Positions 1 to 64,000 of a stretch of DNA of 64,000 nucleotides are shown here, in pieces. The position numbers and the translations under genes are program-made. The notes under the pieces were generated by a model that was not told where the DNA came from, ran no database searches, and saw only the letters and a program-made list of their open reading frames with translations. Numbering within the stretch: position 1 is the first letter of the stretch; every line of letters begins with the position of its first letter. Location: contig NZ_VANU01000001.1 of NCBI RefSeq assembly GCF_005771535.1, positions 496,001-560,000 of the forward strand, given 5' to 3'. This DNA comes from Arcobacter arenosus. GTDB lineage: Bacteria > Campylobacterota > Campylobacteria > Campylobacterales > Arcobacteraceae.

Positions 1-376
1 CTCTATCGTAAAAAACTCTTTTTTCATATAAAGATTTAAATAGTGTTTTTAATTCACTTGGTTGCTTTAGAGTTATATTTATATTTAACTCTTTTAAAAG
101 TTTATAAGATACTGAGTGAAAAGTTCCAGCCATAATTTTTTTTGCTGTATCTTTTCCAAAAAATTTAGCAACCCTTGAAACCATTTCAGCCGCTGCTTTA
201 TTTGTAAAAGTTAAAAGTAATATCTCTTCTGGTTTTACGCCATTATTAATTAAATTCGCAATTCTTCCTACAATTGTAGAAGTTTTTCCCGTACCAGCAC
301 TAGCAATAATAAGGTTAAACCCTTTTTGACATGTTGCAGCACTTAATTGGTCTTCATTTAGATTAGATAAAGGCAT
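1..376 (-). CDS. UvrD/Rep-type DNA helicase, N-terminal part (runs off window)
   Basis: The minus strand encodes the first 125 residues of a superfamily 1 helicase, starting at the ATG at 376 and leaving the window at base 1. Visible signatures are the N-terminal Q-motif region (LNEDQLSAAT), a Walker A of the UvrD type (SAGTGKTST, about residues 24-32), motif Ia (LLLTFTNKAAAEM) and a GTFHS motif. These are standard for ATP-dependent 3'-5' helicases in repair or replication restart. Family membership is clear. Whether it is UvrD, PcrA, Rep or another paralogue cannot be decided from the fragment. Confidence 0.85.
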   Translation of the reverse strand, partial: MPLSNLNEDQLSAATCQKGFNLIIASAGTGKTSTIVGRIANLINNGVKPEEILLLTFTNKAAAEMVSRVAKFFGKDTAKKIMAGTFHSVSYKLLKELNINITLKQPSELKTLFKSLYEKRVFYDR

Positions 377-440
377 TGATTATAAGTCTTAGGTAGTTTT
401 TCATGGGGCGAATATTAGCAGTAATCTACTTTATTTTGGG

Positions 441-470
441 TAAAAAAAAAGGCTCCCTAAGGAACCTTTT
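441..470 (-). terminator. Intrinsic terminator
   Basis: Read on the minus strand, a 9-bp GC-containing stem (one A-C mismatch) with a TTAG loop is followed by an uninterrupted T run. It would end either the candidate sRNA or read-through from the chemoreceptor gene, whose stop is 171 bp upstream. Confidence 0.8.
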
Positions 471-561
471 CACACACAAGGAAACAAATTTGGAAAACTT
501 AAAAATTCGCTATTTTTAAATTACCTGAGAAAGGATTTCGCACTTCCTTTTCTCTTTCCAT
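441..561 (-). ncRNA. Candidate small RNA with three hairpins and its own promoter
   Basis: Between the chemoreceptor gene and the helicase the minus strand carries a TATAAT box (568-573) and then about 120 nt that fold into three hairpins: arms 527-535/545-554 with one bulged A, perfect 8-bp arms 499-506/512-519 with a five-base loop, and a terminator hairpin at 448-470 followed by a T run. Promoter, 5' hairpin, AU-rich middle and intrinsic terminator are the usual layout of a free-standing bacterial sRNA. A 20-codon ORF (MEREKEVRNPF...) starts at 561, almost exactly at the expected +1, so a leaderless peptide is an alternative. I do not recognise the RNA family. Confidence 0.5.
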
Positions 562-640
562 AAAAAAATTATAATATTTTTGTATTAATCATAAAGTAAT
601 GAAAAGTTAATAGATTGTTAATAACCTAGAATAAGAAAGC

Positions 641-3322
641 TTAAAAGCTTTCCCATTCATCATCATTACTATTTTGAGCCTTTATATCTCTAGGTTTAGA
701 ATACTCTTTTTTAACAATAGGAGTAGATTTTTTAAGTTCCTTTTTCTCCTTAGTTGAAACTTCATGTTCCTTTTCAAGTTTCATCTCTTCACATTTATGA
801 GCTTTTATTTTATCAATATAATCAAATACCTTTGTTGTACTTTCTTCAATATGTTTAGCTATAGATGGAAGTCTCTCATCCCTTTTATTTACACTATCAA
901 CATTTATATATTCTTGAACATTTGAATGAACTTCTTCATGGGCTTTTAGGAACTCTTGCCAATCAGAATTTCTTGTAAATGACTCATTTTTATGGGCTTC
1001 AATCCATTTACCTAAATCACATTCATGGTGATTTTTTACTGTCCAATTTTTTCCATTTCCAAGTTGCACAAAGTTTGTTTCTTTAAAATTTACATGGTCA
1101 AGTTTTAATTTCGTAGTATCAAAAACTAAATTTACATCACAAACACCGCTTGATTTTGATTTATCAAATGAAGTTCTATTAATAATTGCTACAAGTTGTG
1201 CAGATAACTCACTTAAAGCCATTGCTTTACTTGAAACAGTTTCAGATGCATTTGCGTTTTCTTGAGTAGCTTTATCTAATTGATTTACTGCATCATTAAT
1301 TTGAATCATTCCTTGTTTTTGTTCTTCAGAAGCTGTTGATACCTCACTAACTAAACTAGTAACTTCTTGAACTCTTGTATTTAAAAGCTTGAAACTTTCA
1401 ACCATTACATCAGCTGTTTCTTTACCCTCTTTGGTTTTTTCCTGAGCATACGTAACAATATTTTTAATCTCTTTAGCTGCCTCAGCACTTCTTGCAGCTA
1501 GATTTCTAACCTCTTGCGCTACAACAGCAAATCCTTTTCCAGCTTCCCCTGCGGTTGCTGCTTCTACAGCAGCGTTAAGTGAAAGGATATTTGTTTGGAA
1601 AGCGATTTGGTCAATTATTGTAATTGCATCAACAATATCGTTTGTAGCTTTATTAATCTCTTCCATTGAAGTACCTGTTTTATGAGCCAATTCATTATCT
1701 TTTATACTAGTATTAGATAATTCACTTGAAATCTCCAACATCTTTTTCGTCTTTTCATCTGTTTGAGTAATTGTTGATGTAATCTCTTCAACAGCAGCTG
1801 CTGTTTCTTCTAAAGATGCAGCTTGTTGAGTAGAAGATGCTGATAATTGTTCAGAAGTTGCCGCTAACTCTTCTGCATTGTTTGAAACTCTTTTACTTGT
1901 GTTATCAATCATACATAAAATTTCAGAAACTGAACTTCCTAAAGAATTAGTTCCTTTTATTAAAGAGCCTATATTTCCTGAACTTTTAGCATCAATTGTA
2001 TAGTCATATCTAGCATTACCAAATTCAATAAGTGCTTTTGTAACCATACTTAGATTATCTTTTGTGATATCTAACATTTCATTAACTTTATTTTTAAACT
2101 CTTCAACTTGTGGAGAGTTTGCTTTTTCTTTAATATTATATGAATAAAAACCATTTTTTGTTTTTTCTATAATATCTATAGCTTCATTGATAACAACTCC
2201 ATCTTGTTTAATACCATCTTCAATAAATTGTAAATAATTATTAAAACTATCCACAACATCACCAAGTTCATCATCTGATTTTTTTGTAATTTTCATTGAA
2301 GAACTATTTGAATTTTTTGTTAACTTATCTATTCCATTTTTTAAATCAGTTAAAGGAGTAATTACTATTTTTCTAATTGATAGGGTTATAAAAATTAAAA
2401 TAAATACTAAAAGTACAACTATTAAAATCAATGCAGTGTTAATTATAATTTCTGCGTCTTCAACTGCTGAGTTTACATGCTTCATTGTATCTGCTAAAAT
2501 TACAATACCTAACTCTTCTCCTCTAAAATCTTTAATAACTTCATATGTATAAAGATATTTATCTGTAAGATAGATTTTATTTTTTAATAGTTCATCTAAA
2601 TTTATATTTTTTGCATCGTTAAAAAAATCTTCATTTAAAAATTTTTGTGAGATTATATAATTAGTTTTGTATATTAATTCCTCATTAAAAAGTTTTACCG
2701 AAGATTTTCTTTTATCCATTAAAAGTAAAAAACCTTTTTCTTGTTTATTAAATATTTTTGCAACAGAGTTTAAACCTTGAATAAACTCCAAAGAACCTAA
2801 ATGCGTTCCCTCATCCATAATTGGCATAACTGACCTAATAGATAATCCAGCTTTCCCAAGTTCAAAGGTATTTACAGCTTTTTTTGTTTCATTAACTTTT
2901 ACAACACTATGTCTAAAACTACTAAGGTCATCTCCAAACTTATCTGGTTTCCAAGCCCTAAGGAAAGATTTATTATCTTTGGTGTGTATATGAACTTTGA
3001 TGTTTTTAAATTCAGTTGAGTCTTTCATTGATTCACTAAGTTTAGATAAGGCTTTAATAGCAATCTCTCTATCATTTTCTTTTAATGACTTTTTTAACAT
3101 ACCATCATTTGCAATAGATACAGCATTTGAAATACCTACACCAAATTTTGCATATATATTATCTTCAGACATATGTTTAAGACTTACTGCATCCCGTTCA
3201 TAAACTTCATCTTTTAGGTGTGATTTTTGATATTGTAAAACTACAACTCCTATAATCAATGCAACTACAGATACAATAGTAACTACAAATCCTATTTTTT
3301 TCCCTATAGTAAGATTATTCAT
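641..3322 (-). CDS. Methyl-accepting chemotaxis protein with dCache sensor, CZB domain and CheR-tether-like tail
   Basis: This inner-membrane chemoreceptor passes ligand signals to CheA/CheW. I chose the ATG at 3322 because GGGAGA lies six bases upstream; a TTG at 3337 would put that SD inside the gene. Domains in order, about 893 aa: TM1 (about 10-30), periplasmic double-Cache-like sensor (about 35-285, with [14 protein letters not shown] and [11 protein letters not shown], which resemble dCache_3), TM2 (about 293-316), HAMP, and a cytoplasmic signalling domain with the conserved tip around [21 protein letters not shown] chemoreceptor zinc-binding (CZB) domain with [10 protein letters not shown] follows. 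The last residues, EWESF, follow a roughly 45-residue charged linker and match the xWxxF pentapeptide that tethers CheR/CheB in enterobacterial receptors. The ligand is unknown; CZB domains are known to bind zinc or react with hypochlorite. Confidence 0.93.
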
Positions 3323-3512
3323 ATTGTTTTCTCCCAAGAAACTAACGATTTTTTAATTATTTTATAAAGATTATACATTTTTAAAATTAAAATATTATTA
3401 TAATTCTAAAGATTAAATCTATACACTTTTTATATATTTTGCATCTTTAGTTTAAAAAAATTTTATGAGTTGTGTAAATCAAAACTTGATTTTTATAAAC
3501 GATTAAGAATCA

Positions 3513-4067
3513 TCATATTTTATTTTTATTAATAATTTGTTGTAAAAGCTTACAATATCCGATTACTAATATCAATAATACATATATAATTTGTAAGATT
3601 GTAAGTGACTTTTGAGCCATTATAAAATGTATTGTAATCAATCCTAAAGCAAAATAAATTAGCTTATGATAATTCTTATATTTTTTAAAAAGCCTTTTGG
3701 TTGAAGTTATTGCCATAAATATTAGAATAAAAAAGGCTATCATTCCTAAATAGATAAAAGGTTTATCTAAAGTCTCTTTTATTACAAAAGCAAAATCAAG
3801 TTCTGCATCTAAAATATAAAAATTTAGAAAATGTAAAAGTGCATATAAAAAACCAAACAAACCAATCATTCTTCTGTACTTGATTAGATTAATCCATTTT
3901 GTTATCAAACTAAGGGTAATTGTAATAAAAAGTATAACTGTTGCTGTTGCACCTGTTATTGTATAAATATATTTTATGGGATCAGTTACATCTTGAAAAA
4001 TAAATAATTCAAGTGATAAATATACCAAAGGGAGAAATAATACAATAGCTAATAATACTTTTTTCAT
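3513..4067 (-). CDS. msrQ: MsrQ, haem b membrane subunit of periplasmic methionine sulfoxide reductase
   Basis: A 184-residue multi-pass membrane protein of the ferric-reductase-like (YedZ) family, with about six hydrophobic segments and histidines in membrane helices (ALLHFLNFY, KNYHKLIYFALGLITIHF) suited to haem ligation. MsrQ passes electrons from the quinone pool to MsrP, which repairs oxidised methionines in periplasmic proteins. It lies nine bases downstream of msrP in the same orientation, the normal operon arrangement, and that context makes the assignment firm despite low sequence conservation. Confidence 0.88.
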   Translation of the reverse strand: MKKVLLAIVLFLPLVYLSLELFIFQDVTDPIKYIYTITGATATVILFITITLSLITKWINLIKYRRMIGLFGFLYALLHFLNFYILDAELDFAFVIKETLDKPFIYLGMIAFFILIFMAITSTKRLFKKYKNYHKLIYFALGLITIHFIMAQKSLTILQIIYVLLILVIGYCKLLQQIINKNKI

Positions 4068-4076
4068 AATCTTACC

Positions 4077-5036
4077 CTAAATGAATTTTGTTAAATCCAT
4101 CCCCTTATACAAATGGGCAACCTCATTTGAATATCCATTAAACATTAAAGTTTTTTGTTTAAAAAATTTTCCAAGCACCCTTTCTCTTTTTTGAGACCAT
4201 CTTGGATGGTCAACATTTGGATTTACATTTGCATAAAATCCATATTCTCTTGGATTCTCTTTTTGCCATGAGTTTAAAGGTTCTTCTTCAGTAAAAGAGA
4301 TATTAGCAATAGATTTAATTGATTTAAAACCATATTTCCAAGGAACAATTAATCTAATTGGAGCACCATTTTGTTTTGGCATTGATGAACCATAAAGACC
4401 TACTGCTAAAATAGTCAAATCATTTATTGCTTCATCCATTCTAAGACCTTCTATATAAGGATATGATATAGTTGAAAAAACACCTCTTCCTTGATCAGGG
4501 AACATATCTTCATCTAACATGGTTTCAAACTGTATGTATTTTGCCTTTGAGAGAGGTTTGACATATTTTATAAAATCCTTTAACCTAATACCAATCCAGG
4601 GAACAACCATAGACCATCCCTCTACACATCTAAATCTATAAATTCGTTCTTCTAAAGTAAATTTTTTTATTAAATCATCAAAATCCAATTCTAGAGGTTT
4701 TTCAACTAAGCCATCAACAAATATTTTCCAACCATCAGTATTTAAAGTGTGTGCCATTTTTGCAACTCTTTCTTTTGATGTAGTAAATTCATAAAAGTTA
4801 TTATAGTTTGTTATTTGCTCATAGGTATTTAAATCTAAATTATCTAAATTTTTATCTTTTATATAATCTAAATTTGGAACTGGAATATTCTCTTTTGCTA
4901 AAGCTTCTACAATTGAAGAACCAGCAATTAAAGATGCCGCTCCAAGTTTTAGAAATATTCTTCTATTATCAAAGAGCTCTTTTGAAGTAATCTCATTTTC
5001 ATCGATATACCAAGATGGTTTTTTTATAATATTCAT
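4077..5036 (-). CDS. msrP: MsrP, molybdopterin protein-methionine-S-oxide reductase
   Basis: The 319-residue catalytic subunit of the MsrPQ system, which reduces methionine sulfoxide in periplasmic proteins using a molybdopterin cofactor. The N-terminus has a twin-arginine signal ([17 protein letters not shown], about residues 24-40), so it is exported folded by Tat. The Mo-ligating cysteine is in [15 protein letters not shown], and the SUOX-type fold is supported by [17 protein letters not shown] and [13 protein letters not shown]. An AAGGAG-like SD precedes the ATG. Length matches the family, and msrQ follows directly. Confidence 0.93.
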
Positions 5037-5096
5037 AATAAACTCCTTATAAAAGAAGTATAAAACTTTAATGTTAAGCTAGTGTGTAGAAGTTAT

Positions 5097-5132
5097 AAAA
5101 AAAGGGAAGAGATATAACTCTTCCCCTTTTTT
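5097..5132 (-). terminator. Terminator after tpx
   Basis: A hairpin with arms of about 11 bp (AAAGGGAAGAG / CTCTTCCCCTTT, one bulged C) and a six-base ATATAA loop, flanked by A and T runs, so it can work in both directions. It separates tpx from msrP. Confidence 0.85.
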
Positions 5133-5155
5133 AAAATTATAAAATTTTTATATTA

Positions 5156-5644
5156 TTAGTTAATTGCAGCTAAAGCAGCCTCATAATTTGGCTCTTCTGT
5201 AATCTCTGGACAAATCTCTTTATAAGTTACAATACCATCTGCATCTGTAACAAAAATTGCTCTACAAGTAACACCTGCTAATGGTCCATCAGCAATTAAA
5301 ACACCGTATGCATTTGCTAAATCTTTATTTCTAAAATCTGAACCAACTTTTAGGTTTTCAATCCCCTCAGTTGTACAAAATCTTCCCATTGCAAAAGGTA
5401 AGTCCATAGAAACTACCACAACTTCAGAATCTGAACTTGCAGCTTCTTCATTAAATCTTCTTGTTTCTGCTGCACATACTGGAGTATCAAGTGATGGTAC
5501 TACTACAATAACTTGAGCTTTTCCACCAACAGTTATTTCTGATAAATCTTGTGCCACAACAGTTACAACTGGAGCTTTATCACCTACATTTACTTCATTT
5601 CCTGCTAAATTAACAATATTACCTTTTAATTTAGTTGTTGCCAT
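5156..5644 (-). CDS. tpx: Thiol peroxidase Tpx
   Basis: A 162-residue atypical 2-Cys peroxiredoxin that reduces hydroperoxides using thioredoxin. The peroxidatic cysteine is in PSLDTPVCAAETRRF and the resolving cysteine in FAMGRFCTTEGI, both in the standard Tpx spacing, and the length is typical. It is monocistronic with a strong terminator behind it and a GGGAGAA SD. It stands beside msrPQ, another oxidative-damage defence unit, though a separate terminator indicates separate transcription. Confidence 0.95.
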   Translation of the reverse strand: MATTKLKGNIVNLAGNEVNVGDKAPVVTVVAQDLSEITVGGKAQVIVVVPSLDTPVCAAETRRFNEEAASSDSEVVVVSMDLPFAMGRFCTTEGIENLKVGSDFRNKDLANAYGVLIADGPLAGVTCRAIFVTDADGIVTYKEICPEITEEPNYEAALAAIN

Positions 5645-5744
5645 TTGCTTCTCCCTATTATTATAAATTTGAGTTTTAAATAAAACTTGAAAAATAGTAT
5701 AACAAAATAAAATTAAGTTATTATAGAAAAAAATTAAAAATAAA

Positions 5745-6581
5745 CTACTTTTTAATCTTAATACTATTTTCTAAAAGTTCAATCTTCTTATCTTCAATAA
5801 GTTTTGTTAAACTTGCTTTAAAAGCTTTTTTACTTAATCCAAAAACCTCTTTTATATCTTGGGCATCACTTTTATATGTAAATGAAATCTCTCCACTATT
5901 TTGCTCTAAGATTGATAAAACTTTGTTTGGATTATCATCACTATTTTGTACACCAATTTTTTGTAAACAAATATCAAGCTTACCATCTTCCCTTAAAGTT
6001 TTAACAAAGGCTCTTTTTTTATCTCCGATTTTTATATTTTCAAAAATCTCATTATGAAAAATAAGTCCTTCATATTTGTTATTCACAATAACTTTAAAAC
6101 CTAAAGGTGTTTTTATAAAAACTAAAATTTCAACCTCATCATTTTGATTAAAACCATCGGTGGCTTTTTCAAGTTTAAATTTTTCTGTTCCAATTAATCT
6201 ATGTGTTTTTTCATCTTCAACTATTTGTATTACTTTTTCGTTTCCAATTTGGTATGTTGATCTTTGTTTATTCTTTGGCACCAATAAATCTTTTGGTAAG
6301 CCCATATCTAAAAATGCACCAAACTTTGTTATATCCACAACCTCTAAAGAAACAAAATCATTTTTCATCGCATATGGTTTTTGAGTAGTTGCTACTAATC
6401 TATCTTCACTATCTGTATAAATAAAAACTTCAATCTCATTACCTATTTGCATAGTAGAATTTACATAACAATTTGGTAATAAAACCTCTTCTTCATCCCC
6501 TGCAATTAAATAAAGACCTGGTTCTGATACACGGTTTACTTTTAAAGAGTTTAATTCTCCTAAGATTATATTTTTATTCAT
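5745..6581 (-). CDS. CvfB/YitL-family S1 RNA-binding protein
   Basis: The 278-residue protein resembles the CvfB (conserved virulence factor B) family: S1-like OB-fold repeats followed by a winged helix. Visible supports are an OB strand pattern with FVSLEVVDITKFGAFLDMGLPKDLLVPK, a second motif GFKVIVNNKYEGLIFHNEIF, and a C-terminal helix-turn-helix-like FGLSKKAFKASLTKLIEDKKIEL. Family members bind RNA; their exact role in this phylum is unknown. Its start overlaps the stop of the upstream permease gene by four bases, so it is probably co-transcribed with the metal ABC genes. Confidence 0.82.
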   Translation of the reverse strand: MNKNIILGELNSLKVNRVSEPGLYLIAGDEEEVLLPNCYVNSTMQIGNEIEVFIYTDSEDRLVATTQKPYAMKNDFVSLEVVDITKFGAFLDMGLPKDLLVPKNKQRSTYQIGNEKVIQIVEDEKTHRLIGTEKFKLEKATDGFNQNDEVEILVFIKTPLGFKVIVNNKYEGLIFHNEIFENIKIGDKKRAFVKTLREDGKLDICLQKIGVQNSDDNPNKVLSILEQNSGEISFTYKSDAQDIKEVFGLSKKAFKASLTKLIEDKKIELLENSIKIKK

Positions 6582-7375
6582 TTTTTTCCTAAAATTTTTA
6601 CTATGAATAGAGTTACTACTCCAACCATAATGATTGATGCCCCTGAACTAATATCATAAAAATATGATATCATAAGTCCAAGAAGGGTAAAACTAGTAGC
6701 TAATAAAGCACTTAAAGCCATCATCGTTGAAAGCTTTTTTGCAAACATTTCAGCTAAATATGTGGGTATGGTAAGAAGAGCAATTACTAAAATAAGTCCA
6801 ACAACTTTGATTGCAGCAACTACACTAAGAGCAGCTAAAATCAAAATAAGTGTATAAAAGAATCTTACATTTATACCACGTAACTTTGCAAATTCACTAT
6901 CATATGAAACTGCTAAAATTTGTTTATAAAAGAATAAAACTAAAAAAACTATAAACATATCTAATATACTTAGGTAAATTATATCTTCATTTGAAACAGC
7001 AATAATAGACCCAAATAAATAACTCATCAAATCTACATTATATCCAGGTGTCAAGTCAACAAAAATAATTCCAAGCCCCATACCAAAAGCCCACATTATA
7101 CCTATTATTGAGTCGATTCTACTTCGGTTTTTTAAGGTAATAGCTGCAATTATAAAAGCTGTTGTAACTGCAAAAATAGTTGCTCCAAAAAGTACAGGAA
7201 GTCCTAAAAAAATTGCAAGACCAATTCCACCATAAGAACTATGGGCAATTCCCCCTGCTAAAAATGTAATTTTATTTACTACAACTAATGAACCAATAAT
7301 ACCAGCAGCAATTGAAACTAAAACTCCAGCAATTATCGCATTTTGTATAAAATCATATTGTAAAGCTTCTATCAT
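6578..7375 (-). CDS. Metal ABC transporter permease (ZnuB/MntB type)
   Basis: A 265-residue polytopic membrane protein of the ABC-3 permease family, which moves zinc, manganese or iron(II). The family pattern GGIAHSSYGGIGLA near residue 40 and about eight hydrophobic segments are visible. It starts directly after the stop of the ATPase gene (TAAATG), so the two are translationally coupled. No substrate-binding protein gene is adjacent, so the metal cannot be fixed; zinc is favoured by the histidine/cysteine-rich tail of the partner ATPase. Confidence 0.9.
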   Translation of the reverse strand: MIEALQYDFIQNAIIAGVLVSIAAGIIGSLVVVNKITFLAGGIAHSSYGGIGLAIFLGLPVLFGATIFAVTTAFIIAAITLKNRSRIDSIIGIMWAFGMGLGIIFVDLTPGYNVDLMSYLFGSIIAVSNEDIIYLSILDMFIVFLVLFFYKQILAVSYDSEFAKLRGINVRFFYTLILILAALSVVAAIKVVGLILVIALLTIPTYLAEMFAKKLSTMMALSALLATSFTLLGLMISYFYDISSGASIIMVGVVTLFIVKILGKK

Positions 7376-8128
7376 TTATGCATCTCCATGGGTATGATTA
7401 CAACAAACTTGTTTTTTCCCTAATGCTGATAAAAGTTCAACTTCACATAGATGTTCATTTTGAGTATCAAAAGTTTGTTCAATATTTTTTAAGTGGTGAT
7501 ACACAAGATTTTTATTTACATGGGCAACATTTTTTGCATAATTCATAAGTACAGAGATATCATGGCTAATAACAACTATTGAAATAGATTTGTTTAACTC
7601 TTTTAAAAGTTCATAGATTTCAGTTTGACCTTTTACATCAATACTTGCCGTTGGCTCATCAAGTAACATAATCTTTGGGTTTGAACAAAGTGCACGTGCA
7701 ATAAACACCCTTTGTCTTTGACCTCCACTTAAATCACCAATTTTACTATTAGCAAAATCTTCCATTCCAACTTGTTTTAAAGAGTTCATTGCACAAGAAA
7801 CATCCTCTTTGCAATATCCAAAAAAAGACTTTTTCTTACCAACATGTCCCATTAAAACAACTTCTAAAGCTGTAATTGGGAAATCTGTATTTAAATTAGT
7901 ATTTTGAGGAACATAACCAATAGAACTAATACTTAAATCTCTTTTTATTTGCCCTTTTTTTGGTTTTAATAAATCAAGAATCAATTTAAGAAGTGTAGAT
8001 TTTCCTCCACCATTAGGTCCAATAATAGCCAAAAAATCATTATGTAAAATATCTAAATTTATATCTTCTAAGACATAATTTTTATCATAGGTGAAAAAAA
8101 GATTTTTTATCTCAATAATTTTATTCAT
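7376..8128 (-). CDS. Metal ABC transporter ATP-binding protein (ZnuC type)
   Basis: A 250-residue ABC ATPase with Walker A GPNGGGKST, signature LSGGQRQRV, Walker B IMLLDEP and the switch histidine in VVISHD. The extra-sequence pattern (GYVPQNTNLNTDFPITALEVVLMGH) is typical of metal-type ABC systems. The last residues (VCCNHTHGDA) contain two cysteines and two histidines and could bind a metal, as seen in some ZnuC proteins. Upstream lies a 48-bp gap to the elyC-like gene; downstream is its permease. Confidence 0.9.
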   Translation of the reverse strand: MNKIIEIKNLFFTYDKNYVLEDINLDILHNDFLAIIGPNGGGKSTLLKLILDLLKPKKGQIKRDLSISSIGYVPQNTNLNTDFPITALEVVLMGHVGKKKSFFGYCKEDVSCAMNSLKQVGMEDFANSKIGDLSGGQRQRVFIARALCSNPKIMLLDEPTASIDVKGQTEIYELLKELNKSISIVVISHDISVLMNYAKNVAHVNKNLVYHHLKNIEQTFDTQNEHLCEVELLSALGKKQVCCNHTHGDA

Positions 8129-8176
8129 ATAACTCTTTAAGTATTGTAATTTCGGGAATTATACTATAATGATTAC

Positions 8177-8941
8177 TCAATTTACATAAAATCTATATTT
8201 TTCAAGTATACTTGCCCAAAGAATACCTATATATTCGTGCATTGCAACTTGTGTTTTTCTAAGTTCAGTTGCGTTAGGTTCCCTTGTGTAAACACTTGGA
8301 TTTTCTTGTAAAAAATCAGTAGGTGCAGCAATAGCATTTAAACCATTTTGTTTAAAAAGTTTCATAGCCCTTGGCATATGATATGCAGATGTAACTAAAA
8401 TAAAAGTTTTATCACCTACTATTTTTTTCACATATTGTGCTTCCTCAAAAGTATCCTTTACCTCCTCTTGAGTTAAAATGTTTTTTTCATCTATTCCCAT
8501 TGAAACAGCAACCTCTTTTGAGATAATTGCATGGGGAGTTTCATCATCTCCTCCATATCCTGAAACTATAAGTTTTCCATTATCAAGTTTTTTTAAGATT
8601 CTAATCCCTTCAGTTAATCGCATCAAAGCAGATGAGGAAAGTTGAGAATGGGGTGAAATCTCTTTATTTGTGTTATGTCCACTTCCTAAAACTAAAACAT
8701 ATTCAATACTTGAATCAACATCTAAATAAGCCTTGTACTCATTTTCTAAAGGTTTAATAAGTGCATTAGAAAAGGGTGAATATGAGATTAAAAAAAGCCA
8801 AAGAAAAGAGACGCTTAAAAATAGTTTCGCTTTTTTATAACTTTTTGAAAAAAGAAAATAAAGCCCCACTAAAAATAAAATCATTGAAAGAGACAGAGGC
8901 ATCAAAAAAAATGATATAAATTTTTTTAAACTAAATAACAA
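8177..8941 (-). CDS. ElyC/SanA/YdcF-family (DUF218) membrane protein
   Basis: A 254-residue protein with two N-terminal transmembrane segments (about 7-28 and 37-55) followed by an extracytoplasmic DUF218 domain. Motifs: VLVLGSGHN, SSALMRLTEGIRIL, LIVSGYGGDDETPHA, and FILVTSAYHMPRAMKLF. ElyC of E. coli affects envelope biogenesis and undecaprenyl-phosphate lipid-carrier metabolism. The gene starts three bases after the stop of the AmmeMemoRadiSam B gene and so may be the last member of that operon. Biochemical activity is unproven in the family. Confidence 0.85.
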   Translation of the reverse strand: MLFSLKKFISFFLMPLSLSMILFLVGLYFLFSKSYKKAKLFLSVSFLWLFLISYSPFSNALIKPLENEYKAYLDVDSSIEYVLVLGSGHNTNKEISPHSQLSSSALMRLTEGIRILKKLDNGKLIVSGYGGDDETPHAIISKEVAVSMGIDEKNILTQEEVKDTFEEAQYVKKIVGDKTFILVTSAYHMPRAMKLFKQNGLNAIAAPTDFLQENPSVYTREPNATELRKTQVAMHEYIGILWASILEKYRFYVN

Positions 8942-8944
8942 AAC

Positions 8945-9748
8945 CTAAACTCCTATCAAAGCAGAAGTATAACCCACTACACTTTTATCATCTTTAGTTA
9001 CATCAAAACTTGTACAATAATGCAAAAGTTGAGTTTTTAAATCTTTTTTAATAGCTGATTTAATAATTGCTTTTACACCTATTTTTCCACAAGCTTCACA
9101 ACCTTGCTCAAACATCTCGAGATTTTTTTCAATAATTGCCTTTAAACAAATATTATCTAACTTTTTTGCCTCATCTTGTGAATAAAAATGACTTAAGTCT
9201 GTACTAATAATAATAAAATTGTCTTCATCTTCCAATAAATAATCTATTAAAAGTGATAGCTCATTAAAATCTAATTTCCCATAAACAATCTCAATAATTT
9301 CCAAACCATCAAAATAGTTTTTTACAAAAGGGGCTTGTGTTTCCGTTGAATGTTCAAAGTGCAACTCCTCTTCAAAATGTAAGAAATTATATTTTTCTTT
9401 TAATTTCAAAGAATACTCTTTATCTATTTTTATATTTCCTATGGGTGTTTCAAACTCATCATATAAAGCAATTGAGGCACCATTTATATATGTTCTGTGG
9501 GATGGTCCAATTACAATTGCCCTTTTAAAGTTTTTATCTAAAGAGAAAGAAGAAGATAAGTTGTAGGCTAAATTTGCAGTAAATCCACTATAAACGTAAC
9601 CCGCATGGGGTACAATTACTGCCTTTGGTTTAATATCAATTGGTTTTTCTAGTTTAAAGCTTTTATTAAAATTATCTATAAAAGCTAAAATCTCTTCCTT
9701 TGAATTAGGATAAAAAGAGCCTGCTACTACAGTTTTTCTTTGGGTCAT
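8945..9748 (-). CDS. amrB: AmmeMemoRadiSam system protein B (MEMO1 family)
   Basis: A 267-residue homologue of human MEMO1, structurally related to class III extradiol dioxygenases. The two family histidines are in VPHAGYVYSG and VIGPSHRTYI, and a cysteine in the C-terminal LLHYCTSF segment could be the third metal ligand described for MEMO1. FIIISTDLSHF is also typical. The reaction is unknown; human MEMO1 has been reported to bind iron or copper. The start overlaps the stop of the radical SAM gene as ATGA, so these two are translationally coupled. Confidence 0.93.
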   Translation of the reverse strand: MTQRKTVVAGSFYPNSKEEILAFIDNFNKSFKLEKPIDIKPKAVIVPHAGYVYSGFTANLAYNLSSSFSLDKNFKRAIVIGPSHRTYINGASIALYDEFETPIGNIKIDKEYSLKLKEKYNFLHFEEELHFEHSTETQAPFVKNYFDGLEIIEIVYGKLDFNELSLLIDYLLEDEDNFIIISTDLSHFYSQDEAKKLDNICLKAIIEKNLEMFEQGCEACGKIGVKAIIKSAIKKDLKTQLLHYCTSFDVTKDDKSVVGYTSALIGV

Positions 9749-10734
9749 TTAAATACTCCATATATTTTGTGATTACATTTGGGACATTTGCCATCAACTA
9801 ATTTTGAAGATTGTACTTCAAAATATTTTCTACTGATTAAGTTTTCACTACATTTAGGGCAAGAAGTTATATTATCAAGGCCTGCATTTCCAATATAAAC
9901 ATAATTTAAACCATAATCCTTTGCAAGTTGTTTTGCCATAAATAAAGTTTCAATAGAAGTTCTTGGAAGAGACAACTCTTTGTAATCTGGATGAAAAGCT
10001 GAAATATGCCAAGGTATATCAACTCCTAGATTTTCTTTTATCCATTTTACCATTTTTGTAATCTCTTCTTTTGAGTCATTTCTAGTTGGAACTAATAAAG
10101 TTGTAATTTCTAGATGAATACCATTTTTATTAAAAGTAATCACGTTTTCTAAAACCTGATGTAAATTACCACCAAGTTTTGTTTTGTAATACTTTTCATC
10201 AAAGGATTTTAAATCAACATTTATAGCGTCAATTACACCTTTCATATCTTCAATTACTTCACTACTTTCAAAACCATTACTAACAAAAACTGATTTAATA
10301 CCTTTCTTTTTTGCTTCAAGGGCAATATCTTTTGCAAAGGGATAAAAAATAGTTGGTTCATTATAAGTATATGAGATAGATTTACACTCATTTAAAAATG
10401 CGATTTCAACTACTCTTTTTGGGTCTATATAGTTTGATGTATCAATATTTTTTTCTTGGGAGATACCATGATTTTGGCAAAAATTACAATGAAAATTACA
10501 CCCCACAGTTCCCAAAGAAAGTGAATTTGAATCTGGCAAAAAATGATATAAAGGCTTTTTTTCAATGGGATCAATATTAAATGCACTAATATGTCCATAA
10601 ACTAAACACTTTATCTCTTCACCAGTGTTTTTATTTACACCACAAATTCCAACTTTATCAATATCTATTTCACAATAATATGAGCAAAGAAGACATACTA
10701 ACTTTCCATTGTCTTTTTTCCCATAATAATTCAT
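9745..10734 (-). CDS. amrS: AmmeMemoRadiSam system radical SAM enzyme
   Basis: A 329-residue radical SAM protein. The 4Fe-4S/SAM motif CNFHCNFC is at C79, C83 and C86. An N-terminal cysteine set (C14, C17, C21, C31) and a C-terminal zinc-ribbon-like pair of CPKC motifs (about residues 291-320) flank the barrel. Similarity is to AmrS and, more distantly, to pyruvate-formate-lyase activators. The substrate is unknown. It is encoded between protein A (two bases upstream) and protein B (overlapping), the canonical arrangement for this uncharacterised system. Confidence 0.93.
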   Translation of the reverse strand: MNYYGKKDNGKLVCLLCSYYCEIDIDKVGICGVNKNTGEEIKCLVYGHISAFNIDPIEKKPLYHFLPDSNSLSLGTVGCNFHCNFCQNHGISQEKNIDTSNYIDPKRVVEIAFLNECKSISYTYNEPTIFYPFAKDIALEAKKKGIKSVFVSNGFESSEVIEDMKGVIDAINVDLKSFDEKYYKTKLGGNLHQVLENVITFNKNGIHLEITTLLVPTRNDSKEEITKMVKWIKENLGVDIPWHISAFHPDYKELSLPRTSIETLFMAKQLAKDYGLNYVYIGNAGLDNITSCPKCSENLISRKYFEVQSSKLVDGKCPKCNHKIYGVFK

Positions 10735-10736
10735 TT

Positions 10737-11285
10737 TTAACTTCTTATTTTTAAAGCTTCATATGTTTGAATTTTTGGTAAAGCTGGCAAACTATGGGGA
10801 GATAATCCAGCTTTTTGACATAAATGAACCATAAAATCATTAAAAGTTGGTAACTGTTCCCAAACTTGAGGAAGAAAAGTTGCTTTTTTACCCTCTAATT
10901 CTAGAATTACTCCATGTTTATTTGGAATTAGTTTTGTTTCTAAATCCTCAAAACTGTCATACTCCACAAGTTCTGGTTTTGTTAAAATTGAAATCTCAAT
11001 ATCAGTTTTTTCAAACTCCTCTTGTGTTAGTTCTAAAAACCTAGGATCTCCAAAAGCTGCAGCTATTGAATTTGCTACTAAATCATCAATTAAACTTCTT
11101 TTTGCTTCAAGAGAACCGATACACCCTCTTAATCTATGGTCAATTGTTAAAGTTACAAAACAAGCTTGCTTTTCACCTAAAAAAGGATTTTCTTTTAAAA
11201 GTTTCTCTTTATCAACTTTTACCTCATCATAAAAATTTGAATTAATTGCAGTTTTTGCAATCTCTAAAAGTAAAGCCTCATTCAT
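10737..11285 (-). CDS. amrA: AmmeMemoRadiSam system protein A (AMMECR1 domain)
   Basis: The 182-residue product is an AMMECR1-domain protein, recognised by the invariant LRGCIGSLEA motif about a third of the way in and by ISILTKPELVEY and LPQVWEQLP later on. Human AMMECR1 is linked to a developmental disorder but its molecular role is not known. It is the first gene of the A-radical SAM-B operon here and starts 13 bases after the stop of hemH, so it could also be co-transcribed with hemH. Confidence 0.93.
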   Translation of the reverse strand: MNEALLLEIAKTAINSNFYDEVKVDKEKLLKENPFLGEKQACFVTLTIDHRLRGCIGSLEAKRSLIDDLVANSIAAAFGDPRFLELTQEEFEKTDIEISILTKPELVEYDSFEDLETKLIPNKHGVILELEGKKATFLPQVWEQLPTFNDFMVHLCQKAGLSPHSLPALPKIQTYEALKIRS

Positions 11286-11298
11286 AAACTATTCCTTT

Positions 11299-12234
11299 TT
11301 ATAATTTTGTTATATCTCTAATTGCTTTTATAAATTTCTCATCATAATTTAAACATTTACAAACTTTATAATCAACAATACCTATTTTGTCGGCTTCCTC
11401 TTTATATTCAATACTTAATTCAAAATCAGTTTCTGAATTATCAACAATAAAGGCAATTGGGTAAATTAAAACCTTCTGGTCTTTATATTTTTCAAGCTCT
11501 TTATCTAAAGCTGGTTCTAACCATTTCATTGGACCAACTTTTGACTGATAAGATAAAGAGATAGATTTAAACTCAACGCCCTGCTCTTTTAAAATATCTG
11601 ATAAAATTTTTACATGTTCATTTACATGTTTTTCGTAAGGGTCACCTGCATCAACAATTTTTTGAGGTAAACCGTGGGCTGAAAAAATAAGATTATACTC
11701 ATTTGGATTTTCCACTGTATTTTTAATAGTATCTATTAAAGCTTCATTAAAAACTTTGTTTTGATAATAAGGCTCTATAACTTCAATATTAAATTTGTCT
11801 TTAGCAGCTTCTTGGAAATCCTCAACTGATGATTTTGTTGTTGTAGTTGAATATTGAGGATATAAAGGTAATAAAACTACATCTTTTATCCCTTTTAATT
11901 CTAAATCTTTAACTACTTCACTTGCAAAAGGTGGAGTGTATCTCATAGCTTGATAAACACAAATATCTTCAAACTCATCATTTAATCTATCAACTAATTT
12001 TTCAGTTAATGGATTAATTGGGGATTGATTTCCAATCTCTTCATAATTTTTCCAAGCGCTATTTAATCTTGAACTTACTATAAACTTTGCAATAATCGAT
12101 CTTAATAGATTGCTTTTAACAGTTAAAATATTTTTATCATTAAACATATTTGTTAAAAACATTTTTAATTCATCTTTATTTCTTGCTCCACCCATATTTA
12201 AAAGTACTAATGCTTTATTGCACTGTTTAGTCAT
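11299..12234 (-). CDS. hemH: Ferrochelatase HemH
   Basis: This 311-residue enzyme inserts ferrous iron into protoporphyrin IX, the last step of haem synthesis. The catalytic histidine lies in LIFSAHGLPQKIV and the conserved acid in FIVDNSETDFELSIEY; LLPLYPQYSTTT is also characteristic. The length suits the short bacterial form. It begins immediately after the TAG of the upstream ABC ATPase gene (TAGATG), indicating coupled expression. It probably serves the cytochrome c and cbb3 oxidase proteins whose genes lie nearby. Confidence 0.95.
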   Translation of the reverse strand: MTKQCNKALVLLNMGGARNKDELKMFLTNMFNDKNILTVKSNLLRSIIAKFIVSSRLNSAWKNYEEIGNQSPINPLTEKLVDRLNDEFEDICVYQAMRYTPPFASEVVKDLELKGIKDVVLLPLYPQYSTTTTKSSVEDFQEAAKDKFNIEVIEPYYQNKVFNEALIDTIKNTVENPNEYNLIFSAHGLPQKIVDAGDPYEKHVNEHVKILSDILKEQGVEFKSISLSYQSKVGPMKWLEPALDKELEKYKDQKVLIYPIAFIVDNSETDFELSIEYKEEADKIGIVDYKVCKCLNYDEKFIKAIRDITKL

Positions 12235-12846
12235 CTATTTCTCCAAAATCTTGTTTAAATTAATTATATCATCACTGCACCAAGTTGCAAGTGACATGTC
12301 ATGTGTTATTAAAAGAATCGCACAATTTTCAAGTTGTTTTATTATTAATTGCATAACTTCCATTGCAATAATATTATCTAAGGCTGAAGTTGGTTCATCA
12401 ACTAAAAGTAAATCTGGTTTCATAAGTAAGGCTCTTAAGATTGAACATCTTTGTAATTGCCCCCCTGATAGTTCGTGAGGCTTTTTTTCTAAAAATGTTT
12501 TTTCTAAACTCAAAAGTTCACATTTATTATTAATCTCTTCTTCAAAATCTAGATTTTTTAAATCTAAAACATCTTTTATTTGCTCAATTATTCTAAAAGA
12601 GGGATGAAAAGAGCTATATGGATCTTGATATATTGAGCTTATATTTGAAACACTAATTTGCCCTTTTAAAGGCTTAAGATTTCCACTTATTAGTTCAAAA
12701 AGTGTACTTTTACCACTACCACTACTTCCAACTATTGAAATAAGTTGACCTTTTTGTAGTTTAAGGTTAAAATCTTTGTATATTAATTTATCTTTTATAT
12801 AACCAAAATCTAAATTTTTTATTTCTAAAACTGTGTTATTTTCCAT
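12235..12846 (-). CDS. Orphan ABC transporter ATP-binding protein (Dpp/Nik-like)
   Basis: A roughly 203-residue ABC ATPase: Walker A GSSGSGKST, Q-loop region SIYQDPYSSFHP, signature LSGGQLQRC, Walker B LLLVDEPTSALD and ITHD. The YQDPYSSF-type loop is characteristic of the oligopeptide/nickel (DppF, NikE) branch. I place the start at the ATG at 12846, six bases after GGGA; ATGs at 12849 and 12858 are in frame. No permease or binding protein is encoded nearby, so the partner is elsewhere or the protein acts on its own. It is coupled to hemH. Confidence 0.82.
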   Translation of the reverse strand: MENNTVLEIKNLDFGYIKDKLIYKDFNLKLQKGQLISIVGSSGSGKSTLFELISGNLKPLKGQISVSNISSIYQDPYSSFHPSFRIIEQIKDVLDLKNLDFEEEINNKCELLSLEKTFLEKKPHELSGGQLQRCSILRALLMKPDLLLVDEPTSALDNIIAMEVMQLIIKQLENCAILLITHDMSLATWCSDDIINLNKILEK

Positions 12847-13013
12847 CATTTTTCCCATTAAGTAGATGATACTATATAAAAAAACAGTTTAAAAGATAAG
12901 TAAATATTAAAGAAAAAGATTATCTCTATAAAAACCTTATTAAATAGATAACATAAGTTAAATAAAAGTTAAAAGTGCTAAAATCTAATTTTTATAATTT
13001 AAGGAGAGAATGA

Positions 13014-13292
13014 ATGAAAAAGATTGTTTTAGGAACAATAATCGCTGCTGCATCTTTAATGGCTGCAAGTTTTGCACCATGTGCTGCATGTCACGGAGCT
13101 ACTGCTGAAAAAGCTGCATTAGGTAAATCACAAATCATTAAAGGTTGGCCAGTTGAAAAAACTGTTGCTGCTTTAAAAGGTTACAAAGATGGATCTTATG
13201 GTGGAGCTATGAAAGGTGTTATGAAAGGTCAAGTTGCAAGACTTTCTGATGCTGACATTGAAGATTTAGCAAAACAAATCGCTGCATTTTAA
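13014..13292 (+). CDS. Periplasmic class I cytochrome c (c553 type)
   Basis: A 92-residue protein with a cleavable signal peptide (about 1-18), a single haem-binding CAACH at C23-H27, and methionines in GAMKGVMKGQV that can supply the sixth ligand. It would carry electrons in the periplasm, for example to the cbb3 oxidase. Upstream are an AAGGAGAG SD and a TAAAAT -10 box (GCTAAAATC near 12980). A strong terminator follows. Size and sequence match Campylobacterota c553 proteins. Confidence 0.92.
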   Translation: MKKIVLGTIIAAASLMAASFAPCAACHGATAEKAALGKSQIIKGWPVEKTVAALKGYKDGSYGGAMKGVMKGQVARLSDADIEDLAKQIAAF

Positions 13293-13307
13293 TTAGCGAT
13301 TATTCCT

Positions 13308-13346
13308 AAAAAAAAGTGGACTACTACGGTAGTTCACTTTTTTTTT
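13308..13346. terminator. Bidirectional terminator with UACG tetraloop
   Basis: The arms pair over about 17 bp with A and T runs at the outer ends and one G-T wobble. The loop is C(TACG)G, an exceptionally stable UNCG tetraloop. It serves the cytochrome gene on the plus strand and the convergent ccoS gene on the minus strand. The last codon and stop of ccoS lie inside the hairpin. Confidence 0.92.
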
Positions 13347-13560
13347 GCTCTTTTTTTACTGAAGAATTCATCTCTTTTTTCTTTTCCTCTTTTCTTCTTG
13401 CATCATTTAAATCATCTTCACTATCAAATAAAAGACCACCCATCATCTTTTCACTATCATCAAACATCCCTTTTTTTGCACCCCAAATAAACATACCTAA
13501 AACTGCAAAAGAGACAATAAGTCCAACCATTAGCATCATAAAAAGTGTATCGTTAATCAT
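13324..13560 (-). CDS. ccoS: CcoS, cbb3-type cytochrome oxidase maturation protein
   Basis: A 78-residue small membrane protein with one N-terminal helix and the CcoS/FixS pattern FIWGAKKGMFDD. It is required to put cofactors (haem, copper) into the cbb3 oxidase. The tail is lysine/glutamate rich. It lies eight bases downstream of ccoI on the same strand, the usual pairing. Its stop codon falls in the loop of the shared terminator. Confidence 0.9.
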   Translation of the reverse strand: MINDTLFMMLMVGLIVSFAVLGMFIWGAKKGMFDDSEKMMGGLLFDSEDDLNDARRKEEKKKEMNSSVKKEQKKSELP

Positions 13561-13568
13561 TCTTTTTC

Positions 13569-16010
13569 CTATTTTTTCATTTTTATTCTCATTGAATTTG
13601 CAACAACTAGAAGAGAACTTAAACTCATTGAAGCTGCGGCTACTAAAGGTATTACAAATCCTGCCATTGCTAAAGGAATAGTAATCATATTATACACTAA
13701 AGATAATAGTAAGTTTTGTTTTATAAATTTAAATGTTCTTTTTGATATTTCAAATGCTTCTTTTAAACTTTGTAAAGAATTATTTAAAAGTACAACATCT
13801 GAAACAGAAATTGTAATATCAGCTGAATTACCCATAGCTACAGAAATATCTGAACTAGCTAAGGCAACAGAGTCATTTATACCATCACCAGCCATAATAA
13901 CAATTTTTCCCTCTTCTTTTAATTTTTTTATATATTTTGCTTTTCCTATAGGGTCAACATTTGCTACAAAATTATCTATACCAACTTTAGATGCAACTTT
14001 TTTTGCAACATCTTCATTATCCCCTGTTAACATAACTACATTAATATCATTAGCCTTTGCATAAGAGATTAATTCTTTTGCATCCTCTTTAATCTCATCA
14101 GCTAACTCAAAAGTAGCAATAACTCTTCTATTGATTGCAAAAATATAAACAGAGTTTGAACTATCAAATTTATAGTTAATTTTATTATCCTTTAGAAGTT
14201 CAATATTTCCACCTAATAAATGGAAAGTTTTACCTTCTACATTTTCATATTTTCCAATCATCCCTTTTGCTTGAATATTTTTAACACCATAAATATTTTT
14301 CAATTGTAAATTATCATATTTTGCTTCCAAATATTTTTTTACAGATTTAGAGATTGGGTGATTTGATGCTTCAAGTAATGAATATAAAAGATTTAATTTA
14401 TGGATATTCTCATCTTTTATTTTTGCTCTTTTTACTTTTAATTCACCCTTTGTAATAGTTCCTGTTTTATCTAATACAAGAGTATCTGCTTTGGCTAATG
14501 TTTCTATAAACTTTGCTTCTTTAAAAAGTAAACCTTTTTTGGCAAGTTCTGAAATACCAATTAAACTAGCAATTGGGGTTGCCAACGCTAAAGCACAAGG
14601 ACAAGCTATAACAATAACTGAAATTGCAACAATAAAAGACTTTTCAAAATGATTAGTGCCCTCATAATCAAAACCTAAATCAATTCCAAAGAAATACCAA
14701 ACTAAAAAAGTTAAAAGTGATAAAGTTAAGATTGATACTGTAAAGCCCTTTGACACTTCATTTGCTTTATATTCAATCTCTGGTTTTGAACTTAATGATT
14801 CTTCAAGTAAGGTAACAATAGAACTTAGTGTTGAATCTTTGTATGTTTTTGTTGCTTCATATCTAATAAGTGAATCATTATTGATAGTTCCACTAAAAAT
14901 ATTATCTCCCATTTTTTTAAATACAGGAATTGATTCACCAGTTAAACTTGACTCATCAAAACTTCCTTCTCCTGAAGTTATTACACCATCAATACAAACT
15001 TTCTCACCACTTCTAATCTCAATAGTATCACCAACTTTGATATTATTTAAAGCAACCGTTTTTTTAACTCCATCTTCTACAATAGTTGCTTCTAAAGGGA
15101 TTGAACTTTTGATTTTATCTAATGTATCTACAGCACTTTTTTTACCAATAACTTCAAGATATTTTCCAACTAAAACAAAGGTGATTATCATAACTACAGA
15201 ATCAAAATAACTTTCACCCTTTGCCCCAAACATCACAAATAAAGAGTATATATAGGTTAAAGAGGCTCCTGAACTAACCAAAAAGTCCATATTTAAGATT
15301 TTGTTTTTTAATCCAAAATAGGCGCCTCTAAAAAAAATCCATCCAGAATAAAATAAAACAGGTGTTGCTAAAATAAACTCTGCAATATGTATATAATTTC
15401 TAATTTGCTCATCAATACCTGTAAAAAAACCTGTATATTTTGCAACTGCAAGCATCATAATATTCATACTTGCAAAAACTGCAACCATCATTCTAATAAA
15501 GTATTCTCTTTTAGATTTTACAGCTTGTTCATCAGCTACACTAGCATCATAAGCATAAGCGTTGTATCCTATGCTTCTAATTTTTAAAATTATATCAGAT
15601 AAATTTATTTTTTCATTATCCCAAATAATTTTTGCTTTGTTGTTTGTAAAGTTAATATCTGCGCTTATTATTCCTGGTGTTTCATATAAAACTTTTTCAT
15701 TTAACCAAACACATGCAGCACAATGAATTCCTTCAATAATTAAATCAATTTGTTTAAATCCATTATTAGTTTCTGTAATAAATGTATCTTCAAAACTTTT
15801 TGTATCAAATCTTTGAACATCATCGTTTATTTCAATTGGAGGGGAGATTGTTTTGTTCCCTAACTTATCATAAAACGATTCAAGTCCATCATCTTTTAAA
15901 AGATGATAAACACCCTGGCAACCTTTACAACAAAAGTTTAAGTCTCCCTCTTTAATCATTACACCATCATCAAATGATAAATGACAGTGATTACATTGAA
16001 CTTTACCCAC
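13569..16010 (-). CDS. ccoI: CcoI/FixI-type copper-translocating P1B ATPase
   Basis: An 813-residue heavy-metal P-type ATPase that supplies copper to the cbb3 oxidase. In order: an N-terminal cysteine-rich metal domain (CNHCHLSF...CCKGCQGVYH), an HMA domain with GIHCAACVW, about eight membrane helices, the phosphatase TGES loop (SSLTGESIP), the copper motif CPCALALATP, phosphorylation site DKTGT and hinge MAGDGINDSVAL. The extra N-terminal cysteine domain and the ccoS neighbour separate it from CopA exporters. A promoter region of about 100 bp separates it from the divergent REC-GGDEF-EAL gene. Confidence 0.93.
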   Translation of the reverse strand: MGKVQCNHCHLSFDDGVMIKEGDLNFCCKGCQGVYHLLKDDGLESFYDKLGNKTISPPIEINDDVQRFDTKSFEDTFITETNNGFKQIDLIIEGIHCAACVWLNEKVLYETPGIISADINFTNNKAKIIWDNEKINLSDIILKIRSIGYNAYAYDASVADEQAVKSKREYFIRMMVAVFASMNIMMLAVAKYTGFFTGIDEQIRNYIHIAEFILATPVLFYSGWIFFRGAYFGLKNKILNMDFLVSSGASLTYIYSLFVMFGAKGESYFDSVVMIITFVLVGKYLEVIGKKSAVDTLDKIKSSIPLEATIVEDGVKKTVALNNIKVGDTIEIRSGEKVCIDGVITSGEGSFDESSLTGESIPVFKKMGDNIFSGTINNDSLIRYEATKTYKDSTLSSIVTLLEESLSSKPEIEYKANEVSKGFTVSILTLSLLTFLVWYFFGIDLGFDYEGTNHFEKSFIVAISVIVIACPCALALATPIASLIGISELAKKGLLFKEAKFIETLAKADTLVLDKTGTITKGELKVKRAKIKDENIHKLNLLYSLLEASNHPISKSVKKYLEAKYDNLQLKNIYGVKNIQAKGMIGKYENVEGKTFHLLGGNIELLKDNKINYKFDSSNSVYIFAINRRVIATFELADEIKEDAKELISYAKANDINVVMLTGDNEDVAKKVASKVGIDNFVANVDPIGKAKYIKKLKEEGKIVIMAGDGINDSVALASSDISVAMGNSADITISVSDVVLLNNSLQSLKEAFEISKRTFKFIKQNLLLSLVYNMITIPLAMAGFVIPLVAAASMSLSSLLVVANSMRIKMKK

Positions 16011-16112
16011 TAATTTTCCTAAATAATTTTAAAATAACTAATATTTGATAATTTAATATATATCTAATTGATAGTATAATATTATATCCTAATAAGTTTG
16101 GAGTAACTCTTA

Positions 16113-17735
16113 ATGATTAACAATGTGTCAATACTAAAAAATATTACAATACTATATGCTGAAGATGAAGTAGCATTAAGAGAGATTACCTTAAATATCC
16201 TTCGAGGTTTTACAAAGAAACAATTTGTAGCTGAAAATGGTGCGCAAGGTCTTGATCTTTTTAAACAAAACGAATCTGAAATCGACCTAATAATCACAGA
16301 TGTAAATATGCCAATAATGAATGGTCTAGAGATGATTAGAGAGATAAAAAAAATAAATCCTCATATTCCAATTATTGTTGCAACAGCATTTTCTAATACA
16401 GAATACCTACTTGAGGCTATTGATATTGGTGTAGATAAATATGTACTAAAACCAATAGATATGAAAAAACTTTTACAACTTATGAGTCAATCTTTACTTT
16501 ACCATGAATTAAAAGATTTATATACAGATAATTTAACACATCTTCCAAATAGAAATAAACTAAAAAAAGATTTAGAAAACTCTAGTGAAGATTTAATGGC
16601 AATTATAAATATTGATAAATTTTCAACTATTAATGACCTTTTTGGGGAACACAATGGAGATAAGGTTTTAATTGAGTTTGCAGATGCTTTAAAAGAATAT
16701 TTTTCAAATCAAGAATTTATAATATATAGAATCGAAGCAGACAAATTTGCAGTTATTTCAAAAAGTTTTGATAGAGATGTTAATAACTTTTATGATTTGT
16801 GTAAAAACTTTGAAGAGTTTATAGAACAAGAACCTGTTTATATTGATGAGCATGAGATTGATTTAAATATAACAATTGGTATTGCAAAAAGTGATGCTAA
16901 TAATGCCTATAAATATGCTCAAAGGGTTGTAACCTATGCTAGAAAGAAATTTGAGCCAATTTTAATTTATAATGACTCTTTTAATATTCAAGAATCTTTT
17001 GAAGAGAATATTAAATGGATTAAAAAAATCAAAAATGGTGTAAAAAATGGTGATTTTAAAGGGTATTTCCAACCAATTGTAGATACTAAAACAAAAGAGA
17101 TTTATAAATACGAAGCTTTAGTTAGATACATTGAAGAGGATGGAACTGTTGTTTCTCCATATACTTTTTTAAATATTGCAAAAAAAGCTAAGCTATACCC
17201 TCATATTATTAGAATCATGTTGGATGAAGCATTTAATTTAATAAAAACAAAAAATAAAAGAGTTGCAGTTAATATCTCTTTTGAGGATATTGCTAGTGCA
17301 GTAACAATGGAACATATAAACAAAGTTTTAAAAGAGAATGCTGAATATACAAATCTTTTAGAATTTGAGATTCTAGAATCTGAAGAGATATCAAACTTTG
17401 AAGAGGTGTTTAAGTTTATTAATACAGTAAATGAATTTGGTTGTAAAGTTGGTGTTGATGACTTTGGTGCTGGATATTCAAACTTTAATATGTTAGTAAA
17501 TCTTAATATCTCATATGTAAAAATTGATGGTTCATTAATAAGAAGTATAGATAAATCTGAAAATCAAAAAATCATCGTAAAAACAATTGATGAATTTGCT
17601 AAAAAATTTGGTTTTAAAACTGTTGCTGAATTTGTATCTAGTGAAGAGATTTACGAAGTAATAAAAGAGATTGGAGTTGACTTTTCGCAAGGGTACTACT
17701 TTGATGCACCCCTAAGTTATGATCAAATTAAATAA
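16113..17735 (+). CDS. REC-GGDEF-EAL response regulator, probable c-di-GMP phosphodiesterase
   Basis: A 540-residue cytoplasmic protein. The receiver domain (about 10-130) has its phospho-acceptor D63 in ITDVNMPIMNG and the switch lysine in YVLKPID. The GGDEF domain (about 135-290) has a degenerate active site, RIEADKF in place of RxGGDEF, so cyclase activity is unlikely. The EAL domain (about 300-540) keeps its motifs: YEALVRY, VAVNIS, DDFGAGYSNF, VKIDGSLI and QGYYFDAP. It should hydrolyse c-di-GMP, with the receiver and possibly the inactive GGDEF as regulators. No histidine kinase is adjacent. It is convergent with gmk with no gap. Confidence 0.9.
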   Translation: MINNVSILKNITILYAEDEVALREITLNILRGFTKKQFVAENGAQGLDLFKQNESEIDLIITDVNMPIMNGLEMIREIKKINPHIPIIVATAFSNTEYLLEAIDIGVDKYVLKPIDMKKLLQLMSQSLLYHELKDLYTDNLTHLPNRNKLKKDLENSSEDLMAIINIDKFSTINDLFGEHNGDKVLIEFADALKEYFSNQEFIIYRIEADKFAVISKSFDRDVNNFYDLCKNFEEFIEQEPVYIDEHEIDLNITIGIAKSDANNAYKYAQRVVTYARKKFEPILIYNDSFNIQESFEENIKWIKKIKNGVKNGDFKGYFQPIVDTKTKEIYKYEALVRYIEEDGTVVSPYTFLNIAKKAKLYPHIIRIMLDEAFNLIKTKNKRVAVNISFEDIASAVTMEHINKVLKENAEYTNLLEFEILESEEISNFEEVFKFINTVNEFGCKVGVDDFGAGYSNFNMLVNLNISYVKIDGSLIRSIDKSENQKIIVKTIDEFAKKFGFKTVAEFVSSEEIYEVIKEIGVDFSQGYYFDAPLSYDQIK

Positions 17736-17754
17736 CTAGCTAAGCCAGTTATTT
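17730..17754. terminator. Hairpin at the convergent ends of the EAL gene and gmk
   Basis: Perfect 8-bp arms (AAATAACT / AGTTATTT) around a nine-base loop. The stop codons of both convergent genes lie inside it. AT-rich and with only short T tails, so a weak bidirectional terminator. Confidence 0.5.
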
Positions 17755-18350
17755 AATGTTTCATCTTTATCAAAAAGTTTTGATTTTACCCTAGCAATAT
17801 TAGCTATAGAAATCAATTCTTTACTAGCTTTTTCTAAATTATCATTTATAATAAAATAATCATATTTTTGAAAGAATCTAATTTCACTTTTTGCATTTTG
17901 AATTCTTCTATCAATAACTTCTTGAGAATCTGTACCTCTATTTGTTAATCTATCTTCTAAATCTTTTAAACTTGGAGTTGTTATAAATACTGAAGTTACA
18001 ACCTTATCCATTTTTTTTCTAACTATATCGTGACCTTGAACATCAATATCAAAGATTACAATTTTACCCTCATTTAAAGCTTTTTTAATAGGCTTAAGTG
18101 ACGTTCCATAGTAATTTCCATGAACTTCTGCCCATTCTAAAAAATTTCCAGTTTTTATATCTTCTTGAAACTCTTCTCTTGTTGTAAAAAGATAATCTAC
18201 TCCATGTTTTTCACCAACTCTTGGCTCTCTTGTAGTAGTTGAAATTGAAAAATAGTATTCATCAATCTCTTTATATACATTTTTTAAAAGTGTTGACTTT
18301 CCACATCCACTAGGACCTGAAAGAATTAAAATAGCACCTTTATTTTCCAT
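17736..18350 (-). CDS. gmk: Guanylate kinase
   Basis: A 204-residue enzyme that phosphorylates GMP to GDP. The P-loop is LSGPSGCGKST, the GMP-binding segment is STTTREPRVGEKHGVDYLFTT, and the lid/DIDVQG region follows (IFDIDVQGHDIV). Full family length. It starts one base inside the stop of the upstream acidic protein gene, as the distal gene of the rpsB-tsf operon. Confidence 0.96.
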   Translation of the reverse strand: MENKGAILILSGPSGCGKSTLLKNVYKEIDEYYFSISTTTREPRVGEKHGVDYLFTTREEFQEDIKTGNFLEWAEVHGNYYGTSLKPIKKALNEGKIVIFDIDVQGHDIVRKKMDKVVTSVFITTPSLKDLEDRLTNRGTDSQEVIDRRIQNAKSEIRFFQKYDYFIINDNLEKASKELISIANIARVKSKLFDKDETLNNWLS

Positions 18351-19123
18351 TATTTATTCACCCTTAAAGATAAAGTCACATCTACATCTTCACCATTTGA
18401 AAGTCTATCAATAACACCTTGATCAAACTTTTGTAAAAAAGGTTTTAGTTCAGAGATATTGTAATTATTTAATATTAATTTAATTGGCTGATCTTTATTT
18501 TCTTGAAGATTAAACTCATACTCTTCAACTTCATTTAAAGCATCATCTATTATTTGATTTATATCTTTCCAATCATTTTTAGAAACTACTTCAGAAAAAT
18601 CCAACTCTTTTTCTTCTAATAAATCTGTAATTTTATGTAGTTCTTGATTGTCTAATACACCACCACTGTTTAATGAAGCAATTGTAACTATTGATTCATC
18701 ATTATCTTCTTCTATAGTATCAGCAATATCATCTGCTAATGATTCTACATAACTTGAAATAACTTCTTCCTCATCAAATTCAAACTTTTTAGGTTTGTTT
18801 TCTTCTTTTATATCCTCTTTTATAAACTCTACTTGTTCTTTTAATAAACTTTCTAAGTGATTTGGTAAAAAAGGCCTTTGGATAATAAAATCCCTTGATT
18901 TATCAAATGGCAATTCTTCACTTACAATTGCAGCTAATTTTTTTGTATGTTGCTTTAGTCTATTAAAATCATCATCAACAAACTCTTCATCAATAATAAT
19001 AAAATCTACTTTTTCCTCTACCTTTATTGAGTCTTGAACACTTAAAACTACATTTAGTTTTTTACAAACTAATGTAAAAATTTTTTCAATAATAGGTGTT
19101 TTTGTAACTAATATTAAATTCAT
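18350..19123 (-). CDS. Acidic protein of unknown function with a degenerate receiver-like N-terminus
   Basis: A 257-residue, strongly acidic cytoplasmic protein. Residues 1-95 look like a pseudo-receiver fold: alternating hydrophobic strands (LILVTK, FIIIDEE, KLAAIVSE, FIIQRPF) at the usual receiver spacing, with an RPF in place of the KPF switch. The rest is Asp/Glu-rich and probably elongated, with a short ordered C-terminus. I recall a highly acidic protein at the equivalent position before gmk in Campylobacter jejuni, which supports a lineage-specific conserved gene. Function is unknown. It starts directly after the ABC ATPase stop. Confidence 0.7.
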   Translation of the reverse strand: MNLILVTKTPIIEKIFTLVCKKLNVVLSVQDSIKVEEKVDFIIIDEEFVDDDFNRLKQHTKKLAAIVSEELPFDKSRDFIIQRPFLPNHLESLLKEQVEFIKEDIKEENKPKKFEFDEEEVISSYVESLADDIADTIEEDNDESIVTIASLNSGGVLDNQELHKITDLLEEKELDFSEVVSKNDWKDINQIIDDALNEVEEYEFNLQENKDQPIKLILNNYNISELKPFLQKFDQGVIDRLSNGEDVDVTLSLRVNK

Positions 19124-19813
19124 CTATTTTAACTCTTTTAATTCTAAATTCTCTAACTTATAAACTTTATCACACTGCATTGCTAAATCATCTTCGTGGG
19201 TTACAAGTATCATCCCAGAATTGTTTTCTCTAACATATTCATGTAATCTATCCATAACTATCTGCGCAGTAGTTTTATCTAAATTTCCTGTGGGTTCATC
19301 TGCAAATATAATTTTAGGTTTCTTTGTTAAAACCCTAGCGATAGACAGTCTTTGTTGTTGTCCACCACTTAATTCCCCTACTCCTTGATTAATCACAAAA
19401 TCGATTTCTAGCTTTTTTAATAGCTTTTCATCAATCTCATTTTCACTCAAAAGTGTTGCAATTTTTAAATTGTCATTAGCAGAAAAACCACGAAATAAAT
19501 AATGCGCTTGAAATATTATACCAAAATCATCTCTTCTAATCTTTAAGAGAGTATTTTTATTTAGTTTATATATATTTTGATTATTATAATTAACTTTACC
19601 AAATTTTGGTTCAAGCAATGATGATAAAATGTTTAATAAAGTTGATTTACCACTACCACTTTTTCCAATAATAGCAATAGTTTGTTTTTCTTGTAGTGTG
19701 AAATTTATATTTTCAAAAAGTTTATAATCAAATTCGTGAGTTAAATTTTTAGCTTCTAAGAGTATTTTTTGTGCTTGTGTAATGGGCTTGATTATTTTTT
19801 TATCTTCACCCAT
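19124..19813 (-). CDS. ABC transporter ATP-binding protein (LolD/MacB-like)
   Basis: A 229-residue ATPase: Walker A GKSGSGKST, signature LSGGQQQRL, Walker B IIFADEPTGNLD, and LVTHE. The DEPTGNLD form is typical of the LolD/FtsE/MacB group. I chose the ATG at 19813, preceded by GGAAG and 25 bases after the tsf stop; the longer reading frame to 19912 overlaps tsf and adds a lysine-rich, non-homologous extension. No LolC/E-type permease is encoded in the window. Its place behind rpsB-tsf appears conserved in Campylobacter, which argues for a housekeeping role such as lipoprotein release. Confidence 0.82.
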   Translation of the reverse strand: MGEDKKIIKPITQAQKILLEAKNLTHEFDYKLFENINFTLQEKQTIAIIGKSGSGKSTLLNILSSLLEPKFGKVNYNNQNIYKLNKNTLLKIRRDDFGIIFQAHYLFRGFSANDNLKIATLLSENEIDEKLLKKLEIDFVINQGVGELSGGQQQRLSIARVLTKKPKIIFADEPTGNLDKTTAQIVMDRLHEYVRENNSGMILVTHEDDLAMQCDKVYKLENLELKELK

Positions 19814-19838
19814 TACTTCCACTTTTTTAGATTTCTTT

Positions 19839-20882
19839 TTAGTTACCCATTTGTGCAGCAACTTCTGCAGCGAAATCTTCTTCTTTTTTCTCGATACCTT
19901 CACCAAGTTCAAATCTTACATATTCAACTAATTCAATTGACTCATCACAAGCTTTAATTGCTTGCTCAACTGTCATTGAATCATCCATAACGTAAGTTTG
20001 AGATAATAAAGCATGAGTTTTATCTAATTGAGTATTATCTTCAATCCATCTAGCAATTTTACCTTTAACGATGTTTCCGATAATTTTCTCTGGTTTACCT
20101 TCAGCTAATAATTCTTCTTTCATTTTAGCTTCAGCAGCAGCAATAGCTTCATCAGTTAATTGTTGCATTGAAACATATTCAGGAATATTTTTAAGAGGTT
20201 TTCCAAGTCTTACTAACTCTTCATTCTCTTTTTCAATATCAGCAATAATTGCTTTGTTTTCAGATTCAATAAAATCTGCAGCTAAATCTTTATAAGAGAT
20301 AACTGATGGTTTCATTGAAGCAGCGTGCATAGCTACTTTTTTTAATAACTCAGCAGTTTTTTCTTTTGCCTCATCTGAACATTTAGCAGATAAAACAACT
20401 CCAACTTTACCCATGTGAACATAACCGTTTACAACAGTACCTTCAACATTTACAACTTTTCTTGCAACTAAGTTTTCACCAATAACTGCAATTTTTTCGT
20501 TTAAGTAAGTTGTGAAGTCTTGTCCATCAATAGTTGAAGATGCTAAAGATTCAGCATCTGCAATTGCATTTACTTGAGCATGCTCAGTAATTGCTTTTGT
20601 TAAATTAAGGAACTGCTCATTTTTAGCAACGAAGTCAGTTTGTGAGTTAACTTCAGTCATAGTTGCTTTAGTATTGTCTTCATTTACTAAAATTGTTACA
20701 ATACCTTCAGCAGCTACATTAGCAGATTTTTTAGCAGCTTTAGCAAGACCTTGCTCTCTAAGCCACTTTTGAGCTTCTTCTAAATCTCCATTACACTCAT
20801 TTAATGCTTTTTTACAATCAAGCATTCCTGCACCAGATTTTTCTCTTAACTCTTTAATTAATTTTGGAGTTGCTCCTGCCAT
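19839..20882 (-). CDS. tsf: Elongation factor Ts
   Basis: A 347-residue nucleotide-exchange factor for EF-Tu. The N-terminal UBA-like module (LIKELREKSGAGMLDCKKALNE) and the core motif TEVNSQTDFVAKNEQF are invariant family features. It is longer than the E. coli protein, in keeping with Campylobacterota versions. It follows rpsB by two bases, the near-universal rpsB-tsf arrangement, and would share the rpsB leader and its control. Confidence 0.97.
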   Translation of the reverse strand: MAGATPKLIKELREKSGAGMLDCKKALNECNGDLEEAQKWLREQGLAKAAKKSANVAAEGIVTILVNEDNTKATMTEVNSQTDFVAKNEQFLNLTKAITEHAQVNAIADAESLASSTIDGQDFTTYLNEKIAVIGENLVARKVVNVEGTVVNGYVHMGKVGVVLSAKCSDEAKEKTAELLKKVAMHAASMKPSVISYKDLAADFIESENKAIIADIEKENEELVRLGKPLKNIPEYVSMQQLTDEAIAAAEAKMKEELLAEGKPEKIIGNIVKGKIARWIEDNTQLDKTHALLSQTYVMDDSMTVEQAIKACDESIELVEYVRFELGEGIEKKEEDFAAEVAAQMGN

Positions 20883-20884
20883 AA

Positions 20885-21685
20885 TTATGCTTCCTCTGTT
20901 GTTTCTTCAGTTTCTACTGCTTCAGATTCACCTTCAGCTACTGCTTCAGCCACTACTTCTGCTTGCTCTTCTTCAGATACTGGTGCTTCTTCTCCAGTTT
21001 CTTCAGCTAATGCAGCTCTACCCTCTAACATAGCTTCAGCCATTTCGTTACAGAATAATTGAATTGATCTAATAGCATCGTCATTTCCTGGAATTGGTAA
21101 ATCAACTACATCCGGATCACAGTTTGTATCTAAAGGAGCTACAACTTTGATTCCTAATCTTCTTGCTTCTTGGATAGCAATTTTTTCTTTAACTGCATCT
21201 AGAACGAACATCATATCTGGTAATTTATTCATCTCTTTGATTCCACCAAGATATAATTCTAATTTTTCTTCTTTTCTAGTAAGCATTAAAGCTTCTTTTT
21301 TAGTTAAAAGATCTAATTGACCTTCTTCTCTCATTTTTTTAATAACTTCTAATTTTCTAATTGATTTTTTAATTGTTCCATAGTTAGTTAACATTCCACC
21401 TAACCATCTGTGGTTTACATAAGGCATTCCACATTTGATAGCTGCATCTTTAACTGCTTGAGAAGCTTGTTTTTTTGTACCAACAAAAATCATAGTCTCA
21501 CCTTGAGCAGCTGCATCTCTAACTACATTATATGTATATCTGAAATATCTTAACGTCTTTTGTAAGTCGATAATATAAATATTTTTTCTAACACCAAAAA
21601 TGTATTTTTTCATTTTTGGATTCCATCTTCTTGTTTGGTGTCCGAAGTGTACACCACACTCTAGTAGGTCTTTCATTGTAACCAT
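20885..21685 (-). CDS. rpsB: 30S ribosomal protein S2
   Basis: S2 of about 266 residues, starting at the ATG at 21685 ([16 protein letters not shown]), with AAGGA eight bases upstream. Longer in-frame starts up to 21757 add residues with no homology. Core motifs are [30 protein letters not shown] and DTNCDPD. The last roughly 40 residues are an acidic Glu/Ala-rich tail, absent from many S2 proteins. First gene of the operon rpsB-tsf-ABC ATPase-acidic protein-gmk. Confidence 0.97.
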
Positions 21686-21907
21686 AGTTTTTCCTTGTTT
21701 TTTTATATGTTTGTCTTCTTTTTCAACACAAGAATAAATCTTGCTAAAAAGAACCAAAACCTAAAGAGAACAACGTGTTGTTCTTTTAAGTAAACGTATC
21801 TGGGTTTAGCCTCTGTGCCCCTTAATGGCAAGTACAATTTACTTGTCACAACCCATACCAGGATTGACACATGTGAGGTTTCTATTTAAAATAGAGTCGT
21901 GATTTTA
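21686..21907 (-). promoter_or_regulatory. Promoter and long structured 5' leader of rpsB-tsf
   Basis: A TAAAAT -10 box (21902-21907, minus strand) would give a leader of about 210 nt before rpsB. It holds at least three hairpins: TGTCA+ATCC pairing with GGGT+TGACA (21844-21869), CAAGTA/TACTTG next to it, and AGAACAA/TTGTTCT (21767-21784). There is no convincing ORF or T-run terminator in it. Ribosomal-protein leaders of this size often bind their own product; here S2 autoregulation is an inference. Confidence 0.5.
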
Positions 21908-21952
21908 TCTAAAATAGCTTTAATTAAGCTTTAAGTAAGTTTGTTTAAAGAA

Positions 21953-22621
21953 TTAAATTTTTTGATTTTTTAATTTTATTTTGTTTGCTTTTAAAAATAT
22001 CATCCACAAAAACCAAAAACTTATAGTAATACCAATGGCACCATAAATTGCAGGTATAGGATTTTCTAAATCACTTATTGAGCCAGCATATGCAATTACA
22101 GATAAATATGGTATTGTTCCCAATGACCAAGCAATGAAAAATCTTTTTATTGACATACTGCAAGTTCCTGCTAAACAAGCTGAAATCTCCGGAAGCATAG
22201 GTACTGCTCTTGATAAAATTAGTACAAGGATTCCATGTTTATTAAATAAATCTTTCATTTGCTCAATTTGTTCTTGGTCTGACGTTAATCTATTTAAAAT
22301 TTTTAAACCATATTTTCTTGACAAAAAATACCCAGTAAAAGAAGCCAATAAAAGCCCAAAAAAGGTGTATAAAAATGCTAATTCAAACCCTAAAAAATAC
22401 CCTGCAAGAATTATTACTGTCATTGTAGGTACTGCAATAAATAAATCTACTAAAAGTAAAAATACAATCAAAAAGCCTAAAATATATGATGGTTGAGATT
22501 TTAAAACTTCAAAAACCTCTTTTATATCAGAAACAGTCAATATTCCACTAAATTTTATTAAAATTAAAGTTGATGTGAAAATTAACATTAAAATTAATAC
22601 ACTTTTAATAAGAAGTCGCAT
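21953..22621 (-). CDS. TVP38/TMEM64-family (VTT domain) membrane protein
   Basis: A 222-residue integral membrane protein of the VTT/DedA superfamily, with about five hydrophobic segments. Signature segments are FGLLLASFTGYFLSRKYG and LSRAVPMLPEISACLAGTCSMSIKRFFIAWSLGTIPY; the latter contains the conserved re-entrant-loop pattern. Relatives act in lipid scrambling, undecaprenyl-phosphate recycling or stress responses; the substrate here is unknown. It appears monocistronic. Confidence 0.87.
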   Translation of the reverse strand: MRLLIKSVLILMLIFTSTLILIKFSGILTVSDIKEVFEVLKSQPSYILGFLIVFLLLVDLFIAVPTMTVIILAGYFLGFELAFLYTFFGLLLASFTGYFLSRKYGLKILNRLTSDQEQIEQMKDLFNKHGILVLILSRAVPMLPEISACLAGTCSMSIKRFFIAWSLGTIPYLSVIAYAGSISDLENPIPAIYGAIGITISFWFLWMIFLKANKIKLKNQKI

Positions 22622-22774
22622 CTTTTACCCATTTATTTTTTAAATTAAGGAAGATTATTAAAAGTGGATTTAATATCAACTTGATAAAATATATTAATAT
22701 AAAAAATATATTAATGAGTCATTAATTTAACTAGTATTAAGTTTTTATTAACTAAAATTCTATATTCTAAAATT

Positions 22775-22860
22775 AAGCAAGTTCCAAGGGTTGGAACGAC
22801 AACATAGCTTTTCTTGTCAACACTGCTTTTTAGGAAAACTTATATTTATTTGAGGTTTTC
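22775..22860 (+). promoter_or_regulatory. Candidate riboswitch-like 5' element: three-way junction plus SD-sequestering hairpin
   Basis: Just before the TudS-like gene, P1 (AAGCA 22775-22779 / TGCTT 22824-22828) encloses two perfect helices: P2 GTTCCAA 22781-22787 / TTGGAAC 22791-22797 with a GGG loop, and P3 GACAA 22798-22802 / TTGTC 22814-22818 with an 11-nt loop. P2 and P3 abut without a linker, allowing coaxial stacking. Downstream, GAAAACTT (22834-22841) can pair with GAGGTTTTC up to 22860, hiding the GAGG Shine-Dalgarno of the ATG at 22861. I do not recognise the family. Confidence 0.5.
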
Positions 22861-23412
22861 ATGAATCGAAGCAAAAAAATCATTCTTTTAAGTCATTGTA
22901 TACTTAATTCTAATGCAAAAGTTTATTCCTTAGCGAATTATAGCGGGTGTATATCTGAACTTATTACTTCTTTATGTGATAAAGGTTACGGAATTTTGCA
23001 ATTACCATGTCCAGAGATGCTAACCTGTGGGGTTAATAGATGGGGAATGGTAAAAGAACAATGCGATACAGCAATATATAAAAAACAATACAAAAAAATG
23101 CTACTTCCTATTATAAATCAATTAATTGATTATAAAAATAATGGATATGAAATAAAAGGCTGCATTGGTATAGATGGAAGTCCAAATTGTGGCATAAATA
23201 AAACCTGCAGAGCTGATTGGAAAGGGGAGATAGATAAATTTTTTGATTTAGAAAAAAAGTTAAACTCTTTACAAACAGTGAATGAAGCAGGCATTTTTAT
23301 GGAAGTGTTTTTTAAATTACTTAAAAAGAACAATTTAGAGTTATCTTTTTTTGCTTTAGATGAAGAAAATCCAACAGCCTTAGTTAAGGCTATACAAAAG
23401 GAACTTTTATGA
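22861..23412 (+). CDS. TudS-like (CD3072-type) putative desulfidase
   Basis: A 183-residue cytoplasmic protein related to the 2-thiouracil desulfidase (DUF523/TudS) superfamily, whose characterised members use a [4Fe-4S] cluster to remove sulfur from thiolated substrates. Cysteines suited to the cluster are in LLSHCILN, QLPCPEMLTCGVNRWG and GIDGSPNCGINKTC. The substrate is unknown. Its stop overlaps the start of the binding-protein gene (ATGA), so it is the first gene of an ABC importer operon and may act on the imported molecule. It lies behind a candidate regulatory RNA. Confidence 0.8.
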   Translation: MNRSKKIILLSHCILNSNAKVYSLANYSGCISELITSLCDKGYGILQLPCPEMLTCGVNRWGMVKEQCDTAIYKKQYKKMLLPIINQLIDYKNNGYEIKGCIGIDGSPNCGINKTCRADWKGEIDKFFDLEKKLNSLQTVNEAGIFMEVFFKLLKKNNLELSFFALDEENPTALVKAIQKELL

Positions 23413-24134
23413 AAAAATTTTTTACAGGCTTATTGTTAACATTTGGTATATTTGCAAATGCTCAACAAGATGTTATTACAGTTGGTTTATGTGCAGCGTA
23501 TCCACCATTTGAATCAAGAGATGAAAAAAGTGGAAATATTGTTGGTTTTGATATCGATTTAGCAAATGAAATTGGTAAAATCATTGGTAAAAAAGTTGAA
23601 ATTAAAGATGCAGAGTGGCAAGCTCTACTTGGTGGACTTAAAAATGACAACTATGACATTATATTAAGTGCTATGAGTAGACAAGAAGCTGGTGAAAACA
23701 ATGTAAATTTATCAGATACTTATTACTTACTAAATGATGTATTAATAGTAAAAAAAGATAATAATAAAATCAATTCACAAAAAGATTTAGCTGGTAAAAC
23801 TGTTGGTGTTCAACTTGGAAGTGGAAGTGAACAAGTTGTTGATAAATTAAATGGACTTGGGAAAGTAGCTAGATATAACTATAATCCAGAAGCATTTTTA
23901 GATTTGAAACACAATCGTATTGATGCTGTTGTTGTTGGGTATGCTTATGCATTAAATCAAAAAGATTTTAATAATGAATATAAAATTGTTGATAAACTAG
24001 CACCGGCAGAATTAGTTGTTGTTATGAAAAAAGGGAAAGATGATTTAACAAAACAAGTTAATGAGGCTTTAAAAACTTTAAAAGATAACGGTACATACGA
24101 TAAATTAATTAACAAATGGCTGGCAGTAAAATAA
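23409..24134 (+). CDS. Amino-acid-type ABC transporter substrate-binding protein
   Basis: A 241-residue periplasmic family 3 solute-binding protein with a signal peptide (about 1-18, ending FANA). Family patterns: AAYPPFESRDEKSGNIVGFDIDLANEIGK, LLGGLKNDNYDIILSAMSR, and DLAGKTVGVQLGSGSEQ. These bind polar amino acids or related small molecules such as cystine or arginine; the ligand is not certain. Coupled to the TudS-like gene by ATGA overlap and to the permease by direct abutment. Confidence 0.9.
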   Translation: MKKFFTGLLLTFGIFANAQQDVITVGLCAAYPPFESRDEKSGNIVGFDIDLANEIGKIIGKKVEIKDAEWQALLGGLKNDNYDIILSAMSRQEAGENNVNLSDTYYLLNDVLIVKKDNNKINSQKDLAGKTVGVQLGSGSEQVVDKLNGLGKVARYNYNPEAFLDLKHNRIDAVVVGYAYALNQKDFNNEYKIVDKLAPAELVVVMKKGKDDLTKQVNEALKTLKDNGTYDKLINKWLAVK

Positions 24135-24788
24135 GTGAATTTTAGCGCTGTCTTTGATAACTTGGGGTTTCTTTTAGAAGCCTCATGGCTTACAATTTAT
24201 CTCTCTTTTGTATCTTTTGTAATTGCACTATTTATTGGTGTAATTGTGGGTACACTAAGAAGCTTAAAGACAAACTACTTTATTAAATTTTTAATCAGCT
24301 CATATATTGAAATTTTTAGGGGAACACCTTTACTTATTCAACTATTTTTTATATATTATGGCCTACCACAAATTGGTATTACAATGTCAAGTCATCAAGC
24401 TGCTATTATAGGTTTGTCTTTAAATTTTGGTGCATATATGGCTGAAATTGTTAGAGCTGGAATTCAAGCAATACCAAAAGGACAATATGAGGCTTCAAAT
24501 TCCTTAGGACTTAGCAAAATTCAGATGTTTATACATATAATCTATCCGCAAGCATTTAAAATAGTCTTACCTCCACTTACAAATACCTATGCATCTATTT
24601 TAAAAGATAGTTCACTAGTTTCAGTTCTTTCAATAACTGAATTAACAAGAGCAGGTCAACTTATATATGTACGAACTTATGAACCTTTTGAAATATATTT
24701 AACACTTGGAGTTTTTTATTTTATAATGACATACACAATAGCAATTTTCTCTAAACATTTAGAACGAAAAGTTAATAGAACTAAATAA
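24135..24788 (+). CDS. Amino-acid-type ABC transporter permease (HisM/GlnP family)
   Basis: A 217-residue inner-membrane permease starting at a GTG directly after the binding-protein stop. Typical features are FRGTPLLIQLFFIYYGLP and the EAA loop (EASNSLGLSKIQMFIHIIYPQAFKIVLPPL) that contacts the ATPase. A cognate ATP-binding subunit is not encoded next to it; the following gene is an unrelated hydrolase, so the transporter must borrow an ATPase made elsewhere. Confidence 0.92.
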   Translation: MNFSAVFDNLGFLLEASWLTIYLSFVSFVIALFIGVIVGTLRSLKTNYFIKFLISSYIEIFRGTPLLIQLFFIYYGLPQIGITMSSHQAAIIGLSLNFGAYMAEIVRAGIQAIPKGQYEASNSLGLSKIQMFIHIIYPQAFKIVLPPLTNTYASILKDSSLVSVLSITELTRAGQLIYVRTYEPFEIYLTLGVFYFIMTYTIAIFSKHLERKVNRTK

Positions 24789-24859
24789 AACCACAGAATT
24801 CAATCCATAGTTTTGTACTTTTTATGATTTTTAAGTAAAATTTTCCAAAAAGGATTTTT

Positions 24860-25744
24860 ATGCTTTTTAATCAAACTTTTAAAGAAGAAAAAATCAAATT
24901 TGATAATAGTGAAATCAATTTCTTACATGGAGGAAAAGGTGAAGCTCTTTTATTAATACATGGCTTTCCTCAAACCCATACAATGTGGCACAAAGTTGCC
25001 AAAGAACTTGCTAAAAAATATTATATTGTTTGTCCTGATTTAAGAGGTTATGGTGATAGTTTCAAACCTATAGGCTTAAAAGACCACTCAAATTATTCAA
25101 AAAAAGTTATGGCAAAAGATATGATTAATGTAATGGATTATTTAGGATTAAAAAAATTTTATGTAGCAGGTCATGATAGAGGTGCTAGAGTTGCCCACAG
25201 GATTTGCTTAGATTATGAAGAAAAAATTTTAAAAGCATGTTTTATGGATATAGCCCCCACATACCATATGTTTGAAAATACAAATCAAGCTTTTGCTACG
25301 GGATATTATCATTGGTTTTTTCTTATTCAGCCAGATTATCTACCTGAAAAAATGATAGGTGATGACCCAGCATATTATTTAAAAGAAAAACTTAAAAGAT
25401 GGAGTGACAAAGATATAGCCTTTGAAGAAAAGTTTGATGATAAGGCAATAAATGAGTATATAAGATGTTATGATGAAGCTTCAATCCATGGAAGCTGTGA
25501 AGATTATAGAGCGGCAGCATCAATCGATATGATAGATGATGAAAAGACAAGAAATAGGAAATTAAATACCCCATTATTGGTTTTGTGGGGAGAGAAAGGT
25601 TTTGTAAATAAAACCTATGATGTAATTAAAATTTGGCAAGATTATGCAAATAATGTACAAGGAAAGACACTGCCTTGTGGACATTTTTTACCTGAAGAAA
25701 AACCCAATGAAGTAATTGATGAATTAAAAATTTTTTTTAATTAA
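24860..25744 (+). CDS. Fluoroacetate-dehalogenase-like alpha/beta hydrolase
   Basis: A 294-residue alpha/beta hydrolase closely resembling haloacetate/fluoroacetate dehalogenase. Motifs: HGFPQTHTMWH, PDLRGYGDS, GHDRGARVAHR, MDIAPTY, YYHWFFLIQP, CEDYRA and CGHFLPEE. Residues corresponding to the characterised enzyme are all present: nucleophile D106, carboxylate-binding R107 and R110, acid D130, halide pocket H151, W152 and Y216, and general base H275. The family reaction is hydrolysis of the C-halogen bond of haloacetates to glycolate. Activity on fluoroacetate is an inference; a related epoxide or ester hydrolase is possible. It has its own SD and seems separate from the ABC operon (70-bp gap). 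Confidence 0.82.
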   Translation: MLFNQTFKEEKIKFDNSEINFLHGGKGEALLLIHGFPQTHTMWHKVAKELAKKYYIVCPDLRGYGDSFKPIGLKDHSNYSKKVMAKDMINVMDYLGLKKFYVAGHDRGARVAHRICLDYEEKILKACFMDIAPTYHMFENTNQAFATGYYHWFFLIQPDYLPEKMIGDDPAYYLKEKLKRWSDKDIAFEEKFDDKAINEYIRCYDEASIHGSCEDYRAAASIDMIDDEKTRNRKLNTPLLVLWGEKGFVNKTYDVIKIWQDYANNVQGKTLPCGHFLPEEKPNEVIDELKIFFN

Positions 25745-25791
25745 TTTTGATAATATAATGACAATATACAAATAAATTATTAGGAGCCAAT

Positions 25792-26214
25792 TTGCCAGTA
25801 CCACCTGAATATAGAGTAGCCCAACAAGTTTTTGAGTCATTTATGAAAGATGCTGCTATTGAATGCAATGTTCAAACTACCCATATGGTATATAATATTG
25901 TTGTAGGTGTATTTCATACATTTAGAAGAAGACTTGCATTTAAAGAAGCCATAGAATTTGCATATGTACTTCCTCCCTTAATACTAGCTTTATTTATTGC
26001 TGAATGGGATGTGGAAGAGAAACAAGTGCCATTTAAAGATAGAGAAGAGATGACTAAAGAGGTAAAATCTGTAAGACATGAACACAATTTTTCACCAGAT
26101 ACAGCAATTATTAATGTTGCTACTGCATTGAGAAAACATGTTAATATAAGAGACTTCGATAACTATTTATCAAAACTTTCAAAGGAAGCACAAGATTATT
26201 GGAATACGAAATAA
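25792..26214 (+). CDS. DUF2267-like protein
   Basis: A 140-residue soluble protein starting at a TTG with a TAGGAG SD eight bases upstream. The segment FRRRLAFKEAIEFAYVLPPLILALFIAEWD matches the DUF2267 pattern (helix, then LP..L..LY..W). It is predicted all-helical without membrane segments. Function is unknown in the family. It ends before a strong convergent terminator and seems to be expressed alone. Confidence 0.7.
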   Translation: MPVPPEYRVAQQVFESFMKDAAIECNVQTTHMVYNIVVGVFHTFRRRLAFKEAIEFAYVLPPLILALFIAEWDVEEKQVPFKDREEMTKEVKSVRHEHNFSPDTAIINVATALRKHVNIRDFDNYLSKLSKEAQDYWNTK

Positions 26215-26246
26215 ATATTATGAAATCTACTTATTTATTAGAATAT

Positions 26247-26287
26247 TTTTCTTCCCTAATACCAAAGCTTGAAAATAGGGAAGAAAA
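26247..26287. terminator. Convergent bidirectional terminator
   Basis: Perfect 12-bp arms (TTTTCTTCCCTA / TAGGGAAGAAAA) separated by a 17-base loop, located between the convergent DUF2267 and flavoprotein genes. Confidence 0.75.
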
Positions 26288-26303
26288 TTAAAGTATATTT
26301 TAT

Positions 26304-27281
26304 TTATGCACTTATTGCATGGTGTATTTCATTTTCATAAGCACAATCTTTAATAATATTGTATCCATGATTTAATGCTAAAGCAATTGAACCACCAATA
26401 TCACCTGCAATATCACCTGCTAAATAGATACCTTCTGAATTTAAATTATGTTCATCAACAACTGGTTTATCCTGTTCATCTAAAAGAACACTACAATTTT
26501 TTAAGAACTCTTTTGGTGTCATTCCACCTAAAGCATAAATTATCCTATCATATTTTTTAATTTCTCCATTTGTATAAAACACTTTAAACTGTCCATCTTC
26601 ATCTTCAAGTTTTTCAATATCAACTCCAAGCATAAGTTTAATCTCACCATCTTGGGCACAATCCATTAGATTTTTCACATTTTTTGGATTTGCTTTTGTT
26701 ATCTCCTCACGTCTGTAATTAAAAGTAACTATATTATCTTGATGGATAAAATATGCATATTCACATGCACTATCTCCACCACCAACAACTAAAACTTCTT
26801 CATTTCCTTTACAGTCTGCTATTGTATGATTTGCTTTTTTTCTAAGAGTTGATGGTATTTTATAACTTGGTTTATTAGGTTTTGCCATTTTACCAATTGC
26901 AACAACAATATTTTTTGCTAAATACATCTCTTTATTTGTAGTAATGATTTTATATAAATTACCATATTTTTTAACCCTAGAAACTTCCGTATTAAATTTT
27001 GCATTTATAAGGTTTTTTTCTAAGGCATCATCAAAAAGGTCTAAAGTACTCTCTTTAGTTCCATCTTCAAAATCTATATGTCCTTTAAGGTCTACTTCTA
27101 TCCCTTTCCAGTCTTTATCAACTGGCTTATTGTCATTAAAATATTTTCTGATAGTATCTGAGTGATTATCACTCTTTTCTAAAACCAAAATATTTTTTAA
27201 ACCAAAAATCACAGCTTCACATGAAGTTGCGATTCCTGCAGGTCCGGCACCAATAACGGCTATGTCATAAATTCTATTCAT
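26304..27281 (-). CDS. NAD(P)/FAD-dependent oxidoreductase (YpdA/thioredoxin-reductase-like, no CxxC)
   Basis: A 325-residue flavoprotein with an N-terminal FAD Rossmann motif (DIAVIGAGPAGIATS), a central NAD(P) motif (VLVVGGGDSACEYA) and a C-terminal FAD motif (GIYLAGDIAGDIGGSIALALNHG). It lacks the redox-active CxxC of thioredoxin reductase. This layout resembles YpdA-type reductases and ferredoxin-NADP reductases; the electron acceptor is unknown. An AGGAGG SD precedes the ATG, and the leader has a small GTTCTT/AAGAAC hairpin. Monocistronic. Confidence 0.8.
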   Translation of the reverse strand: MNRIYDIAVIGAGPAGIATSCEAVIFGLKNILVLEKSDNHSDTIRKYFNDNKPVDKDWKGIEVDLKGHIDFEDGTKESTLDLFDDALEKNLINAKFNTEVSRVKKYGNLYKIITTNKEMYLAKNIVVAIGKMAKPNKPSYKIPSTLRKKANHTIADCKGNEEVLVVGGGDSACEYAYFIHQDNIVTFNYRREEITKANPKNVKNLMDCAQDGEIKLMLGVDIEKLEDEDGQFKVFYTNGEIKKYDRIIYALGGMTPKEFLKNCSVLLDEQDKPVVDEHNLNSEGIYLAGDIAGDIGGSIALALNHGYNIIKDCAYENEIHHAISA

Positions 27282-27519
27282 GTCATCCTCCTAAAGGGTG
27301 GTTCTTTTTTAAGAACAGTTACCAATACTACAATTATTAAAAAGTAGTAAAACCTATTAATCATTTTTTTGATTATACACCCTATAAAAAATTAAATAGG
27401 ATAATTTTTGTCTACTTTTTAATCATATCTTTTAAAATTACTTTTTATAAACTATTTATCTTTTTGCTTTTAAATTTTCCTTTTGATAAAATACGCTCAA
27501 TTAATAAAAAAGAGAACTA

Positions 27520-28470
27520 ATGGATAACAACATAATTTCAAATATAAAAAATGAGATTTCAAAAGTAATAATTGGTCAAGGTGATATGGTTGATGCCATA
27601 TTAATTGGACTTTTAACAAATGGTCATATTTTATTAGAGGGAGTTCCAGGCCTTGCTAAAACAACAACAGTTAAAACTGTAGCAAATGTAATTGATTTAA
27701 ACTTTAAAAGAGTCCAGTTTACACCTGATTTATTGCCAAGTGATATTATTGGTGCTCAAATTTATGATATGAAAACGGGTGAATTTAAAATAAAAAGAGG
27801 TCCAATTTTTACAAACCTTTTATTAGCAGATGAGATAAATAGAGCCCCTGCAAAAGTTCAATCAGCCCTATTAGAAGTTATGCAAGAAAGGCAAGTTACT
27901 ATTGCAGATGATACTTTTTTAGTAGAAGCACCATTTTTAGTACTAGCAACACAAAATCCTATAGAACAAGAAGGAGCTTATTCTTTACCTGAAGCGCAAC
28001 TTGATAGATTTATGTTTAAAATAGTGGTAGGATACAATTCAAAAGAGGAAGAGTATGAAATAGCAAAAAGAGTTTCAGCAAATGAGATTCTTGAAATGAA
28101 TAAGGTTATTGATAAAAACACTTTAAGGGATTTAAAAAAAGAGGTTTTAAAAGTTCATATAGATAAAGAGCTTGAAGAGTATATTGTTGATATTATTTGT
28201 GCAACAAGAGAACCTGAAAACTATAATTTAGAAGAGATAAAAGATTATATTCAATTTGGGGCAAGTCCAAGGGCAACTATTGATATGTTTAAAGCAGTAA
28301 AAGCTATGGCCTTTATAAGAGGAAATGATTATGTAAGTCCAATTGATATTGCTTTAGTTGCTAAAAATGTTTTAAGACATAGAATAATCTTAAGTTATGA
28401 AGCTGAAGCTATGGATATAAAAGTTGATGATTTAATTCAAAAAATTTTAGAAAAAATTGATATCCCATAA
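27520..28470 (+). CDS. MoxR-family AAA+ ATPase
   Basis: A 316-residue AAA+ ATPase: Walker A GVPGLAKTT, Walker B LLLADEINRAPAKVQSALLEVMQE, sensor LATQNPIEQEGAYSLPEAQLDRF. MoxR proteins act as chaperones together with von Willebrand factor A proteins. It heads a six-gene plus-strand operon with DUF58, a small membrane protein, a VWA protein and two paralogous unknowns. Upstream is a GATAAAATAC -10-like element near 27487. Confidence 0.93.
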   Translation: MDNNIISNIKNEISKVIIGQGDMVDAILIGLLTNGHILLEGVPGLAKTTTVKTVANVIDLNFKRVQFTPDLLPSDIIGAQIYDMKTGEFKIKRGPIFTNLLLADEINRAPAKVQSALLEVMQERQVTIADDTFLVEAPFLVLATQNPIEQEGAYSLPEAQLDRFMFKIVVGYNSKEEEYEIAKRVSANEILEMNKVIDKNTLRDLKKEVLKVHIDKELEEYIVDIICATREPENYNLEEIKDYIQFGASPRATIDMFKAVKAMAFIRGNDYVSPIDIALVAKNVLRHRIILSYEAEAMDIKVDDLIQKILEKIDIP

Positions 28471-28479
28471 TAGTTAGAT

Positions 28480-29313
28480 ATGAATTATCACCTAAAAAAA
28501 ATACTTATTAAAACAAGAAGAAATATCTTTTCAGAAATTATTGGAAATAACTCATCTTTATTAAAAGGTGAAGGTTATGATTTTATGGAATTAAAAGAGT
28601 ATGAATATGGTGAAGATGTAAAAAAAATTGATTGGGTTATAAGTGCTAAATTTAGAAAACCCTATGTAAAAGTTTTCCATGCCCAAAAAGAACTAAATAT
28701 AAATATAATTCCAATTTTAAATGGTTCTATGTATTTTGGTTCAAAAAGATTTAAACAAGATTTATTAACTGAAATTTGTGCTATTTTAGGATATTCCTGT
28801 GTAAAACAAAGTGACCCATTTAGCTCTTTTATAGCAAATGAAGAATTACAACTTTGTACAAAAAAATCAAAAAGAAATTTTTCAGTTGATTTAATGTGTG
28901 ATAAGATATTCAACTATCCAAGTTTAGGACAAAATCTAAGTTATAAAAATATTTGTAATGAACTTCTTAGAAAAATCAGAAAAAAATCTATCATCTTTTT
29001 AATAGGTGATTTTTTAAATATAAAAGACTTAGATTTAAGAGTTTTAAGTAGAAAGCATGAAATTATATCAATAATATTAAGGGATCCCTTTGAAGAAAAT
29101 CCTTTTGAATTAGGAAATGTAAATCTTGTAGACCCAAGTACAAATAAAACATTCGAAGGGATATTGGATAAATCTACAATTTTAAAATATAAAAAAGAGA
29201 TAAAAAATAATGACCATCTTCTATATGAACATTTTCAAAAGTGTGGAATAAAATTTATAAAAATATACACAAATGAAGACCCTTTACCTAAACTATTAAG
29301 GTTAATGAAATAA
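28480..29313 (+). CDS. DUF58 protein of the MoxR/Bat operon
   Basis: A 277-residue protein with the DUF58 core: GEGYDFMELKEYEYGEDVKKIDW followed by KPYVKVFHAQKELNINI, then a degenerate VWA-like half (KSIIFLIGDFLNIKDLDL). No transmembrane segment is evident, so this is the short cytoplasmic form. DUF58 proteins nearly always accompany MoxR ATPases; the precise role is unknown. The next gene begins inside its stop codon (TAATG). Confidence 0.88.
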   Translation: MNYHLKKILIKTRRNIFSEIIGNNSSLLKGEGYDFMELKEYEYGEDVKKIDWVISAKFRKPYVKVFHAQKELNINIIPILNGSMYFGSKRFKQDLLTEICAILGYSCVKQSDPFSSFIANEELQLCTKKSKRNFSVDLMCDKIFNYPSLGQNLSYKNICNELLRKIRKKSIIFLIGDFLNIKDLDLRVLSRKHEIISIILRDPFEENPFELGNVNLVDPSTNKTFEGILDKSTILKYKKEIKNNDHLLYEHFQKCGIKFIKIYTNEDPLPKLLRLMK

Positions 29314-29699
29314 TGAATGAAATTGAAATACATGATATAAAAAAACTCGTTGAGATTCCCGATTTTTCATTATATATCTATTTTACCCTGTGGATTTTAG
29401 GTGTAATCTTGTTTTTTATATTTATTTTTTTACTTTATAAATATTTCAAATATAGAAAAAAAGATAAAAGAAAACACTATTATAAAACATTAAAAGAATT
29501 AGATTTAAATGATTCTAAAAATAGTGCCTATGTTATTACAAAATATGCAAGACTATTAGCAATTAGCCCAAGGGATAAAAAACTATCAGATGAACTTATT
29601 GAAGAGTTAGAATCTTTTAAATACAAAAAAGAAGTTGCACCTTTAAGTGATGAAGTAAAGATTTTATTTGGTAGATTTATGGATAATGTAGATGTTTGA
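29313..29699 (+). CDS. Small membrane protein of the MoxR/Bat operon (DUF4381-like)
   Basis: A 128-residue protein with one hydrophobic helix (about residues 22-45) followed by a basic stretch and a helical cytoplasmic domain. Position and layout match the DUF4381-type small proteins that lie between DUF58 and VWA genes in Bat operons. Sequence similarity is weak, so the family name is provisional. Overlaps the VWA gene by eight bases. Confidence 0.65.
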   Translation: MNEIEIHDIKKLVEIPDFSLYIYFTLWILGVILFFIFIFLLYKYFKYRKKDKRKHYYKTLKELDLNDSKNSAYVITKYARLLAISPRDKKLSDELIEELESFKYKKEVAPLSDEVKILFGRFMDNVDV

Positions 29700-30606
29700 T
29701 TTTTTTACTGATTTACGTTTTGAATTTCCTTTCTTTTTAGTTTTAATACCTATATTTATAATTTGTTCAATATATTGTAAAGCAAAAATCCCAACATATA
29801 TAATTCCCCATTTAGAAATATTTGAAAATAGTAAACACAAAAGTACTTTATTAATTAATCTATTAAAATATTTTGTTGTTATTGGCTCTGTTATAGCTCT
29901 TAGTTCACCCTATAAACAATTAAACACCCAAATTATAAAAAATGATGGTATAGATATAGTTTTAAGTTTAGATACAAGTGGCTCTATGAAAGAGTTAGGA
30001 TTAAACAAAGAAAATCATAATGAAGATAGATTTACAGTTGTAAAAGATATTGTGAAAGATTTTCTACCTAAAAGAGTCAATGATAATGTTGCAATTGTAG
30101 TTTTTGGAACTTCAGTTATGATGGCAACTCCCCTTAGTTTTGACAAAGAAGCTCAGAAATCAATAATTGATTACTTAGAAGTTGGTATTGTAGGGGACAA
30201 AACAGCTATGATTGATTCCCTTGCAACATCAGTTAAGGTTCTAAAATCTTCAAAGGCAAAATCTAAAATCATAATATTACTTAGTGATGGTGAAGATAAT
30301 TCAAGTACTATCCCTTTAGAAGTGATTATAAAACTATTGAAAAAATACTCAATAAAAGTTTATACAGTAGGAATTGGAAAATCTAATAGGATTATGCTAA
30401 ATGCTATTGCAAAACAAACAAGTGGTAAATCATATATTGCCTACACCAAAGAGGACTTAAGTTTAATATATCAAGAGATTGATAATTTGGAAAAAAGTAA
30501 GATAGAAAACAATAAAGTCACATTAAAAAATTATTTATTCTTTTTTCCATTATTTTTTGCTATTATTTCACTGATACTTTATATATATTTAAAAAATAGG
30601 CAATAA
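29692..30606 (+). CDS. BatA-like von Willebrand factor A membrane protein
   Basis: A 304-residue protein with two N-terminal hydrophobic helices, a VWA domain (about 82-270) and a C-terminal helix (about 280-300). The metal-ion-dependent adhesion site is intact: LDTSGSM, then a threonine (GDKTAM) and LLSDGEDNS. This is the BatA/BatB type, named for Bacteroides aerotolerance genes, thought to work with MoxR in protein assembly or envelope stress. The target is unknown. Confidence 0.88.
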   Translation: MFDFFTDLRFEFPFFLVLIPIFIICSIYCKAKIPTYIIPHLEIFENSKHKSTLLINLLKYFVVIGSVIALSSPYKQLNTQIIKNDGIDIVLSLDTSGSMKELGLNKENHNEDRFTVVKDIVKDFLPKRVNDNVAIVVFGTSVMMATPLSFDKEAQKSIIDYLEVGIVGDKTAMIDSLATSVKVLKSSKAKSKIIILLSDGEDNSSTIPLEVIIKLLKKYSIKVYTVGIGKSNRIMLNAIAKQTSGKSYIAYTKEDLSLIYQEIDNLEKSKIENNKVTLKNYLFFFPLFFAIISLILYIYLKNRQ

Positions 30607-30607
30607 A

Positions 30608-31336
30608 ATGGCAAAAATTAGTAAAGAATTAAATTCAATTTTAAATGAAAATAAAGACCCAGTTGAGGAAAATCATTCACCTTTAAATTTTATTTTATTA
30701 TTAATTCTTGCTGTTATTGCAATCTATTTTGCAGTGATGTATTTTGATATAAAAAATGAAAAAACAAATTCAAATGATACACAAAAATACAAAAAAATTA
30801 TAAAAGAAAATGTTGTATTAAATGAAGATAATAAAAGAATCAAAAAAGAGCTTGATGAGCTAAAAATAAAGAAAATTGCAATAAAAGATACTCAAGAGTT
30901 AGAAAAACTAAAAAAAGAAAATAAACAATTAAAAATTAAAATTGAAAAACTTAACAATAATCAACAAAATAAGAATTTTAAGCAACTTTACTTTAGTGAA
31001 AACTCGAAAGTCTTAAAGTGTTATGAATATGAAAGTGCATCAACAACTATTCCAAGTGTTTGTTCTAATAAATTTGAAAGTTTTTTAAATGAAAACCAAA
31101 AAGCTTTAAGATTTCAAGTTATTCCTGTTTTAAGTTCAAAGGATATAAAAGCCTTTGAAAAATTTGACGAAAACACTCAAGACCTACTACTAAATGGCGT
31201 ATCTACTAAAAGAATTTCTGAACTTTTATGGGAAATGAAAAAAATTCTAGGAAATGATATAATATTAACTTCAAATAGCTATTATGTAAAATCGAAGCAA
31301 GATAATAGTGGATTTATATTAAAGGCTTATTATTAA
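30608..31336 (+). CDS. Membrane-anchored coiled-coil protein, paralogue 1 of a tandem pair
   Basis: A 242-residue protein not assigned to a family. It has one TM helix (about 24-45), a long Lys/Glu-rich coiled coil (about 50-125) and a C-terminal extracytoplasmic domain (about 128-242). That domain has two cysteines (LKCYEYES...PSVC) and the elements FQVIPVLS, GVSTKRISELLWEMKKILG and YYVKSKQDNSGFILKAYY, and is shared with the next gene. The strand-helix-strand order and the S-x-x-R helix recall OmpA-like peptidoglycan-binding domains, but the similarity is distant. Part of the MoxR/Bat operon. Confidence 0.65.
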   Translation: MAKISKELNSILNENKDPVEENHSPLNFILLLILAVIAIYFAVMYFDIKNEKTNSNDTQKYKKIIKENVVLNEDNKRIKKELDELKIKKIAIKDTQELEKLKKENKQLKIKIEKLNNNQQNKNFKQLYFSENSKVLKCYEYESASTTIPSVCSNKFESFLNENQKALRFQVIPVLSSKDIKAFEKFDENTQDLLLNGVSTKRISELLWEMKKILGNDIILTSNSYYVKSKQDNSGFILKAYY

Positions 31337-31350
31337 TAACAGGACAATTG

Positions 31351-32313
31351 ATGCAAAAAAATAAAGAAGAACAGTTAAAAGAGGCTTTGACAAATACTTT
31401 AAGTACAGAAGATATTCAAAAAAAATTAAAAGAAGAAACAAAAAATATAAAAGAAACAAGAGAAAAAGAGGAACAAGAAACAAAAGAAGTTGAGAAAAAA
31501 GAAAAAAAAGAAGAACCAAAGGAAAATAAAACAACAGAAGAAGTTAAAATCCCTTTTATAAAAGACAAAGAACATAACGAAGAAAAAGAATCAAATCTTT
31601 TACTTTATCTAGTTTCTACAGTTGCTGCTTTACTTTTAATATTAACAATATATCTATTTACAAGTGACAACTTCAATACAAAAACAGTACAAATTCAAAC
31701 TGCAGATACACAAGAGCCAAAAACAAATGAGATTAAGCAAGTTGTTAAAGAGGAACTTAATAAAGTTGTAAAAGAAGTTGAAAATGAAATTGAAAAAAAG
31801 AGTGAAAAAGAAGAACACTTTAAAACAATTGATAATAAGCAAAATGAGCCAAAAGAGATTATAAAAACAGTAGTTCAAAAACAAATTGTCGAAAAAGAGG
31901 TTATATTAGAAAAAGGTAATTTCAAAAAGTTCTATAACTCTTTAAAATTTAATACTTTAAAATGCTACGATTTTAAGAAAGCTAACTCTAAACCTGATGA
32001 AACATGTATAAAACAACTTAAAGCTTTTTTAGATAAAAATAAAGATGCAATTAGGTTTGAAGTAATACCTGTAATGTCAAAAGAAGATAATCAATTATTT
32101 GAAGGGATGAAAAAAGTTTTAAGTAATGATAACAAAAACTATGTTGAAAAAGTAAAAGAGTACATGTTAAGGGGACTTTCTAGGGAAAGAGTTCTTGAAG
32201 TATCTTGGAAGATAAAAGAGATTTTAGGTGAAGATATAGTTTTAACACCTACAAACTATTATGTAAAATCAAAAGAGAATAATAAAGGGGTTTTAATAAG
32301 AGCATATCATTAA
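31351..32313 (+). CDS. Membrane-anchored coiled-coil protein, paralogue 2 of a tandem pair
   Basis: About 320 residues, starting at the ATG at 31351 (an adjacent TTG at 31348 is less likely). The N-terminus is an extremely charged Lys/Glu region (about 1-80), followed by one TM helix (about 85-106), a second charged linker and the C-terminal domain shared with the preceding protein: LKCYDFKK...ETC, FEVIPVMS, GLSRERVLEVSWKIKEILG, YYVKSKENNKGVLIRAYH. The two genes are an obvious tandem duplication with diverged linkers. Function unknown. Its stop overlaps the convergent murE stop. Confidence 0.68.
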   Translation: MQKNKEEQLKEALTNTLSTEDIQKKLKEETKNIKETREKEEQETKEVEKKEKKEEPKENKTTEEVKIPFIKDKEHNEEKESNLLLYLVSTVAALLLILTIYLFTSDNFNTKTVQIQTADTQEPKTNEIKQVVKEELNKVVKEVENEIEKKSEKEEHFKTIDNKQNEPKEIIKTVVQKQIVEKEVILEKGNFKKFYNSLKFNTLKCYDFKKANSKPDETCIKQLKAFLDKNKDAIRFEVIPVMSKEDNQLFEGMKKVLSNDNKNYVEKVKEYMLRGLSRERVLEVSWKIKEILGEDIVLTPTNYYVKSKENNKGVLIRAYH

Positions 32314-33593
32314 ATATGCTTTAAAACCTCTTCTTTATCAACAAGAGGAAATTTCTTATCATAAATTATTTGATATGGCTCATCACCTTTTCCTAAAATT
32401 AAAACCACACTATTAGGGTTTTCTTTCCCTAAATCTATAGCTTTTCTAATAGCTTCTTTTCTGTTTATTTCAATTATTAGGTTATCTTTATTTTTAATCC
32501 CCTTACAAATATCTTCAATAATTAAATCAGGGTCTTCAAATCTAGGATTATCACTTGTTACAATAATAGTTTTTGCAAAATTAGAAGCTACTTGTCCCAT
32601 AAGAGGTCTTTTTTCTTGATCCCTATCTCCACCTGCTCCAAAAACTACAATGATATCTTTGTGATTAAAGCTTTGTAAAACTTCTTTCATACCATCAGGA
32701 GTGTGTGCAAAATCAACAATAACAAAAGGCTCTTCACTTATAGTTTCCATTCTTCCACTAACCCCTGCAAAATTATCAACTACTTCACAAATCTCTTCAA
32801 GATTTTTTTCACTTACAATATCAACTGCAGCAACTGCAGCTAAAAGATTATAAATATTGAAAATACCCATCATAGGAGATGAAAATGAGTACATATCCTC
32901 AATTTTTGAAAACATAACGTTCATACCATTTTTAAATGAGTAAGCCGATACATTATATGTTGATGGATTTTCCATACCATAAGAGTATCCATTTTTAGGA
33001 TTAAACTTAACCACGGGGTCATCTTTATTAATAAGTTTTTTTGTTTCATCACTTAAAAAAGAGTTCTTTACATTGATATATTCTTCAATACTTTTATGAT
33101 AATCTAAATGATCTCTAGTGATGTTTGTATGAATTTTTAGTTCAAACTCTAAACCTTCAATTCTTTTTTGCTCAATTGCATGGGAACTTACTTCCATAAC
33201 AAAATATTCGCAAGCCTTATCCATAGCTTTTTTTATATGTGCAAAATTTCCAAGTTGAACCGGAGTAGTAAGGGTATAATCTTCCATTTTTTCATCATTT
33301 ATGAAAAACCCTCTAGTTCCTTGTAAAGCAACTTTATAGCCAAGGTCAAGAAGTATTGAATATATAGCTGCTGCTGTTGTAGTTTTTCCATTAGTTCCAG
33401 TTATACCAATAACCTTGATACTACTCATGTCAAGATGATTTTTTAAATCTTTAGCTTCAACAAACTCTTTACATCCATTTTGTTTTGCAGATTCAACAAA
33501 CTTCTCATTTTGTTTTGAAATAACAAATATTTTTGATTCATCAACCTCTTGTGAATTATCAGTATAAATCTTATTGTTTATGGTTAGTTGCAA
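32310..33593 (-). CDS. murE: UDP-MurNAc-tripeptide synthetase MurE
   Basis: A 427-residue Mur ligase that adds the third residue, here probably meso-diaminopimelate, to UDP-MurNAc-L-Ala-D-Glu. The ATP motif is GITGTNGKTTT, the carbamylated-lysine region and EVSSHAIEQKR follow, and the meso-DAP-specificity motif DNPR is present (VTSDNPRFEDP). The N-terminal domain is short compared with E. coli MurE, as in other Campylobacterota. Its start overlaps the preceding gene by 23 bases, and its stop shares TTAA with the convergent gene. Confidence 0.94.
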   Translation of the reverse strand: MQLTINNKIYTDNSQEVDESKIFVISKQNEKFVESAKQNGCKEFVEAKDLKNHLDMSSIKVIGITGTNGKTTTAAAIYSILLDLGYKVALQGTRGFFINDEKMEDYTLTTPVQLGNFAHIKKAMDKACEYFVMEVSSHAIEQKRIEGLEFELKIHTNITRDHLDYHKSIEEYINVKNSFLSDETKKLINKDDPVVKFNPKNGYSYGMENPSTYNVSAYSFKNGMNVMFSKIEDMYSFSSPMMGIFNIYNLLAAVAAVDIVSEKNLEEICEVVDNFAGVSGRMETISEEPFVIVDFAHTPDGMKEVLQSFNHKDIIVVFGAGGDRDQEKRPLMGQVASNFAKTIIVTSDNPRFEDPDLIIEDICKGIKNKDNLIIEINRKEAIRKAIDLGKENPNSVVLILGKGDEPYQIIYDKKFPLVDKEEVLKHI

Positions 33594-34167
33594 ATTTTTT
33601 CTCTTCTAATTTTTTATATAACTCTTCTATTTTAGTATCATAGGCAAAATACTCATTGAAACCATCTAAATATGAATATGCTGTACTATTAAAATCATTA
33701 TCAATTAATCTATTAACAAAATCAAAAAAATCCTCTTTTGATTCAATTGCAACTTTTGTAGAAAACATTATATCTTCAAAAGCTATTTTAAAAGAACCAC
33801 GAGATTCAATCAATTTTTTAAAATCTTCATATCTAATCGCATCTAGATTATCAATTGTCGAACTTGTTAAATCTGAGAGAATTTCCATCATCTTATCGAC
33901 ATCACCATCATATGCATTTATTGTATCTTCTACATAAGAAAGTGCTTCTTCAATATTTTCATTCTTAGCAACACTAAAATAATCAAATAAAGACAAAGCT
34001 TTTTCTTCATCTTCACTTGCAATATCACAGAATAAGGCATAAACTGGATATTCTCTATTGCTTGGAAAGTTTGATGATAGTTGTGAATATAGAAATAAAG
34101 CCTTATCAAATTTCCTTTCAAGAAAAAATGAATTTGCTTCATTCAATAATCTACTCTCATTTATCAT
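33571..34167 (-). CDS. Hypothetical helical-repeat-like protein between nifU-like gene and murE
   Basis: A 198-residue protein, all-helical in appearance, beginning with a TPR-like pair of helices (ANSFFLERKFDKALFLYSQLSSNFP, CDIASEDEEKALSLFDYFSVA). No catalytic motif or membrane segment. The order nifU-like, hypothetical, murE is, as I recall, the same in Campylobacter jejuni, which supports a conserved gene. It begins in the stop of the nifU-like gene (TAATG) and overlaps murE, so translation is coupled throughout. Confidence 0.75.
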   Translation of the reverse strand: MINESRLLNEANSFFLERKFDKALFLYSQLSSNFPSNREYPVYALFCDIASEDEEKALSLFDYFSVAKNENIEEALSYVEDTINAYDGDVDKMMEILSDLTSSTIDNLDAIRYEDFKKLIESRGSFKIAFEDIMFSTKVAIESKEDFFDFVNRLIDNDFNSTAYSYLDGFNEYFAYDTKIEELYKKLEEKKFATNHKQ

Positions 34168-34445
34168 TAAAGCTCCTGTAAATTTTTTTCCATTCCTTGA
34201 GGAACATTTACTATTTCCAATTCAGGATGGATTGCTGATTTTAATTCTTTCTCAACTATAAATTTTAAAGTACTTGAACTAGCACTACAACCAACGCAAG
34301 CACCTTGTAATTGTATAAATACTCTTCCATTAATTATATCTAAAAGTTGAATAGCTCCACCATCACGTGCTAGCATAGGTGCTATTTTTTTTTCAACAAT
34401 TGAACTAACTGGTGGTCTTAGATCTTCATCGCTAAATGGCATCAT
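34167..34445 (-). CDS. NifU C-terminal-domain (Nfu-type) iron-sulfur scaffold protein
   Basis: A 92-residue protein consisting of one NifU C-terminal domain. The cluster-binding CxxC is in QGACVGCSASSSTLK, preceded by MLARDGGAIQLLDIINGRVFIQL. Such proteins hold or carry 4Fe-4S clusters to target proteins, possibly here including the radical SAM and TudS-like proteins in the window. Its start lies inside the small upstream membrane-protein gene, giving a tightly packed ileS-small ORF-nifU-hypothetical-murE series. Confidence 0.92.
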   Translation of the reverse strand: MMPFSDEDLRPPVSSIVEKKIAPMLARDGGAIQLLDIINGRVFIQLQGACVGCSASSSTLKFIVEKELKSAIHPELEIVNVPQGMEKNLQEL

Positions 34446-34563
34446 CTTTTTCTTTTACCTCTTTTGCTTTTTTATTTACATAAACTATTCCAATAGCAGT
34501 GAAAAGTAATATCACTGCTATTGTAGAAAAAATAAATGTTAATGTAACTTCTTGTTCAAACAT
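34432..34563 (-). CDS. Small single-pass membrane protein (43 aa)
   Basis: A short ORF that fills the gap between ileS and the nifU-like gene. It starts one base after the ileS stop (TAATATG) and its stop overlaps the nifU-like start by 14 bases. The product begins MFEQEVTLTFIFS, has a strongly hydrophobic helix (about residues 9-29) and ends in a charged tail (NKKAKEVKEKDDAI), a typical small membrane protein with a cytoplasmic tail. No family recognised. Exact packing between neighbours and the protein-like composition support it; a perfect inverted repeat inside it is odd. Confidence 0.6.
   Translation of the reverse strand: MFEQEVTLTFIFSTIAVILLFTAIGIVYVNKKAKEVKEKDDAI
34491..34523. repeat. 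Perfect 12-bp inverted repeat between ileS and nifU-like gene
   Basis: CAATAGCAGTGA (34491-34502) and TCACTGCTATTG (34512-34523) are exact complements with a nine-base loop. It lies within the small membrane-protein ORF. There is no T run on either side, so it is not a standard terminator; it could be an mRNA processing or stabilising hairpin, or an operator. Confidence 0.75.
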
Positions 34564-34564
34564 A

Positions 34565-37291
34565 TTAATTTAATACTTCTTCACATCTTGAACAAAGTTC
34601 TTCTTCACTTTTTGAAGTAAACTTCCAACATCTAGGGCACTTAGCATCTTTTGCACGTGCAACAGTGAATTTAACATCTTCAATTTCAAAACTTGCTAAA
34701 ACATCTTCTTGCGCTTCACTTGTAATAGAACTAACCAAGAACCAATCTTCAGCTTCAACTCTTTCTAAATCTAAGATATCTTTTGAAGTAGTATAAATTT
34801 CTAACTCTAAAGTTGATTTAATAACTTTTTCTTTTTTAAGTGTATCAATAGCTTCACTAAACTTTTCTTTAGCTAATAATAAAATCTCTTCATTAAGATT
34901 GCTTTCAACTTCAGGAAGTTCAACCCTATCAAAATCAAAGATATCTTTTGCCTCACCTTTTATAAATGATGGAGCATATTCAATCAATTCATCCATTGTA
35001 TAAGTTAATATACATGCAATAGTTGAGATTAATTTTTTAAGGATAATTGCCATTGCACTTTGAGATGCAATTCTATGAATATCATTTTTATCATCACAAT
35101 ATAATCTATCTTTACATACATCTAAATAGATACCTGATAAATCAACAACTAAGAAGTTATTTAATTTATTTAAACCTTTAGAATATTCATAAATAGAAAA
35201 TGCTGCTTCAATCTCATCAAATGTTTTTTTAGCTTTATTTAAAACCCACTTATCTAGTGGTCCCATTTTATCAATTGCTACAATCTCTTCAAGGTCACTA
35301 ACATTTGCAAGTAAAAATCTTGCTGTATTTCTAATCTTTCTATAAAGCTCAGCATTTTGTTTTAAGATATTATCAGAAATTTTTAAATCTGATTGATAAT
35401 CACTCATTGCAACCCATAATCTTAAAATTTCACTTCCATACTGCTTCATAACTTTTTCAGGTGCAACAACATTACCTTTAGATTTAGACATTTTTTCACC
35501 CTTTTCATCAACAGTGAATCCATGTGTTAAAATCGATTTATAAGGTGCTATTTCAGAAGAAGCTAGAGTTGTTAAAAGTGAAGATTGGAACCAACCTCTG
35601 TGTTGGTCACTTCCTTCTAAATACATATCAGCTGGGAATGTACCTGCATCATAATTTCTACTTCTTAAAACAGCATTTTGAGTTGAACCAGAATCAAACC
35701 ATACATCTAAGATATCCATTGTTTTTTCTAGATCATCAGGGTTTAATCCACTTCCTGGATATAATAATTCAGAAATCTCTAAATCATACCAAGCATCACA
35801 ACCTTTTTGTTCAAAAATCATTGCAGTATAGTTTAATACTTTTTCATCAAAAATGATTTCATCAGTCTTTTTATTTCTAAAAAATGCAATAGGCACACCC
35901 CAGTCTCTTTGTCTTGAGATACACCAATCAGGACGTCCTTCTAACATAGATTTTAATCTATTTCTTCCCCACTCTGGGTAGAAAGTTAAATTATTTACTA
36001 CATCTAAGGCATTTTGTCTTAATGTTTTGTTTTGCTCACCATACTCATCATCAATAGAGATAAACCATTGTTTAGTTGCTCTAAAAATAATTGGTTTATG
36101 AGTTCTCCAACAATGTGGATATGAGTGTCTAATATCAACATGTTTTAATAAAGCTTCACCTAACTCTTCTAAAATCATTGTATTTGCTTTAAATACATGA
36201 ACACCTAAATATTTATCAGTATCATTAAATAGTTTTTCTCTAACAATAGTTTCATCATATTTACCTTCAGCATCAACAGGCATTAATACATCAAGTCCAT
36301 ATCTTAAACCTACTTTATAGTCATCCTCACCATGACCAGGAGCTGTATGAACGGCACCTGTACCAGCATCCATTTCAACATGTTCACCTAAAATGATTTT
36401 TGATTCTCTTCCATTTAAAGGATTAATTGCATGAGTGCCTTCTAATTCTTTTGGATTAACTGATTCTACTATTTCACCAGAAATTACTTCTTGCTCAACT
36501 AAAGAGTTATAAAGTTTACGTGCAACGATAAATTTATCTGAAGTTAATACATATTCCTCTTCACCATTTAAAGCAATACCTGTATTTGCAGGTAGTGTCC
36601 AAGGAGTTGTTGTCCAAATAATTACGCTTGCATCTAACTTTTCATGTTTAAATGCAACAAAAATAGATGGAGAAGTTTTATCTTCATATTCAACTTCAGC
36701 TTCAGCTAGTGCAGTTTGAGCTGCCCATGACCAATAAACAGGTTTACTTCTTTGAACTAATAAACCTTGTTTTGCAATTGCACAAAGTTCTCTATAAATA
36801 TTTGCTTCAAATTTAAAATCCATTGTAAGGTATGGATTATCCCAGTCACCTGTTACACCAAGTTTTTTAAACTCATCTCTTTGAATATCAATAAATCTAG
36901 AAGCATGAGCTCTACATAACTCTCTAATTTTTGATTTAGGAAGTTCTTTTTTCTTTGTCGACCCAATTTTCTCTTCAACTTTTTGTTCAATTGGAAGACC
37001 ATGACAATCCCAACCTGGAACATATCTAACTGATTTACCATTAAAATAGTGGTATTTAACAATTATATCTTTTAAGATTTTATTTAATGCATGTCCAATA
37101 TGAATATGACCATTTGCATATGGAGGACCATCATGAAGTGTAAAAGAGTCTTTCCCTTTTCTATTATCTTTCATTCTGTCGTAAACTTTATTTTCATCCC
37201 AAAGCTCGTATCTCTTTGGCTCATTCTGAGGTAAATTCCCTCTCATTGGGAATTTTGTATTTGGTAATAGTAAACTATCTTTGTAATCCAT
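34565..37291 (-). CDS. ileS: Isoleucyl-tRNA synthetase
   Basis: A 908-residue class Ia synthetase that charges tRNA-Ile. The HIGH-type motif is [15 protein letters not shown], the KMSKS loop is [11 protein letters not shown], the editing-domain motif is [15 protein letters not shown], and a C-terminal zinc site is formed by CPRCWKF and CSRCEEV. Full family length. It is the first gene of a minus-strand series leading to murE, and is divergent from mqo across a 338-bp region. Confidence 0.97.
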
Positions 37292-37629
37292 TATTTAATA
37301 CCTTAAATTGTATTTTGTTCTTAATTCTATAAATCGCAGATTATATCTAATAGTTAGTTAAGTTAAGTTTATAAAGTTTTATACTCAAAACTTTATAGCC
37401 ATGTACAAAAATTGTACAAAATAAAAATTAATGTTAAAATATACATAAAATTGTTTCATTTGTACACATATTGTGTATAAGTTTAATTGAGGAAAAATGA
37501 ACAAAATGTTACTATAACGCATAATTTTAGCATTAAAAGAAAATTGAATTAACCTTCTTAGTAAAATTACTCGATATTCTGCTAAAATCATCTTTGAAAT
37601 CAAAAATATGTACAACAGGGACGGTATAG
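37292..37629. promoter_or_regulatory. Divergent ileS/mqo control region with TGTACA palindromes
   Basis: The region holds a 17-bp palindrome TGTACAA-AAA-TTGTACA (37402-37418), a related perfect palindrome TACACA-TAT-TGTGTA (37463-37477) and a half-site TGTACAA (37609-37615) just before mqo. A TAAAAT -10-like box (GCTAAAATC near 37581) could serve mqo. Apart from these sites and AT-rich promoter DNA I see no gene. The same palindrome recurs between the actP operons, suggesting a shared regulator. Confidence 0.6.
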
Positions 37630-38988
37630 ATGGATACTAAACATTATGAAGTAGTTATTGTAGGTGGTGGTATTTCAGGTGCTGCTTTATTCTATGAACT
37701 AGCAAGATATACAGATGCAAAAAGTATTTGTATGTTAGAAAAATATGAAGATTTAGCAACTTTGAATTCAAAAGGGACTAGTAATTCTCAAACAATTCAC
37801 GTTGGTGATATTGAGACTAACTATACACTTGACAAAGCAAAAATTACAAAAAGAACAGCAAATATGATTGTTAAGTTTAACTTAATGAGAGGGTTACAAG
37901 ATAAAATTATGTTTGCTCATCAAAAAATGGCATTAGGTGTTGGGGATAAAGAAGTTGAATTTATTAAAAATAGATATGAAGAATTTAAAGAACTTTTCCC
38001 TTATTTAGAATTATGGGATAAAGAGAAATTAAGAGAACTTGAGCCAAAACTTGTTTATGCAGATAAAGAGCAAACAAAAGATAGACCTGAACCAATCATT
38101 GCAATGGGAACACAAAGTGAATATACTACTGTTGACTTTGGTGCAATGACAAAAGAGTTAGCAAAAGCTGCACAAGAAGAAGAAGCAAAAACTGATATTT
38201 TTTATAATGCAGAAGTTGAAGAGATAGAAAGAGTTAATGGTAAATTTAAATTAACTACTACTAGTGGTTCAGTATTCACTGCTGATTTTGTTGTTGTAAA
38301 TGCTGGAGCACATTCATTATACTTAGCTCATAAAATGGGTTATGGTAAACATATGGGTTCTTTATCAATGGCAGGATCATTTTATATTACAAGTGGTGAA
38401 TTTTTAAATGGTAAAGTATATATGGTACAAAATCCAAAATTACCATTTGCTGCATTACACGGTGACCCTGATATTCTTTGTGATGGTAAAACTAGATTTG
38501 GACCTACAGCTTTAGCTTTATTAGTTCTTGAAAGATATAAAGGTATTTTTAAATCTTTTGGTCAATGTTTAAAAACAATGAATATCGATGGAAATACAAT
38601 TAAAATTTTCTGGGATTTATTAAAAGATTCAGATATTAGAAATTATGTATTTAGAAACTTCTTATTTGAAGTTCCTGGAATAAACAAAAAACTATTTGTA
38701 AAAGATGCTAGAAAAATTGTTCCATCTCTAAGTGTAGATGATATTGAATATGCAAAAGGATTTGGAGGAGTTAGACCACAAGTTCTTAATAAAGATGAAC
38801 AAAAACTAATGCTTGGTGAAGCATCAATTAACCCAGGTGATGGAATTTTATTTAATATGACACCATCTCCAGGAGCAACATCATGTTTAGGAAATGCAGA
38901 AAGAGATATTAAACACGTTTGCGAACATTTAAATTTAACATTTGATGAAAAGAAATTTAAAGAAGAATTAACAGACGATCAAGAATAA
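37630..38988 (+). CDS. mqo: Malate:quinone oxidoreductase
   Basis: A 452-residue peripheral membrane FAD enzyme that oxidises malate to oxaloacetate and passes electrons to quinone. Visible: FAD motif VVIVGGGISGAALFYELARY, then TSNSQTIHVGDIETNYTLDKA, VVNAGAHSLYLAHKMGYG and the C-terminal FGGVRPQVLN and SPGATSCLGNAERD. It belongs to the shorter Mqo group found in Campylobacterota. A hairpin just after the stop separates it from the pncC-like gene. Confidence 0.93.
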   Translation: MDTKHYEVVIVGGGISGAALFYELARYTDAKSICMLEKYEDLATLNSKGTSNSQTIHVGDIETNYTLDKAKITKRTANMIVKFNLMRGLQDKIMFAHQKMALGVGDKEVEFIKNRYEEFKELFPYLELWDKEKLRELEPKLVYADKEQTKDRPEPIIAMGTQSEYTTVDFGAMTKELAKAAQEEEAKTDIFYNAEVEEIERVNGKFKLTTTSGSVFTADFVVVNAGAHSLYLAHKMGYGKHMGSLSMAGSFYITSGEFLNGKVYMVQNPKLPFAALHGDPDILCDGKTRFGPTALALLVLERYKGIFKSFGQCLKTMNIDGNTIKIFWDLLKDSDIRNYVFRNFLFEVPGINKKLFVKDARKIVPSLSVDDIEYAKGFGGVRPQVLNKDEQKLMLGEASINPGDGILFNMTPSPGATSCLGNAERDIKHVCEHLNLTFDEKKFKEELTDDQE

Positions 38989-38989
38989 T

Positions 38990-39015
38990 ATGTATAAGGA
39001 ATCTTCCTTATACAT
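38990..39015. repeat. Inverted repeat after mqo
   Basis: ATGTATAAGG and CCTTATACAT pair perfectly over 10 bp around a six-base loop. It starts one base after the mqo stop codon. Without a T run it is more likely an mRNA 3'-end stabiliser or a weak terminator than a strong one. Confidence 0.6.
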
Positions 39016-39031
39016 TATATAAAGAGTATAA

Positions 39032-39541
39032 ATGCAAGAATCTCAATTTATGACACAAAAAGAACTTCTATTACTACAAAACCTTCTAAGAGAGAATAAA
39101 AAGACTATAACAACTGCTGAAAGCTGTACAGGTGGATTAGTTGCTTCAATGATTACAGAGATCTCTGGTTCTTCTGATATTTTTAATGGAGCAATAGTTA
39201 GTTATTCAAATAAAATAAAATCACAAGAGCTAAATGTTAAAGAATCAACCTTAGATGAACATGGAGCAGTTAGTATTGAAGTTGTAGATGAGATGTTAGA
39301 GGGTGTAATAAAAAAATTTGATGCAAATTATGCTATAGCAATAAGTGGAATTGCAGGTCCAAATGGAGGAACAAAAAATAAGCCAGTTGGTACTGTTGTA
39401 ATTGGGGTATGTGATGAAAATTTAGAGAAAAATATTGAGATTTGCCACTTTGAAGGAAGTAGAAAAGAGGTGCAAATTCAAAGCGCAAAATACTCTTTGA
39501 AAAAAATTTTAAAATTTTTTCAAAAAACCCTTGACAAATAA
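39032..39541 (+). CDS. pncC: CinA C-terminal-domain protein (PncC-type nicotinamide-nucleotide amidase)
   Basis: A 169-residue stand-alone CinA-C domain, expected to deamidate NMN to NaMN in NAD recycling. Signature elements are ITTAESCTGGLVASMITEISGSSDIFNGAIVSYSN, ending with GIAGPNGGTKNKPVGTVVIGV. The short form, without the N-terminal MoCF-like domain of full CinA, fits PncC. Its last codons contain the -35 box of the tRNA operon promoter. Confidence 0.88.
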   Translation: MQESQFMTQKELLLLQNLLRENKKTITTAESCTGGLVASMITEISGSSDIFNGAIVSYSNKIKSQELNVKESTLDEHGAVSIEVVDEMLEGVIKKFDANYAIAISGIAGPNGGTKNKPVGTVVIGVCDENLEKNIEICHFEGSRKEVQIQSAKYSLKKILKFFQKTLDK

Positions 39542-39559
39542 AAAATAAATCAGTATACT
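39531..39559 (+). promoter_or_regulatory. Strong promoter of the tRNA cluster
   Basis: TTGACA (39531-39536) and TATACT (39554-39559) are separated by exactly 17 bp. The -35 box overlaps the Leu-Asp codons at the very end of the pncC-like gene. A perfect 8-bp leader hairpin (39568-39575/39583-39590) lies between the start site and the first tRNA. Confidence 0.85.
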
Positions 39560-39597
39560 TCCACTCCAATTTAACTAAAGCGGTTAAATTAAAGAGC

Positions 39598-39673
39598 GAC
39601 CCGTTAGCTCAGCTGGTAGAGCATCTCCCTTTTAAGGAGGTGGCCGAAGGTTCGAATCCTTCACGGGTCACCA
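39598..39673 (+). tRNA. tRNA-Lys (TTT)
   Basis: A 76-nt cloverleaf with acceptor GACCCGT/ACGGGTC, anticodon TTT in CTTTTAA, T-loop TTCGAAT and encoded CCA. Identical to the second tRNA-Lys copy at 40107. Confidence 0.97.
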
Positions 39674-39690
39674 TTTTTTATATTGATATT

Positions 39691-39765
39691 GGCCCCTTCA
39701 TCTAGCGGTTAGGATTCATGGTTTTCATCCATGCCACAGGAGTTCGAGTCTCCTAGGGGTCACCA
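39691..39765 (+). tRNA. tRNA-Glu (TTC)
   Basis: A 75-nt cloverleaf, acceptor GGCCCCT/AGGGGTC, anticodon TTC in TTTTCAT, encoded CCA. Repeated exactly at 39916. Confidence 0.97.
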
Positions 39766-39775
39766 TCATATAAAA

Positions 39776-39851
39776 GGTCGATTAGCTCAGTTGGTAGAGC
39801 GCTACCCTTACAAGGTAGATGTCACAAGTTCGAGTCTTGTATCGACCACCA
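39776..39851 (+). tRNA. tRNA-Val (TAC)
   Basis: A 76-nt cloverleaf, acceptor GGTCGAT/ATCGACC, anticodon TAC in CTTACAA, encoded CCA. The T stem is ACAAG/CTTGT, differing from the second copy by one compensated pair. Confidence 0.97.
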
Positions 39852-39915
39852 TGAATTTAAAAAGTGTACTAGATGTACAGTTTTTAAAGAACTAAAAATT
39901 TATTGTCTATTAAAT

Positions 39916-39990
39916 GGCCCCTTCATCTAGCGGTTAGGATTCATGGTTTTCATCCATGCCACAGGAGTTCGAGTCTCCTAGGGGTCACCA
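39916..39990 (+). tRNA. tRNA-Glu (TTC), second copy
   Basis: Same 75-nt sequence as the copy at 39691. It follows a 64-bp spacer containing a TGTAC/GTACA hairpin flanked by A5 and T5 (39859-39885), which may be a processing site or weak terminator. Confidence 0.97.
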
Positions 39991-40005
39991 TTTATGTATA
40001 AGTGT

Positions 40006-40082
40006 GCGGTTGTAGTTTAGTTGGTTAGAATGCCTGCCTGTCACGCAGGAGGTCGCGAGTTCGAGTCTCGTCAACCGCGCCA
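40006..40082 (+). tRNA. tRNA-Asp (GTC)
   Basis: A 77-nt cloverleaf, acceptor GCGGTTG/CAACCGC, anticodon GTC in CTGTCAC, G discriminator and encoded CCA. Repeated at 40272. Confidence 0.97.
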
Positions 40083-40106
40083 CTTTTATATATTTATTTC
40101 ATGAGC

Positions 40107-40182
40107 GACCCGTTAGCTCAGCTGGTAGAGCATCTCCCTTTTAAGGAGGTGGCCGAAGGTTCGAATCCTTCACGGGTCACCA
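40107..40182 (+). tRNA. tRNA-Lys (TTT), second copy
   Basis: Same 76-nt sequence as the copy at 39598, including the preceding GAGC bases, so the duplication extends slightly upstream of the gene. Confidence 0.97.
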
Positions 40183-40183
40183 T

Positions 40184-40259
40184 GGTCGATTAGCTCAGTT
40201 GGTAGAGCGCTACCCTTACAAGGTAGATGTCATAAGTTCGAGTCTTATATCGACCACCA
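40184..40259 (+). tRNA. tRNA-Val (TAC), second copy
   Basis: Differs from the copy at 39776 only in the T stem: ATAAG/CTTAT in place of ACAAG/CTTGT, a C-G pair replaced by T-A. It starts one base after the tRNA-Lys CCA plus a T. Confidence 0.97.
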
Positions 40260-40271
40260 TTCAAAAATGTT

Positions 40272-40348
40272 GCGGTTGTAGTTTAGTTGGTTAGAATGCC
40301 TGCCTGTCACGCAGGAGGTCGCGAGTTCGAGTCTCGTCAACCGCGCCA
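40272..40348 (+). tRNA. tRNA-Asp (GTC), second copy
   Basis: Same 77-nt sequence as the copy at 40006 and the last tRNA of the cluster. No strong terminator hairpin follows; a short T-rich stretch and then a C8 run lie before the sensor kinase promoter. Confidence 0.97.
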
Positions 40349-40375
40349 TTTACTTTTATTTATTTCCCCCCCCTT

Positions 40376-40412
40376 GCAGTTTATATGTTTTTTATTTATA
40401 TTTTGTTATTCT
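40376..40412 (+). promoter_or_regulatory. C8 tract and probable promoter of the sensor kinase operon
   Basis: Eight consecutive C residues (40376-40383) directly precede a TTGCAG (40384-40389), 17-bp spacer, TATATT (40407-40412) promoter-like pair. The kinase ATG is at 40443. In an AT-rich genome a C8 run is conspicuous. Homopolymeric G/C tracts of 8 or more are known contingency sites in Campylobacter, so length variation here could alter kinase transcription. Confidence 0.5.
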
Positions 40413-40442
40413 AATTTAATTATTAATTAGGGCGTTGCAATT

Positions 40443-42026
40443 ATGATTAAGGCAAAATCGTTATATCACTTGATTTTATATAGTATTATTTTTATTGTAA
40501 TACTAACCTCTTCATTTACTTTTATTATTATTGAAAATGCCTTTGATGAGTTCCAAGAAAAAATTGAAATTATAAAAAATGATCATGCTAGTAAGAAAAA
40601 AGAACTTATTAAAGAAGATATAAAAAAAACACTAAAATTTATAGAATATTACCATAAGAAATTTAAAGGTATAAAACCAGAAGAAGAGATTAAAAGTGAT
40701 TTATTAAATGCCATAGAGCTAATGAGAGATACTAAAGATGTAAATGATTATATTTTTGTATATGACTTTGATGGTACCCTACTATACTATCCAATATCAA
40801 ATGTAAAGATTGGTCAAAACCTATATGAATTTACAGATCCCTCAGGTAAAAAAGTTATCAAAGAAATAATTGAAGTTTCACAAAAAAAAGAGGGTGGATT
40901 TGTACAATATATATGGTATAAACCAGTAATAAAAGATGATGCCTTAAAAATATCATATGCCCTTTCATATAAACCTTGGAATTGGACAATAGGTACAGGA
41001 ATTTATCTTGATGAGATTGAAGAGATTGTAAAACAAAAGAAAATTGAATACGATGAAAAAATATCAAACTATATTTTACAAATCTTATCTTTAACAATAA
41101 TGTTAGTTTTATATTCTATATTTATTTATAAAAATGCAACACTATTAATTGTAAACGATGTAAAAGAGATAGGTAAGTATTTTAAAGAAACCCAAACAAA
41201 TGATACTAGAATTAATCAAGATAGGCTTATATTTGGTGAATTTAAAGTAATTGCTAACTATGCCTATGATGCAATGCATAATATAAAAGATAAAACACAT
41301 ATGTTAGAAGATTTAAATAAAAATCTTCAAGAAACAGTTGAACACCAAACAAAAGAATTAACTTATCTAATTGAATCTCAAAAAAAGTTTTTAAAAAACT
41401 CAGTTCATGAGGTAAACACTCCACTAGCAATTATAAGAACAAATATTGACCTTCTTAAAATGCATACTCCAGATAATAAATATATCTCGAATATTGAAAG
41501 TGGTGCAAAAATAATTCAGTATATTTATGATGACCTATCATATTTAATTAAAAAAGATAGAGTTGAGTACCCAAAGGAGTATATTAACTTCTCTGAATAC
41601 TTAAAAGAAAGATTAAACTTTTTTGATGGAATTGCCATTGCAAATGATTTAGAGTTTATTAATAATATTGATGAAGATATTTATATTAAATTTAATAAAA
41701 CAGAACTACAAAGAATAGTTGATAATAATATTTCAAATTCAATAAAATATTCATATGCAAAATCGGGAATTTATATAAGACTGACTTATTTTAATGATGA
41801 GTATGTAGAGTTTAGTGTAAAAACAAATTCTGACAAAATTGAATCAACTGATATGATTTTTGATGATTTTTATAGGGAAAACAATTCTAGAGGTGGCTTT
41901 GGATTAGGATTGAGAATTGTAAAAGAGATATGTGATAAGAATTTAGTTATAATTAATCTGGATTCTAACGATAAATATACAAAATTCACTTATAGGTTTA
42001 AAATAAATGAAGATATTACTTCTTGA
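40443..42026 (+). CDS. Cache-domain sensor histidine kinase
   Basis: A 527-residue membrane kinase. TM1 (about 8-30), a periplasmic single-Cache (sCache_2-like) sensor (about 31-200, with DYIFVYDFDGTLLYYP, GGFVQYIWYKP and WTIGTGIYLDEI), TM2 (about 208-229), then HisKA with phospho-accepting H322 in SVHEVNTPLAI, and an HATPase with RIVDNNISNSIKYS and GGFGLGLRIVKEIC. sCache_2 domains commonly bind small carboxylates, which would suit the neighbouring acetate-type transport genes; the ligand is inferred only. The response regulator gene begins 20 bases before its stop. Confidence 0.92.
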   Translation: MIKAKSLYHLILYSIIFIVILTSSFTFIIIENAFDEFQEKIEIIKNDHASKKKELIKEDIKKTLKFIEYYHKKFKGIKPEEEIKSDLLNAIELMRDTKDVNDYIFVYDFDGTLLYYPISNVKIGQNLYEFTDPSGKKVIKEIIEVSQKKEGGFVQYIWYKPVIKDDALKISYALSYKPWNWTIGTGIYLDEIEEIVKQKKIEYDEKISNYILQILSLTIMLVLYSIFIYKNATLLIVNDVKEIGKYFKETQTNDTRINQDRLIFGEFKVIANYAYDAMHNIKDKTHMLEDLNKNLQETVEHQTKELTYLIESQKKFLKNSVHEVNTPLAIIRTNIDLLKMHTPDNKYISNIESGAKIIQYIYDDLSYLIKKDRVEYPKEYINFSEYLKERLNFFDGIAIANDLEFINNIDEDIYIKFNKTELQRIVDNNISNSIKYSYAKSGIYIRLTYFNDEYVEFSVKTNSDKIESTDMIFDDFYRENNSRGGFGLGLRIVKEICDKNLVIINLDSNDKYTKFTYRFKINEDITS

Positions 42027-42669
42027 AGATGAATTAATGCTTAATAATGCAATTTCAGAGTATCTGAAAAATATTGGGCATATGGTAGAAAGTTTCACAG
42101 ATGGTGAAGATGTTGTTAATACAGTTGACATGAGTTTCGACTTACTTATTCTTGATATTAACGTTCCAAAAAAAGATGGCTTTGAGATACTTCAGGAATT
42201 AAATGAAAAGAAAATTTATATTCCAACTATTTATATTACAGCTTTAAATGATATAGAAGATATTACAAGAGCTTATGACTTAGGTTGTAGAGAATATATA
42301 AAAAAACCTTTCCATTTAGAAGAGCTTGGTATTAAAATCAATCAAATACTTAAAAAAGATCAAAGTAACACTTCTCATATTAGATTTTCTGAAAACTATT
42401 CTTATTCAAAAGATAAGCAAACACTATATTTTAATGGTGAACCACAAACATTAACAAAAAAACAACTAGAAATTATTCATATCTTAGCACTTAATATTAA
42501 TATGATTGTTGACTTTGAAAGATTTAGAATTGACATCTGGAGAGGTGAAAATATTGACAATCCAACAATAAGAGCAGAGATTTCTAGGTTAAAAAAAGCA
42601 TTAAAAGAAGACTTTATCAAAAATATTAGAGGTCTTGGCTATAAAATTGACAGATTTTATTCAGCATAA
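42007..42669 (+). CDS. OmpR/PhoB-family response regulator
   Basis: A 220-residue two-domain regulator. Receiver domain: acidic pair ED at 7-8, phospho-acceptor D50 in LLILDINVPKKDG, and lysine in EYIKKPFH. The C-terminal winged helix (about 135-220) has QTLTKKQLEIIHIL, ISRLKKALKE and the wing IRGLGYKIDRF. It overlaps the kinase gene by 20 bases, so they form a pair. Regulators of this class bind direct repeats with an 11-bp period, exactly what occurs upstream of the next operon and several others here. Confidence 0.94.
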   Translation: MKILLLEDELMLNNAISEYLKNIGHMVESFTDGEDVVNTVDMSFDLLILDINVPKKDGFEILQELNEKKIYIPTIYITALNDIEDITRAYDLGCREYIKKPFHLEELGIKINQILKKDQSNTSHIRFSENYSYSKDKQTLYFNGEPQTLTKKQLEIIHILALNINMIVDFERFRIDIWRGENIDNPTIRAEISRLKKALKEDFIKNIRGLGYKIDRFYSA

Positions 42670-42679
42670 CAAATCCCAC

Positions 42680-42704
42680 AAATAGGCTATTTTAAAGCCT
42701 ATTT
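42680..42704. terminator. Hairpin after the response regulator
   Basis: Perfect 9-bp arms AAATAGGCT / AGCCTATTT around a seven-base loop, 10 bases after the stop. The T tail is only three bases, so termination may be partial. Confidence 0.6.
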
Positions 42705-42780
42705 GCTACTCTATTCCTACGTTTAAAAAAAAATTTCTAAAAAATATATTTATTGCTACGCTTTTGCAACCTTAAGCTAT
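42704..42780 (+). promoter_or_regulatory. 11-bp-phased TGCTAY repeats upstream of the DUF4212/SSS operon
   Basis: Two groups: TGCTAC (42704) and TCCTAC (42715), 11 bp apart; and TGCTAC (42754), TGCAAC (42765), 11 bp apart, then AGCTAT (42775). Ten bp after TGCAAC is a TAAACT (42781-42786) that could act as a -10. This is a less perfect version of the array before pta and probably binds the same regulator. Confidence 0.55.
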
Positions 42781-42846
42781 TAAACTTTCAATGTTGAATG
42801 ACTAAAGAGATTAATCTTTTTAGTGAACTTAAAAAAGGAGTACTAT

Positions 42847-43101
42847 ATGAGTCCAGAAAAAGCTCAGGCTTATTGGAAAGAAAATATTTCAACAATTCTT
42901 AAACTATTAGTAGTTTGGTTTGTTGTTTCGTATGGGTGCGGTATTATATTCATTAATGAATTAAATACTATCGAAATTAGTGGTGTTAAATTAGGATTCT
43001 GGTTTGCACAACAAGGTTCTATCTATGTATTCGTTGCATTAATTTTCGTTTATGTGAAATTAATGAACGGTATTGATGAGAAATACGGCGTTCACGAGTA
43101 A
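42847..43101 (+). CDS. DUF4212 small subunit of a sodium/solute symporter
   Basis: An 84-residue membrane protein with two helices. I chose the ATG at 42847, six bases after AAGGAG; the earlier ATG at 42823 lacks an SD. The pattern YWKENISTILKLLVVWF, GFWFAQQGSIYVFV and MNGIDEKYGVHE is diagnostic for DUF4212, the small partner of VC_2705-type SSS transporters. The symporter follows after 12 bases. Confidence 0.92.
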   Translation: MSPEKAQAYWKENISTILKLLVVWFVVSYGCGIIFINELNTIEISGVKLGFWFAQQGSIYVFVALIFVYVKLMNGIDEKYGVHE

Positions 43102-43113
43102 AAGGGAGTGGGA

Positions 43114-44991
43114 ATGGAATTACAATCATTAATTTATTTATTCGTAGGTATTTCTTTTGCAATCTACATTGGTATTGCACTTTGGGCAAAAGCTGGATCT
43201 ACTAAAGATTTCTATGTTGCTGGTGGTGGGGTTCACCCAGTAGCTAATGGTATGGCGACTGCTGCAGACTGGATGTCAGCTGCATCATTTATTTCACTTG
43301 CTGGTATTATCTCATTTAGTGGTTCTTTTGGTGGTGCTTACTTAATGGGTTGGACTGGTGGATACGTTCTACTTGCTATGTTACTAGCTCCATACTTAAG
43401 AAAATTTGGTAAATTTACAGTACCTGATTTCGTTGGTGATAGATATTATTCAGATACTGCAAGACTTGTTGCGGTTATTTCGGTTATCTTTGTTTCGTTC
43501 ACATATGTTGCTGGACAAATGAGAGGTGTTGGTATCGTATTCTCAAGATTCTTACAAGTTGATGTAAACACTGGTGTACTTATTGGTATGGGTGTTGTAT
43601 TCTTCTACTCAGTTCTTGGTGGTATGAAAGGTATTACTTATACTCAGGTTGCACAATATGTTGTTATGATTTTTGCTTATATGATTCCAGCAATCTTCAT
43701 TTCATTACAAGTTACTGATACATTCTTACCACAATTAGGATTATTCGGATCAACTACATTTGCATTCCATGATGGAGTTAAAGTTATTCCTGAAGGAACT
43801 TATCTGTTGCATGCATTGGATACCGCAGTTACTGACTTAGGGTTTAGTGCATATACTAATCCAGGTAACTTAACAAATATGTTCTTATTAACAGTTGCAT
43901 TAATGCTTGGTACTGCTGGTCTTCCACACGTTATCGTTAGATTCTTTACAGTTCCAACTGTACAAGATGCAAGAAGTTCTGCTGGTTGGGCATTAGTATT
44001 TATTGCAATCATGTATACAACTATTTCTTCAGTTGCTGCATTCTCAAGATTAAACTTAATCAAGAATGTACAAAACGTAGAATATAAAGCGTTTGTTGCT
44101 GGTGAAGTTAAACATGCAGATGGAACTCCAAATAATGGTAACTGGTTCAAAACTTGGGAACAAGGTGGACTATTAGCTTGGACAGATAGAAATGGTGATG
44201 GCAAAATTCAATATGCTCCAGGTGCAGCATTTGATGGAGCTAAAGGTAAACCACAATTTGATGGAACTAATGTTGGACCAAACGGAGAGAGAGCGACTAC
44301 GAATGGTAAACCAGCTGAAAATTCTGGAAAAATTGAAAATGAGCTTTATGTTGATAGAGATATTATGGTACTTGCAAACCCAGAGATTGCAAACTTACCT
44401 AACTGGGTAATTGCATTCATCGCAGCTGGAGGTCTTGCAGCAGCATTATCAACAGCAGCAGGTCTATTACTTGTAATTGCTTCAGCAATTTCACACGACT
44501 TAATGGGTCAAGTAATCTTTAAAGATAAGACTACTGGTAAGTCTACTTTAAATGAGAAAACAGAGTTAATGTGGGCAAGAATCTCAGCAATCGCTGCAAT
44601 TTGTGTAGCTGGTTACTTAGGTATCAACCCTCCAGGTTTCGTTGCACAAGTTGTTGCATTAGCATTCGGTATTGCTGCGGCGGCATTCTTCCCAACAATT
44701 ATCCTTGGGGTATTTGACAAGAGAATGAACAAAGAAGGTGCGATTGCAGGTATTCTTGTTGGTCTTTTATCAACTGTTGGATATGCTTGGTACTTTATCT
44801 GGGGAGGAGGAACACCTGATGGTTACTTCCTAGGAATTGCTCCTGCATCATTCGGTACAGTTGGTACAATCTTACACTTAGTGGTTGCGCTAATAGTATC
44901 TAGAATGACTCCTGAACCTCCACAAGAGATTCAAGATCTAGTAGAATCTATTAGATTACCTAACAATGCTGGTGAGGCACACGATCACTAG
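43114..44991 (+). CDS. Sodium:solute symporter of the VC_2705 type (acetate-symporter-like)
   Basis: About 625 residues with some 13 membrane helices. The ATG at 43114 has GGGAG five bases upstream; a GTG at 43108 is in frame. SSS signatures are NGMATAADWMSAASFISLAGI and [17 protein letters not shown] large soluble loop in the middle (about 315-430) contains DRNGDGKIQY, an EF-hand-like calcium loop, which I recall from other members of this subfamily. The likely substrate is acetate or another short carboxylate with Na+. A strong terminator follows. Confidence 0.9.
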   Translation: MELQSLIYLFVGISFAIYIGIALWAKAGSTKDFYVAGGGVHPVANGMATAADWMSAASFISLAGIISFSGSFGGAYLMGWTGGYVLLAMLLAPYLRKFGKFTVPDFVGDRYYSDTARLVAVISVIFVSFTYVAGQMRGVGIVFSRFLQVDVNTGVLIGMGVVFFYSVLGGMKGITYTQVAQYVVMIFAYMIPAIFISLQVTDTFLPQLGLFGSTTFAFHDGVKVIPEGTYLLHALDTAVTDLGFSAYTNPGNLTNMFLLTVALMLGTAGLPHVIVRFFTVPTVQDARSSAGWALVFIAIMYTTISSVAAFSRLNLIKNVQNVEYKAFVAGEVKHADGTPNNGNWFKTWEQGGLLAWTDRNGDGKIQYAPGAAFDGAKGKPQFDGTNVGPNGERATTNGKPAENSGKIENELYVDRDIMVLANPEIANLPNWVIAFIAAGGLAAALSTAAGLLLVIASAISHDLMGQVIFKDKTTGKSTLNEKTELMWARISAIAAICVAGYLGINPPGFVAQVVALAFGIAAAAFFPTIILGVFDKRMNKEGAIAGILVGLLSTVGYAWYFIWGGGTPDGYFLGIAPASFGTVGTILHLVVALIVSRMTPEPPQEIQDLVESIRLPNNAGEAHDH

Positions 44992-44996
44992 AAACT

Positions 44997-45027
44997 AAAA
45001 GTCAACCTTCGGGTTGGCTTTTTTTTT
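44997..45027 (+). terminator. Intrinsic terminator after the VC_2705-type symporter
   Basis: AGTCAACC pairs with GGTTGGCT (one T-G wobble) around a TTCG tetraloop, followed by a run of nine T. Textbook rho-independent terminator. Confidence 0.95.
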
Positions 45028-45160
45028 ATCTAAATTTTTATATAAATATTTTGTTTAAAAAAGGTTTATATATGAATTTATTTAAAGCTTTACTCTCAAT
45101 TAATACTTTTTTAATATATATTTTCACTATAATTAATTTAATAAATACCAAGGATTATCA

Positions 45161-46981
45161 ATGAGTCTTAGAGACCAAAAAGAGTTTTTATCTCAAATTC
45201 ATCCATTTGAATTATTAGATGAAAGGCAAATGGACAAATGTATAAAACATATGGATATTGCATATTATCCGAAAGATGAAATTTTAATTACCCCAGAAAG
45301 AATCCCTGAACATTTTTTTATTATTATTAAAGGGATAGTTCATGAATATAATGAAAATGAAGAGATTTTAGTTGACTTTCATCAACAAGACTCCTTTGAT
45401 GCAAACTCATTAATTTATGGGAAAACAAAAAATAATTTTAAAGTATATGAAGATTTAATTTGTTATGAAATTGAAAAAATAGCCTTTTTAGAACTAATAG
45501 AAGAAAATGAAGGTTTTAAAAACTTCTTTTTAAATAACCTTGTAAATAAACTACAAACATTAAAAGAGAAGAAATATACTTCTGAATTATCCTCGTTTAT
45601 GATTGCAAGGGTTGCTGATACAGTATTACATCCACCATGTATTGTTGAAGAAGGTACAAAACTAATTGATGCAATTGAAAAATCAATGGAATTCCATACA
45701 TCTACAATTATTGTAAAAAAACAAAATGGAGAATTTGGGATTATTACAGATTCACTTTTAAAGGTTAAAGTTTTACTTCAAGGTAGAGATTTAAATATTC
45801 ATGTTGAAGATATTGCAATTTTCCCTTTACTTGCAGTAAATCAAGATGACTACTTATTTGATGCCTTTTCTCTTTTAATAAAAAAGAATATTAAAAGAGT
45901 TGGTGTAGTTGACAATGATTGTCAAATGGTAGGTATTTTAGAACAAATTGATGTTTTATCTCATTTTGCAAATCATACTTATGTAGTTGATTCTAAAATA
46001 AAAAATGCAAAAACAATTGAAGAGTTAAAAGAAGCAAGTAGTGAATTTATAAATACAATTAAAACATTAAATGCAAAAGGTGTAAAAGTAAATCATATCT
46101 CAAATTTAATTGGTCAATTAAATACAAAAGTTTATAAAAAATTATATAAATTTATTGTTCCAAAAGAGCTTCAAAAAGATGCATGTTTTATTGTAATGGG
46201 AAGTGAAGGAAGAAATGAACAGATTATGAAAACGGACCAAGATAATGCCTTAGTTGTAAAAGATGGCGTTGATGTTGAACAATATAGACCCTATATGCAA
46301 CAGATGACTGAATCTTTAATTGACTTTGGATATCCACCATGTCCGGGCAATATTATGGTTTCAAACCCTTTTTGGTGTAAAACTGTTAGTGAATATAAAT
46401 CAGAAACTAAAAAATGGATTGAAAACCCAGATATGCAAAACTATATGGATTTAGCAATCTTTTTTGATGCCTTTGCTGTTGCAGGGGATAAAGAACTTTT
46501 AATTAATCTAAAAGATGATTTGTTTAATAAACTTCATGATAAAGATGTTTTTATGGCATATTTTGCAAAGGCAACGTTAACCTTTGACACACCAAGTACA
46601 GTTGCTAACTTTATGACAAAATCACATAATATTGATATCAAAAAAACTGGTGTTTTCCCTGTTGTACAAGGTATTAGAAGTTTAGCTTTAAGGGAAAGAA
46701 TTAGAGAAACAAGAACTACAAATAGAATAAGAATATTAGAACAAAAAAAGATTTTAGAATCCCAAATGGCTAATGAATTACTTGAAGCTTTTGATGTATT
46801 AAACACTCTAAGACTAAAAGCTCATTTACAAAAAGCTCAAGATAATGTAAAAATCAATAACGAAGTAGATACCCATAAGCTTGGTAAAATTGAAAGGGAT
46901 TTATTGAAAGATAGTTTTAAAATTGTTAATGATTTTAAAAAATTTATTACGTATACATTTAAAATAGATAAGATTTCATAA
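45161..46981 (+). CDS. CNB-CBS-DUF294 putative nucleotidyltransferase, copy A
   Basis: A 606-residue cytoplasmic protein: cyclic-nucleotide-binding-like fold (about 1-130, lacking the classical phosphate-binding cassette), two CBS motifs (about 150-275), then a DUF294 nucleotidyltransferase domain with GSEGRNEQIMKTDQDNALVV (about 345-365) and its C-terminal helical domain. The catalytic GS...DxD layout is like GlnD-family uridylyltransferases. Genes of this type accompany actP/acs clusters in many proteobacteria; the target is unknown. A second copy is at 52179. Coupled to the exonuclease gene by TAATG. Confidence 0.88.
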   Translation: MSLRDQKEFLSQIHPFELLDERQMDKCIKHMDIAYYPKDEILITPERIPEHFFIIIKGIVHEYNENEEILVDFHQQDSFDANSLIYGKTKNNFKVYEDLICYEIEKIAFLELIEENEGFKNFFLNNLVNKLQTLKEKKYTSELSSFMIARVADTVLHPPCIVEEGTKLIDAIEKSMEFHTSTIIVKKQNGEFGIITDSLLKVKVLLQGRDLNIHVEDIAIFPLLAVNQDDYLFDAFSLLIKKNIKRVGVVDNDCQMVGILEQIDVLSHFANHTYVVDSKIKNAKTIEELKEASSEFINTIKTLNAKGVKVNHISNLIGQLNTKVYKKLYKFIVPKELQKDACFIVMGSEGRNEQIMKTDQDNALVVKDGVDVEQYRPYMQQMTESLIDFGYPPCPGNIMVSNPFWCKTVSEYKSETKKWIENPDMQNYMDLAIFFDAFAVAGDKELLINLKDDLFNKLHDKDVFMAYFAKATLTFDTPSTVANFMTKSHNIDIKKTGVFPVVQGIRSLALRERIRETRTTNRIRILEQKKILESQMANELLEAFDVLNTLRLKAHLQKAQDNVKINNEVDTHKLGKIERDLLKDSFKIVNDFKKFITYTFKIDKIS

Positions 46982-47613
46982 TGTTAAAAAAATTAATGAA
47001 TAAATGGCGTCTTAGAAACCTAAAAGATGAGAGATATCTTTATCTTTTTAATGAGCCCCCTACTGATGAATATGTATGTTTAGATTGTGAAACAACAGGA
47101 TTAAATCCAAAAAAAGATGAGATTTTATCAATTGGAGCTGTAATAATAAAACAAAACAAAATATTGATGAGACAAACACTTAATATTTTTGTAAAACCAT
47201 CACAAGAGGTAACAGAAGAATCAATTAAAATCCATCAAATAAGACCAATAGATTTAGAAAATGCAGTTGACCCAGAAGTTGCCATTAGACAACTTTTAGA
47301 ATTTATTGGAAACAGACCAATAGTTGGTTACTACATAAAATTTGATATAGCAATGATTTCAAAATATACAAAAAAATATATTGGTATATCATTACCAAAT
47401 CATCAAGTTGAAGTAAGTTCAATGTATTTTAAAACAAGAAAAAGAAGTTCTGACTATGAATTTGTTGATTTGAAATTTGATACGATTATGAAAGAACTTG
47501 ATATTCCGGAATTAGGAAAACATGATGCCTTAAATGATGCACTTATGACCTCAATGATTTTTCTAAAACTTAGGGATATGTCTCCAGCAAATTCTACCTT
47601 CTATACAGGCTAA
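46981..47613 (+). CDS. DnaQ-like DEDDh 3'-5' exonuclease, copy A
   Basis: A 210-residue exonuclease-fold protein. Exo I CLDCETTGLNP, Exo II VGYYIKFDIAM and Exo III GKHDALNDALM with the His-Asp pair give the DEDDh set. It is shorter than PolC-type proofreaders and is always seen with a DUF294 gene in such clusters. It may act on RNA or small oligonucleotides, not replication; this is inference. The paralogue is at 54013. Confidence 0.88.
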   Translation: MLKKLMNKWRLRNLKDERYLYLFNEPPTDEYVCLDCETTGLNPKKDEILSIGAVIIKQNKILMRQTLNIFVKPSQEVTEESIKIHQIRPIDLENAVDPEVAIRQLLEFIGNRPIVGYYIKFDIAMISKYTKKYIGISLPNHQVEVSSMYFKTRKRSSDYEFVDLKFDTIMKELDIPELGKHDALNDALMTSMIFLKLRDMSPANSTFYTG

Positions 47614-47624
47614 ACATGGGAAAA

Positions 47625-47641
47625 ATAGCATTAACGTAGCA
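47625..47641 (-). promoter_or_regulatory. Inverted-orientation TGCTAC-N5-TGCTAT repeat
   Basis: Read on the minus strand, TGCTAC (47641-47636) and TGCTAT (47630-47625) are 11 bp apart, with the same TAA before the second unit as the other sites. It lies in the 202-bp gap before the first DUF485/actP operon, 12 bases after the exonuclease stop. Confidence 0.5.
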
Positions 47642-47732
47642 TTTTGCCCCTAACTGTTACTTTACGAAAAAATCTATTACATTATTTAATGAATAATTAT
47701 TCACTTTCACTATAAACAAAACTAATTGCTGT

Positions 47733-47772
47733 TATAATCACAAATGTTTTCTAGGTGCTACTTTAATGCTAT
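47733..47772 (+). promoter_or_regulatory. Promoter and TGCTAC-N5-TGCTAT repeat before DUF485/actP copy A
   Basis: A perfect TATAAT (47733-47738) is followed by TGCTAC (47756-47761) and TGCTAT (47767-47772), 11 bp apart. Relative to this -10 the repeat would sit in the transcribed leader, so either it represses or another start site lies downstream. GAGGGG precedes the ATG at 47816. Confidence 0.5.
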
Positions 47773-47815
47773 TTTGTATTAAAGTAGGTGAAAATTTATT
47801 AAAAGAGGGGCGTAT

Positions 47816-48130
47816 ATGAATGACCAATTGGTTGAAAAAATCAAAGCTAATCCTAATTATCAGGAATTAGTAAAAAAAAGAACTGGCTTTGCAGTAAAAC
47901 TTGGTATTTTTGTACTTGTTATGTTTTATGCATTTATTTTAACTATCGCATTTGAACCTAGTCTTTTAGGTACTAAAACAGGTGATGGTGTTATGACAAT
48001 TGCTTTTCCAATAGCAGCAGCTATTATTGTAATTAGTTTCCTTACAACACTTATTTATGTTAAAAGAGCAAATGGTGAGTTTGAACAATTAACAGAAAAA
48101 GTAAGAAATGATGTAAAGGATGAATTATAA
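47816..48130 (+). CDS. DUF485 membrane protein, copy A
   Basis: A 104-residue protein with two membrane helices (about 26-48 and 60-82). The start [31 protein letters not shown] and the end [16 protein letters not shown] are typical of DUF485, the small companion of ActP (YjcH in E. coli). The following actP begins within its stop codon (TAATG). Copy B at 50089 is clearly similar. Confidence 0.92.
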
Positions 48131-49779
48131 TGTTTAGAATTTTAGCACTAATCTCAATTTTTGCAGTTGCTTTATTTGCAGCTGGTGATGCTTCATTTGA
48201 AGCAACTAAAAGAGAACTAAATATTCCTGCAATTATTATGTTCTTTATTTTTGTTGGTGGTACATTAGGTATTACTTATTGGGCCGCAAAAAGAACTAAA
48301 TCTGCTAGTGACTTCTATACTGCAGGTGGAGGAATTTCTGGATTCCAAAATGGTATGGCTATTGCTGGGGATTATATGTCTGCAGCATCATTTTTAGGAC
48401 TTTCAGGACTTGTATATTTAAAAGGTTATGATGGTTTAGTTTATGCAGTTGGATTTTTAGTTGGATGGCCAGTAATTTTATTCTTAATGGCAGAAAAACT
48501 AAGAAACTTAGGTAAATTTACTTTTGCTGACATTGCAGCTTATAGACTTGCTCAAAAAGAGATTAGAACATTAGCGGCACTTGGTTCTTTAGCTGTTGTA
48601 ACTTTATACCTAATTGCACAAATGGTTGGATCTGGAAAACTTATTCAAGTATTATTTGGTTTAGAATATGAATATGCTGTAATCCTAGTTGGTATTATGA
48701 TGATTGTTTATGTAACTTTTGGTGGGATGCTTGCAACTACATGGGTTCAAATTATTAAAGCTGTATTACTTCTTTCAGGGGTAACTTTTATGGGATTCAT
48801 GGTGCTAAGTCATTTTGGATTTAGCTTTGAAGCACTTGCAACAAAAGCTGTTGAAACACATGAATTAGGACAAGATATTATGGCACCTGGTGGGTTTATT
48901 TCTGACCCTATTTCTGCAATCTCTTTAGGTCTTGCACTTATGCTTGGTACTGCTGGTTTACCACATGTTCTTATGAGATTCTTTACTGTTGGAAATGCGA
49001 AAGAAGCAAGAAAATCAGTTGTTTATGCTACAGGATTTATTGGATACTTCTATTTAGTAATTGCTATCATTGGTTTAGGTGCAATCGTATTCTTAAACTC
49101 AGATGCGGGAGCTCAATATTTTGTTGATGGTAAATTATTTGGTGGAAATAATATGGCGGCAATTCACTTATCACATGTTGTTGGTGGGAATGTTTTCTTA
49201 GGATTTATTTCAGCAGTTGCCTTTGCTACTATCTTAGCAGTTGTATCTGGTCTTACTCTTGCTGGAGCATCAGCAATTTCACATGACCTATATGCATCAG
49301 TTATTAATCCAAATTGTACAGAAGAACAAGAGATTAAGATTTCTAAATATGCCGTAATTGTTATTGGTATTATTGGAGTTATTTTAGGTATTGCCTTTGA
49401 ACAACAAAATATTGCATTTATGGTTGGTCTAGCTTTTGCTATTGCAGCATCTGCTAACTTCCCAATTCTTTTCTTATCAATTTATTGGAGAGGATTAACA
49501 ACAAGAGGTGCTTTCATCGGTGGTTTATTAGGTCTTATTACAGCTGTTGTTCTTGTAATAGTAGGACCAATTGTATGGGTTCAAATCTTAGGAAATGAAG
49601 AAGCTTTATTCCCTTACAAACACCCTGCACTTTTCTCTGTAACTGTTGCGTTTATTGGTATTTGGTTATTTTCTAAAACTGATAGTTCACAAAGAGCAAA
49701 AGATGAAAAGAAAGCTTTTGAAGCTCAAAATATTAGAGCTGAAACTGGATTTGGTGCAGCTGGAGCAGTTGACCATTAA
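48130..49779 (+). CDS. actP: ActP-like cation/acetate symporter, copy A
   Basis: A 549-residue SSS-family symporter with a signal-like N-terminal helix followed by about 13 membrane segments. Family motifs: [35 protein letters not shown], and [16 protein letters not shown]. ActP takes up acetate and related short carboxylates with a cation. It is strongly similar along its whole length to copy B at 50403, so the pair arose by tandem duplication of the DUF485-actP unit. Confidence 0.92.
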
Positions 49780-49788
49780 AAATACATT

Positions 49789-49807
49789 TTGTACAATTAT
49801 TGTACAA
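49789..49807. promoter_or_regulatory. TTGTACAA-type palindrome between the two actP operons
   Basis: A perfect 19-bp palindrome with 9-bp arms and one central base. It includes the same TGTACAA-N3-TTGTACA found before mqo. It begins 10 bases after the actP copy A stop and abuts a hairpin. Confidence 0.6.
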
Positions 49808-49833
49808 CAAAGAGGGTAAAGCTACCCTCTTTG
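49808..49833. terminator. Hairpin after actP copy A
   Basis: A perfect 11-bp stem (CAAAGAGGGTA / TACCCTCTTTG) with an AAGC tetraloop. No T run follows on the plus strand, so it may stabilise the actP mRNA 3' end as much as terminate. Confidence 0.7.
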
Positions 49834-50088
49834 AACAAAAAATGCTCACAAACCCCCATTATTAGGGCTACTTATAACTATTATTACTTGTTACTTTTCT
49901 ACATATTTTACATATTTTTTACATATTTAGTATAATTTTTGTTCATTACCCTTTTTTTTATGCAATAATACTTTGTCTAATTTGCTATTTCTGTGCTATA
50001 TAGTCGCAGAAAAATAGCTTGTATTTTGACTTATATCATCAAAGAGCTCTCTTATGGCGTGAAAAGATAAGAGAAAGAAGGGGAAAAG
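49834..50088 (+). promoter_or_regulatory. Control region of DUF485/actP copy B with four phased repeats
   Basis: TGCAAT (49961), TTTGTC (49972), TGCTAT (49983) and TGCTAT (49994) are each exactly 11 bp apart. Upstream are three ACATATTT repeats (49901, 49910, 49921) and a perfect TATAAT at 49931-49936. The phased array lies downstream of that -10, so either a second start site exists or the array acts after the first promoter. Nothing protein-coding is seen here. Confidence 0.55.
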
Positions 50089-50403
50089 ATGAAGGATGAA
50101 CTAGTTGAAAGGATTGAAAACAATCCTAAGTATCAAGAGCTTGTTTCAAAGAAAAATAGCTTTGGAATTAAGTTAGGTGTTTTTGTACTTGTTATGTTTT
50201 ATGCATATATTTTAACAATTGCATTTAACAAAGAAATATTAGCTACAAAAATTGGTGAAGGTGTTACAACAATAGCATTTCCTATTGCACTTGCAATCTT
50301 AATTATTAGCTTTTTAACAACAGTGATTTATGTTAAAAGAGCAAATGGTGAGTTTGAAGACTTAAATAATGAGATTAAAGAAGATGTAAAGGATCTAATG
50401 TAA
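50089..50403 (+). CDS. DUF485 membrane protein, copy B
   Basis: A 104-residue, two-helix paralogue of the protein at 47816, with the same ends ([20 protein letters not shown] and [18 protein letters not shown]). GAAGGGG provides the SD. Small partner of the actP copy B that overlaps its stop codon. Confidence 0.92.
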
Positions 50404-52049
50404 TGAGAATATTAGCACTAATTTTTATTGTTGCACTAAGTGCATTTGCAGCGGGAGATGCTACATTTGAGGCAACAAAAAGAGAACTTAACATTCCTGC
50501 TATTGTAATGTTCTTTGCATTTATCGTGTTTACTTTAGGGTTAACTGTTTGGGCAGCAAGAAAAACAAAATCTGCATCTGATTTCTATACTGCAGGTGGA
50601 GGAATTACTGGATTCCAAAATGGTTTAGCAATTGCAGGAGATTATATGTCAGCTGCTGCATTCCTTGGTGTTTCAGGTTTAATTTATTTAAAAGGTTATG
50701 ATGGAGTAATCTATGCTGTTTCTTTCTTAGTTGGATGGCCAATTATTCTTTTCTTTATGGCTGAAAAATTAAGAAACTTAGGTAAATTTACTTTTGCTGA
50801 TATTGCAGCTTATAGACTTGGTCAAAAAGAGATTAGAACATTAGCTGCATTTGGTACACTTTCTGTTGTAGTTTTATATCTTATTGCACAAATGGTAGGA
50901 GCAGGTAAACTGATCCAAGTTTTATTTGGACTTGAATATGAATATGCAGTTATCTTAGTTGGTGTAATGATGATTATTTATGTAACTTTTGGTGGGATGT
51001 TAGCAACTACTTGGGTTCAAATTATCAAAGCATGTTTACTATTAACTGGTGTATCTTTTATGGCGATTATGGTTTTATACCACTTTGGATTCTCTTTTGA
51101 ATCATTAGCTGTTAAAGCTACAGAAAACCACAAAGCTGGTGAATCTATTTTAGCACCTGGTGGATTTATATCTGACCCTATTTCAGCTATCTCACTTGGT
51201 ATGGCATTAATGTTAGGAACAGCGGGTTTACCTCACGTTCTTATGAGATTTTTTACAGTTGGAAATGCAAAAGAAGCTAGAAAATCTGTTGTTTATGCAA
51301 CTGGTTTTGTTGGTTACTTTTGGGTTATTATTACAATCGTTGGATTTGGTGCAATTGCATTTTTAAATAGTGCAGAGGGTGCTCAATATTTTACTGATGG
51401 TAAATTATTTGGTGGAAATAACATGGCTTCAATTCACTTATCACATATGTTAGGTGGAAATGCATTTTTAGGATTTATTTCTGCAGTTGCATTTGCTACA
51501 ATTTTAGCAGTTGTTTCAGGTCTTACACTAGCTGGTGCATCAGCTATTTCACATGACCTTTACTCAAATGTAATTAATCCAAATGCTACAGATGAACAAG
51601 TTGTAAAAATTTCTAGATATACAGTTGTTGTTGTTGGAATTGTTGGAGTTACACTAGGAATTGCATTTGAACAACAAAATATTGCATATATGGTTGGTCT
51701 TGCTTTTGGTATTGCAGCATCTGCAAACTTCCCAATTCTTTTCTTATCAATTTACTGGAGAGGATTAACAACAAGAGGTGCATTCTTAGGTGGATTATCT
51801 GGATTATTAACTGCAGTTACACTTGTTGTTATTGGGCCAATTGTTTGGGTACAAATTTTAGGAAATGCAGAAGCATTATTCCCTTATAAACACCCTGCAC
51901 TTTTCTCTGTAACAGTTGCATTTGTTGCAATTTGGTTCTTCTCTAAAATTGATGCAAGTGAAAGAGGAAAAGCAGAAAAAGAATTATTTAGAGCTCAAAA
52001 TGTTAGAGCAAATACAGGTATTGGTTCAGCAGGAGCAGTTGAACACTAA
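50403..52049 (+). CDS. actP: ActP-like cation/acetate symporter, copy B
   Basis: A 548-residue SSS symporter nearly collinear with copy A. Long identical stretches include [20 protein letters not shown] and most of the C-terminal half. Differences cluster in membrane helices and the C-terminal tail ([19 protein letters not shown]), so substrate range or regulation may differ. A perfect 12-bp hairpin follows. Substrate assignment to acetate is by family. Confidence 0.92.
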
Positions 52050-52083
52050 ACTTAAATTTAGTACTTTTACTAAAAACTTCAAA

Positions 52084-52110
52084 CACTAAAGGGTTTTTAA
52101 CCCTTTAGTG
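52084..52110. terminator. Hairpin after actP copy B
   Basis: Perfect 12-bp arms CACTAAAGGGTT / AACCCTTTAGTG with a three-base TTT loop, 34 bases after the stop. No extended T run. Confidence 0.7.
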
Positions 52111-52178
52111 AAGCTAAAAAATAATAAATTTTTATAATTAATCTGTTAAAATTTATCATCTATATATAAAGAGTTATT

Positions 52179-54020
52179 ATGAGTATACATGAACAAAGTA
52201 ATTTTATAAAAGGGATACACCCTTTCGAAAATCTAACAAAAACTGAACTTGAAGAGTTTTCTAATAATATAGATATTATATATTTAAAAAAAGGTGAACT
52301 TTTACAAAAAGAAAAAGAGGAACCTAAAAATTTATACTTCATTATAAAAGGTTTAGTTCAAGAGCTTTATGAAGATGAAGTTATTTCTATATACTCAAAT
52401 AAAGAGTTTTTTGATCCCATTTCATTAATTGAAAATTTCTCAAAAAATAGTTTTGTTACTGCACAAGAAACAATTTGTTACTCTTTACCAAGAGATATTT
52501 TTATTAAAACCCTTAGAAAAAATAGAGCTTTAGAGAGTTTTTTCTTCCAATCTATTTCACAAAAATTAAATGCAAATATAAATTATGAAAAGAATAAAGA
52601 GCTTGCAAATATTATGGTTGCAAAGGTTAAAGATGCAAATGTTCACAGAGCAGTAATTGTTCCCTATGAAACTTCAATTTATGAAGCTGTTAAAACAATA
52701 AAAAAAGAAAAGGTTCCAACCCTACTTTTAAGGGATAGTGGTGGACAAATTCATATAGTTACAGATTCAGACTTTAGAGAAAAAGTAATATTAAATAGAA
52801 TGGACTTTGATGAAATAGTTGGCAAAATTTCAAATTCAGGAATTAAATATGTAAATGAAAATGATTTTTTATTTAATGCCCAACTTATAATGACTCAACA
52901 TGGATTAAAAAGATTAGTTGTAGTAAATAATAAAGATGAAATTGTTGGAATTATAGACCAAATCTCTTTATCATCGTTTTTTGCTACACATACATTTTCT
53001 GTTTCAAATGAAATTGACAAAGCTGAAACTATTGAAGAGTTAAAAAATGCTTCCAAATCATTTATTAAGATTATTAAATCTTTAAATGCAAAAGGTGTAA
53101 AAGTAGAATTCATCTCTAAATTAATTAATCAATTAAATAGAAAAATGATGAATAAACTTTTTAAAATCACTGCTCCCGATGAACTAAAAAATAAAGCTTG
53201 TTTAGTAGTAATGGGAAGTGAAGGTAGAGGGGAACAGATTTTAAAAACTGACCAAGACAATGCACTTATTATTTCAGATGATTGTACTTTAAGTGATGAA
53301 GATATTTTAAAATACACCCATGAATATACTGAATATCTAGTTGATTTTGGTTTTCCTAGATGTGAGGGGAATATTATGGTTTCAAATCCATATTGGTGTA
53401 GAAGAGAGAAAGATTTTAAAGACTTAATATATGAATGGATTATGAAACCAAGTGGTGATAACTTTATGAATCTTGCAATTTTTTATGATGCATTAGCTGT
53501 AACAGATGACAGAACATTATTGGATAATCTAAAAGAATACCTATTTAAAATAGGCTCTACATCAAAAACATTTTATATGCATTTTGCAAAAATTATTATG
53601 GATTTTGATGTGCCATTAGGCTTTTTTGATGGTTTTGTTTTTAACTCAGATGATAAAGAGCATAAAAATGAGATTGATATAAAAAAAGGCGGAATCTTTA
53701 TAATTGTTCAAAGTATTAGAAGTTTATCTTTAGAGAATAAAATTTTAAGGTCAAGTACACAAAAAAGAATAAAAGAATTAAATAAACTAAATGTTTTAGA
53801 TGACGAATTTGCATCAGAGCTTAGTCAAGCATTTAACTTTCTTCTAACAATTAAATTAAAATCAAATTTGCAAAAACTTGATAGTGGAGAAAAAATAGAT
53901 AATTTTATAAATCCTGACAATTTAACAACAATGGAGAAAGATTTATTAAAAGACAGTTTTAAAATCGTAAATAAATTAAAGAAAAAACTAGAAATGCATT
54001 ATAAGTTGAATTATGTTTAA
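52179..54020 (+). CDS. CNB-CBS-DUF294 putative nucleotidyltransferase, copy B
   Basis: A 613-residue paralogue of the protein at 45161, with the same domain order: CNB-like (about 1-130), two CBS motifs, and nucleotidyltransferase GSEGRGEQILKTDQDNALII. Sequence divergence from copy A is larger than between the actP copies, suggesting an older duplication. It follows actP copy B and is coupled to its exonuclease partner by an eight-base overlap. Confidence 0.88.
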   Translation: MSIHEQSNFIKGIHPFENLTKTELEEFSNNIDIIYLKKGELLQKEKEEPKNLYFIIKGLVQELYEDEVISIYSNKEFFDPISLIENFSKNSFVTAQETICYSLPRDIFIKTLRKNRALESFFFQSISQKLNANINYEKNKELANIMVAKVKDANVHRAVIVPYETSIYEAVKTIKKEKVPTLLLRDSGGQIHIVTDSDFREKVILNRMDFDEIVGKISNSGIKYVNENDFLFNAQLIMTQHGLKRLVVVNNKDEIVGIIDQISLSSFFATHTFSVSNEIDKAETIEELKNASKSFIKIIKSLNAKGVKVEFISKLINQLNRKMMNKLFKITAPDELKNKACLVVMGSEGRGEQILKTDQDNALIISDDCTLSDEDILKYTHEYTEYLVDFGFPRCEGNIMVSNPYWCRREKDFKDLIYEWIMKPSGDNFMNLAIFYDALAVTDDRTLLDNLKEYLFKIGSTSKTFYMHFAKIIMDFDVPLGFFDGFVFNSDDKEHKNEIDIKKGGIFIIVQSIRSLSLENKILRSSTQKRIKELNKLNVLDDEFASELSQAFNFLLTIKLKSNLQKLDSGEKIDNFINPDNLTTMEKDLLKDSFKIVNKLKKKLEMHYKLNYV

Positions 54021-54633
54021 TAAAATCAGAAATCATTTTAATAAAAAAAATTTAAAAGACCTAAAATACCAATGTTTATTTGATAAGCCAATTGAAAATG
54101 AATATGTATGTTTTGATTGTGAAACAACAGGATTAAATCCTAAAGAGGATGATATTGTATCTATTGGTGCAGTTTTAATCAAAGACAATACTATAGTTGC
54201 TAGTAAAAAATTTGTTAGATTTATTAAACCAAAAACAAAACTTCAAAGTGAAGCTATTAAAGTTCATCACATTAGAGAAATAGACTTGGAAAATGCAGAA
54301 GATATAGACAAAGTAATAGAAGATTTCTTAGAATTTATAGGAAATAGAAAACTAGTTGGTTACTATTTAGAATTTGACATTGCAATGATTAATAAATATA
54401 TTAAACCAAAATTAGGTATCACATTACCAAATAAAGCATATGAAGTTTCAGCTATATATCATGACTATAAAATGGAGATGATTCCTCAAAGTAATATTGA
54501 CCTGAGATTTGATACGATAATAAATGACTTAAAAATTCCAATTATGGGTAAACATGATGCGTACAATGATGCGACTATGACTGCACTTATGTTCCTTAAA
54601 CTAAAAAATCAACCAAAAGTTAAAATTAAATAA
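54013..54633 (+). CDS. DnaQ-like DEDDh 3'-5' exonuclease, copy B
   Basis: A 206-residue paralogue of the protein at 46981. Catalytic segments CFDCETTGLNP, VGYYLEFDIAM and GKHDAYNDATM are intact. As with copy A it is coupled to a DUF294 gene, and the conserved pairing suggests a joint function with it. Confidence 0.87.
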   Translation: MFNKIRNHFNKKNLKDLKYQCLFDKPIENEYVCFDCETTGLNPKEDDIVSIGAVLIKDNTIVASKKFVRFIKPKTKLQSEAIKVHHIREIDLENAEDIDKVIEDFLEFIGNRKLVGYYLEFDIAMINKYIKPKLGITLPNKAYEVSAIYHDYKMEMIPQSNIDLRFDTIINDLKIPIMGKHDAYNDATMTALMFLKLKNQPKVKIK

Positions 54634-54702
54634 AAAATTCAAACTAATACTCATTTAGCATTCCTGTGATATAATGATTCCAAATTTTTTAAAAGGTAGA
54701 AA

Positions 54703-55890
54703 ATGTTAGTTTTAGTACTTAACTCGGGTAGTTCTTCCCTAAAATATCAACTAATGAATCCACAAACAGCTGAAGTAAAGGCAACTGGACTTTGTGAAAG
54801 AATTGGTATAGATGGAAAAATAGTTCATATAGCAAATGGTCATAAAACAAAAACCGATCATAATATGCCATCACATAAAGAAGCAATTTTAAATGTAATA
54901 AATATTTTAACTCATGGTGATGATAAAGTAATAAACTCAATAGATGATATTCAGGCAATTGGACATAGAGTTGTTCATGGTGGAGAGTTTTTTGACAAAT
55001 CTGTAATTGTAGATGAAGATGTTATTGCAAAACTTGAATCAATTATTCCATTAGCACCATTACATAATCCTGCAAATATTATGGGTATGAAAATAACAAG
55101 AGAATTAATGCCAACAAAACCTAATGTTGCTGTTTTTGATACTGCATTTCACCAAACAATGCCAGCATCTTCTTTTATGTATGCAATACCATATGAAGAT
55201 TATAAAGATTTTGGAATAAGAAAATATGGTTTTCATGGTACATCACATTATTATGTTTCAAATGAAGCACAAAAACTATTAAATAAAGAAGAATCTAAAA
55301 TCATAGTTTGTCATTTAGGAAACGGTTCATCTGTTTGTGCCCTTAAAGATGGTAAATCAGTTGAAACATCTATGGGACTTACTCCCCTTGAAGGTTTAAT
55401 AATGGGTACAAGATCAGGTGATTTAGACCCTACCGTTGTAACTTTCTTAATGGAAAAGAAAGGGATGACTGGAGATGAAGTTAATAACTATCTAAATAAA
55501 AAATCAGGACTTCTTGGAGTATCTGGAATTAGTTCAGATTTAAGAGAAGTTATTGAAGAAGCTGAAGAAGGTAATGAAAGAGCTATTATTACAATTGAAA
55601 TGATGACAAATAGAATTAAAAAATATATTGCATCATATTCAGCAATTCTAGGTGGTGTTGATGCAATTTGTTTTACAGCAGGTATTGGAGAAAATGCAAA
55701 CTTAGTTAGAGAAAAAGTTTGCGAAAATCTTGAATTTATGGGAATAAAACTTGATGATGAAAAAAATGCAATTAGATCAGGGGAAGCTAGAGAGATAAAC
55801 AGTGATGACTCAAAAGTTAAAATTTATGTAATCCCAACTAATGAAGAATATGTAATTGCACATGATACTTATGAGTTAGTAAAAGGTTAA
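54703..55890 (+). CDS. ackA: Acetate kinase, copy 1
   Basis: A 395-residue enzyme that interconverts acetate+ATP and acetyl phosphate+ADP. ASKHA-type motifs: LNSGSSSLKYQLM, VFDTAFHQTMP, KYGFHGTSH, CHLGNGSSVCA, and FTAGIGENANLVRE. A TATAAT -10 (GATATAATG near 54670) and AAAGGT SD precede it. It stands 194 bp before pta, which is followed by a second ackA, so the window carries two acetate kinase paralogues flanking one phosphotransacetylase. Confidence 0.95.
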   Translation: MLVLVLNSGSSSLKYQLMNPQTAEVKATGLCERIGIDGKIVHIANGHKTKTDHNMPSHKEAILNVINILTHGDDKVINSIDDIQAIGHRVVHGGEFFDKSVIVDEDVIAKLESIIPLAPLHNPANIMGMKITRELMPTKPNVAVFDTAFHQTMPASSFMYAIPYEDYKDFGIRKYGFHGTSHYYVSNEAQKLLNKEESKIIVCHLGNGSSVCALKDGKSVETSMGLTPLEGLIMGTRSGDLDPTVVTFLMEKKGMTGDEVNNYLNKKSGLLGVSGISSDLREVIEEAEEGNERAIITIEMMTNRIKKYIASYSAILGGVDAICFTAGIGENANLVREKVCENLEFMGIKLDDEKNAIRSGEAREINSDDSKVKIYVIPTNEEYVIAHDTYELVKG

Positions 55891-55959
55891 GCCTTTTACT
55901 AAACTCAATTCTAATCTAACTAACAAAACTATCCAAAACTTATACCAGTCACACAAATA

Positions 55960-55976
55960 TGTACAATATTGATACA
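55960..55976. promoter_or_regulatory. Degenerate TGTACAA palindrome upstream of pta
   Basis: TGTACAA-TAT-TGATACA has the same spacing as the exact palindromes near mqo and actP, with two mismatches in the right arm. It lies 35 bp upstream of the phased repeat array. Confidence 0.4.
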
Positions 55977-56010
55977 CACTAGGCTTTTTTGAACAATTTT
56001 TTTTACAAAA

Positions 56011-56054
56011 TGCTACACTAATGCTATGTTTTTGCTATGTTTGAATAATATAAT
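56011..56054 (+). promoter_or_regulatory. pta promoter: three TGCTAY repeats with 11-bp period and TATAAT
   Basis: TGCTAC (56011), TGCTAT (56022) and TGCTAT (56033) are exactly 11 bp apart. The last ends 10 bp before a perfect TATAAT (56049-56054). There is no -35 box; the repeats occupy its place, the arrangement of PhoB/OmpR-type activated promoters. pta starts at 56085 after AAAAGGAAG. Confidence 0.7.
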
Positions 56055-56084
56055 TTTATGATTTTTACAAAAAAGGAAGCTTGA

Positions 56085-57077
56085 ATGGGTTTAATTGAGA
56101 GTATAAAAGAGAATGCAAGGAAAGAGCTTAAAACAATAGTTCTTCCAGAATCTGAGGATGAAAGAGTATTAAAAGCTGCTCAAATTGTTCTAGAGGAAAA
56201 AACTGCAAATGTTATTTTGATTGGGAATGAAGATACAATCAAAAGTGATGCTGCTTCGTGCGGTGCAAACATTGAGGGTGCTACTATTATAGACCCAAAA
56301 TCTTTTGATAAAATTGATGCTTATATTGATGAATTAGTTGAGCTTAGAAAGAAAAAAGGTCTTTCAAGGGAAGAAGCTACTGAAATCATGACTACAGAAC
56401 CAAGATTTTTTGGTTGTATGATGGTAAGACTTGGAGATGCTGATGGTTTAGTTGCTGGTTCAAATTCACCAACTGCAGATGTTTTAAGAGCTGCAATTCA
56501 AGTAATTAAAACAGCACCTGGTATTAACACAGTGTCATCTACATTTATCATGGAAACAGCCGATGGGAAATTTGGTGACAATGGTTTAATTTTATTTGCT
56601 GACTGTGCAGTAAATCCTGAGCCAAATGCTGAACAATTAGCTGATATTGCAAGTGCTACTGCAGCAACTGCAAAATCTGTTGTTGGATTAGAGCCTAAAG
56701 TTGCTATGTTATCATTTTCAACTATGGGAAGTGCAAAACATCCATTAGTAGATAAAGTACAATATGCTTGTGAAATTTTAGAAGATAGAGAAGTTGATTT
56801 TGCATATGATGGGGAGATGCAAGCTGATGCTGCTATCGTTGAAGCTATTGGAGCTAAAAAAGCACCAAATTCTTCAGTTGCGGGAAAAGCAAATGTACTA
56901 GTATTCCCTGATTTACAATCGGGAAATATTGGGTATAAATTAGTTCAAAGATTTGCTGGAGCTGCTGCTCATGGACCAATTGTACAAGGATTAAATAAAC
57001 CTGTAAATGACCTATCAAGAGGTTGTTCGGTTGAAGATATTTCAAATTTAGTTGCTATTACTGCAACACAATGTTAA
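56085..57077 (+). CDS. pta: Phosphate acetyltransferase
   Basis: A 330-residue enzyme of the short form, the catalytic PTA_PTB domain only, converting acetyl-CoA and phosphate to acetyl phosphate and CoA. Motifs: VLPESEDERVLKAAQIVLEE, GLVAGSNSPTADVLRAAIQ, STMGSAKHPLVDKV, and PDLQSGNIGYKLVQRF. It is followed by ackA copy 2 after 34 bases and preceded by a promoter with three phased repeats, suggesting activation by the local two-component system. Confidence 0.95.
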   Translation: MGLIESIKENARKELKTIVLPESEDERVLKAAQIVLEEKTANVILIGNEDTIKSDAASCGANIEGATIIDPKSFDKIDAYIDELVELRKKKGLSREEATEIMTTEPRFFGCMMVRLGDADGLVAGSNSPTADVLRAAIQVIKTAPGINTVSSTFIMETADGKFGDNGLILFADCAVNPEPNAEQLADIASATAATAKSVVGLEPKVAMLSFSTMGSAKHPLVDKVQYACEILEDREVDFAYDGEMQADAAIVEAIGAKKAPNSSVAGKANVLVFPDLQSGNIGYKLVQRFAGAAAHGPIVQGLNKPVNDLSRGCSVEDISNLVAITATQC

Positions 57078-57111
57078 TTAAAAAAACTAATTTAAAAGAG
57101 GGAAAAGACAT

Positions 57112-58311
57112 ATGTTAGTATTTATTTTAAACGCGGGAAGTTCATCATTAAAATATCAATTAATGAATCCAATTAATAAAGAAGTTTTAGCAGTAGGTAT
57201 TTGTGAAAGAATTGGTATTGATGGTATATTAAAACATGAGTTTGGTGATGATCAAAAAATTAAAATTGAAACTGATTTACCAACTCATAAAGAAGCTATT
57301 GAATTAGTTTTAAAAACTTTAACTGAGGGTGAAGGTAAAGTTATTGACTCAATTGATGATATTGAAGCAATTGGACATAGAGCAGTACACGGGGGAGAAG
57401 AGTTTGCTGGTTCTGTAATGGTTAGTGATGCTGTAATTAATAAAATGAAAGAACTAATTCCATTAGCTCCTTTACATAACCCAGCAAATATCATGGGAAT
57501 GGAAATTTGTCAAGATTTAATGCCAGGTAAACCAAATGTAGCTGTATTTGATACTGCATTTCACCAAACTATGCCTGATTATGCTTATATGTATCCACTA
57601 CCATATGAACAATACACTAAAAATGGTGTAAGAAAATATGGTTTCCATGGTACATCACACTACTTCGTATCAAACGAAGCAGCAAAAATGTTAGATAAAA
57701 AACACAATACAAGAATTATCGTATGTCACTTAGGAAATGGTTCATCTGTTTCTGCTGTATTTGATGGAAAATGTATTGATACATCTATGGGTCTTACTCC
57801 AGTTCAAGGTCTTATGATGGGAACAAGATCTGGAGATATTGGTGCTGGAGCTATTCAATATATGATGGAAACAGAAGGTTGGAATATCAAAGAGATGCTT
57901 GATGTATTAAACAAAAAATCTGGTATTGTTGGTATTTCTGGTAAATCTTCAGACTTAAGAGAAGTTCTTGAAGGTGCAGAATCTGGTGATGACAGATGTA
58001 GATTAGCAGTTGATATGATTGCTTATATCATCAAAAAATATGTTGGTTCTTTTGCAGCTGCACTTGATGGTGTTGATGCATTATGTTTTACAGGTGGAAT
58101 TGGTGAAAATGCTGCCTTAATTAGAGAAAAAGTTTGTGCTGGTTTAGATTATATGGGATTAAATATCGATCCAGTTAAAAATAATAAAAGATCTGGTGAA
58201 CCTAGAGATATCTCAACAAATGGTTCAAGAGGTAGAATTTTTGTTATTCCTACAAATGAGGAATATGTTATTGCAAACGACACATATAAAATTGTTAAGG
58301 GTCTTGAGTAG
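57112..58311 (+). CDS. ackA: Acetate kinase, copy 2
   Basis: A 399-residue acetate kinase in operon with pta (GAGGGAAAAG SD). Motifs: LNAGSSSLKYQLM, VFDTAFHQTMP, KYGFHGTSH, CHLGNGSSVSAVF and FTGGIGENAALIRE. Similar to but clearly diverged from copy 1, so the copies may differ in direction (acetate activation versus acetogenesis) or in substrate (propionate). Ends at a strong terminator. Confidence 0.95.
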   Translation: MLVFILNAGSSSLKYQLMNPINKEVLAVGICERIGIDGILKHEFGDDQKIKIETDLPTHKEAIELVLKTLTEGEGKVIDSIDDIEAIGHRAVHGGEEFAGSVMVSDAVINKMKELIPLAPLHNPANIMGMEICQDLMPGKPNVAVFDTAFHQTMPDYAYMYPLPYEQYTKNGVRKYGFHGTSHYFVSNEAAKMLDKKHNTRIIVCHLGNGSSVSAVFDGKCIDTSMGLTPVQGLMMGTRSGDIGAGAIQYMMETEGWNIKEMLDVLNKKSGIVGISGKSSDLREVLEGAESGDDRCRLAVDMIAYIIKKYVGSFAAALDGVDALCFTGGIGENAALIREKVCAGLDYMGLNIDPVKNNKRSGEPRDISTNGSRGRIFVIPTNEEYVIANDTYKIVKGLE

Positions 58312-58342
58312 AAATTACTCAATATCTAATCTAGGGGAAGAC

Positions 58343-58377
58343 AAAGGGCAAGGAGAGAAAACCTTGCCCTTTTTTTA
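58343..58377 (+). terminator. Intrinsic terminator of pta-ackA
   Basis: A perfect 11-bp stem AAAGGGCAAGG / CCTTGCCCTTT with an eight-base loop and a T run. The stop codon of the convergent minus-strand gene lies at its 3' edge. Confidence 0.93.
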
Positions 58378-58863
58378 TATAATTTTTAAAGCTGATTGTT
58401 TTAATTCTTTAGCAGTTTCATTACTAATTAATTTTTTCCAATAATCGATTCTACTTTTTAATTCTTCAGAAAAAAATACTTGCATACTTAAAGTAAAAAA
58501 TTGGTCATTGATGATTTTTTCATAAAACACATCATAAATATTCTCTTTTTTATTTAACTCATCATACTTTAATGTAAAATCTTTTAAAGCATGAATCATT
58601 GCATTTATTTTCATATTATCTTCAAAAATAGAATCAAAATCGTCTTCTTTTTTAAATGTATTGATAACTTCAATCATAGTATTCAATACATTTTCTGGAT
58701 CAATATCTAAATTTAAATCCACAATTTTTTCTTTTTCAAAACCACTTTTTTCTATTATTTCACCAAGAGTAATTTGATAATACAATTGATATGCGGCCAT
58801 TATATTAATTAAGTTTTCACGTTTAAACTTATTTGCAATTATGTCTTGTTTTCTCATATACAA
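58375..58863 (-). CDS. Hypothetical helical protein
   Basis: A protein of 160-162 residues without recognisable family. It looks all-helical and charged, with no membrane segment or signal. The start is uncertain: TTG at 58863 has AAGG four to five bases upstream, while the ATG at 58857 is ten away. It follows sppA by 13 bases and probably ends the aroQ-hydrolase-sppA operon. The N-terminal helices (YQLYYQITLGEIIEKSG) could recall a TetR-like DNA-binding start, but the match is too weak to call. Confidence 0.6.
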   Translation of the reverse strand: MYMRKQDIIANKFKRENLINIMAAYQLYYQITLGEIIEKSGFEKEKIVDLNLDIDPENVLNTMIEVINTFKKEDDFDSIFEDNMKINAMIHALKDFTLKYDELNKKENIYDVFYEKIINDQFFTLSMQVFFSEELKSRIDYWKKLISNETAKELKQSALKII

Positions 58864-58876
58864 TTAGCCTTTTTTA

Positions 58877-59767
58877 TTAATAAGCTTTTAATCCACTTGT
58901 AAATAAAACACTGAAGTTTGTTACTGCTTCTTGCATTATTTTGTCAAGGAATTTGTCAAACTTATCCTCTTTTTTCCAAATTGGATTTTTAACTTTTGAA
59001 AGTTTTATTATCTCATCTTGTGCAAAACTAAGTGTTGATACCTCATCAACCAATCCAAAATCTTTTGCTTGTCCTGAAGTAAAAATATGAGCATCTGCAA
59101 ATTGAGTATGATTCTCTTTTTTCAATTTTCTTGCATTTGCTACATCAGTTATAAACATATCATATGTATCATTAATAACTTTTTCTAACTCTTCTCTTTC
59201 AAAATCTGCCCAAGCTCTAGTTGGAGTTCCTACTTCTTTATATTTTCCAACTTTAACAGTTTGTGTTTTAACACCAATTGTTTCCATAAGCTCTTCTACA
59301 TTTGTTCCTTGAAAAATCACTCCAATAGATCCAATCATAGCTCCAGGATTTGCAATAATTTTATTTGCCCAAATTGATGCATAATATGAACCACTTGCCA
59401 TAACACCACTTGCGTATGCTACAACAGGTTTTAATTGTCTTAATTCTTTAATAGCATAAGCTAATTCAACTGAAGGAGCAACAGCACCCCCAGGAGAGTT
59501 TACAATCAAAAGAACACCTTTTATATTATCATTCTTTTTTGCTTCATTTATTTGTTGCAAAACCTTATCAACGCTTAAAATAGGCCCTACAAGTTCTATT
59601 TTTTGTAAATTTGCCATTTCAAAACTTTCGCCATTTATCGTTGACTGATTTGAACTTGAAACAAAAAAATAAACTATAGTTAAAAATACTACTGTTTTAA
59701 AATATTTAGTAATAAAATCTAATATAGCAATAATCGGATAAAAAAGTTTTTTTATTATATCAATCAT
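58877..59767 (-). CDS. sppA: Signal peptide peptidase SppA (protease IV family)
   Basis: A 296-residue S49 serine protease, short form. One N-terminal membrane anchor (about 20-37), then the ClpP-like domain: LLIVNSPGGAVAPS, the nucleophile region VMASGSYYASIWANKIIANPGAMIGSIGVI with its serine, and a lysine base in the KVGKYKEVGTPTRAW segment. It degrades cleaved signal peptides in the membrane. It overlaps the upstream hydrolase gene by eight bases. Confidence 0.93.
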   Translation of the reverse strand: MIDIIKKLFYPIIAILDFITKYFKTVVFLTIVYFFVSSSNQSTINGESFEMANLQKIELVGPILSVDKVLQQINEAKKNDNIKGVLLIVNSPGGAVAPSVELAYAIKELRQLKPVVAYASGVMASGSYYASIWANKIIANPGAMIGSIGVIFQGTNVEELMETIGVKTQTVKVGKYKEVGTPTRAWADFEREELEKVINDTYDMFITDVANARKLKKENHTQFADAHIFTSGQAKDFGLVDEVSTLSFAQDEIIKLSKVKNPIWKKEDKFDKFLDKIMQEAVTNFSVLFTSGLKAY

Positions 59768-60989
59768 CTAAACCCCCAATAATTGTTTTTTCCACAAATT
59801 TAGTATGAAGAATTACACTCATATATAAGTCTTCTTCATCCTCAACCATATCTGGTAATTTAATACATATTATATCTGCATCTTTATCTTTTTCTAAAAC
59901 ACCTTTATTTAAACCCAATGAATCACTCCCATTTTTAGTAGCAGCTTTTATTAATATTTTTGATAACTCAATTATATTAATATTCTCATGAACCATTAAA
60001 GCGTTTCTTAACTCATCAAACATAGATAAAGAATTATTTGAACTAAGTCCATCAGTACCAATTGAAAAAGGTATCTCTTTATTTATTAACTTACTTAAAT
60101 CAAGTTTATTGTTATTTAAAAATCTATTTGATGTTGGACAATGATTTATAATTGCCCCTAACTCTTTAATTTTTTCTAAATCATTTTCACTTGCTTCTAC
60201 ACAGTGAGTAAAAGAAAGAGTATTAAGATTTTTAAATTGTTCTAAAAACTCCATAGGTTTAGTAACAGCTTTTTCTTGACCTAAAAAATTTTTAAAAAAC
60301 TCTAAAAAACCACCTTCATCTTTATGTAACCATTCAAACTCTTCAGGTGATTCTAAAAAGTGTGCACTAACACTTAGATTTTCTTCTTTTGCTATTTTCA
60401 ATGTTTCTCTAATTAGTATTGGATGAACTGAATAAGGGGAATGTATTGCAATGGCAGGAATAAAATTTTTGTTTTTATTTTTTTTAGAAGTGTTTAATCT
60501 TGCTTTAAAATCTGCAAAAAGATTATCTATCATCTCTGCTTTACTTCCAATAACTTCATTAAAAAAAACAGTATTTATAGAACTATTAAGACAAGCTTCT
60601 ATCTCTAATCCATATGAAGATATCGCTCCAATAGTTGTAGTACCTGTTTTTTTCATCTTTGCTAATTTTTTACTAATAAGATTTGTATTTGCTTTTTCAA
60701 TCAAAGTTTCTCTATTTTTTATAACAGAGTTTAGCCACAACATAAAATTTCCATATTTTAATGTTGTATTATTAGATGAAAATTCTAAATGTACATGTGA
60801 GTTAATAAGACCTGGCATTAATACAGAGTTTTCACCTAAATCTTCAATTTCAATATTTTTATATTTTTCTTGGATAATTTCTTTTGAAGCAATTTCTATA
60901 ATTGTTTTATCATAAACAATAGCACCATCTTTGATGATGGTGCTATTTGCATCGCAAGTAATAACCCAAGATGCACTTAATATTTTCAT
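59760..60989 (-). CDS. Amidohydrolase of the aminofutalosine deaminase family
   Basis: A 409-residue metal-dependent hydrolase. The metal-binding HxH is in LINSHVHLEF, with further ligands in VSAHFLES, SFTHC and IGTDGLSSN. In Campylobacterota this group is annotated as aminofutalosine-deaminase-like, which would place it in futalosine-dependent menaquinone synthesis; S-adenosylhomocysteine/guanine-type deaminases are the nearest alternatives. It lies between aroQ and sppA in one operon. Confidence 0.82.
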   Translation of the reverse strand: MKILSASWVITCDANSTIIKDGAIVYDKTIIEIASKEIIQEKYKNIEIEDLGENSVLMPGLINSHVHLEFSSNNTTLKYGNFMLWLNSVIKNRETLIEKANTNLISKKLAKMKKTGTTTIGAISSYGLEIEACLNSSINTVFFNEVIGSKAEMIDNLFADFKARLNTSKKNKNKNFIPAIAIHSPYSVHPILIRETLKIAKEENLSVSAHFLESPEEFEWLHKDEGGFLEFFKNFLGQEKAVTKPMEFLEQFKNLNTLSFTHCVEASENDLEKIKELGAIINHCPTSNRFLNNNKLDLSKLINKEIPFSIGTDGLSSNNSLSMFDELRNALMVHENINIIELSKILIKAATKNGSDSLGLNKGVLEKDKDADIICIKLPDMVEDEEDLYMSVILHTKFVEKTIIGGLDD

Positions 60990-61010
60990 ATTTATATGTT
61001 GAATAAAGAT

Positions 61011-61499
61011 TTAAGCTTGAGCTTGTGCTTCAGCTTGTGCTTTTTGTTGAGCTTCAACAGCTTTAACTTCTGAAATAATTTGAGTTAAGGCAATAAGACC
61101 CATATGGTAACTAAATGGACCAAACCCTGTAATTACACCAGTACTAGCTCCTGCAGTAATTGATTTTTGTCTATACTCTTCTCTTTTGTAAATATTTGAA
61201 ATATGAACTTCAACAGTTGGAAGGTTTACTGCACTTAAAGCATCTTTAATAGCAATTGATGTGTGAGAAAATGCTGCTGGATTAATTAAAATTCCATCAA
61301 CTGTACCTAAAGATTCTTGGATTCTATCAACAATTTCACCCTCTAAATTAGATTGAAAGAACTCTAATTCTACACCATTTTGTTGTGCACTTGCTTTCAT
61401 TTGTTCATGGATTTGTTCTAAAGTCATTGGACCATAAATATGTTGTTCTCTTACACCTAACATATTTAAATTTGGACCTTGGATAACTGCAATTTTCAT
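61011..61499 (-). CDS. aroQ: 3-dehydroquinate dehydratase, type II
   Basis: A 162-residue shikimate-pathway enzyme. The flexible active-site loop [16 protein letters not shown] contains R17 and Y22; [27 protein letters not shown] and [11 protein letters not shown] complete the site. The last 15 or so residues form an Ala/Gln/Glu repeat tail ([13 protein letters not shown]) beyond the usual end of the enzyme. It is the first gene of the operon running to sppA. Confidence 0.95.
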
Positions 61500-61582
61500 T
61501 TTATATTTTCCTTTTATAAATTTTAGGTAAGATTATATTGAAATTTTAGTTAAAGTAACTAAAGAACGATAAAAGGATTAAT

Positions 61583-62608
61583 ATGAAAAACTATATATTA
61601 CTAAATGAAAATGCTGTTTTTTATGAATGTGGTTTTTCTTGTGACAATGTTGTATTTTTAAATTTAAATAATGAAAAATATTTTATAACAGATGCAAGAT
61701 ATACAGTTGAAGCAAAAGAGTTTACTAAAAACTGTGAAGTGATTGAGAGTTCAAATTTAATTGAAGATACAAAATTACTATTGAAGAAAAATAAAATTAA
61801 AAAAATTGTTTTTGATCCAAACGATTTTAGACTTTCATTTTATCAAAAATTGACAAGTGAATTAAAAACTGAATTTAAAGCCCAAGAGAATTTTTCAAAG
61901 TTAAAAAGAATTATAAAAACTGATGAAGAGATAGAATACTTAAAAAAAGCCGCACAAATTGGAAGAGACGGATTTAAACAACTTGCAAAATATATTGGTA
62001 AAAATGGATTTAATGAAGAAGAAAGCTTTTTACATTTTAAAGCTATTGAGAAAATGAGTTCATTTGGAAAATATGATTTAAGCTTTGACCCAATTGTTGC
62101 GATAAATGCAAATGCAGCAAAACCCCATGCCCTACCAACTTCAAAAAGATTAAAACTCAATAACTTAATACTTGTTGATGCAGGGGTAAAATACAAAAGG
62201 TATTGTTCAGATAGAACATGTACTTCAAATGCCAATTTTGAGAAATTTTCTTTTAAAAGAGAGCAAAAATTCAAAAATAAAAAACATCAAAAAATCTATG
62301 ATTTAGTTTATAAAGCCCAATTAAATGCTATTAGTAAAGCAAGGGTTGGGATGAAAGCTTCCCAAATTGACAACCTAACTAGGAGTGTTATTGAAAAAGC
62401 AGGATTTGGAAAATATTTTGTTCATAGTACTGGTCATGGTGTAGGACTTGATATTCATGAATTTCCAAATATCAACTCTAGAAGTGATGTAATTATTGAA
62501 GATAATATGGTTTTTACCATTGAACCAGGAATCTATTTACCAAAAGAGTTTGGTGTTAGAATAGAAGATACTGTTGTTATGAAAAATGGTAAAGCATTAA
62601 TACTGTAA
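61583..62608 (+). CDS. M24-family aminopeptidase (Xaa-Pro peptidase type)
   Basis: A 341-residue pita-bread-fold metallopeptidase. A creatinase-like N-terminal domain (about 1-115) is followed by the catalytic domain with metal ligands in LILVDAGVKYKRYCSDRTCT, HSTGHGVGLDIHE, and FTIEPGIY plus VRIEDTVV. Probably cleaves N-terminal X-Pro from peptides. AAAGG SD; 63 bases before folK. Confidence 0.92.
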   Translation: MKNYILLNENAVFYECGFSCDNVVFLNLNNEKYFITDARYTVEAKEFTKNCEVIESSNLIEDTKLLLKKNKIKKIVFDPNDFRLSFYQKLTSELKTEFKAQENFSKLKRIIKTDEEIEYLKKAAQIGRDGFKQLAKYIGKNGFNEEESFLHFKAIEKMSSFGKYDLSFDPIVAINANAAKPHALPTSKRLKLNNLILVDAGVKYKRYCSDRTCTSNANFEKFSFKREQKFKNKKHQKIYDLVYKAQLNAISKARVGMKASQIDNLTRSVIEKAGFGKYFVHSTGHGVGLDIHEFPNINSRSDVIIEDNMVFTIEPGIYLPKEFGVRIEDTVVMKNGKALIL

Positions 62609-62671
62609 ATTTCAAAATTTACAATATTTATACTTGACTTATTTAATAAGTTTACTTTTCTAAGGAGAAAT

Positions 62672-63148
62672 TTGAAAAAAAAATTGCGAGATGATTTAAC
62701 TCTTTTTAAAACCTCTAATTTTCCAAAAAAATTTAAATCACAATCAAATAAAAAATATCAGGTAACTATTGGAATTGGGGGAAATATTGGGGACACAAAA
62801 AAAATATTTGATAAGTTAATCTTATCTTTAAAAGGTGACTCTCGATTTGATTTACTTATAACTTCCCCACTTCTTCTTAATCCCCCCTTTGGATACCTAG
62901 AACAAAATGAGTTTTTAAATGGTATAATAATACTTAAAACTAATCTATCACCAAATGAGTTTTTAAAAAACATGCATAGATTAGAAAAGAGATTTGGAAG
63001 AAAGCGGTCCTTTCAAGATGCGCCTAGAACCTTAGATATAGATATAATCTTTTTTGATAATAAAAAAATTAATACTAAAAAACTTATTATCCCTCACAAA
63101 GATTGGGCAAATAGAGAGTCTGTGCTTATTCCTTTAAAACATTTATAA
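62672..63148 (+). CDS. folK: HPPK, 2-amino-4-hydroxy-6-hydroxymethyldihydropteridine diphosphokinase
   Basis: A 158-residue folate-pathway enzyme starting at a TTG with AAGGAG five bases upstream. Motifs: IGIGGNIGD, LLNPPFGYLEQNEFLNG, LEKRFGRKRSF and APRTLDIDIIFFDN (the magnesium-binding D-x-D). The N-terminus carries about 25 extra basic residues before the first strand. Downstream is mnmA, with a terminator-like hairpin between. Confidence 0.93.
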   Translation: MKKKLRDDLTLFKTSNFPKKFKSQSNKKYQVTIGIGGNIGDTKKIFDKLILSLKGDSRFDLLITSPLLLNPPFGYLEQNEFLNGIIILKTNLSPNEFLKNMHRLEKRFGRKRSFQDAPRTLDIDIIFFDNKKINTKKLIIPHKDWANRESVLIPLKHL

Positions 63149-63171
63149 AAACAACTTATTGTTGTAAATAC

Positions 63172-63194
63172 AGTTCTTAAAATAGAACTTTTTT
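63172..63194 (+). terminator. Terminator-like hairpin between folK and mnmA
   Basis: AGTTCT (63172-63177) pairs with AGAACT (63184-63189) around TAAAAT, followed by a T run to 63194. The short 6-bp stem would give partial termination; the mnmA SD and ATG come right after it. Confidence 0.5.
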
Positions 63195-63205
63195 AAAGGT
63201 AAATT

Positions 63206-64000
63206 ATGAAAAAAAAGAAAATAGTTGTAGGAATGTCAGGTGGTGTTGATTCTTCAGTTACAGCACTATTATTAAAACAACAAGGGTACGATGTTGTTGG
63301 TCTATTTATGCGAAATTGGGAGTATGGAATTAAAGGTAGCCAATGCCCTAATCGTATTGAATTTGAAGATGCAAAAAAAGTTGGTGCCTTAATAGGAATT
63401 GAGGTAAAGGGTAAAGATTTTGTTGAAGAATATAGAACCAAAGTATTTGATGTATTTTTAGAAGGTTTAAAAAAAGGTCTTACTCCAAATCCAGATATTT
63501 TATGTAATCGAGAAATTAAATTTAATGTTTTTTTAAATGAAGCAAAAAAAATGGGTGCAGATATGATTGCAACAGGGCACTATGCAAAAATTGCTTTTTA
63601 TAAAGACCACTACGTTCTTGATACTCCAAAAGATAGTTCAAAAGATCAAAGTTACTTTTTACATGCCTTATCAAGTGAACAATTATCACATGCTATGTTT
63701 CCACTAGGTGATTTAACAAAAAAAGAAGTTAGAGAAATAGCTAGAGAACATAATCTTCCAGTAAGTGACAAAAAAGATAGTACAGGTATATGTTTTATTG
63801 GTAATCAAAGATTTGATGATTTTATTACACAACATCTAAAAGCTATCCCTGGTGATATGATAGATGAAAATGGAAAAGTTTTAGGTAAACACAAAGGTCT
63901 TATTTGTTACACACTAGGACAGAGAAAAGGTATTGGTCTTGGTGGTATTAAAGATAATGAAGGTGAAAACAACACCCATAAACCATGGTTTGCAGCTAAA
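63206..64000 (+). CDS. mnmA: tRNA 2-thiouridylase MnmA, N-terminal part (runs off window)
   Basis: The first 265 residues of MnmA, which makes 2-thiouridine at the wobble position of tRNA-Lys, -Glu and -Gln. The PP-loop is VGMSGGVDSSVTALLL (about 8-23). The two catalytic cysteines are in NPDILCNREIKF and STGICFIGNQRF, and TGHYAKI and KDQSYFLHAL are also typical. It starts at the ATG at 63206 and is open at the window end. Two of its tRNA substrates are encoded in this window. Confidence 0.95.
   Translation, partial: MKKKKIVVGMSGGVDSSVTALLLKQQGYDVVGLFMRNWEYGIKGSQCPNRIEFEDAKKVGALIGIEVKGKDFVEEYRTKVFDVFLEGLKKGLTPNPDILCNREIKFNVFLNEAKKMGADMIATGHYAKIAFYKDHYVLDTPKDSSKDQSYFLHALSSEQLSHAMFPLGDLTKKEVREIAREHNLPVSDKKDSTGICFIGNQRFDDFITQHLKAIPGDMIDENGKVLGKHKGLICYTLGQRKGIGLGGIKDNEGENNTHKPWFAAK

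Follow-up and report, generated by a model that had tools for sequence, protein, structure and literature searches.

To our knowledge, Campylobacterota have few known metabolite riboswitches. The only one picked up by a transcriptome study of Campylobacter jejuni was the TPP riboswitch (PMC3847290), and a GC-IGR survey that analysed Arcobacter sp. L left rare, genus-confined motifs unnamed (PMC6429828). The element described here, a folded RNA at positions 22775–22860 of a 64,000-nucleotide stretch of the Arcobacter arenosus genome (the window), lies directly 5' of a tudS-like gene; it may be among those unnamed motifs, but it spans three families, not one genus. With translational riboswitches that have a small junction aptamer it shares a covarying, aptamer-like domain in the 5' UTR, conserved junction bases, a hairpin that masks the Shine-Dalgarno (SD) sequence, and downstream genes for an importer and an enzyme. 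It differs from them in that its three-way junction has no extra helices and is perhaps pseudoknotted in part, and in that it has no match in Rfam. Bacterial SECIS elements and the E. coli selAB leader, which is SECIS-like and regulated by SelB according to selenium status, have in common with it a short stem, a G-rich loop (GG) and a possible link to selenium. The SECIS elements of the same genomes have, in the commonest predictions, pentaloops (CGGGU or GGUGU), whereas the leader has a GGN triloop, extra helices, conserved flanks and no UGA.

The first gene of the operon (22861–23412, forward strand) encodes a putative desulfidase of the TudS-related CD3072 family (NF045597, 188.5 bits against a cut-off of 130). 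Like the TudS and RudS desulfidases of thiouracil and 4-thiouridine (PMC10611767, PMC11417400), it has three cluster cysteines, the catalytic Glu and one catalytic Ser; unlike them, it belongs to a separate CD3072 subfamily that is tied to importers, and it falls below the Pfam cut-off for 2-thiouracil desulfurase (20.6 vs. 34.7 bits). The corresponding residues (C13, C50, C110, E52, and S107; for their roles in the TudS active site see PMC10611767) are invariant in 14 relatives. The family match and the intact catalytic residues agree with the first-pass annotation of this DNA, which had proposed a TudS-like, sulfur-removing enzyme. No PDB chain matched the desulfidase, either by sequence or by profile.

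Two importer genes follow on the same strand: one for a family-3 solute-binding protein (PF00497; 23409–24134), whose start overlaps the tudS stop, and one for an ABC permease (PF00528; 24135–24788), whose GTG start comes directly after the binding-protein gene. The order of element, tudS, binding protein and permease is conserved in intact operons, with no ATPase gene within the three-gene unit, and the binding proteins of the operons are 74–95% identical to that of the window. An importer for an amino-acid-like solute had been suggested at the outset, and the importer genes are indeed present; the amino-acid-like part is doubtful. The binding protein belongs to the family-3 fold family but lacks the alpha-amino-acid clamp: aligned with the ancestral binding protein AncQR, it has Gly95 and Gly177 at the clamp positions, and both are invariant across the binding proteins of 10 operons. 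In E. coli GlnBP, we take Arg75 and Asp157 to be the clamp for the carboxylate and amino group of amino acids. Because the Arg and Asp of this clamp are replaced by Gly, the imported solute is, judging from sequence, probably not an ordinary alpha-amino acid. Five genomes have a gene for a TauE/SafE-type exporter behind that of the permease (L043 3746–4462; L044 4037–4753; L045 7814–8530; L074 4824–5540; L075 4454–5215; assigned by Pfam in L043 and L074, and by sequence likeness in the others), a neighbor that fits sulfur chemistry, though weakly. Elsewhere in the window, a cluster of eight tRNA genes (39598–40348), two each for Lys, Glu, Val, and Asp, has pairwise equal scores, as if duplicated.

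All helices of the leader lie on the forward strand. P1 pairs AAGCA (22775–22779) with UGCUU (22824–22828). P2 is the hairpin GUUCCAA-GGG-UUGGAAC (22781–22797; arms 22781–22787 and 22791–22797), whose triloop (GGG, 22788–22790) reads GGN in 12 of the 13 leaders that we compared and GAU in the remaining one (G052). P3 (22798–22818) abuts P2 and pairs GACAA (22798–22802) with UUGUC (22814–22818); the motif CGACA (22797–22801), made up of the last base of the P2 region and the P3 5' strand, is identical in all 13 leaders. P4 (22834–22860) pairs GAAAACUU (22834–22841) with AGGUUUUC (22853–22860) and covers most of the tudS SD sequence GAGG (22852–22855), which is mostly paired in the predicted ensemble. 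Each helix is thus at the position given in the first-pass annotation, which had also proposed that a hairpin pairs the GAGG. Its 7-bp P2 is not general: the outermost G-C is present in three of nine sequences, and the general helix consists of the six inner pairs (22782–22787/22791–22796). Its statement that the element matched no known family still stands, as Rfam 15 contains no match for the window element at the gathering score, nor a family for four divergent homologues at the curated gathering score.

Folded alone, the window leader has an ordinary energy (z −1.0), and its minimum-energy structure contains P2, P3, and the SD hairpin but not P1, the 3' strand of which has the coding start as its partner in place of AAGCA. 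Because the single-sequence fold lacks P1 and has ordinary energy, our case for the structure is built on conservation. Across 11 loci, the stretch (U/A)AAG(C/U)(A/G)...[P2]CGACAA is near-constant, and the P2 arms vary in step.

CD3072 genes were sought in the genus (16 genomes), the order (399), the family to which the window belongs (104), and a second family, f20 (44). They turned up at 11 loci, each with the same element upstream. A covariance model (R2) was built from nine sequences, with the P3 loops trimmed because model R1 had aligned G264 and G052 through the P3 loop, and was run over 397 Campylobacterota genomes. The six carriers already known in this sample scored 50–74 bits, and the remaining hits scored at most 27 bits, which is chance level. 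One of these weak matches (25.1 bits, E 0.012), in a genome of a third family (G519), lies directly upstream of a previously unseen CD3072 gene; three weak matches that score above it have no such gene behind them, and the weak hits L060–L062 lack one. That any among about 10 weak matches should fall in front of a CD3072 gene by chance has a probability of roughly 2 in 10,000. G592, a genus mate of G519, likewise carries the element. A CD3072 profile run over the same 397 genomes found exactly seven genes above the cut-off, in the seven element-bearing genomes, so that element and gene coincide in 7 of 397 genomes with exceptions in neither direction. Altogether, Campylobacterota yielded 13 CD3072-type TudS genes, spread over three families, and each of them has the element directly upstream. 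It was not found near the CD3072 genes of Clostridium, Acetoanaerobium, Cetobacterium, or Enterococcus. A search of the 397 genomes with the exact pattern TTCCN{3,9}GGRACGACAA was discarded, as it gave mostly chance matches, similar to the reversed control. In one carrier (G010; L006, reverse strand from 1695) the operon is decayed: tudS breaks off after about 65 codons, the leader is intact, and the binding-protein gene was not recovered.

A lack of covariation among homologues, which the first-pass annotation held would speak against the element, is not what the alignments gave. In a hand alignment of 13 sequences, whose shared ancestry makes the counts indicative rather than exact, P2 is paired in 78 of 78 cells, with double-sided changes in five of its six pairs. 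A covariance-model alignment of 11 homologues, fitted to the structure, has P2 paired in all 11, with double-sided changes in four of six pairs (a count matched by 1 of 500 shuffles); the covariation score was equalled by none of 500 shuffles, and pairing over the whole structure is 96%, falling to 36–52% when the partner strand is slid. The same P2 pairs appear in a MAFFT alignment made without structure (P3 loops trimmed for length), from which RNAalifold predicts P2 and P3, not P1. The other helices vary less in the hand alignment, again with indicative counts. P1 is paired in 62 of 65 cells, with a double-sided change in one of five pairs (in genus g94, where A-U has become G-C and a C is bulged) and three changes on one side only, which leave G-U; P3 is paired in 51 of 52 cells over four pairs with no double-sided change; and P4 has double-sided changes in two of seven pairs. 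Shuffles reached the observed value in 0 of 2000 cases for P2, 0 of 2000 for P4, and 115 of 2000 for P1. On these double-change and shuffle counts, the case for P1 draws partly on conservation and that for P3 entirely so. The pair of genomes from the third family illustrates the changes: in G519 and G592 the outermost general pair of P2 is G-C in place of U-A, P1 is GAG/CUC in place of AAG/CUU with one bulged C, and the A-tract/U-tract of the SD hairpin is replaced by GGGG..CC with GG..UCCC.

This pattern bears on what kind of signal the element is. As a perfect inverted repeat close to where the promoter is expected, P2 could be a transcription factor site acting as a DNA operator, but its arms change yet stay complementary, the conserved bases lie beside the repeat and not inside it, and its spacing from the start codon is constant and coupled to P4; we consider an operator very improbable. 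The leader is very likely a real, conserved, lineage-restricted cis-regulatory RNA. Such an RNA might be bound by a protein, either the TudS-like iron-sulfur protein of the operon itself or another regulator, which would recognize P2 and CGACA and control translation in autoregulation or in a stress response. A short hairpin with a conserved loop and flank is a typical protein site too, and the confinement of the element to the CD3072 gene is what autoregulation predicts. However, the bases of P2 vary while pairing alone is kept, CD3072 genes of other phyla have no element, and a junction with an alternative pairing partner exceeds the needs of most protein sites, all of which leaves a protein-binding leader unlikely in our estimation, though the most credible of the alternatives.

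P4 is predicted in 12 of the 13 leaders, the exception being G052. In the ligand-free ensemble, the P1 3' strand pairs predominantly with the first codons or the region of the start codon, which lengthens P4; in the window, its competing partner would be AAGCA in tudS codons 3–5 (22869–22873), as the minimum-energy fold and a shuffling test suggest. Pairing of this strand with the native coding start is higher than with shuffled ones (mean 0.57 vs. 0.23). Because P1 and the extended P4 are mutually exclusive, they would form a natural switch in which a ligand favors P1. We infer the coupling of P1 to P4 and the direction of switching, with an ON switch for a salvage operon slightly favored. 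When the P1 strands are occupied, the computed accessibility of the SD sequence hardly changes. Control of tudS could spread along the operon by translational coupling, given that the binding-protein gene starts before tudS has ended and the permease gene begins directly behind it.

A second pairing involves GCUU in the P3 loop (22807–22810), whose complementarity to AAGC exceeds that of loop shuffles over eight lineages, the loops sharing ancestry. Both sides changed together in G577 (AAGU/ACUU), but the pairing is missing in G009 and G010 and, unlike P1, does not track the GAG/CUC change of g94. The corresponding pseudoknot (P1alt) was accordingly rejected as the main structure; from sequence comparison, the pairing may represent an alternative or pseudoknotted state. 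Three other mechanisms were set aside. An anti-sequester hairpin between the U-tract and the A-tract is too weak by hand estimate. No intrinsic terminator, as a transcription attenuator would need, was found on the forward strand within 22600–24900. The frame through GAACGACAA, a candidate leader peptide, has a TTG start without a ribosome-binding site and is broken by a stop in G002 and a frame shift in G165. It is also improbable that the leader is a passive 5' UTR structure that stabilizes the message or tunes basal translation and senses nothing: P1 is weak on its own, as such a structure would allow, but near-invariant bases that are unpaired or one-sided persist across three families together with a hairpin masking the SD sequence.

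Genomes outside Campylobacterota give clues to the chemistry. In Enterococcus raffinosus (L051 3986–5030) and E. gilvus (L071 4989–6031), selB, a class V aminotransferase gene, and selA are followed by CD3072 and CD3073, the latter encoding an ECF transporter component, a context that suggests a role in selenium supply. In Cetobacterium and Acetoanaerobium the CD3072 gene lies beside CD3073, with or without other ECF parts, and in a Clostridium its downstream neighbors are Ugp-type sugar ABC genes. Our literature search found no mention of CD3072 or CD3073. Because two enterococci have the CD3072 gene within a selenocysteine operon, selenium has to be weighed seriously against sulfur, and the substrate of the enzyme is best stated as a thio- or seleno-compound. 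The genome of the window carries a pair of selD genes, each containing an in-frame UGA (G000:C8:75379-76296, L076; G000:C8:117069-117983, L077).

The link to selenium also raises the question of a SECIS-like element, with SelB and Sec-tRNA binding P2 to repress or activate the operon by selenium status. In its favor, P2 combines a short stem with a GGN loop, selB or selA occurs together with a UGA-containing formate dehydrogenase in every Campylobacterota carrier tested, and the enterococcal operons point the same way. The selenocysteine trait is, however, also present in most relatives of the carriers, and its link to the element is weak (p 0.04 and 0.11, kinship ignored). The commonest SECIS predictions in the same genomes have the loops noted above, in contrast to the P2 triloop with its free third base (and GAU in G052), and the conservation of AAGCA and CGACA is left unexplained. 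No UGA precedes P2 in the window leader, which rules out a true SECIS; a selAB-type regulatory site would not require one. We therefore hold SECIS-like control to be improbable as well.

We favor, with some reserve, the reading of the leader as a metabolite-sensing riboswitch of an undescribed class that acts on translation of the tudS, binding-protein, and permease genes. P1, P2, and P3 would form a compact junction in which the near-invariant AAGCA and CGACA strands hold the ligand, and P4 would mask the SD sequence of tudS. The P1 3' strand would choose between AAGCA, with the aptamer formed, and the coding start, as an extension of P4 with the SD sequence sequestered; ligand binding would shift this balance and so set translation of tudS, and translational coupling would carry the effect to the binding-protein gene, which overlaps tudS, and on to the adjoining permease gene. 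Several lines of evidence lead us to this reading. As in riboswitches, a conserved, covarying structure lies in the 5' region of the predicted mRNA: P2 covaries, P1 and P4 somewhat, and the near-invariant bases lie outside the varying helix. P4 lies over the SD sequence in all but one leader, the P1 3' strand prefers the native coding start, and no Rfam family matches. Element and CD3072 gene coincide, and G519 was found by the RNA model first, as a weak hit. The operon combines an enzyme with an importer, and such operons are often under riboswitch control. The reading is weakened by the small set of 13 related sequences, by the absence of covariation in P3 and its restriction to one pair of one genus in P1, by the nearly unchanged computed SD accessibility when the P1 strands are occupied, by the missing P4 of G052, and by the CD3072 genes outside Campylobacterota that have no element.

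The probable ligand is the thio- or seleno-compound that the operon imports, such as a thiolated or selenated heterocycle, or its desulfuration product. A bolder and distinctly tentative proposal is that this riboswitch class would be the first to sense an organic molecule that is thiolated or selenated (possibly a thio- or seleno-pyrimidine, -imidazole, or -hydantoin), and that it guards a dedicated pathway in which the molecule is imported and then desulfurated or deselenated to supply sulfur or selenium metabolism. A 2026 review states that prokaryotes have no identified selenium transport system that is both specific and of high affinity (PMC13188914). A ligand for the leader would reveal the substrate of the uncharacterized CD3072 enzyme family and of its varied importers and, if it were a seleno-compound, would point to a selenium uptake route.
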